32,318 nucleotides of DNA from Victivallales bacterium (GTDB lineage Bacteria; Verrucomicrobiota; Lentisphaeria; Oligosphaerales; Oligosphaeraceae): NCBI GenBank assembly GCA_017525435.1, contig JAFXSU010000227.1:1-32318 (forward strand), in the 5' to 3' direction. The notes below the pieces were generated by a model that saw only the letters and a program-made list of their open reading frames with translations, was not told the origin of the DNA and searched no databases. Shown in pieces: positions 1 to 32,318 of this stretch (within the stretch, counting starts at the first letter, position 1; every line of letters starts with the position of its first letter). A program made the position numbers and the translations under genes.

Positions 1-696
1 GATGGCACGAATATGTCGACAGAGGAAGCGGTTGCGAAGGCACAGGACTGGCCAGGGCTGGATGGGCTGGACTGTGCAGGGCGAGTCACTGCCAAGCAGT
101 CTTATACATGGTCGGAGTCAGGGGGCAAGACGGTAGTGGTTCTGGATTGCGGTGTGAAATACAACATCTTGCGGCAACTGGCCGAAAGCGGCTTCCGGGT
201 CGCCGTGGTGCCTTGTTCCACGAGCGCGGGGGAAATCCTGTCGATGAAGCCTGCGGGCGTGCTGTTGTCGAATGGCCCAGGCGACCCGGCGGGTGTGACT
301 GGCGTGATCGCATGTGTGCGAGAGTTGTTGGGGAAGGTGCCAATCATGGGCATTTGCCTGGGCCATCAGATACTCGGACTGGCCTGCGGGGCGAAGACAG
401 GGCGACTGCGTTTTGGACATCATGGCTGCAACCACCCCGTCAAGAATCTTTTGACAGGGAATGTCGAGATCACTTCACAGAACCACAATTTCGCGATACT
501 GGCGGAATCGTTGCCGCCAGAACTTGAAGTCACGCATTTCAATATGAATGACGGGAGCATCGAGGGCATCCGCCATCGGGTTCTTCCTGCCTTCTCCGTG
601 CAATATCACCCGGAGGCCGCGCCCGGACCGTTTGACGCGCGGTACCTCTTTGGGCAGTTCCGAGAACTCATGCAGAAACGCCAAATACCAGAATGA
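1..696 (+). CDS. carA: Carbamoyl-phosphate synthase small subunit (5' part outside window)
   Basis: Glutaminase subunit of carbamoyl-phosphate synthase. It hydrolyses glutamine and passes ammonia to CarB for pyrimidine and arginine synthesis in the cytoplasm. The reading frame is open to base 1 (first codon GAT), so the true start lies upstream; only about 230 of the usual 360-380 residues are present. What remains is the class I amidotransferase domain: a GVKYNILRQL segment, the nucleophile motif GICLGHQ with Cys at codon 355-357, the SQNHNFAI segment typical of CarA, and the His-Pro-Glu pair of the triad in QYHPEAAPGP at about 607-615. The stop overlaps the pyrG start as ATGA, so the two are probably translationally coupled. 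The ATG at 13 is internal and is not the real start. Confidence 0.95.
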   Translation, partial: DGTNMSTEEAVAKAQDWPGLDGLDCAGRVTAKQSYTWSESGGKTVVVLDCGVKYNILRQLAESGFRVAVVPCSTSAGEILSMKPAGVLLSNGPGDPAGVTGVIACVRELLGKVPIMGICLGHQILGLACGAKTGRLRFGHHGCNHPVKNLLTGNVEITSQNHNFAILAESLPPELEVTHFNMNDGSIEGIRHRVLPAFSVQYHPEAAPGPFDARYLFGQFRELMQKRQIPE

Positions 697-2288
697 GCAA
701 GCACATCTTCATCACTGGCGGAGTGGTCTCCGGACTTGGCAAGGGCATCACCGCCGCAAGCCTGGCCTATTTGCTCAAGTCACATGGCTACACTGTCGCC
801 ATGCAGAAATTCGATCCGTATCTGAATGTCGATCCAGGGACGATGTCCCCCTATCAGCACGGCGAAGTCTATGTGACCGACGACGGCACGGAAACCGACC
901 TTGACCTCGGACACTACGAGCGTTTCGCAGGAGTGAAGTGCGACCGCCATAGCAACTACACTAGCGGGAAGATCTACAGTTCGGTCATTGCGGGGGAACG
1001 CGCGGGCGAGTATCTGGGGGCGACGGTTCAGATGATCCCGCATATCACCGACGAAATCAAGGCGGCCATCCGCAGCGCCGCAAAGCCCGATATTGACATC
1101 GTGATTTCGGAAATTGGCGGGACGGCGGGGGATATCGAGTCGCTGCCCTTTCTGGAGGCCGTACGACAATTCAAGAATGAGGCGGGCCTGGGCAATGCAA
1201 TCGTGATTCACCTTACGTTAGTGCCGTACATCAAGTCGGTTGGCGAGATGAAGACCAAACCGAGCCAGCAGTCCGTGAGCATCCTCCACAACATCGGCAT
1301 TTTCCCCGACATGCTTGTCTGCCGAACCGAGAATGCAATGGAAAACGAGCAGCGCCGAAAACTCTCGCTCTTCTGCAATGTTCCTGACGAATATGTCATT
1401 GAGGAACGCGACGTCCAGCATTCCATCTACGAGGTCCCACAGGAGCTGGCGGAACGCCAAATGGATTCGAAGGTCCTTGAATTGCTTCGCCTGCCCGTTA
1501 CCGAAAGTCATTTTGACGACTGGCGAGAGCTGTTGAACCGCGTGCTGCATCCTGAGCGGACGTGTCGGATTGCATTGGTCGGCAAATATGCCGGTCTGCG
1601 GGACGCCTACAAGAGCATCTTCGAGTCCTTTTCACATGCGGGAATTGCCTTGCGTACCAAGGTCGTATGCGACATGATAGAGGCCGAGGAACTGGAAATG
1701 GACTGCTCGAAGCTGGAAGGCTACGACGGACTTCTCGTACCCGGCGGTTTCGGTGCGCGCGGCATCGCCGGAAAGATTGCCGCGCTTCAATACGCACGAA
1801 CCCACGGGATGCCGTGCCTGGGCATCTGCCTGGGCATGCAGTGCATGGTCATTGAATACGCGCGTAATGTTCTGGGCTATGCGGACGCGGACTCCACGGA
1901 GTTCAACGCGAAGACCTCGCATCCGGTGATTGACTTGATGCCGGAGCAACGCATGGTCGTCCAGAAAGGCGGCACCATGCGGCTTGGCGCATATCCCTGT
2001 CAACTGGTGGCGGGAAGTCGTGCGTCGCGGTTGTATGGCAGGGAATTGATTTCGGAACGTCACCGCCATCGTTTCGAGTTCAACAACGACTACCGTGCAA
2101 CGCTGGAAGCCGCAGGCCTCAAGGTCGGTGGAACCAGTCCAGACGATACGCTTGTGGAGATGGTCGAATTGCCGGAGCATCCTTTCTACATCGGCTGCCA
2201 GTTCCACCCCGAATTCCAGTCGCGCCCCTTCACCCCGCATCCGCTCTTTGTCGGACTCGTCGAAGCAAGTTTGAAGGTTAGAGGTTAG
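693..2288 (+). CDS. pyrG: CTP synthase
   Basis: Converts UTP to CTP using ATP and glutamine, the last step of pyrimidine nucleotide synthesis. At 531 residues it is close to the usual 535-550. The N-terminal synthetase domain opens with the nucleotide-binding segment GGVVSGLGKGI (residues 9-19). The C-terminal amidotransferase domain has GICLGMQ with Cys379 and the His505/Glu507 pair in FHPEF. The ATG overlaps the carA stop by four bases, and no Shine-Dalgarno sequence is visible, so translation coupled to carA is likely. The last codons and the stop (about 2275-2288) are made from a 7-bp repeat array that continues past the gene, so the C-terminal KVRG tail is repeat-derived. The position between carA and carB is uncommon. 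Confidence 0.97.
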   Translation: MSKHIFITGGVVSGLGKGITAASLAYLLKSHGYTVAMQKFDPYLNVDPGTMSPYQHGEVYVTDDGTETDLDLGHYERFAGVKCDRHSNYTSGKIYSSVIAGERAGEYLGATVQMIPHITDEIKAAIRSAAKPDIDIVISEIGGTAGDIESLPFLEAVRQFKNEAGLGNAIVIHLTLVPYIKSVGEMKTKPSQQSVSILHNIGIFPDMLVCRTENAMENEQRRKLSLFCNVPDEYVIEERDVQHSIYEVPQELAERQMDSKVLELLRLPVTESHFDDWRELLNRVLHPERTCRIALVGKYAGLRDAYKSIFESFSHAGIALRTKVVCDMIEAEELEMDCSKLEGYDGLLVPGGFGARGIAGKIAALQYARTHGMPCLGICLGMQCMVIEYARNVLGYADADSTEFNAKTSHPVIDLMPEQRMVVQKGGTMRLGAYPCQLVAGSRASRLYGRELISERHRHRFEFNNDYRATLEAAGLKVGGTSPDDTLVEMVELPEHPFYIGCQFHPEFQSRPFTPHPLFVGLVEASLKVRG

Positions 2289-2321
2289 AGATTAGAGATT
2301 AAAGTCAGGGGAACCTGACTT
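2275..2321. repeat. Heptad array (AGRTTAG) followed by a perfect 8-bp hairpin
   Basis: Four 7-bp units of consensus AGRTTAG run from 2275 to 2302 and include the pyrG stop. They are followed at once by the inverted repeat AAGTCAGG / CCTGACTT (2302-2309 and 2314-2321) with a GGAA loop. There is no T-run after it, so it is not a classic terminator. It could be an mRNA 3'-end or processing hairpin between pyrG and carB. Confidence 0.7.
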
Positions 2322-2378
2322 ACGGGAATAGAGACCATAAACTTTTACCTTAACCCTTTTTAGTTTCAACTTCCCAAT

Positions 2379-5300
2379 ATGTCAAAACGCACTGACATCC
2401 AGAAAATTATGCTACTTGGTGCCGGACCGGTGGTAATCGGTCAGGGCTGCGAGTTCGACTACTCCGGCGTGCAGGCATGCAAGGCGCTGAAACGCGAGGG
2501 CTACGAGTTGGTCCTCTTGAACAGCAATCCCGCGACCATCATGACGGACACGGAGTTCGCGGATCGGACCTATCTGGAGCCCATGACTGCGGAATACCTC
2601 AGCGAGATCATCCGCCGTGAACGCCCGGACGCACTTTTGCCCACGTTGGGCGGGCAGACTGCGCTGAACCTCGCGATGGAGGCCTGGAAGAACGGCGTGC
2701 TGAAGCGCTACCATGTCGAACTCATCGGGGCGGATGCCGAGGCAATCCAGCGTGCGGAGGACCGACAACTCTTCAAGGCGACGATGGACTCCATCGGCAT
2801 CCGGAGTGCCAGCTCCGAGTCGGCACATTCGTTGAAGGAGGCGCTGGTAATCGCAAAGGCGTTCGGCAAGTGGCCACTGATTGTGCGACCGGGTTTCACG
2901 CTGGGTGGAACAGGTGGCGGAATTGCCCATAGCGAGGAGGAGTTCCGGAGCATTGTCGAGCGCGGGCTGGAAGCCAGCTTGAACCACGAGGTACTTATCG
3001 AGGAGTCGCTTCTTGGATGGAAGGAATACGAGATGGAGGTCATCTGCGACAAGCGCGGAACCTCGGTGATCGTCTGTTCCATCGAGAACCTCGACCCGAT
3101 GGGCGTCCACACCGGCGACTCTATCACCGTGGCACCGGCGATGACACTTACCGACCGTGAATACCAGGCGATGCGCGACGATTCCTTGAAGGTCATGCGC
3201 GCCATCGGCATCCAGACCGGCGGCTCGAATGTGCAGTGGGCGGTCAATCCCGCGACTGGGGAACGGCTCATCATTGAGATGAACCCGCGTGTCTCGCGTT
3301 CGTCCGCGCTGGCCTCCAAGGCCACGGGCTTCCCCATCGCAAAAATCGCCGCGTTGCTCGCCGTCGGATACACGCTGGACGAACTGCGCAACGACATCAC
3401 CGGCGACACACCCGCCTGCTTCGAGCCGGCGCTCGACTATGTTGTGGTCAAGATGCCGCGTTTCACCTTCGAGAAGTTCCCGGCGGCGAATTCCACCCTC
3501 GGAACCCAGATGAAGGCCGTCGGAGAGGCCATGGCCATCGGACGGAATTTCAACCAGGCTTTCCAGAAGGCCATCCGATCCCTCGAAACCGGTCACTGGG
3601 GATTCGGACTGGAACCCAAGCAGGAGCCTTTCGAGAAATTGGACGACGAGACGTTGGCGCATGAACTCACGCGTCCCAACGCGGAACGCGTCTATGTCCT
3701 TCATGCCGCACTGAAACGGGGCTGGACAGTCGAGAAGCTCCACGGATTGACGGGCATTGACCTCTTTTATCTAAGAAAATTATCTCAACTTATTGAATTT
3801 GAACAAGTTATAATAAATTCTCCCGAATGTCTCCGGCAAGCGAAGGAGCTGGGCTACTCCGACCGACAGCTGGCTTATTCGCTGAAGACGACGGAATGCG
3901 AGATTCGCGAATTGCGCAGCTCCTATGGCATCCGCCCTGCCTACGGGACGGTGGATACCTGCGCAGGCGAGTTCGCGGCCATGACGCCATACTACTACTC
4001 GACATACGCGGAATACGACGAACCTGTTCGGGATGCGGAGGGCCGCCGCAAAATCATGATTCTGGGCGGTGGCCCCAACCGCATCGGTCAGGGCATCGAG
4101 TTCGACTGCTGCTGCGTGCATGCGGTCTTCGCCTTGAAGGCGGCGGGCTACGAAACCATCATGGTCAACTCCAACCCGGAGACCGTCTCCACGGACTACG
4201 ACACGGCGGACCGCCTCTACTTCGAACCACTGACTTTCGAGGATGTCTTGAATGTCTATGAGCGCGAACAGTGCAATGGCGTGATTGTGCAACTTGGCGG
4301 ACAGACGCCGCTGAATTTGGCCAGCGAACTGGCTGCGGCGGGTGTCCATATTCTCGGCACGCCACCCGCTGACATCGATGCCGCCGACGACCGCGGTGTC
4401 TTCAAGGGCATCGCCAAGGTCGCACAGGTCCGTCAGCCGCCAAGTGGGATGGCGAAAGGCGCCGACGAGGCGTGCCGCATTGCCGAAGAAATCGGCTACC
4501 CCGTGTTGGTCCGGCCCTCCTTCGTGCTGGGCGGCAGGGCGATGGCAATCGTCGGAAAGGAGGATGCGCTGCGCACCTACATGGCGGAGGCGACACGCGT
4601 TTCCGAAGGACATCCCATTCTCATCGACAAATTTCTCAGCGACGCCCAAGAACTGGATGTGGATTGCCTCTCGGACGGCCAGACCACCGTGGTCGGGGCG
4701 ATCATGGAGCATGTCGAACAGGCGGGCATCCACTCCGGCGATTCCGCATGCTCCATCCCACCGCGTGACCTCTCTTCGGCGGTGCTTCAGGAGATTCACG
4801 AGGCGGCGGGGCGGCTGGCGCAGGCACTGCACGTCGTTGGCCTGATGAACATCCAGTTTGCGGTGCAGCATAATGTACTTTATATAATCGAAGTCAATCC
4901 ACGCGCTTCGCGGACAGTCCCGTTTGCGAGCAAGGCCACCGGCGTGCCGCTGGCCAAATACGCCGCGTTGTGCATGGTCGGCAAGACGCTGAAGGAGATC
5001 GGATTTACGCAGACGCCGAAGCTCACATTCTCGGCTTTCAAGGAGGCGGTTTTCCCCTTCGCAAAATTCCCCGGCGTGGACATCACGCTCTCGCCAGAGA
5101 TGAAATCCACCGGCGAGGTCATGGGGCTGGATTGGGACGGCGCCAATGCATATCTCAAGTCGCAGGACGCGGCGGGCAACCGCATCCCGCACTCCGGCGG
5201 CGTCTTCCTCTCCATCCGCTACGTGGACAAAGAACAGGCGTTGCCCTTCATTCGGCAGCTCTATGAAGTCCACGAGTTTGACTTCTACGCCACCGCCGGC

Positions 5301-5597
5301 ACCGGCGAATTGCTTTATACCCACGGCATTCCCTGTCAGGCGGTCTTCAAACTGACTGCGGGACGCCCCAATCTTCGTGATCTGATTCTTGAAAAGAAAA
5401 TCGGCTGGATCGTAAATATCTCCGCCCCCGGCGACGACGGCGCGAAGATGCGCTCATTGGCCATCGAGTTCGGCCTGCCGGTCACCACCACCACCGCCGC
5501 ATTGCAGATGGCCACCGAGGGCTTGGCCAACTCCGTAGCCGACGCCGGAAGAGTCGATGTCTGTTCGCTCCAAGAATATCACCGCATGGTGCACTAA
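2379..5597 (+). CDS. carB: Carbamoyl-phosphate synthase large subunit
   Basis: Makes carbamoyl phosphate from bicarbonate, ammonia delivered by CarA, and two ATP. At 1072 residues it matches the usual CarB length. Two homologous halves are visible: each starts with a GQG.EFD(Y/C) segment (about residues 20 and 570), followed by an ATP-grasp domain with an ExNPR motif ([10 protein letters not shown] and [10 protein letters not shown]). The C-terminal regulatory MGS-like domain contains [15 protein letters not shown]. The start at 2379 has no Shine-Dalgarno; the leader is pyrimidine-rich. Inside the gene, 3765-3821 is a run of 19 consecutive A/T-ending codons in the oligomerisation domain, and 4869-4886 is a shorter one; both contrast with the GC-ending codons around them. 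No residues appear inserted there, so the protein is probably normal. It is convergent with hipA downstream. Confidence 0.97.
3787..3811. repeat. AT-rich 25-bp dyad element, copy A (inside carB)
   Basis: Begins AACTTATT and ends AGTTAT exactly 25 bp later. Copies with the same end-to-end spacing occur at 9369-9393 and 18957-18983. The arms are partly complementary around a 5-bp centre. It lies inside the A/T-codon run of carB. The AT-rich composition raises the chance of coincidence. Confidence 0.4.
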
Positions 5598-5670
5598 GCA
5601 AAAGGACTAGGACTCCCTGGCCTGGACAGCACCTCTCGCAAAAACAGGTTCCCCTCTCGTCAACGAAACG

Positions 5671-6900
5671 TCACATGGACAGCTGCTTCAGGCGGTCTTC
5701 GATGCCTTTTTGAATTTTGCCATATACATCAGCTGGATGATGTTTGGATAGCCTGGCCATGAGTTTTGAGGTTGCTGATTTGATTCGTTTTACCAATTTT
5801 GACAGTTCCAGTTCAATCACCTTCTCCGTAATTCCGGCCCTTAGCCCCATGCGGACGAATTTTCCATGTGTTATCCATCGGAAGTGGTATTCTGTATCTA
5901 TCTTCATCGCCAGTTTTTCCACAAGATTGGGATAGACGGTCGTCGAAAGCAAATCGTAGGCGGGGGCAAGCTCGGGACGTCCGCCACGGTAGATGACAGA
6001 GAAGTTTTTTGCATGTGCGTCGCCGTTTCCAATTAGGAAGCAGAAAATAATCTGGTCAAGAAATGCGATGGTGTCGGCCGCTGAGAGTTCCATTCGTCGT
6101 ATCAGGTCAAAGCATCTGACAAGTCCTGGACCTCCCTCGGATTCATATTTGAACTTTGGGTCGACTCCAAGCAACTGGCAAAAATCTTCCTGGTGGAGGC
6201 GTCGCCAGAAACCGTCAACCTTCTCTCGGTCATAACGCTCCACCACATAATATTCAACGCCGTTAATTTTCAGGATGTCACATTCGGCAACACGCAGACC
6301 GCAGGCCTTGGCAAGTTTCATGCAATAGCACTCGTTGTACACGCTTTCGGGAAAACGTTCGATGCCAGGCTTGATGATGTGAGTGGAGGGTGTGCCATTC
6401 AACGGGAGGAGAATCCGTCCTTTATCCACGCAGGCGACAAGTTTGTCCTGTGCCCCTGCGCCTGATATATGGAAACCTTCCGCGCCGATGTTGAGTGGGC
6501 GTTCCGCAAGATGGGTCAAGACATCGTCCGCTTCTTCTTCGGTCAAAATTCGGTAAAGCGGATGCCCATATTCCGCCGGTGTCTTGTCAGGCGCAAACAG
6601 TGCGACCGCACCCGCGCAATCCTCACCGATTGCCTGAAGCAGACCGAAGATATTCTCCGGGGATAGACCGAGAATTTCCGCAATTCTTACGCGCACGCCC
6701 TCGTCGGGTAGGAGATTAGAGAAGAAAGGAACAATCGCTTCCTCAGAGAAAACCTCGTTGCGAACGGGCAAGGAGAAGGAAAGTGGAACAGGATTGGGCA
6801 AATTGCTGTATTTCTGGTCATAGCGGAATGAAAGGCGTCCTTCGTCCGAGGACAATGTGCCGACTTTTCGCCCATGCAGATAGACATTCAGCGTAGGCAT
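5671..6900 (-). CDS. hipA: HipA-family serine/threonine kinase toxin
   Basis: Toxin of a type II toxin-antitoxin pair. Known HipA kinases phosphorylate aminoacyl-tRNA synthetases (GltX or TrpS) and cause growth arrest; the target here is unknown. At 409 residues it is in the normal range. The N-terminal HipA domain covers about residues 1-105. Next come the glycine-rich loop GAGAQDKL (147-154), with Ser146 at the place of the autophosphorylated serine, the catalytic loop GNGDAHAKNFS (291-301, Asp294), and the metal-binding segment APAYDLLS with Asp316. All key residues are present, so it should be active. The start overlaps the hipB stop by one base (TGATG). Codon use is less GC-rich than in the neighbouring genes, which fits acquisition by transfer. 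Confidence 0.92.
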   Translation of the reverse strand: MPTLNVYLHGRKVGTLSSDEGRLSFRYDQKYSNLPNPVPLSFSLPVRNEVFSEEAIVPFFSNLLPDEGVRVRIAEILGLSPENIFGLLQAIGEDCAGAVALFAPDKTPAEYGHPLYRILTEEEADDVLTHLAERPLNIGAEGFHISGAGAQDKLVACVDKGRILLPLNGTPSTHIIKPGIERFPESVYNECYCMKLAKACGLRVAECDILKINGVEYYVVERYDREKVDGFWRRLHQEDFCQLLGVDPKFKYESEGGPGLVRCFDLIRRMELSAADTIAFLDQIIFCFLIGNGDAHAKNFSVIYRGGRPELAPAYDLLSTTVYPNLVEKLAMKIDTEYHFRWITHGKFVRMGLRAGITEKVIELELSKLVKRIKSATSKLMARLSKHHPADVYGKIQKGIEDRLKQLSM

Positions 6901-7130
6901 CAGTCATTCTCCCATCGGTTAAAGATGTACAGTCCAAGCCCAAGGGCGGTTAGGACATCCAGAAGCTTCTGGATTTGAATCGTTCCCTTGCCGTTCTCCA
7001 AATCAGAAATAAAACGCGTCCCCACCGATGCAAGCCCCGCCAGGACCGCCTGTGAAACATGCTGTTCTTTCCGTGTCCGCCGTATCAACGCGCCGATCTC
7101 AGCGGCCGTCTGCAATTTTAACTTTGCCAT
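6900..7130 (-). CDS. hipB: HipB-like XRE antitoxin
   Basis: A 76-residue helix-turn-helix protein of the XRE/Cro family (about residues 8-63, with the SQAVLAGLASVGTRFISDLENGKG helix pair given here only by position 25-48). It is expected to bind the HipA kinase and repress the operon. It lies directly upstream of hipA on the same strand with a one-base overlap, the standard hipBA order. A strong AGGAGG ribosome-binding site ends four bases before the ATG (+ strand 7135-7140). The promoter and two palindromic operators are probably those at 7379-7445, leaving a leader of about 250 bases that carries an 80-bp repeat insertion. Confidence 0.9.
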   Translation of the reverse strand: MAKLKLQTAAEIGALIRRTRKEQHVSQAVLAGLASVGTRFISDLENGKGTIQIQKLLDVLTALGLGLYIFNRWEND

Positions 7131-7147
7131 TTTGCCTCCTATTTTCT

Positions 7148-7177
7148 AGCCATGTTCTCCATGAAGGCACTAAATTG
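7148..7177. repeat. Degenerate repeat shared with 19815-19844
   Basis: About 22 of 30 positions agree with 19815-19844 (core ATGTTC.CC.TGA.GGCAC followed by TAATTG-like sequence). Both copies lead into a TTAAG-rich stretch. Function unknown; probably an old interspersed repeat. Confidence 0.45.
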
Positions 7178-7201
7178 TTTTTAAGCCTTTATTTTTGTAA
7201 C

Positions 7202-7281
7202 CTGAATCCGTGAATTGTGGGTGGACGTACTGCCGGCGTCCTCGCCGACGCTACATGCCTTACGCAAATTCACAGATTCAG
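7202..7281. mobile_element. MITE-like 80-bp inverted-repeat element, copy 1
   Basis: Ends are imperfect 15-bp inverted repeats (CTGAATCCGTGAATT and AATTCACAGATTCAG, 14 of 15 pairing). The inside carries a GC-rich block with its own GCCGGCG...CGCCGAC dyad. The inner block GGGTGGACGTACTGCCGGCG recurs inverted in the element at 13852-13954. It is too short to encode anything. It sits in the untranslated leader between the presumed hipBA promoter and hipB. Confidence 0.75.
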
Positions 7282-7378
7282 CTTAAAGTAGAATGCCTCG
7301 ACAGGTTCCGCAGTTTGGACAGGGTGAAATCTGGCTTGTGGTTCAAGTAGGCATCTTCATGGGAACAAGACAATTTTT

Positions 7379-7445
7379 ATTACCGAACGGGAATAATATA
7401 AGCCGTTTTTTTAAGATTTCAAGTTTTCTATTCCCTATCGGGAAT
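7379..7445 (-). promoter_or_regulatory. Probable hipBA promoter with two flanking operators
   Basis: Read on the minus strand there is a -35 box TTGAAA (7417-7422), a 16-bp spacer, and a -10 box TATATT (7395-7400). Two 16-bp palindromes flank it: ATTCCCTATCGGGAAT (7430-7445) upstream and a variant at 7379-7394 that touches the -10 box. Their centres are 51 bp apart, close to five helical turns, so cooperative repressor binding is plausible. The promoter points at hipB; no other gene begins between it and hipB. The assignment to HipB is inference. Confidence 0.65.
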
Positions 7446-9368
7446 GAAATTTGGTGGTTTTTCGCGGATCCGTCAAATTCCTACGTCATGGAGGCAATTG
7501 CGGAACTCTACTTGCGCAGGACAAGTTTTCCGGCTGTGGCTTTGGGCAAAGTGACTTCGAAGATGCCAGGACGGCGAGTGGCCACGGGGCAGGGCACTCC
7601 GTTGTATTCTGCGGTGCAAGAAGTTCCGCCGAGATTGGCGACAAGGGTGGCGAAGTCGCCTTCACGACCGCTGATTTCGAGTTCGGCGGTGAGCCCATCG
7701 GATGTGACCTGGCAGTTTCTGCGCAGGATGTCGAAACCGTGGGTGATGGTTCCCCGCACATAATATGCTGCATGCCAAGCGAGGACAGGCGCGGAGAGCC
7801 CTCCGAAGTGGTGCCATCCGGAGCCGCGTCCGGAGCTGATGGAGAATTGTTCGTAGCAGGCGTGCGAGGCCTGGACCTCTTCCTCCCAGAGCGCAAGCGC
7901 ACGCTCCGCGATTCGCCAGGCGAAGTCCGCCTGACCGTGGTCGAGCGCGGTTTTCCAGAAGAACCACTGGTAGGGCATCCACACCGAGCCGTTCCAATAG
8001 CCGTCGGTGCGGAAATATGGTGCGGCCATATCCACGGTGGAGAGTCCGGCGCGGCACCAAAAGTGTTCGGGGGATTGGAGGGCGGCCCAAAGGCGTTCCT
8101 CCTGGGCGGGCGTGGTGACACCGGCGACCAGCGGCATCGCGCCGTCATAACCGCAGTTGAAATTCTGTCCGGACTCGTGGCGGAGGATGCCGATGGGATT
8201 GCCAGTGGCGTCGTGGTCCACGTAGCCGAAGAATCAGGACTCCTCGTCCCAAGCATAGGTCTGGAGCATCTCGGTGAATCGTTGGATGTCGTTGTCGTAT
8301 TCTGTCGTGTCTTGTCCAAGAATGACTGCCAGAGTGCTGAGCATCTTCGCACAGCGGATGACATGTGAGGTTCCGACGCATGGGATGGCGGTGAGACGGT
8401 GGGTCTCGTGGACGAAGTGCTGGGGCGGATAGTCGTCCCACCCGCCGGAGTTGTAGAAGTAGTCCCATGTGCAGACGGCGGGTTCCTTGGAGTGCTTCAG
8501 GATAGTGGAGCGCTCGTCATGTCCGGCGAGGTAGTCGTACATCTGCTTGGCGCGCGGATAGAAGTATGCGAGAAGTTCGCAGTCGCAAGTACGGTTCCAG
8601 AGTTCGTAGAGCAGGTACAATTGTACAGGGACGGGCGAGCCATGGTGGACGAATGCGTTGTCTGGATCGCCAGGCGTGGTGAGGTACGCATTGAGGTTCT
8701 CGACGGCACGGAGGGTGTCGATTTCGAGCAATCCGAGTCCGATGAAGCCGGAGTCCCAGGTGTAGAGGGAATTCCAGAGTCGGCCGGGGGTGTGGTGGCG
8801 CACGTTCTTGCCGCAGAAGTAGGTCGGATAGACCACATTGCTCAGTAGCACGGCGGCCATGCGCTCCTGGCTGAAGCGCAGGGGCGACTCCGGCCAGGTG
8901 ACGAAATGCGTCTCGGCCTCGCGGACAAGCTCCGGCGCATGCGCGAAGTCGAAGGCGTCCAGGCACTTGAGGAGTTCCTCCGGCGTGCCGTCGGCGACCA
9001 GTGCGTAGAGCCAGCGGTCGGCGTGGGCTTCCACGCAGATTGGCTGAAAGAAGGCCTCGATATGGCAGTCCAAGCCGCCACGCTCAAAGAACTCCGGCGA
9101 GAGGTGGGTCTGGCGCACACTGTCTTCGTAGAGGAGGACATGGTTGAAGTCGTCCACGGCGTAGCGTCGCACCAGCGTTTCGCTCTCGCTCCAGCGTGCC
9201 CCATAGGCGGTCGCCACGCCTGGATAGCGCAAAATGACGCTGTGGTCCCCGCGCGTGAGTTCTGGCAGGGTTTCAGTTGGTGCGGAGACGAATTGCGGTT
9301 CGGTTTCGCAGATGGCAAGACAGTCCACCAGCAGATCCGCATCGGCAGTAAAACCGTTGAAATTATCT

Positions 9369-9393
9369 AACTTATTTGTAATAAAGTAGTTAT
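9369..9393. repeat. AT-rich 25-bp dyad element, copy B (inside the glycosidase gene)
   Basis: Starts AACTTATT and ends AGTTAT with the same 25-bp spacing as copies A and C. Agreement with copy A extends about 10 bp further upstream (AAATTATCT before AACTTATT in both, with one gap). It encodes residues around FITNKLDNF on the minus strand. Confidence 0.4.
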
Positions 9394-9486
9394 GAAAATT
9401 TCCATCGCCTTCGATGGTGATGGTGCCGAAATCGCCCTTGAGTGTTACCCTCCCTTTGGGTGCCGCGCGAAGCCAGAGCTTTTGGG

Positions 9487-9612
9487 AGGGTACAGGGGAT
9501 AGGGTACAGGGTACAGGGGAAGCCTCTTCTCCCTGCGGTTTTAAGGTTAGAGGCGGGAGGTTGGAGGTTAGAGGCGAAGTTTTTGTACCCTGTACCCTGT
9601 ACCTTGTACCCT
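9487..9612. repeat. Compound heptad array inside a coding frame (126 bp)
   Basis: Three blocks of exact 7-bp units: five near AGGGTAC (9487-9521), five near AGGTTAG (9544-9578), and four inverted units GTACCCT (9585-9612). The first and last blocks are complementary and could form a long hairpin. The total of 126 bp is divisible by three and keeps the glycosidase frame open, adding about 42 residues of low-complexity Thr/Pro/Ser/Val sequence. The inverted block matches the array at 17908-17956 closely. Confidence 0.85.
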
Positions 9613-10279
9613 TTGGTATGCGATAGGCGGAACCGCCGACGGTGCCGTCCATACGTTCCTCGTAGGGGAAGAATGCGTCATAGACCAGTCCGCGGGGGGA
9701 GGGGAGGCGTGGCTTGATGATTTCCACGCCGTGGGCAGGCTCCAACTGCCTGACGGGATTGGGCACGAGGGAGGCGACGAGGTGCGCGGCGCAGTCCACG
9801 GGAAGGTCGGAGTTGTTGAGGAAGTGGCTGGCGACCAACCGAGTATGTGCATCCACGGCGACGAAGGTCACTTCGCAGACGAGCAGCCCCGCATCGTCGA
9901 GTTGCTGGCGATAGGAATATGCGTTGAGGTCAGGGGTGACATTCCAGGGGAGATATCCCGAAGGCCTCAGGACATCTGGGAAGGCGACGGCGCGGCGGTA
10001 GATGCCGGGCATCACGGTGAAGTCGAAGCGCGTTCCGCGTGCTTGGTCGGTCAGGTGTGAGATGCCGAAGAAGCGCTTGCCGTAGGGACCCCACGCCGGC
10101 AGGGAGAGGTCGTGCGTCTGAGAAAGATGCTCGAAATCGTAGGGCATACAGGAGTATTATTGGTGGAGAGCGGGTTAATTTGATAGGGACTGTGCCCGCG
10201 AAACACGCTAAAGGCCCCTTGTGTCAGGGCATAAGATTCATCAAAGTAGGAAGTAAGCGAAAGTCAAAAAGAAAGTTTT

Positions 10280-11107
10280 TCAATCCTCCAGGTCGATGCC
10301 GAGCCAGGAGGCGACTGTTTTGCCCATGATGTCATCGATGACTGGCTTTGGCACTCCGATGCGGTTCAGGAGTTCCTCGTAGTAATGTTGCGCCTTGCCA
10401 ATCAGTTGCGGCCAGGTGATGTAGCTGTCGGAACCCAGGACCAGTTTTCGGAAACCCTCCATTCCTGCATCGGTGCCCGGCAGGTCGGGAGCGATCATCG
10501 CGGCCAGTTCGTCCGGCTGCAGACGCATGTACTGTCCGCAACCGCCCAGGTCAGCGTAGAGGTTCGGCAGCATCTTGAGGAACTGCGATGCCTCGTCTTG
10601 GAAGAAGCGCGTTCCCATGTGTGCCATGACGACATGGAGCTTCGGGAAAGCTCGGCAGATGCGGTCCAGGTTGATGGGATGCATGTTCTTCAGCATGGGA
10701 CGCCGGTAGATGGTGTCCAGCTGGCAGGGGCGGTAGTTGCCCGTATGGAAGAAAACCGGCAGACCGCATTTTTCAATTGCCTCATAGACAGGCATATAGA
10801 GGTCGTGGTCATATTCGTAGTAGGGGTAGATGCCCTTGAAGCCTCGGAAACCTTGCTCGGCGAAGCGGTACACCTGGTCTGGGTCGGCGGTGTCCCACAA
10901 CTCCAGTTTCGCGAAGGGCACGAAGCAGTCCGGATAGCGTCTGCAGAGGGCAAGCACCTGGTCGTTGGGGAGGTAGTCGCGTTCGCCGTAGCGCAGTCCG
11001 CCGACCACCGCCAGCATTGTATTGTGCTCCCGCGCGGTCGTGGCGAACACGTCCCAGTCTTTTGCTTCACCGCTGTCGGCGTGGCAATGCATGTCAAATC
11101 GTTTCAT
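10280..11107 (-). CDS. Amidohydrolase-family metal-dependent hydrolase
   Basis: TIM-barrel hydrolase of the amidohydrolase_2 type (275 residues from the chosen start). It begins MKRFDMHCHAD with the HxH metal motif at residues 7 and 9. Further likely metal or catalytic positions are the His in VFFHTGNY, the His in VVMAHMGTRF and the Asp in VLGSDSY. Members of this family hydrolyse or decarboxylate small cyclic compounds; the substrate here cannot be read from sequence. I chose the ATG at 11107 because the family normally begins with this strand. An upstream ATG at 11140 would overlap the preceding gene by eight bases and add 11 residues. It lies directly behind the GH39-like gene and is probably in the same transcript, so it may act on a sugar-derived product. 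Confidence 0.82.
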   Translation of the reverse strand: MKRFDMHCHADSGEAKDWDVFATTAREHNTMLAVVGGLRYGERDYLPNDQVLALCRRYPDCFVPFAKLELWDTADPDQVYRFAEQGFRGFKGIYPYYEYDHDLYMPVYEAIEKCGLPVFFHTGNYRPCQLDTIYRRPMLKNMHPINLDRICRAFPKLHVVMAHMGTRFFQDEASQFLKMLPNLYADLGGCGQYMRLQPDELAAMIAPDLPGTDAGMEGFRKLVLGSDSYITWPQLIGKAQHYYEELLNRIGVPKPVIDDIMGKTVASWLGIDLED

Positions 11108-11132
11108 TTTGTAATTCAGTCTGTTATGATAT

Positions 11133-12506
11133 TTATCCATCCAGCCCGGCGTGGATGATGCGCTGGGGCTGGACTTCGGGTTCGACGTCTTCCACTGGCT
11201 GGCTGGTCAGCAGTAGGACTCCCTTGGGCGGCAGTGAGGTGGTCGGCTGGAGGGGGAGCGTCGCGAACTTATGTGTACAGTCGGTCAGTCGAGCATGGCT
11301 GAGGGCCGGACCGGTGGTGTTCAGCGAGAGTTCCTGCGTATCATCGCCGTTGTTGACCAGGAGCACTGCGGTGTCCGTGCCGTCGGTGGCTGCGGTCGCA
11401 TAGCATTTTGGTGGCAATTCGTCACCGCTGACGGGACATTGCCTGCCCAGGCGGAAGAGTTCCTGCCAGGCGCGGAAGGCATAGTAGGTCGGGGTGAGGT
11501 CCATCGAGGGAAAGTAGTAGAGTCCGCAGTAGCATCCACTTGGCGTGGCGACGTAGTACATCGCCTTGTCGATGGGCGACTCCTGCATCAGGCAGAAGGC
11601 TGACGCGACGAATGCCGCGCCGTCCGCCTCCTTCATGTTCACCCAGCGCTGATCCCCTTCGCCCGAGGCGTAGTTCCATTCGTTGAAGATGTTCTCTGTT
11701 TGCGTAAGTCCATGTGCGGAAAGTCTATCCTGTGCATATTTTGCATGGAGGGCGATTTCTTCCGGGTCGTCCGTGTAGAGGTGCCAGGAGAAGAAATCCA
11801 GCGGTGCGGAGGTCTCGGATGCGCAGACGTAGTCGAGAAAGGCATCGTACCAGGTTAGAAACGACTGGAAGAAATCGCTCATGCCTGGGCGAGTCACGGC
11901 GTAGAATCCACAACTGGCGTAGCCGCCGACCTTGATGGAGGGGAATTCGCGCTTCAGACGGCGGGCGGTGATGCGGTATAGCTCGAAATACTGTTCCTGC
12001 GTGCCCTGCCACATCGGCGGGTTCTCGGGCTCGTTCCAGATCTCCCAGTAGGCGATGCCCAGTCGCATGCCGTCCGCCCAGCCTTCGTTGTAGTGTCGGA
12101 CGATGCCCGCGCAGATTTCCGCCCACTTTGCGAAGTCTTTCGGCGGGAAGATGTGGTAGGCCTTGATGCGCCAGTTGTTCTCGATGGTCACGCCGAGGCG
12201 GTAGAAGGGTTCCGTGCCGGCTGCGTGGATTTGCTTCAGCAGTGCGTCCGTGAAGGCGAAGTCGTAGGATGCGGGGTTGGCGGGGTCGGCGTCGAAGTCC
12301 GGAAAGACATTCGGGATGTCAACATAGTGCGTGCCACCGAAGGCTCCGGCGGTGTCATGCAGTCGGCAGTAGGGGATGCCCGCTTCGGCAAAGCCTTTCG
12401 GCGGCGAATCGAGCGAGACCGGACAGTCGTTCACTCCATGCAGGGGCTTGATTTTCCCTTGCGAGGCAGTGAAATCAATGGAAATGGAGTTCATTGTGCT
12501 GGCCAT
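11133..12506 (-). CDS. GH39-like glycosidase (clan GH-A)
   Basis: A 457-residue TIM-barrel glycosidase resembling GH39 beta-xylosidases or alpha-L-iduronidase-type enzymes. The clan GH-A acid/base motif is YWEIWNEPE with Glu159, and the nucleophile is probably Glu276 in FNEWNY. SWHLYTDDPEE (about 240-250) lies between them, as expected. A C-terminal beta domain follows (about 370-440, VLLVNNGDDTQELSL). No signal peptide is visible, so it probably acts on imported oligosaccharides. The start could also be the Met at codon 5 (12494). There is no Shine-Dalgarno upstream. It is the first gene of a minus-strand cluster with the amidohydrolase and the alpha/alpha-barrel glycosidase, and it diverges from the MBL-fold gene. 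Confidence 0.82.
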   Translation of the reverse strand: MASTMNSISIDFTASQGKIKPLHGVNDCPVSLDSPPKGFAEAGIPYCRLHDTAGAFGGTHYVDIPNVFPDFDADPANPASYDFAFTDALLKQIHAAGTEPFYRLGVTIENNWRIKAYHIFPPKDFAKWAEICAGIVRHYNEGWADGMRLGIAYWEIWNEPENPPMWQGTQEQYFELYRITARRLKREFPSIKVGGYASCGFYAVTRPGMSDFFQSFLTWYDAFLDYVCASETSAPLDFFSWHLYTDDPEEIALHAKYAQDRLSAHGLTQTENIFNEWNYASGEGDQRWVNMKEADGAAFVASAFCLMQESPIDKAMYYVATPSGCYCGLYYFPSMDLTPTYYAFRAWQELFRLGRQCPVSGDELPPKCYATAATDGTDTAVLLVNNGDDTQELSLNTTGPALSHARLTDCTHKFATLPLQPTTSLPPKGVLLLTSQPVEDVEPEVQPQRIIHAGLDG

Positions 12507-12696
12507 TCTTTAAAATTGAAACTATTCGGAATATAGTTGCCGGAAACCATTCCGTTGCAAAAGTCGGTCGGTTTTCTAAATCAAAGTGGTTTGACGCACT
12601 GGCAATTTCGGTAATACCGATTAAATTGCCTCAAGAGCAACACTTGAAATGATTTGCCGTTTTCTAGTGTGTCAACACTAGGCAGGATTGATCGCA
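12507..12696. promoter_or_regulatory. Divergent intergenic region with several palindromes
   Basis: Between the minus-strand sugar cluster and the plus-strand MBL gene. Dyads seen: AACTAT/ATAGTT (12520-12538); TCAAA/TTTGA (12581-12594); GGCAATTT/AAATTGCC (12601-12630) enclosing the smaller dyad CGGTAATACCG; TCAAG/CTTGA (12632-12647); CTAGTGT/ACACTAG (12664-12681), ending 15 bases before the ATG at 12697. These look like operator sites for one or more regulators. No regulator gene lies next to them, and I could not fix a promoter with confidence. Confidence 0.5.
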
Positions 12697-13481
12697 ATGA
12701 CCGATAATGAGTTTTCCTTCAGATTCTTAGGTACTGAGGCGTGCGACATGGATTGGACGCGCTATGGCGAACCGGGAATCTATGGCAGCACGCAGACGCT
12801 GGTCAACGGCACGGTGCTGATTGACGCAGGACGCACGGGCTTTCGCAGCCTGACGAAGTTCCAGGTGGATGTCGTTGCCTTGAAGGAACTTTGGTTTACG
12901 CACTACCATGACGACCACTGCTTTCCCGCCGAAGTCGCCCAGATCGTCCTGCGCACGGCACTGCGACTCCGCTGGTGTTCCGCGGTACGGCGTTGCTGCT
13001 GAAGGCATTGCGGGAGGAACTACCGCCGGAAGTCTCCGCACGGGTGGCGTGGGAGCCTTTTGCGGTGGGACATGCCTTTGAGACGCACGGCTGGACGGTC
13101 ACGCCACTGCTGGCAAACCATTTGGATGACCTCTACGACAACCTGCCTGTCCATTACCTGGTCGAAGGGAAACGCGCCAATTTCCTCTATGCGCTAGATG
13201 GTGCCTGGCTGACGAAGAAAGAACGCAATGCTTTGCAGGGAAAGCACCTGGATACCATTGTCTGGGATGCGACCGTAGAGCGTCCCGGCGACTTTCGCAT
13301 CTTTGAGCACAACGATTTCACAATGATTCAGACGATGGTCAAGGCGCTGGTGGATGCCGAGATTGTGAACGCCAAAACGCATCTGGTGCTGGACCACCTC
13401 GCCCGAACCCTTTGGAAAAATCCCATCCATGTTCCTGCACCATACCTGGTCGCCGAAGACGGCATGGAACTTGGATTTTAA
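12697..13481 (+). pseudogene. MBL-fold metallo-hydrolase with a one-base frameshift
   Basis: Two frames together make one protein of about 260 residues. The first (to the TGA at 13000-13002) has the metallo-beta-lactamase core: GTVLIDAG and the zinc motif HYHDDH at 12901-12918. The second continues from about 12960 with TPLVFRGTALLLKALREELPPE and later FLYALDG, TIVWDATV and HLVLDHLART, and ends at 13481. The shift is near 12955-12960 and is repaired by adding one G (cgcacg-ggc), giving VLRTGTATPLVF. The start is ATG 12697 or the ATG at 12688; a weak AGGA precedes 12697. Family members hydrolyse phosphodiesters, lactones or thioesters; the substrate is unknown. It could be a decayed gene or an assembly error. 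Confidence 0.75.
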
Positions 13482-13610
13482 TGAAGGATCTTCGAAGCGT
13501 GGTTCCTGTGGACATCCATGGGAATAGGTGTCGTTTCACGGATTTCAAATGTCAATAACACCTTGCCCAGTAAACAAATCAAAGATTAACTCAACACAAG
13601 GAGAAATCAA

Positions 13611-13823
13611 ATGCTTAAGAAACTTTTACTCAAACGTGTTCTGCCGTCAGTCATCGGAGCAGTGGTTTTGATTCTTGCCATCCTGTGGCTTTATGGGTAT
13701 ATCGGTGTAAAGGCAGGCTGGATTGGCCCTACCCAGATTCACAGTCTGAATGCCATATCGAACAGCGGAGCGAAGGCCGCGGGTGGCATTGCAGAGGCTG
13801 CAAAGGTGAAGATTGGCCTTTAA
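13611..13823 (+). CDS. Small single-pass membrane protein, function unknown
   Basis: A 70-residue protein that I do not recognise. It has a basic N-terminus (MLKKLLLKRV), one hydrophobic helix at about residues 11-31, and a polar tail rich in Ala, Gly and Ser. A good ribosome-binding site AAGGAG (13598-13603) lies seven bases before the ATG, which supports translation. The first 30 residues could also be read as an uncleaved signal. It stands alone between the MBL gene and a repeat and RNA-structure region, and is convergent with the arylsulfotransferase gene. Confidence 0.65.
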   Translation: MLKKLLLKRVLPSVIGAVVLILAILWLYGYIGVKAGWIGPTQIHSLNAISNSGAKAAGGIAEAAKVKIGL

Positions 13824-13851
13824 AAAAAGGGAATTGCAGTTTTCCTCCAGC

Positions 13852-13954
13852 CTGAATCCGTGAGTTTTACTCTGTGCTGGCGGGACACCAGCACAACGCA
13901 TTTTCTGTCGGCGAGGGCGCCGGCAGTACGTCCACCCTTAATTCACGGATTAAG
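13852..13954. mobile_element. MITE-like 103-bp inverted-repeat element, copy 2
   Basis: Outer inverted repeats CTGAATCCGTGAGTT and AATTCACGGATTAAG pair at 13 of 15 positions. The right half (TCGGCGAGGGCGCCGGCAGT onward) is the inverted copy of the centre of the element at 7202-7281. The left half has a perfect inner hairpin TGTGCTGG/CCAGCACA (13873-13880, 13888-13895) that copy 1 lacks. It sits just after the small membrane-protein gene. Confidence 0.75.
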
Positions 13955-13963
13955 GTCCACGTG

Positions 13964-14058
13964 ATTCCTTTCCAAGAGTGCCTTCTTGGGGGACAAGGCG
14001 AAAGGAATATATGTGTTTGCGCTCCGCAGGAACATAAAACTCCTGCGGGGCGCATTTT
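13964..14058 (+). ncRNA. Candidate structured RNA ending in a terminator
   Basis: Closing stem ATTCCTTTC/GAAAGGAAT (13964-13972 with 14000-14008) is perfect. Inside, two alternative small stems are possible: CCAAGA/TCTTGG (13972-13977, 13984-13989) or GCCTT/AAGGC (13980-13984, 13995-13999). A strong terminator hairpin follows at 14018-14054. This could be a small RNA or just the structured 3' end of the upstream transcript. I do not recognise an RNA family. Confidence 0.4.
14018..14058 (+). terminator. Rho-independent terminator between convergent genes
   Basis: A 14-bp stem (TGCGCTCCGCAGGA with TCCTGCGGGGCGCA, one G-U pair) closes a 9-base loop and is followed by TTTT on the plus strand. 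It would end transcription from 13611-13823 and could also slow the convergent arylsulfotransferase transcript. Confidence 0.75.
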
Positions 14059-14074
14059 ACGTCCATCGCCTTGG

Positions 14075-16657
14075 CTAGGCGAGCATGCCTGGATTCTTGT
14101 CGCCGAAGATCTTCTCGCTGGTGAAGTCGTCGAAGGCTCCGGCGGCCAGGAGATCCTGATATTGCCGTGAGTCGTCGTTGCCGAATTTCAGCCTGACCTC
14201 GGCGGGAGCGTCGCCAAGGATTTGCACCGAATTATCGCCGTCGGAATAAGTGAGCGAATCGGCGTTCCAATTGTCCAGTGACCCTTTGTCGAACCACAAT
14301 GTGACCTTTCCGGTGGCCAGTTGTTCCAAAGTGTCTTGTCCCCAATCTTTTCCGAATGCAAAGATATCCTCTCCACCGCCGCCGTGCAGGGAGTCGTTGC
14401 CAGAGCCGCCCGCGATGATGTCGTTGCCGGAAGCGCCAACCAGGCGGTCGTTTCCCGCATCGCCGAAGAGATAATTCTCGCCCTTGTTCGCCCAGATGAT
14501 GTCATTGCCCAGTCCGCCCCGGATGGTTACTCCATCGCCGATGTATTCGAACCGCTGGCTGGTCATGTCCACGATGTCATTGCCGAGGCCCGCACGGATC
14601 TCTTGGATCTGCGAGAGCCGGGCTTGGCTTGAGCCAAGTTCGTTCGGCGAGGCGCTGTAGATGTCATCCACGAAGAGCGAGTCGCCTTGGGCGTCGTCCG
14701 TAAGCAGAAGGATATTGGAGTCCGTGGAGCCCAGGAAGATATCGCCCAGCTGATTTTTGCCGGCCAGGGCGGCAACCTCATTTGTTCCTGACCAGTCATT
14801 GATGGAGCCGACATTCCGTGCCTGGTGGCTCGCGGTCCAGGTTCCGGTCGCCTTGGCAAAGAAGAGATCGCCGACTCCATTCGATGTGGAGGCGATTTCT
14901 GCGGGGGATTGGTTGCCGTCCACTGTCAGTGCAGAGGCAGCCGAGGAGACACCGAAGTCATTCTCCGAAATCGTCGCAGTGTATTCACCATCCGGCAGAT
15001 TGTAGAGGTCGCAGGCGGTGCCAGAGACGCCGACATTCAAGGCGTCCCCTGAAGGCTGTTGCTTGATGGACAGCACATAGCCCGAGGAGGCGTTGATTTC
15101 ACTCCAGTTTGCCGATTGCTGCGTGAACTCCAGTTCCGGTGCGGCGGAAAGGCATTTCACTCCGCGGTAGGTCGCGTAGGCTCCTCCTGCATCGTAGTTC
15201 GAGGTCAGCTGGAAGTTGATCTGCGATGCGTCGCCAAGGCTGAATTCCGTGACCAGTTCGGTACCGGAGATATTCCAGCCCCAGCTGGCGACTCCATAAT
15301 CGCCGAACTGCATGAAGGCGCCGCAGGCAATGCTGTTGTGCGGCGAGACTAGGCCGCTTGCGCCGATTTCCGTGGTTCCGGGGACTACCCAGTGTTGGAA
15401 GCCATCGCCGTCGGCCAACGCGACCGCGTCTTCGTCCAGATGATACATCACGAGATTGGTGAGGCCTTCCTTGTTGTTGTTGTTGAAGGCGGAGAAGTAG
15501 CCATTGCCGTGATAGCGCAGGAAGTGCTGGCCCGAGGTGTCCTGGTTGTCGGTCAGCCCAAAGACATCGCCGTGGCCGGACAATGCCCAGATGAGATTTC
15601 CCGTCCCGCCGACCCTGTCCACCTTGATCATGCTGTTGAGGTGTCGGCAGGAGAGGACCAGGTTCCCGTCATCGTCAATCGCGATGGCGTTGAGGTGGAC
15701 GTAGTCGATGTAGGTATCTGGATCCGTATTGGTGAACTGGTTGGCGGTATCGGACTGCTCGGTGACCGTCATGCTGTACAGTTCTGGGTGTTCGGTGCTG
15801 AGCCATTCAAATTTCACCTCGCCATGGTCGATCTCCTGGATGTATGCCGCGACCAGCACTGCCTTGTCGGCATGGTCGATGGGTTCGCCGGTATAGATGT
15901 TCTGGTCCGGGATGTTGTCGGCCTCCACCTGCAAGTAGGACATGACGATGTAGTGTTCTTCTCCGAGCATGAGAAACTCGTGTCCATCCAATGCGGTATC
16001 GCCTGCGTTTTTCTGAGTTGCGACGGCGGTAAGGCGGGCGACTTCGCGGTAGTTCGCATCCAGAATCACGCGTTCGCCGGGGTTGTGTCCAGTGAACACG
16101 AAGGTGTTTTCAGGATGGCTGTCGGTCGAATGGTAGCTGTAATAGGTTTTGCCGTCGATTTGATGTGCCTTGAAGTCCCACAGGCCATACTGGGTGTCCT
16201 CCGAGTCCTCATTCCGATAAAATAGGATCTTTCCTTCGTTGTCCGTCTTGACAATGGATCGGGTGTTGATGAAGGAGACGAAGAAGTCGCCGGGTGTCTG
16301 CGAGGCTCCCGTCACGGCAATCGGAGGAAGATGGGTGTTGAGGGTGTTGATTTCAAATTCGCGGGTGATTTCTCCCTGGGTCACCTGGACGGCGATTGTC
16401 GCGTCTTCGCCAATTTCTTCCAGGCTGAATTCGCATTTGCCGTTTTCCAGCGCAATGCCATTGACCGTGATAGAGGCGGTGTTGTCGGCAGCGAGCCACT
16501 CGAAAGTGTTGGGCTGTTCCACGGTGAGCATGGTGGTGTTAAAAAATTCCCCGTCAGAAAAAGCCCTTTCTACGGACAAAGGCTCCCCGTTGATCAGGAA
16601 ATCAAAATACTCGGCGACCTCAACTGCCCTTAATTCCTGTATCTCGTTGTTGCTCAT
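14075..16657 (-). CDS. Arylsulfotransferase-like protein with C-terminal RTX repeats
   Basis: About 860 residues. The first ~100 form a beta-sandwich like the N-terminal domain of arylsulfate sulfotransferases. A long beta-propeller-like region (about 110-480) follows, with YVHLNAIAIDDDGNLVLSCRHLN and SPHNSIACG, where the His residues resemble ASST active-site positions. After a linker, glycine/aspartate nonapeptides (GGLGNDIIW, GDAGNDRLV, GGSGNDSLH; about 715-766) are calcium-binding RTX repeats, which in known proteins mark type I secretion. ASSTs move sulfate between phenolic donors and acceptors. I chose the ATG at 16657 because AAAGGA lies ten bases upstream; the ATG at 16687 would translate that site. 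No N-terminal signal peptide is visible, in line with RTX export. No secretion genes are in the window. The sulfotransferase assignment is moderate; the RTX repeats are clear. Confidence 0.78.
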   Translation of the reverse strand: MSNNEIQELRAVEVAEYFDFLINGEPLSVERAFSDGEFFNTTMLTVEQPNTFEWLAADNTASITVNGIALENGKCEFSLEEIGEDATIAVQVTQGEITREFEINTLNTHLPPIAVTGASQTPGDFFVSFINTRSIVKTDNEGKILFYRNEDSEDTQYGLWDFKAHQIDGKTYYSYHSTDSHPENTFVFTGHNPGERVILDANYREVARLTAVATQKNAGDTALDGHEFLMLGEEHYIVMSYLQVEADNIPDQNIYTGEPIDHADKAVLVAAYIQEIDHGEVKFEWLSTEHPELYSMTVTEQSDTANQFTNTDPDTYIDYVHLNAIAIDDDGNLVLSCRHLNSMIKVDRVGGTGNLIWALSGHGDVFGLTDNQDTSGQHFLRYHGNGYFSAFNNNNKEGLTNLVMYHLDEDAVALADGDGFQHWVVPGTTEIGASGLVSPHNSIACGAFMQFGDYGVASWGWNISGTELVTEFSLGDASQINFQLTSNYDAGGAYATYRGVKCLSAAPELEFTQQSANWSEINASSGYVLSIKQQPSGDALNVGVSGTACDLYNLPDGEYTATISENDFGVSSAASALTVDGNQSPAEIASTSNGVGDLFFAKATGTWTASHQARNVGSINDWSGTNEVAALAGKNQLGDIFLGSTDSNILLLTDDAQGDSLFVDDIYSASPNELGSSQARLSQIQEIRAGLGNDIVDMTSQRFEYIGDGVTIRGGLGNDIIWANKGENYLFGDAGNDRLVGASGNDIIAGGSGNDSLHGGGGEDIFAFGKDWGQDTLEQLATGKVTLWFDKGSLDNWNADSLTYSDGDNSVQILGDAPAEVRLKFGNDDSRQYQDLLAAGAFDDFTSEKIFGDKNPGMLA

Positions 16658-16859
16658 GTCTTGGATTCCTTTGATTTGCAATTGCAACCGATGAATTACT
16701 ATACTTTAGCACCGATTTTGGATTATGCCAGAAAAATGCTGAAATGTTGACCATTAAGTAATTCAAAAGCGTATCGTCTGCCCCTGTCTTTGGAAGAAAA
16801 CTTATATTATTGAGGTTTTCCGTTTCACATTCTGCATTCCTCATACCTCATTCCTCATT
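16658..16859. promoter_or_regulatory. Divergent leader region with palindrome and heptad array
   Basis: Between the divergent arylsulfotransferase and dehydrogenase genes. The perfect 12-bp palindrome TTGCAATTGCAA (16676-16687) lies close to the former. Five pyrimidine-rich 7-bp units near TCCTCAT (16824-16858) end one base before the ATG at 16860, in the place of a ribosome-binding site. No promoter could be fixed with confidence. Confidence 0.5.
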
Positions 16860-17903
16860 ATGTTGAAGCGTACAGTTGCAGTCATCACCCGCAAGGGCGA
16901 AGTCATCACCCGCAAAGAGGCGGTTCCTGAACTCAAGGAGAACGAAGTGCTGATCAAGGTCATGGTGTCGTTGATCAGCCCCGGCACGGAGATGAACAAG
17001 CCGCGCGATCGTCGGGTGAAGCCGGATGGCGAAGACGAGGTGTTCGGCTATGCGAACGCCGGTGAAGTGATGAAGGTCAATGGCGACTCGCGCGGGCTGA
17101 AGGCTGGCATGCGCGTCGTCGCGATGGGCACGGGCTATGCCATCCACGGAAACTACGCCGTGGTGCCAATCAATCTGGTGATGCCGATTCCGGAGGATGT
17201 CAGCTACGAAGAGGCGGTCTTCGCACACCTGGGCATCACGGCAATGCAGGGTGTCCGCCGTGCGGAACCCGCGCTGGGCTCCTACGGCATCGTGCTGGGG
17301 CAGGGCATCGTTGGAAACCTCGCCGCGCAACTCTTCCAGCTGGCTGGTGCGCGCGTCATCACCTGGGAGGGCGTGGCGGCACGACTCCGCATCGCGAAGA
17401 AATGCGGTGTGAAGAACCAAGTGAACTTCAAGACGACGGATGCCGTCGCGGCGACTCAGGCCTTCTGCGCACCCTACGGCGCGGATTTCGCGATGCTGGC
17501 CTTCGGTGGAAACGCCACGAAGGCGTTGGACCAGGCGAAGTTGTGCATGAAGGTCTCACAGGACGGCCATGCGATGGGCAACATCGTGCTGATCGGCGGC
17601 TGCAAGGTCGAGGTCGGCGGCGGCGCGTGGTCCGGCAACCTGGATTTCCGCGCCTCCAGCCGCACGGGCGCGGGCTACCACGACGCCGCCTGGGAGCATG
17701 GCCGTGACTACCCGGCGGTCTTCTGCGAGTACAACACGCGCCGCAATATGCACGAGTTCCTCACACTCCTTTCCGAGAAGCGCGTGAAGGTCGCCCCGAT
17801 GATCACGCACCGGATGCCGCTTGCCGAAGTCGGCACCGCCGCCGATCTGCTTCTGGAACACCCCGATCAGGCCCTCGGGATGATTCTGGAGATGAAACAC
17901 TAA
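16860..17903 (+). CDS. MDR-family dehydrogenase (non-catalytic-zinc type)
   Basis: A 347-residue medium-chain dehydrogenase/reductase. The N-terminal GroES-like domain has SPGTE (residues 40-44) where zinc alcohol dehydrogenases carry a zinc-binding Cys, so a catalytic zinc is unlikely. The Rossmann domain has the nucleotide-binding turn GQGIVG (147-152). Proteins with the SPGTE feature are often found beside Gfo/Idh/MocA oxidoreductases, as here. Likely NAD(P)-dependent oxidation or reduction of a polyol or sugar derivative; the substrate is unknown. There is no Shine-Dalgarno; the start is preceded directly by a heptad array. It is the first of three same-strand genes with the oxidoreductase and the creatininase-family protein. 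Confidence 0.85.
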   Translation: MLKRTVAVITRKGEVITRKEAVPELKENEVLIKVMVSLISPGTEMNKPRDRRVKPDGEDEVFGYANAGEVMKVNGDSRGLKAGMRVVAMGTGYAIHGNYAVVPINLVMPIPEDVSYEEAVFAHLGITAMQGVRRAEPALGSYGIVLGQGIVGNLAAQLFQLAGARVITWEGVAARLRIAKKCGVKNQVNFKTTDAVAATQAFCAPYGADFAMLAFGGNATKALDQAKLCMKVSQDGHAMGNIVLIGGCKVEVGGGAWSGNLDFRASSRTGAGYHDAAWEHGRDYPAVFCEYNTRRNMHEFLTLLSEKRVKVAPMITHRMPLAEVGTAADLLLEHPDQALGMILEMKH

Positions 17904-17907
17904 TTTC

Positions 17908-17956
17908 AGGGTAGAGGGTACAAGGTACAAGGTACAGGGTACAGGGTACAGGGAGG
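17908..17956. repeat. Heptad array (AGGGTAC), seven units
   Basis: Seven exact 7-bp units close to AGGGTAC or AAGGTAC begin five bases after the dehydrogenase stop. The sequence closely matches the complement of 9585-9612 inside the glycosidase gene. A further RGAGGT-like stretch precedes the next start at 18001 and may serve as its ribosome-binding site (GAGGT, six bases before the ATG). Confidence 0.85.
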
Positions 17957-18000
17957 GTCGCGTCCTGCGATGGTTTAATTTTAGAGATTCGAGGTAAAAA

Positions 18001-18960
18001 ATGTCATTTCGCATTGGTTTAGTTGGTCTTTGCACCTCGCACCCAGAGGCTTGGGTGCCGGAAATCCGTGAGCTCGTCGCCAAAGGACTCTTCGACGCCG
18101 AGGTTACCGCATGCTGGGACTCCGGAGAGTGCCGCCGCCCCACTTTCGCAAAGGAGTTTGCCGAGAAGTTCCAGATTCCCCATGCGGTCGAGAAGCCCGA
18201 GGAGATGATGGATCTGGTGGACGGCGTGATTGTCCACACCACCAACTGGGATCGTCATATCGAGCAGGCTCGCCCCTTTGTCGAAGCCGGCAAGACGGTC
18301 TTCATCGACAAGCCGATGGCCGGGAACTTGCGGGACATTGCGCAGATTCAGGACTGGCTGCAACGCGGCAAGCGCGTCTTCGGCGGCTCCGTGATGCGTT
18401 TCTGCTACGAGGTACGCGATTACTTGGCCATCCCCGTCGAGGAACGCGGTGAAATCACCTGCGCCTACAGTGCGGCGGGTGTTGACGAATACAACTATGG
18501 CATCCATGCCTATGCGACCGTGATTGCGTTGCTGGGCAAGGGCGTTTCCTCCGCACGGTGGATCTCCGGCACTCGCCAGAAGAACCTCGCGCTGGAATGG
18601 GCCAACGGCAAGACCGCGCTGCTGACCGTGGGCGATGCCAAGTGGCTGCCGTTCAATGTCACCGCTTGCAGTGACCGCAAATTCCAGCAGATCGCCATCG
18701 ACAACATGAAGGTCTATCGCGCGATGCTGGAGGCCGTGATGCCTTGGTTCTGCGATACTACTGGAAAGCTCCCGCCACCGCTTGCGGCCGACGAACTCCT
18801 GGAGCCCGAGCTGGCCGCTATCGCCGCACGGCGTTCCTGGCAGCGCAACGGCGAACGCGTCCTCATCAGTGACCTGCGCATGGACGACGATGGCTACGAT
18901 GGATACGCCTTCGTCCGCGGTTACCGCCGAGCACGGCTGCAAAACGACGGAACTCTATAA
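18001..18960 (+). CDS. Gfo/Idh/MocA-family oxidoreductase
   Basis: A 319-residue NAD(P)-dependent oxidoreductase. The N-terminal Rossmann fold starts at RIGLVGL (residues 4-10; the usual GxGxxG is altered to GLVGLCTSH). The family's E/DKP motif is FIDKPMAGN with Asp103-Lys104-Pro105. The C-terminal alpha/beta domain includes GIHAYATVIALLGKG, where the His is at the usual catalytic region. Family members oxidise or isomerise sugars and inositols. The last bases overlap an AT-rich dyad (18957-18983) that also contains the start of the next gene, so coupling is likely. Probably works with the neighbouring MDR dehydrogenase and creatininase-family protein on one substrate; which one is unknown. 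Confidence 0.88.
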   Translation: MSFRIGLVGLCTSHPEAWVPEIRELVAKGLFDAEVTACWDSGECRRPTFAKEFAEKFQIPHAVEKPEEMMDLVDGVIVHTTNWDRHIEQARPFVEAGKTVFIDKPMAGNLRDIAQIQDWLQRGKRVFGGSVMRFCYEVRDYLAIPVEERGEITCAYSAAGVDEYNYGIHAYATVIALLGKGVSSARWISGTRQKNLALEWANGKTALLTVGDAKWLPFNVTACSDRKFQQIAIDNMKVYRAMLEAVMPWFCDTTGKLPPPLAADELLEPELAAIAARRSWQRNGERVLISDLRMDDDGYDGYAFVRGYRRARLQNDGTL

Positions 18961-18983
18961 CTGGTTGATTTTCAATAAGTTAT
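18957..18983. repeat. 27-bp AT-rich dyad, copy C, spanning a gene junction
   Basis: Arms ATAACTGGTTG and CAATAAGTTAT pair at 9 of 11 positions around the loop ATTTT. The left end overlaps the TAA stop of the oxidoreductase and the right end holds the first two bases of the next ATG (18982). The hairpin would hide the start, so it may affect translation of the creatininase-family gene. Copies A and B are at 3787-3811 and 9369-9393. Confidence 0.5.
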
Positions 18984-19794
18984 GAATTGGGAAGAGATTA
19001 CGTCTCCGGATTTCGCCGCCGCTCGCGAAAGTTGCGGCGGAGTCTGCCTTCTGCCGATGGGCGTGCTGGAGAAGCACGGTACGCATCTGCCCCTTGGCAC
19101 GGACGGCCTTTCAGCGCACGAACTGTGCGTCCGGGCGGCGACCCGCGAGCCGGCGATGGTCTTCCCGGAATACTATTTTGGCTCCATTGCGGAGGCACGT
19201 CAGCATCCGGGCACGGTCGCGTTGCCCTTCGCGTTGATTCTGGAACTCCTGGAGGCGGTGTGCGATGAAATCTCGCGCAACGGCTTCAAGAAGATCATAC
19301 TGGTGAACGCCCACGGGGGGAATACTTCGCTGCTGAATGCGCTGAGCCTCACGATGCTGAAGAAGCAGAAGGACTACATGGTCTATTACCGCCGGATTGC
19401 CTTCCTGATGGACCACCCGATGATGGAGTCCCGCCAGAAGTGGCACGGCCATGCGGACGAGGGGGAGACCAGCATCATGATGGAACTCTTCCCCGAACTG
19501 GTGCGCGACAGCGGCGTTCCCGGTGCCTTCGGATTCCACCACCACCAGCTCCAGCGCCTGGAGGAACTCGGCGTGAATACGCCGGTCACCTGGACGGCTG
19601 GCTTCCCTGGACATCTCTGCGGGGACACCACCCCTGGCTCTCCCGAGAAGGGCAAGGTGCTTCTGGAACAGACGCTCGACAACCTGGTGGCGCTGATCCG
19701 ATGGGTGAAGACACACGACGATGCGGAACGCATCTACCGGGAGTTCCACGCCGCCGCACAGAATCCCCAGCCCGGTTTCGGTGAGGATGCCTAG
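18982..19794 (+). CDS. Creatininase-family metal-dependent amidohydrolase
   Basis: A 270-residue protein of the creatininase family, cytoplasmic, with a two-metal centre. Motifs: LPMGVLEKHGTHLPLGTD (Glu30, His32, Asp41 as metal ligands), NAHGGN (His111) and HADEGETS (His157, Glu162). All expected ligands are present. Family members hydrolyse cyclic or linear amides such as creatinine or formamidopyrimidines; copies near Gfo/Idh/MocA genes in this kind of bacterium probably have a sugar-related substrate. The start has no ribosome-binding site and lies in the dyad that ends the preceding gene. It is the last gene of the three-gene unit. Confidence 0.88.
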   Translation: MNWEEITSPDFAAARESCGGVCLLPMGVLEKHGTHLPLGTDGLSAHELCVRAATREPAMVFPEYYFGSIAEARQHPGTVALPFALILELLEAVCDEISRNGFKKIILVNAHGGNTSLLNALSLTMLKKQKDYMVYYRRIAFLMDHPMMESRQKWHGHADEGETSIMMELFPELVRDSGVPGAFGFHHHQLQRLEELGVNTPVTWTAGFPGHLCGDTTPGSPEKGKVLLEQTLDNLVALIRWVKTHDDAERIYREFHAAAQNPQPGFGEDA

Positions 19795-19814
19795 CGGGAT
19801 TCCCTAAAAATATT

Positions 19815-19913
19815 GGCTATGTTCCCCGTGAGGGCACCTAATTGCGCTTAAGGCTTAAAGCCTAAAGCTTGAGATCTAGATTCTGGTCTCTGGACTCAGG
19901 TTTCAGGTCTCAG
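19815..19913. repeat. Interspersed repeat plus ten-unit drifting heptad array
   Basis: 19815-19844 is the second copy of the repeat at 7148-7177. It is followed by ten contiguous 7-bp units (19844-19913) that keep exact phase while the sequence changes step by step from AGGCTTA through AGATCTA to GTCTCAG. It lies between the convergent creatininase-family and antiporter genes. No clear terminator was seen here. Confidence 0.7.
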
Positions 19914-19926
19914 AAGCCGCGTGGCA

Positions 19927-21255
19927 TTATGATTTTGCAGGCTTCTTCGTGCCGAGCATAATATACAGTATTAGCGCGAGGGCAAGCAGTTGCGGATAAC
20001 GCAGGTGTGCCAAGAGGTCAAGTGCAGTGACCTGCACGCCGGCGGTCTTGGCAATGCCAGTGGCGATCAGAATCTGCGCACCATAGGGGATGATGCCCTG
20101 GATGACGCAAGAGGTGGTGTCCAGGATGCTCGCGATGCGCTTTGGCTGGCAGTGGAAACGCTGCGAAATCTCCGCCGCAATGGGACCGGCGACCACGATG
20201 GCGACGGTGTTGTTGGCGGTGAAGAGGTTCACGAACCCCACCAGCAGCGCGATGCCGAACTCCGCCGCTCGCGGCGACTGGATGCCCTTCTCAATCTTCT
20301 GGATGAGAAAGGAGATGCCTCCCGCATAGCGGATTAGTCCGAGTAGTCCTCCGGCCAGGAGGGCAACGATGAGGGTTTCGCACATCCCTGCCATGCCTTC
20401 GCTCATCAGTGCAAAGCTTGACCAGAGGTCGAAGGCACCAGAACCCAGCCCGATGCCGGTGGCGACTACACAGCCAAAGATCAGAAGGAACATCACGTTC
20501 ATGCCCGCCAATGCGCCGATCAATACCAATATATATGGTATCAGGAGCAGAAGCTGCCTGCCGGTGATGCGGGCTGGTTCGGTGGCGGCAGGAGACCCCC
20601 CCTGACAGAGGTAGATGGCAAGCGTGACCAGCGCGGCGGGGAGGGCGAAGCGCAGGTTCGCGAGGAACTTGTCGCGCATTTCAACGCCTTGGGTGCGAGT
20701 GGCGGCGATGGTGGTGTCCGAGATGATGGACATGTTGTCGCCGAACATCGCCCCGCCGATGACGCAGCCCAACAGCAGTGCGGGGTTGATGGACAGCTTG
20801 TCCACCAGCCCGACGGCGATTGGAGTGAGGCCGGCGATGGTGCCGCAGCTGGTTCCGATGGCCAGGGAAATCAGGCAGGAGACGATGAAAGTCCCGCCCA
20901 GAATCAGCCGGTCGGGAATCAGCGCGCGGGAGACCGCGACCGCCGCGTCCACGGCTCCCATCCCCTTGGCAAGCGCGGCGAAGATGCCCGACAGGATGAA
21001 GATCAGGCACATGATCATGATGTTGGTCTCGCCCATCGACTTTGCGTAGAGTTCGACCTTCTCGCTAAACGACCGCGATCGGTTCTGGCACATCGCCACC
21101 ATCGCCGCTACCAGAAACGCCACGGGCATCGGCACTTTGTAGAAGTCGCCCGCCCAGAGGGAGATGCCGAGATAGAAGACGAGGAAGACCAGAAAGGGCA
21201 AAAGTGCCAGACAACTTGGCTGGACAGGCGAAGTGGAGGAATTGTCGTTGGACAT
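19927..21255 (-). CDS. NhaC-family Na+/H+ antiporter-like membrane protein
   Basis: An inner-membrane transporter of about 442 residues with ten or more hydrophobic segments. GGAMFGDNMSIISDTTIAA matches the conserved NhaC motif (GD..S.ISDTT), and a second half has LFTANNTVAIVVAGPIAAE. NhaC proteins exchange Na+ for H+ or, in some members, for organic acids. I chose the ATG at 21255 (MSNDNSS) because the 21 codons upstream to 21318 look unlike a protein start. A short A/T-ending codon patch encodes LIPYILVLIG at about 20515-20545. No Shine-Dalgarno is seen. It diverges from the GMP synthase gene. Confidence 0.85.
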   Translation of the reverse strand: MSNDNSSTSPVQPSCLALLPFLVFLVFYLGISLWAGDFYKVPMPVAFLVAAMVAMCQNRSRSFSEKVELYAKSMGETNIMIMCLIFILSGIFAALAKGMGAVDAAVAVSRALIPDRLILGGTFIVSCLISLAIGTSCGTIAGLTPIAVGLVDKLSINPALLLGCVIGGAMFGDNMSIISDTTIAATRTQGVEMRDKFLANLRFALPAALVTLAIYLCQGGSPAATEPARITGRQLLLLIPYILVLIGALAGMNVMFLLIFGCVVATGIGLGSGAFDLWSSFALMSEGMAGMCETLIVALLAGGLLGLIRYAGGISFLIQKIEKGIQSPRAAEFGIALLVGFVNLFTANNTVAIVVAGPIAAEISQRFHCQPKRIASILDTTSCVIQGIIPYGAQILIATGIAKTAGVQVTALDLLAHLRYPQLLALALILYIMLGTKKPAKS

Positions 21256-21474
21256 GATAGCGGAACGGGATGGTGGGGAGAAGGTAATTTCCGAGGCAAT
21301 TGCAATTACCTCTTCCAATAATATAATTGGAGGTTGGCGGTCTGAACGGCGGGAGCCTTGTGCGACCGAATGGCATTGCGTGGCGAAAATCTGCCCGATA
21401 CAGCCATAATCTCGTGGCTTGGTGTTATGTTATGGAAAGTTGCCATTTTCATTGAATCGGTTGCAAAACAACCT

Positions 21475-21537
21475 CTCACCTACCACCTTTCCCCTTTTCC
21501 CTCTTCCCTCTCACCTACCACCTCTCACCTCTTACCT
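21475..21537. repeat. Nine-unit pyrimidine heptad array in the guaA leader
   Basis: Nine contiguous 7-bp units near CTCACCT, ACCACCT and TTCCCCT end six bases before the ATG at 21544. The array fills the position of a ribosome-binding site. The rest of the divergent region 21256-21474 shows no clear operator, riboswitch or tRNA. Confidence 0.85.
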
Positions 21538-21543
21538 TCTAAT

Positions 21544-22521
21544 ATGTCAGACCGCCGTCCTGAGAACATGGAGCGCATCACCACTCCCGCGCTCGCCGAA
21601 GCCTTTATCAACGAACAACTCGCCGAACTGCGCAGCACCATCGGTGACAAGAAAGTCCTGCTCGCGCTCTCCGGCGGAGTGGACTCCTCTGTCGTCGCCG
21701 CGCTGCTCATCAAGGCGATCGGCAACCAGCTGGTTTGCGTCCATGTGAACCACGGCCTCCTGCGCAAGGGCGAGCCGGAGCAGGTCATCGAGGTCTTCCG
21801 CAACCAGATGAAGGCCAATCTCGTCTATGTCGATGCGGTGGACCGCTTCCTGGACAAGCTGGCCGGCGTCGCCGACCCCGAGAAGAAGCGCAAGATCATC
21901 GGCAAGGAGTTCATCGACGTCTTCGCCGAAGAGGCCAAGAAGCTGGACGGCATCGAGTTCCTGGCGCAGGGAACCATCTATCCCGACATCCTGGAGAGCG
22001 GTCCGGTCAAGAGCCACCACAACGTCGGCGGTCTGCCCGACGACCTCAATTTCAAGCTTGTCGAACCCATCAAGCTCCTCTTCAAGGACGAGGTGCGCGT
22101 GGTCGGAAAGGCTCTCGGCCTGCCGGACAACATGGTTTACCGCCAGCCCTTCCCGGGCCCCGGTCTGGGCGTGCGCTGCGTGGGAGCCATCACACGCGAC
22201 CGCCTGGAGGCCGTCCGCGAGTCCGACGCGATCTTGCGCGAGGAGTTCGCCAACGCCGGCCTGGCGGGCAAGGTGTGGCAGTACTTCACCATCGTCCCCG
22301 ACTTCAAGTCCACTGGCGTGAAGGACGGCCTGCGCAGCTACGACTGGCCCGTCGTCATCCGTGCGGTCAACACCCGTGACGCCATGACCGCCGCCATCGA
22401 GCCGATTCCCTACGACCTCCTCGCCCAGATCACCGAACGAATCACCGCCGAGGTCCCCGGCGTCAACCGCGTCCTCTACGACCTCACCCCGAAACCCACC
22501 GGCACCATCGAGTGGGAATAA
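21544..22521 (+). CDS. guaA: GMP synthase ATP-pyrophosphatase subunit without glutaminase domain
   Basis: Adenylates XMP and aminates it to GMP. The usual bacterial GuaA is about 515 residues with an N-terminal class I amidotransferase. This protein is 325 residues and begins at the linker, reaching the PP-loop SGGVDSS at residues 43-49 and continuing through FPGPGLGVR to the C-terminal dimerisation domain ending KPTGTIEWE. It therefore corresponds to the separate subunit B known in archaea. It must use free ammonia or ammonia from a glutaminase encoded elsewhere; none is adjacent. The frame is open upstream to an ATG at 21358, but that stretch is low-complexity heptad sequence with no glutaminase motif. 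A strong terminator follows at 22583-22623. Confidence 0.9.
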   Translation: MSDRRPENMERITTPALAEAFINEQLAELRSTIGDKKVLLALSGGVDSSVVAALLIKAIGNQLVCVHVNHGLLRKGEPEQVIEVFRNQMKANLVYVDAVDRFLDKLAGVADPEKKRKIIGKEFIDVFAEEAKKLDGIEFLAQGTIYPDILESGPVKSHHNVGGLPDDLNFKLVEPIKLLFKDEVRVVGKALGLPDNMVYRQPFPGPGLGVRCVGAITRDRLEAVRESDAILREEFANAGLAGKVWQYFTIVPDFKSTGVKDGLRSYDWPVVIRAVNTRDAMTAAIEPIPYDLLAQITERITAEVPGVNRVLYDLTPKPTGTIEWE

Positions 22522-22582
22522 CCGCGCTTGCGCGAGTTGAAAGTGTAAAGGGTAAAGTTAAAAGTTTGTATTGTTATCCTTG

Positions 22583-22623
22583 CCATGGGCATCCGTCAAT
22601 AATGCTGGATGCCCATGGTTTTT
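22583..22623 (+). terminator. Rho-independent terminator of guaA
   Basis: Perfect 12-bp stem CCATGGGCATCC/GGATGCCCATGG (22583-22594, 22607-22618) with a 12-base loop, followed by TTTTT. Confidence 0.92.
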
Positions 22624-22664
22624 AGTATCTTGAAAGATAATGAAACTTTATCACGGCAGTTCAC

Positions 22665-22765
22665 GGGACATACGGGACATACGGGACATACGGGACAACT
22701 GTGACAAGGTAATCGCAAGCTACCGTCCCGTCCGTCTCGTGTGTCTCATCCGTCCCGTTTGCCCA
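22665..22765. repeat. Nonamer repeats in opposite orientation
   Basis: Three exact units GGGACATAC (22665-22691) plus a partial fourth, then degenerate units of the complementary type around CGTCCCGTY (about 22722-22760). The two blocks could pair into a long stem. The unit resembles the complement of the GATGTCCCA nonamer found after the giant paralogs. Confidence 0.75.
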
Positions 22766-22854
22766 TTTAGGCAAGTTAACGATATAATTTCCTAGGTTTT
22801 TCCATGATTTTCGGATGGTTCCCCTCAAATGTTTTTACCGGACAATCGTGCCTC

Positions 22855-22986
22855 TGCCTTGATTTTTTGCGAGTTGGGCCAGTTGTTTGCCTAGACTTTT
22901 TGCATGTTTGTCCCATTATTTGCCTTGATTTTTTACGAGTTTTGTCCATTGTCTGCCTTGACTTTTTGCAGATTGGGCACTTGAGG
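22855..22986. repeat. Four tandem 33-bp repeats upstream of the toxin-antitoxin module
   Basis: Units start at 22855, 22888, 22921 and 22954, an exact 33-bp period. Each begins TGCCT and continues with TGAYTTTTT-like sequence and a GTTTG/GGGCA-type tail. Units differ at several positions. There are no spacers between them. Some units contain a small dyad CTTGA...CRAG. Two more units at 24090-24155 follow the toxin gene in the same orientation. Confidence 0.85.
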
Positions 22987-23066
22987 GCGTTTTTAACAAT
23001 CATTTTCATGCAATTGATTGCAAATGCAGTTTTATGAAGTAAATTATCATGCAGAGGAGGTTTGTA

Positions 23067-23621
23067 ATGGCAAATACATTGGTTCAATTTCGGATAGACG
23101 AGAAGCAGCGCAAGGAAGCGGAGGGCATTTGCGAGCAGCTGGGCTTTGATTTGCCCAGCTATCTGCGCATGAGCGTCACCCGGCTGGTACGGGAGAAGGG
23201 CGTGCCGTTCAACCTGTGCGTGGCGGAGGACAAAAAGGATGATTCTGCCCTGTGGAATGCAATTTCCGAATTGCAAGCCTCTGCCAAGGCGAATGGCTTG
23301 TCCGAGATGTCTCTGAAGGAAAGCGACGCGGAGATTGCGGCTGCCAGGGCGGAGCGTGCGGCCGATGAGGACTCGCCCCTTCTGGAGGCTATGCGTGAAT
23401 GCAGTCGCATTGCCGAGGCAAATGGCATTGCGGATATGACTCTCGAGGAAATCGACGCGGAGATAGCGGCGGTACGTAAGGAGATGCGTGCGGAAGAGGC
23501 CGCAAAAAATATGGCGGTGGCGGGACAGATACTTCGTCGTGTCAAGACAAATGGCACTGCGGATATACCCCTGGTGGAACTCAACGCGGAAATTGCGGCG
23601 GGCAGAGCGGAGAAAAACTAA
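23067..23621 (+). CDS. RelB/DinJ-like antitoxin with three tandem tail repeats
   Basis: A 184-residue protein. The first ~50 residues (MANTLVQFRIDEKQRKEAEG, then LPSYLRMSVTRLV) are a ribbon-helix-helix DNA-binding domain of RelB/DinJ type, expected to dimerise and repress the operon. After it come three repeats of 43 residues, marked by ANGLSEMSLKESDAEIAA (75-92), ANGIADMTLEEIDAEIAA (118-135) and TNGTADIPLVELNAEIAA (161-178). In ordinary antitoxins of this type, about 80-100 residues long, one such segment forms the toxin-binding tail. The DNA shows the same 129-bp period. The start at 23067 follows GGAGG by six bases; the ATG at 23049 is upstream of that site. Two bases separate it from the PIN toxin gene. 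The role of the repeats is inference. Confidence 0.85.
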   Translation: MANTLVQFRIDEKQRKEAEGICEQLGFDLPSYLRMSVTRLVREKGVPFNLCVAEDKKDDSALWNAISELQASAKANGLSEMSLKESDAEIAAARAERAADEDSPLLEAMRECSRIAEANGIADMTLEEIDAEIAAVRKEMRAEEAAKNMAVAGQILRRVKTNGTADIPLVELNAEIAAGRAEKN

Positions 23622-23623
23622 CA

Positions 23624-24097
23624 ATGCCCCAATATTATGCAGTTTTAGATACAAATGTCTTGGTTTCGGCAATGCTGAAGGAGCATTCTGTACCGGGGAC
23701 TATCCTCAGGTTATGTGCAAAAGGGCTGCTGGTTCCTGTCTATGGAGAAAAAATGTTACAGGAATATAGCGAGGTCTTGGCACGTTCCAAATTCCATTTT
23801 CCGCAAAGCACCATTTCCAAGATAACAGCGGCAATCTTACAAAACGGTCTGAAAATCAAACATGTGTCTCAGTCCTGGTCACTCCCCGACGCCTCGGACG
23901 CAGTGTTCTTCGCGGTGGTGATGGAGCACCGCAAGACGGAGGAACAGTCGTACCTGGTCACCGGCAATCTCCGCCATTTTCCCATAAAACCATTTGTCGT
24001 CACGCCGCGCGAGATGCTGCTGATTGTCGCCAATGACCTCCTCCGCGAACACTGGCTGCGGCATTTTCTCCGGCGGATTGAACAGCGTTCGCCTTGA
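23624..24097 (+). CDS. PIN-domain toxin of a type II toxin-antitoxin system
   Basis: A 157-residue PIN-domain protein of the COG1569 type, a predicted metal-dependent RNase that cuts tRNA or other RNA until bound by the antitoxin. Acidic active-site residues: Asp9 in AVLDTNVLVS, Glu50 in YSEV, Asp89 and Asp92 in LPDASDAVF; TGNLRHFP near residue 115 is the usual end of the core. The 157 residues are somewhat longer than the core, with a basic C-terminal helix. The start is two bases after the antitoxin stop, so the genes are co-transcribed. The last codons and the stop overlap the first downstream 33-bp repeat unit (24090-24122). Confidence 0.88.
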   Translation: MPQYYAVLDTNVLVSAMLKEHSVPGTILRLCAKGLLVPVYGEKMLQEYSEVLARSKFHFPQSTISKITAAILQNGLKIKHVSQSWSLPDASDAVFFAVVMEHRKTEEQSYLVTGNLRHFPIKPFVVTPREMLLIVANDLLREHWLRHFLRRIEQRSP

Positions 24098-24155
24098 CTT
24101 TTTTCAAGTTTTGGCACTTGTTTGCCATTGACTTTTTACATCGCACTTGCATTCT
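24090..24155. repeat. Two tandem 33-bp repeats downstream of the toxin-antitoxin module
   Basis: Units start at 24090 and 24123, again 33 bp apart, in direct orientation relative to the four units at 22855-22986. The first unit supplies the toxin stop codon and includes a CTTGA...TCAAG dyad. The stretch 24156-24194 leads to the next gene and holds nothing else recognised. Confidence 0.8.
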
Positions 24156-24194
24156 GAAACATTTCTGTGATTAATTAACATACTGATAATCATT

Positions 24195-27100
24195 ATGAAA
24201 CAGCTCATTTTAAGCTCTGTCTTGGCATTGTCCCTAGTTCTCTGCGCTGAAACCGTGGGGAAGCGCCCCTATGAATTGGACTGGGCGGGACGAACCCAGG
24301 ACACCTATCCCGACGCAGTGCTGGCGGACTTCGAGGCCGAAGGCTGGACCGGCGAGTGCGAGGGCGGAACCATCGCCGTCGAGCGCACGCGCGAGCAGCA
24401 GCTCTTCGGCGACTATGTGCTGAAGGCGACCTACTGCAACACCGCCGAGGGCAGCCAAATCTACTGCATCCGCCCGCCAGAACCGCTGGAGGCACCGGAC
24501 CACTTCGACACCATCACCCTCTGGGTTTATGGAAACCAGGAGGCGATTGACAAGGATCGCGCGACCATCGGACCGGTGTGCATCAATGTCCAGCTGCGCA
24601 ACGCCGAGGGCAATGCCGTTGACGTGGAATTGTACAACGTGGACTGGGACGAGTGGTTTCTGTGCCACAAGCGCCTCACGCCGGAGCAGCAGGAGCAGTT
24701 CTCGCGGCCTGGCACCACCGTCACGGCGATCGTCCTCAACCCCGCGAACAACCGCGAACCCCGCACGCTCTACTTCGACAGCCTCTCCCTCTACCAGGAG
24801 GAACTCCAGCCGCTGACCTTCGAGCCGCGCCCGAAGCGCGGAGTCGCGCTCTTCCCCGGACAGGACCCCGGCGCCAACATCGGCGAAAACACGTTGCCTT
24901 TCCCGAACCGCGAGGACACCATTCTTCCGGATAGCGCTGGAAATAATTCTCAAATAACTGTGTGTAAAGAAGATAATGTATTTATAATGAAATATTCTGC
25001 CGACGACGGCGAACTGCAACTTACCTACACGCCCCAGACGGGCACCTGGAGCGACTTCACCGCCTCCTGGAACGACTGCCCGCCCTTCCAGCCGCTTGCC
25101 GGCGGCGGCGCGAAGTTCGTGGGCACGGACGCGCAGGCGAAGCTGGTCTCCTGCGAGGAAGTCGATGGAAAGGTTCAGGCGGTCTGGGACTTCGGGCTGG
25201 CGGACGGCGCCTCCCATCGCGTCACTTATCAATTTGAACTGAAGGGCAAGACGCTGGTGCTGGACACCCTGAGTCCGAACGCGGACAGCCAGCTGGAGGC
25301 GGTCTCCTATGGCGAGGTTCGGGGCGTGGAATGCCTCGACCTGGTGCAGGTCCCCTACTATGACTACGGTCCACATAGCGGGCGTCCCGCCGTGGTACTG
25401 GCGCAGGCTGGCGATGAGACCTTCTTCCTGAGCGGCCACACGGACTGGTACCGCTCCAATGCGAGCCGTCCGCAGGGCGGCCAGTTCCCGTATGACGACA
25501 AGCTCCAGTTCAACGGTCAGGTGATGTATCTGCCGAAGACCGACGGGAAGCGCAACGATGTCTATGAGCGTTTCTTCGTGACCGTCTCGCCGGTCTTTGA
25601 GGAGCACCTGCCGAACATTCCGAACCCGAAGTCGCCGTGGCGGCACGTCACCGGCAGCGTGATCTGGCGGCCGTACGGCGCCTGGAAGCGCGCGGAGGAC
25701 AAGAAGTACTGGTACGAGGTATGGCGCCATGGCATGCGTAAGTGCCTGATCACCGGTCACGAGACTGGCTGGCGGGACGGCGAGGAGTCCTTCACCTTCC
25801 GCACGACGCCCGCGCCGGGGAAGGGCGGCGACGAGGGGGCGCGGGACTTTGCCCGCTACATGCAGGACACCCTCGGCTTCTTCTTCGGACCCTACAACAA
25901 CTTCTGCGACCTGGCTCCGGTCAACGGAAACTGGAGCACCGACATGGTGGCGCGCGCGGCAAACAACCAGCTTCAGCACGCCTGGCGGAGATGCTATGCG
26001 CCCAAGCCCCTGCGCGGAGTGGAGTTCTGCGAAAAATACACGCCCGTCATCCAGGAGAAGTTCCACTTTAGCACCGCCTACTGCGATGTCCACACCTCCG
26101 TGACCCCTTGGGACCGCTGCGACTACGATGCGCGCGTGCCCGGCGCGGGGACCTTCGCCCAGACCTACTACGCCTACGGCGAAATCATGCTCATCCAGAA
26201 GAAAAATTGGAACGGCCCGGTCTATTCCGAGGGACCCCACTTCTGCTTCTTCAGCGGACTCACCGACGGCAACTATGCGCAGGACCGCAGCTACCGCCTC
26301 TTCAGCCGCCCCTGGCTGGTGGACTTCGATCTGCGAAAGATCCACGAACAGGAGTGCAACTTCGGCATCGGCTCGATGACGATGTTCTACGGCGACGATA
26401 CCACTGGTGCGGACAACTTCTCCTGGCTGTATGACGGCAAAAGCGACGCGCACCTCAATCGCTACTTCACCGCCATCGCGGCCTTCGGGCACCCGGGCTT
26501 CCTGGTGATGGAGGGCGGGCTCCGCAATGCCATGCGCAGCTACTTCCTGTTCCAGCAAATCCAGACGCAGTACACCCAGGCCAGCGCCAAGAGCATCCGC
26601 TACTACCGACGGGAAAACAACGAGCCGAAGCTCTACACCGTCTCCGAAGCCATCCAAAACGGCGCATACAGGAACTCGCAGCTGGTCGTGGACTACGACA
26701 ACGGCACCCACGTGGTCGCCAACGGCTACAATGGCGCGGATAAGGATCAGGCGGGAGTCGGGATGTTTTATGAAGGACGCAGCATCGCCCTTGTCCCCAA
26801 TTCCTTCGTGGCCTGGACGGACGACGGGCGCTACCTCGCCACCAATGCAAACCGCAATGGCTTCCCCTGCGACTATGTCGAGTCGCCCGAATACATCTTC
26901 CTGGACGGGCATGACAAGGTCAACCAGACTATGCCCAAGGCCGATGGCTCCGGCTGCGTGGTCTGCCGCAGCGACGACGAAAACCACTGGGAGTTCCTCG
27001 GGCTGAACGGCGCTCAGGGCGGATTCGCCGTCGAGGGCGGCAACGCCCGCGCCTACGCCTACGACGGCACCGACCTGGGGCCTGCGATGGCCGTGCGCTG

Positions 27101-28133
27101 CCGCGGGATGCTCTATGTCCTGCCCGTGGAGGGTGCCTTCAGCTACAAGCTCGAGAAGAACGCCACGACTCTGGAGACCGCGCTTTCCAGCGACTCCTAC
27201 GAGGTCTTCTCCGGCGACACGGTGCTCGTCAACACGCCGAACGGCCCGGTGGAGCGCGTCATCAGCGGCGAGCCCGGACAGCGCGTGTGGGTGGAAATCG
27301 ACGGCCAGTACCTCTGCTTCGTGATCCGCGCGATGGTGGATTTTGTGCCGAAGGGCCTCTCAGAGACGGGAACAGAGTTTTGTGGTTCCATTCGGAATTG
27401 CGGTGGCACGCCGCTTGCCGTGCAGGTCAAGCCGAGCTTCTCCGAGGCGCAGACATTCGAGATCGACCCCTACTGGATGGTGGACTTCAAGGCGGAATTG
27501 CCCCAGGCGTCCACGGAGGGCGAGGAGAAGATCACCATCGACTTCGCGCACGGAGAACTCCGCCAGACCTGGGAGGGCACGCTGGTGCGCCAGATGACGC
27601 GCGAGGTGCTCTTCGACCGCTTCGCCGACCCCGGTCTCTTCTTCAAGGGCGCGGTGATCCTCAACCGCGAGACCAACCGGGATCCATTCAGCCTCGGCGC
27701 ACGCGTGGAAAGGCAGACGATGTCCTGCGGAGGCGTGAACCGTGACGGGATTTTCATGCATCCCGCCTGGCTGGAGGGCTTCGTGGGCGACGCCTTCGCG
27801 ACCTACAAGTTGTCACTGCCCGACGTGCCGGACCTCGTCTTCACCGGCTTCGTCGGCAAACGGGACGGCTCGTACCCGGGCGATGGCATGCGCTTCTTCG
27901 TCGGTGTCACGCCGGAGGGCTCCACGGAGGAGCAGACCATTGCGGAGGTGAGTGTCGCCAAGCACGAATGGAAGCCCGTCGAAGCCGACCTCTCGCAGTG
28001 GGCTGGCCAGAATGTCGCATTGCGGCTCATCATGGATGTCGGCGCCGACCAGGACTCCTCCGGCGACTGGGGCTGCTGGGGGGACCTCAAGATAACTCGG
28101 AAGGAGGCCTGCCTCAAGACCACGCTGAAGTAG
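24195..28133 (+). CDS. Large secreted protein, probably polysaccharide-active (tandem copy 1)
   Basis: 1312 residues; I do not recognise a named family. It has a signal peptide (MKQLILSSVLALSLVLCA, cleavage probably before ETVG). Residues about 25-200 look like a carbohydrate-binding jelly-roll (DFEAEGWTGE, then FDTITLWVYGN). A beta-rich region follows (about 250-470). The middle (about 480-800) resembles a catalytic barrel and contains STAYCDVHTS, YYAYGEIMLIQ and GPVYSEGPHFCFF; the Asp and Glu in these are candidate catalytic residues. The C-terminus (about 1190-1300) is another beta-sandwich (FVGVTPEG, ADLSQWAGQNVALRLI). A glycosidase is likely but unproven. Codons 24939-24998 are almost all A/T-ending. 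No Shine-Dalgarno. Followed by a paralog after 92 bp. Confidence 0.8.
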   Translation: MKQLILSSVLALSLVLCAETVGKRPYELDWAGRTQDTYPDAVLADFEAEGWTGECEGGTIAVERTREQQLFGDYVLKATYCNTAEGSQIYCIRPPEPLEAPDHFDTITLWVYGNQEAIDKDRATIGPVCINVQLRNAEGNAVDVELYNVDWDEWFLCHKRLTPEQQEQFSRPGTTVTAIVLNPANNREPRTLYFDSLSLYQEELQPLTFEPRPKRGVALFPGQDPGANIGENTLPFPNREDTILPDSAGNNSQITVCKEDNVFIMKYSADDGELQLTYTPQTGTWSDFTASWNDCPPFQPLAGGGAKFVGTDAQAKLVSCEEVDGKVQAVWDFGLADGASHRVTYQFELKGKTLVLDTLSPNADSQLEAVSYGEVRGVECLDLVQVPYYDYGPHSGRPAVVLAQAGDETFFLSGHTDWYRSNASRPQGGQFPYDDKLQFNGQVMYLPKTDGKRNDVYERFFVTVSPVFEEHLPNIPNPKSPWRHVTGSVIWRPYGAWKRAEDKKYWYEVWRHGMRKCLITGHETGWRDGEESFTFRTTPAPGKGGDEGARDFARYMQDTLGFFFGPYNNFCDLAPVNGNWSTDMVARAANNQLQHAWRRCYAPKPLRGVEFCEKYTPVIQEKFHFSTAYCDVHTSVTPWDRCDYDARVPGAGTFAQTYYAYGEIMLIQKKNWNGPVYSEGPHFCFFSGLTDGNYAQDRSYRLFSRPWLVDFDLRKIHEQECNFGIGSMTMFYGDDTTGADNFSWLYDGKSDAHLNRYFTAIAAFGHPGFLVMEGGLRNAMRSYFLFQQIQTQYTQASAKSIRYYRRENNEPKLYTVSEAIQNGAYRNSQLVVDYDNGTHVVANGYNGADKDQAGVGMFYEGRSIALVPNSFVAWTDDGRYLATNANRNGFPCDYVESPEYIFLDGHDKVNQTMPKADGSGCVVCRSDDENHWEFLGLNGAQGGFAVEGGNARAYAYDGTDLGPAMAVRCRGMLYVLPVEGAFSYKLEKNATTLETALSSDSYEVFSGDTVLVNTPNGPVERVISGEPGQRVWVEIDGQYLCFVIRAMVDFVPKGLSETGTEFCGSIRNCGGTPLAVQVKPSFSEAQTFEIDPYWMVDFKAELPQASTEGEEKITIDFAHGELRQTWEGTLVRQMTREVLFDRFADPGLFFKGAVILNRETNRDPFSLGARVERQTMSCGGVNRDGIFMHPAWLEGFVGDAFATYKLSLPDVPDLVFTGFVGKRDGSYPGDGMRFFVGVTPEGSTEEQTIAEVSVAKHEWKPVEADLSQWAGQNVALRLIMDVGADQDSSGDWGCWGDLKITRKEACLKTTLK

Positions 28134-28134
28134 C

Positions 28135-28213
28135 GGGACATCTGAGACATCTCGACTGGAAAAGGATGGCTATGATTGTCCCAGATGTCCCATTCGTCCC
28201 AGATGTCCCATAA
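28135..28213. repeat. Nonamer repeats and hairpin between the paralogs, with a 13-codon ORF
   Basis: GGGACATCTGAGACA (28135-28149) can pair with either of two downstream arms of GTCCCAGATGTCCC type (28178-28191 or 28196-28209). Within it, AAAGGA is followed by ATG at 28172 and a frame reading MIVPDVPFVPDVP then TAA (28211-28213). The same ribosome-binding site and start recur after the second paralog. Confidence 0.7.
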
Positions 28214-28225
28214 AAAACTCTACCC

Positions 28226-31200
28226 ATGAAACACTTCACCTTCTTCTTCCCCCTGCTGGCTTCCGTCGTGCTCCTGGCCGAGACGGTTGGCGTTCGCCCC
28301 TACGAGATGGACTGGGCGGGTCGTACCACGGACACCTATCCAGACAAGGTACTGGAGGATTTCGAGTCCGAAGGCTGGACTGGCGAATGTTCCGGCGGCG
28401 ACATCGTCGTGGAGCGCTCGCGCGAGCGGCAGCTCTTTGGCGACTATGTGCTGAAAGCCACCTACAAAAACACCGCAGATGGCTCGCAGATCTATTATCT
28501 GCGACCGCCGGAGCCGCTGAAGGCACCGGACGAATTCGATACCGTTACCCTCTGGGGCCACGGAAACCAGGAGGCGCTCTACAAGGACCGCCGGACCATC
28601 GGCATTGTGGTGGTCCATGTCGAACTTCGCAACGCCGAAGGCAAGACCACCGAGGTCGAGATGGCCGGAGTCAACTGGAACGACTGGTTCCTGTGCCACA
28701 AGCGCCTCACGCCAGAGCAGCAGGAGGAGTTCTCCCGCCCGGGCACCACCGTCACGGCGATTGTCCTCAAGCCCGCGAACAACCGCGAACCGCGCACGCT
28801 CTACTTCGACAGCCTCACCCTTTACACCGAGGAGTTCAAGCCACTGACCTTCGAACCGCGTCCGAAGCGCGGCATCCCGCTCTTCCCCGGCCAGGACCCC
28901 GGCGCAAACACCGGCGAGGGCACGCTGCCGTTCCCGACGCGCGAAGACACGATTCTGCCGGACAGTGCTGGAAATAATGCACAAATAAGTGTATATAAAG
29001 AAGATAATGCATTTATAATGAAATATTCTTCCGACGATGGCGAACTGCAGATCGCCTACACGCCACAGACGGGCACCTGGAGCGACTTCACCGCCTCCTG
29101 GAACGGCTGCCCGCCTTTCCAGCCGCTCTTCGACGGCGGAGCGCGCTTTGGCGGAGGTCAGCGGCCTGCCGCACGGCTGCTCTCCTGCGACTTGGAGGAC
29201 GGCAAGGTGAAGGCGGTCTGGAGCTACACGCTGGCGGACGGGCTGGAGCATGAAGTCACCTACCAATTCTGTCTGAAGGGCAAGACGCTGGTGCTGGACA
29301 CCCTGAGTTCCAACGGGGACAACCGTCTGGAGGTGGTCTCCTATGGCGAGATCCGTGGCGTGAAATACAAGGACCTCGTGCAGATTCCCTACTACGACTA
29401 CGGCCCCGTTGCCGGCCGGCCGGCGGTTGCGCTGGTTCAGGCTGGCGATGAGACCTTCTTCCTGAGCGGCCACACGGACTGGTATCTCTCCAACGCAAGC
29501 CGTCCGCAGGGCGGCCAGTTCCCGTATGACAACAAGCTCCAGTTCAACGGGCAGGTGACCTACATCCCGAAGACCGACGGGAAGCGTAACGACGTCTATG
29601 AGCGCTTCTTCGTGACCGTCTCGCCGGTCTTCGAGGAGCACCTGCCGAACATCCCGAACCCGAAGTCGCCGTGGAAGCACATCACGGGGAGCATCGTCTG
29701 GCGGGCGCACGGAGCCAGCAACCGCGCGAAGGACAAGGAATGCTGGTACAACGTGTGGCGCCACGGCATGCGCAAGTGCCTCGTCACCGACCACGAGACC
29801 ATGTGGCGGGACGGCGAGGAGTCCTTCACCTTCCGTACTCGGACCGCGCCCGGCAAGGGCGGCGACGAGGGCGAGCGCGACTATGCGCGCTACATGCAGG
29901 ACACTCTCGGCTTCGTCTATGGTCCGTACAACAACTTCACCGACTTCGCCCCCGTCAATGAATACTGGGACACGGACATGGTGGCGCGCTCCATGAACAA
30001 CCAGCTCGCGCGTGCCTGGCGGCGCTGCTATGGCCCCAAGCCCCTGCGCGGCGTCGAGTTCTGCGAAAGGCTCACGCCCGTCATCCAGGAGAAGTTCCAT
30101 TTCAGCACCGCCTACTGCGACGTGCACACCTCCTCCCCGCCCTGGGACCGCTGCGATTTCGACTTCCGCGTGCCCGGCGCCGCCACTTTCGCCCAGACCT
30201 ACTACGCCTACGGCGAGATCATGCTCATCCAGAAGCACAACTGGAACGGCCCGGTCTATTCCGAGGGACCCCACTTCTGCTTCTTCAGCGGCCTCACCGA
30301 CGGCAACTACGCGCAGGACCGCACCTACCGCCTCTTCAGCCGCCCCTGGCTGGTGGATTTCGACCTGCGAAAGATCCACGAGCAGGAGTGCAACTTCGGC
30401 ATCGGAGCCATGACGATGTTCTACGGGGAGGGCACGCAGGGCGAAGATCAGTACGGCTGGCTGCACGACGGGCGCACCGACGAGCATCTCGACCGGTTCT
30501 TCGCTGCCATTGCGGCCTTCGGGCACCCGGGTTTCCTGGTGATGGAGGGGGGCATCCGCATCGCCATGCGAAGTTACTACCTCCTCCAGCAGATCGAGAC
30601 GCAGTACACCCAGGCCGGCGTCAAGGACATCTTCTATTGCACGCCGGACGGACGGCTCTGCAATACCTCCGAGGCAATCAAGAACGGCGCCTACAGGAAC
30701 TCGCAGCTGGTCATCGACTACGACAACGGCACCCATGTCGTCGCCAACGGCTCCGGCACCTTGCCGATGAACGTGACCCACGCCGGACGCGAGGTCGCAC
30801 TCCAGCCAAATTCCTTCATGGCATGGACGGATGACGGGCGCTACCTCGCCACCAACGCACAGCACAACGGATTCGTCTGCGACTACGTCGAGTCCCCCGA
30901 GTACATCTTCCTGGACGGGCGCGACAAGATGAACCACACGATGCCAAAGGCCGACGGCTCCGGCTGCGTGGTCTGCCGCAACGACGATGCGGAGCATTGG
31001 GAGTTCATCGGCGTGAACGGTGCACAGGGCGGATTCGCCGTCCAGGGCGGCAACGCTCGTGCCTACGCCCACGACGGCACCGACCTGGGGCCTGCCAAGG
31101 CCGTGCGCTGCCGCGGGATGCTCTATGTCCTCCCCGTGGAGGGCGCCTTCAGCTACAAGCTTGAGAAGAACGCCACGACTCCGGAGACCAAGCTTTCCAG

Positions 31201-32143
31201 CGATTCCTACGAGATCTTCTCCGGCGAAACCGTGACTATCCGCACGCCCAAGGGCATGGTCGAGCGCGTCGTTTCCGGCGAACCCGGCCAGCGCGTCTGG
31301 GTGGAGATTGACGGGCAGTACCTCTGCTTCGTGATCCGCCGGCTCGTTGAGTTCACGCAGGTGGGGCTTTCCCCCAACGAGAGTGAGTTGCGCGGAGTCA
31401 TTCGCAACTGTGGCGGCACGCCCGTTGCCCTGCAGGTCAAGCCGAGCTTCTCGAAACCCTTCGCCATCGAGCTTCCGCCATACGGGAGCCAGTCCTTCGC
31501 CGTGCGGCTGCCTGTGGCCACCGCCGAAGGTGAGGAGAAGATCTCCGTGGAGCTCTCGCGTGGGGAACTCTGCCAGACCTGGAAGGGCACGCTGGTGCGA
31601 AAGATGACCACGGAGATGATCTTCGATGGCTTCGCAAAGGCGAGCAACTTCTCCAAGGGCGCCGTCATTCGGGCCAAGACAACCGACGCGGATCCCTTCG
31701 GCCTGGGGGCGCGTGTGGAGGTCCAGACGATGTCCTGCGGGAATGTCTCCCGCAAGGGCGTCTTCACCCACCCGCCCTATCGGGACGGCTGTGCGGGGGA
31801 CACCTTTGCTTCCTATCAGCTGGAATTGCCCAAGGTGCGGGACATCGTGCTGACCGGCTTCGTCGGCAAGAAGGACGGCTCGCATCCAGGCGACGGCATC
31901 ATCTTCCTGGTCGGCGTCACGCCAGAGGGCTATGATTTCGAGTCGATTGTGGCGGAGAAGCATGTCACCAGAAACGAGTGGGTCCCCATCGAAGCCGACC
32001 TCTCGCAGTGGGCCGGGAAGAAGATCCGTCTCCGATTGATCATGCCGGTGGGATCGAAGCTGAACACTGCCGGCGACTGGGGCTGCTGGGGGGACCTCAA
32101 GATCACCCGCAAGGAACCCCGCCTCAAGACCACGCTGAAGTAG
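28226..32143 (+). CDS. Large secreted protein, probably polysaccharide-active (tandem copy 2)
   Basis: 1305 residues, collinear with the preceding gene over its full length. It has a signal peptide (MKHFTFFFPLLASVVLLA, cleavage before ETVG). The same domain order is seen, including STAYCDVHTS, GPVYSEGPHFCFF and the C-terminal ADLSQWAGKKIRLRLI. Similarity is uneven: some stretches (for example about 29440-29680 against 25405-25650) are nearly identical even at silent sites, while the C-terminal third differs much more. The A/T-ending codon run is kept at 28970-29029. The two genes probably act on related parts of the same glycan. The identical start of the downstream repeat region suggests the duplicated unit includes it. 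Family not recognised. Confidence 0.8.
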   Translation: MKHFTFFFPLLASVVLLAETVGVRPYEMDWAGRTTDTYPDKVLEDFESEGWTGECSGGDIVVERSRERQLFGDYVLKATYKNTADGSQIYYLRPPEPLKAPDEFDTVTLWGHGNQEALYKDRRTIGIVVVHVELRNAEGKTTEVEMAGVNWNDWFLCHKRLTPEQQEEFSRPGTTVTAIVLKPANNREPRTLYFDSLTLYTEEFKPLTFEPRPKRGIPLFPGQDPGANTGEGTLPFPTREDTILPDSAGNNAQISVYKEDNAFIMKYSSDDGELQIAYTPQTGTWSDFTASWNGCPPFQPLFDGGARFGGGQRPAARLLSCDLEDGKVKAVWSYTLADGLEHEVTYQFCLKGKTLVLDTLSSNGDNRLEVVSYGEIRGVKYKDLVQIPYYDYGPVAGRPAVALVQAGDETFFLSGHTDWYLSNASRPQGGQFPYDNKLQFNGQVTYIPKTDGKRNDVYERFFVTVSPVFEEHLPNIPNPKSPWKHITGSIVWRAHGASNRAKDKECWYNVWRHGMRKCLVTDHETMWRDGEESFTFRTRTAPGKGGDEGERDYARYMQDTLGFVYGPYNNFTDFAPVNEYWDTDMVARSMNNQLARAWRRCYGPKPLRGVEFCERLTPVIQEKFHFSTAYCDVHTSSPPWDRCDFDFRVPGAATFAQTYYAYGEIMLIQKHNWNGPVYSEGPHFCFFSGLTDGNYAQDRTYRLFSRPWLVDFDLRKIHEQECNFGIGAMTMFYGEGTQGEDQYGWLHDGRTDEHLDRFFAAIAAFGHPGFLVMEGGIRIAMRSYYLLQQIETQYTQAGVKDIFYCTPDGRLCNTSEAIKNGAYRNSQLVIDYDNGTHVVANGSGTLPMNVTHAGREVALQPNSFMAWTDDGRYLATNAQHNGFVCDYVESPEYIFLDGRDKMNHTMPKADGSGCVVCRNDDAEHWEFIGVNGAQGGFAVQGGNARAYAHDGTDLGPAKAVRCRGMLYVLPVEGAFSYKLEKNATTPETKLSSDSYEIFSGETVTIRTPKGMVERVVSGEPGQRVWVEIDGQYLCFVIRRLVEFTQVGLSPNESELRGVIRNCGGTPVALQVKPSFSKPFAIELPPYGSQSFAVRLPVATAEGEEKISVELSRGELCQTWKGTLVRKMTTEMIFDGFAKASNFSKGAVIRAKTTDADPFGLGARVEVQTMSCGNVSRKGVFTHPPYRDGCAGDTFASYQLELPKVRDIVLTGFVGKKDGSHPGDGIIFLVGVTPEGYDFESIVAEKHVTRNEWVPIEADLSQWAGKKIRLRLIMPVGSKLNTAGDWGCWGDLKITRKEPRLKTTLK

Positions 32144-32183
32144 TGGACAGCTGGAGCATCAGGTGCCGTAAAGGATGGCTATG

Positions 32184-32318
32184 ATTGTCCCAGATGTCCC
32201 AGATGTCCCATTCGTCCCAGATGTCCCAGATGTCCCAGATGTCCCATTCGTCCCAGATGTCCCATTCGTCCCAGATGTCCCATTCGTCCCAGATGTTCCA
32301 TTCGTCCCAGATGTCCCA
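32184..32318. repeat. Fifteen nonamer units running to the window end
   Basis: Exact 9-bp units GATGTCCCA and TTCGTCCCA (one GATGTTCCA) fill 32184-32318 and are cut by the window edge. From ATG 32181, after AAAGGA, the plus strand is open to the end as repeats of Val-Pro-Asp and Val-Pro-Phe; the minus strand would read Trp-Asp repeats. The leading 25-30 bp match those after the first paralog. Confidence 0.9.

Follow-up and report, generated by a model that had tools for sequence, protein, structure and literature searches.

The locus and its surroundings

The window analysed here, a stretch of 32,318 nucleotides from a gut-type Victivallales bacterium, carries downstream of guaA an antitoxin gene with three tandem tails, directly followed by the gene of a PIN_3 toxin. 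The features to which the following sections refer are listed below, all of them on the forward strand.

22853 to 22969, forward strand: 33-bp repeat in 3.6 tandem copies, on the upstream side of the toxin–antitoxin pair
23009 to 23053, forward strand: candidate promoter/operator with palindrome TGCAATTGATTGCA (23009–23022) and TGAAGTAAATTATCATGCA (23035–23053)
23067 to 23621, forward strand: antitoxin gene, 184 aa, an RHH domain followed by three tandem tails
23067 to 23222, forward strand: RHH DNA-binding/dimerisation domain, residues 1–52 (Pfam RelB, TIGR02384)
23241 to 23369, forward strand: tail unit 1, residues 59–101, with Arg94, at the position of the sole tail of single-tail relatives
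23370 to 23498, forward strand: tail unit 2, residues 102–144, with Arg137, the best profile match
23499 to 23618, forward strand: tail unit 3, residues 145–184, with Arg180, the most diverged
23624 to 24097, forward strand: PIN_3 toxin, 157 aa (PF13470, E 8.2e-15), starting 2 nt past the antitoxin stop
24090 to 24139, forward strand: the same 33-bp repeat, downstream of the pair

An AGGAGG ribosome site lies about 7 nt 5′ of the antitoxin ATG at 23067; a further in-frame ATG, at 23049, is located ahead of this site. Residues 4–72 of the antitoxin match Pfam RelB (PF04221, E 2.4e-8, 34.2 versus a cut-off of 22.4), and the protein passes the RelB/DinJ family profile TIGR02384 (RelB_DinJ) with 48.1 bits at a cut-off of 45.65, the match being confined to the RHH part and the linker. 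The toxin partner that goes with this family has a RelE/YafQ fold, whereas the adjoining toxin here is a PIN_3 protein. The first-pass annotation had likened the tail to that of RelB/DinJ-type antitoxins; this type applies to the RHH part only, and the tail is a PIN-associated module rather than a RelE/YafQ-binding tail. AF2 yields a low-confidence model of the antitoxin (pLDDT 67, pTM 0.25), whose top PDB fold matches are DinJ chains (E 0.045). DinJ-YafQ and RelBE share the RHH domain family with the antitoxin described here, but their toxins are of the RelE fold, and no relationship is detectable between the DinJ tail and the tails discussed below.

Membership of the toxin in the PIN_3 family is indicated by two profiles (PF13470, 56.1 against a cut-off of 27; TIGR00305, 32.4 bits against 29.15), and its acidic active-site residues D9, E47, D89, and D92 are invariant in the toxin alignment (A4). 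A fold search with a weak model of the toxin yielded PIN/VapC chains among the matches, none of them with E < 0.001. To judge from the sequence, the gene layout is that of VapBC-type pairs, with an antitoxin directly upstream (2-nt gap) that features a DNA-binding N-terminus and a tail with a putative inhibitory Arg; the usual state of VapBC-type antitoxins is one tail per chain, however, and there are three here.

The TGCAATTGATTGCA/TGAAGTAAATTATCATGCA region upstream of the antitoxin appears, in a comparison by eye, to resemble the TGCA-TATATTATCATGCA found upstream of single-tail relatives. The 33-bp repeats (TGCCTTGACTTTTTTCGAGTTTTG...) bracket the toxin–antitoxin pair and occur within their own genome at this locus only. 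Further downstream, two tandem and closely similar proteins of 1305–1312 aa are encoded at 24195–28133 and 28226–32143 on the forward strand; they have signal-like starts and no Pfam match. Another toxin–antitoxin component, a HipA-type toxin gene (TIGR03071), resides at 5674–6900 of the window on the reverse strand.

The tail unit and its distribution

The first-pass annotation had described three copies of a tail at Gly77, Gly120, and Gly163 at equal spacing, in an antitoxin of about twice the normal length. Both statements are borne out: Asn-Gly pairs occupy residues 76–77, 119–120, and 162–163, exactly 43 residues apart, and the 184 aa of the protein compare with 96–97 aa in single-tail relatives. 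Self-alignment at an offset of 43 scores 156 (BLOSUM62), whereas 1000 shuffles of residues 53 to the end reach 61 at most. The DNA of the gene is periodic at 129 nt, with 73-nt copies at 23282, 23411, and 23540, and a degenerate two-tail DNA pattern finds 2 matches in the window and 0 in 100 shuffles. The core ANGxxxMxLxExxAEIAA initially proposed is present, but unit 3 opens with TNG, and a better form of the motif ends in an invariant Arg: N-G-x4-[MI]-x-[LP]-x-E-x2-A-[EV]-I-x-A-x-R. Across 11 aligned tail units, N, G, A, I, A, and R are invariant. Since units 1 and 2 are identical at 22/43 positions, as compared with 13/40 for units 1 and 3 and 14/40 for units 2 and 3, the third copy is the most diverged, in agreement with the first reading.

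For each 43-residue unit a helix-loop(NG)-helix arrangement is predicted by the low-confidence AF2 model, which is nearly all helical and contains a continuous helix at 126–161. Such a shape would suit extra units that act as spacers, coiled coils, or protease-sensing segments without toxin contact. We regard this explanation as highly improbable: in 43 other frames, mostly beside PIN genes and on two folds, the same sequence is present once, as the C-terminal tail, and the NG...AEIAxR core would be needless in a spacer. Compared with the tail families of Pfam and NCBIfam, the tail gives no match above cut-off and only a weak one to the VapB15 C-terminus (E 0.074); its profile has no meaningful match among PDB sequences.

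A search for tandem repeats in antitoxins next to PIN toxins, which had been suggested at the outset, was carried out with the tail profile (A2) in 388 genomes of the phylum, 198 genomes of the class, and 10 viral-contig loci, with duplicates merged. This census yielded 45 distinct tail-bearing frames, 43 of which have one tail while the remaining 2, the window antitoxin and its orthologue, have three. A PIN gene lies directly downstream in 35/45. The carriers belong to two unrelated folds, RHH and Phd/YefM antitoxins (PF02604 in the case of L047), and Phd/YefM-type antitoxins with the tail are found next to PIN_3 toxins at L047, L050, L051, L054, L062, L065, and other loci. The occurrence on both folds argues that the module is tied to the PIN toxin, whichever DNA-binding fold it is attached to. 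In single-tail RHH/PIN_3 pairs (L009, L010–L012, and the viral-contig loci L079–L087), tail, toxin family, and gene order are as in the window; the RHH domain has 31–33/51 residues in common with those of L009 and L010, and the toxin is 44% identical to the L009 toxin. These pairs differ in having one tail on an antitoxin of 96–97 aa and a toxin of 138–139 aa rather than 157. Aside from antitoxins, the tail DNGLSDMSLEDINAEIAATR (1501–1608 in L026) is fused in frame to the C-terminal end of a glycoside hydrolase of family 20 (L026/L045, G079:C86), which has no adjoining PIN gene.

Over 84,980 species genomes, the orthologue is the sole match of the two-tail DNA pattern, a pattern of limited sensitivity (first Asn encoded by AAT, spacing of 38–48 residues) in that its half-pattern is matched by fewer than half of the tails found here in single copy; the profile census is free of this limit. 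In viral contigs the two-tail pattern has no match. The full-length antitoxin matches plasmids and phages in its RHH part only, and a first scan of genome contigs with the full-length protein returned no relative. The open-access papers searched contain no precedent for an antitoxin whose toxin-binding tail is duplicated or present in several copies.

The orthologue and the mosaic history of the slot

All three tails are present in a species of the same genus (L007/L037, genome G353), where the same gene pair lies downstream of guaA; this orthologue evidently corresponds to JAFZWH010000054.1 of Victivallales bacterium RGIG8156 from water-buffalo rumen. Among the species sampled, it is the only other one with the three-tail arrangement. 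The antitoxins are 63% and the toxins 62% identical. With a guaA dS of 0.42 between the window genome and G353, the triplication is older than the split of the two species, and an assembly artefact is rejected, the three units being present at the corresponding position in the independent MAG of a second species. The N-G...A-x-I-x-A-x-R core is kept in 6/6 units of the two proteins. A gene similar to those of the 1305–1312-aa proteins also follows the G353 locus.

Unit 2 is identical to its G353 counterpart at 37/41 positions and is under purifying selection (pS 0.28 versus pN 0.05, Fisher p 0.0012), as are units 2 and 3 together (p 0.0015), while unit 3 alone is indistinguishable from relaxed (p 0.17); since two orthologues are known, each of these values rests on one species pair. 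In G353, unit 3 reads MPLEE instead of IPLVE but has lost AEIAA, with AVISA in its place. Divergence is distributed unevenly along the locus. Units 2 and 3 have a dS of about 0.3, near the guaA level, whereas the RHH domain, unit 1, and the 5′ half of the toxin gene are saturated, and position 23292, at the NG codons in unit 1, marks the beginning of the shared block of high-identity DNA. The saturation of the RHH end and the toxin front suggests that each, separately, was replaced by exchange or diverged, with the tail array left in place.

The slot beside guaA varies within the genus and is a site of gene turnover. The 33-bp repeats recur at the orthologous slot of two genomes of the genus (G353:C134:4403–4491 and G392:C72:15641–15696) and may be marks of a site of gene exchange. 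In G392, a different gene sits between guaA and these repeats (L094:3705–4142, reverse strand), encoding a protein of 145 aa for which neither Pfam nor NCBIfam gives a match; in G393, the slot beside guaA has no such toxin–antitoxin module.

The rival explanation that we take most seriously builds on this turnover. It holds that the array is a recombination relic at an exchange hotspot, where incoming RHH-plus-tail antitoxins would have been joined to, or duplicated in, the resident gene, with a single unit doing the work. The pronounced mosaic, the start of the high-identity block within unit 1, and the differing content of the slot in G392 and G393 all fit such a history. It is also fitted by G353, where the gene of the three-tail antitoxin is immediately preceded by an additional, tail-less RHH gene of the RelB/DinJ type (L037:5574–5867, reverse strand). 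A relic would not be expected, however, to have kept exactly three in-frame units with an invariant core and Arg in both species despite divergence at the guaA level, nor to have kept the core of unit 1 though its surroundings were replaced. We consider a relic possible but on the doubtful side. The working unit would then be unit 1, which is in the canonical place, or unit 2, which is the most constrained, an assignment we hold to be just as doubtful; the others would be near-neutral, as the relaxed appearance of unit 3 suggests and the clear constraint on unit 2 contradicts for that unit.

Toxin partners and stoichiometry

A type II antitoxin chain normally carries a single toxin-binding tail, and this is the number of sites assumed in models of conditional cooperativity. 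In Shigella flexneri VapBC, Arg64 of the tail contacts the catalytic Asp/Glu of the PIN toxin, the equivalent residue in FitAB of Neisseria gonorrhoeae being Arg68 (PMC3384007). In both systems, a DNA-binding antitoxin inhibits its PIN toxin through a C-terminal tail (PMC3384007), as is predicted here; these systems differ in having one tail per antitoxin and form 2:2 or 4:4 complexes. By analogy, the tail Arg described here would act like the inhibitory Arg of VapB-type antitoxins. The designation of the repeat as a tail of the toxin-binding type, put forward in the first-pass annotation, is supported by its C-terminal place on two unrelated antitoxin folds beside PIN_3 toxins and by its VapB/FitAB-like Arg.

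Three conserved PIN-type tails beside a single PIN gene are most economically explained by an antitoxin chain that binds at least two copies of the toxin, or that holds on to a toxin dimer with two of its units. Our preferred reading, to which we give nearly an even chance, is that the locus is a type II operon in which the tripled PIN-binding tail lets the antitoxin bind two or more molecules of one and the same toxin. The RelB/DinJ-type RHH dimer would repress its own promoter by binding the palindromic region (candidate 23009–23053). Each unit would dock on a PIN_3 toxin and direct its conserved Arg (94, 137, or 180) into the acidic active site, such that three units per chain, or six per dimer, might accommodate up to three toxins per chain; alternatively, neighbouring units could clamp both protomers of a toxin dimer. 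Free toxin would then be expected to appear only at a higher toxin:antitoxin ratio. Several points count against multivalency: unit 3 lacks significant purifying selection and has lost AEI in the orthologue, the selection test draws on one species pair, the antitoxin model is weak, and gene turnover at the locus can create fused relics.

It had also been proposed that the divergence of the copies fits different partners, and the units might indeed hold different toxins, encoded in cis or at other loci. The units do differ among themselves, and in a genome that is 86% complete a toxin may be missing. Yet both further PIN_3 toxins of this genome adjoin unrelated antitoxins of their own, for which reason they were rejected as orphan partners, and the IPLVE change of unit 3 is absent from the orthologue; we therefore consider different partners highly improbable. 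A further tail-bearing antitoxin was not found elsewhere in the host genome (86% complete), and, with the other PIN_3 toxins partnered, multivalency towards the same toxin is the simplest use of the array.

If the repeat is a tail of the toxin-binding type, three copies could change the toxin:antitoxin ratio. One three-tail antitoxin may hold several toxins or clamp toxin dimers with avidity, such that the number of tails would set the ratio at which toxin is released and the operon derepressed, constituting an evolvable stoichiometry dial; we put this somewhat below an even chance. With three copies of a defined tail, this natural antitoxin lends itself to a clean test of the way in which the number of sites sets this ratio. 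In VapBC52 of Mycobacterium tuberculosis, one antitoxin chain holds two PIN toxins (1:2; PMC13273310), but VapB52 is a large (43 kDa) multidomain antitoxin that uses two different domains and not tandem short tails. That PIN_3 toxins are accompanied by RHH as well as Phd/YefM antitoxins bearing the same tail clearly illustrates how a neutralisation motif has moved from one DNA-binding fold to another, and such movement of 'linear neutralisation' modules has been proposed previously (PMC10440598). As regards autoregulation in G353, the tail-less RHH protein encoded next to the three-tail antitoxin is a possible second repressor subunit.
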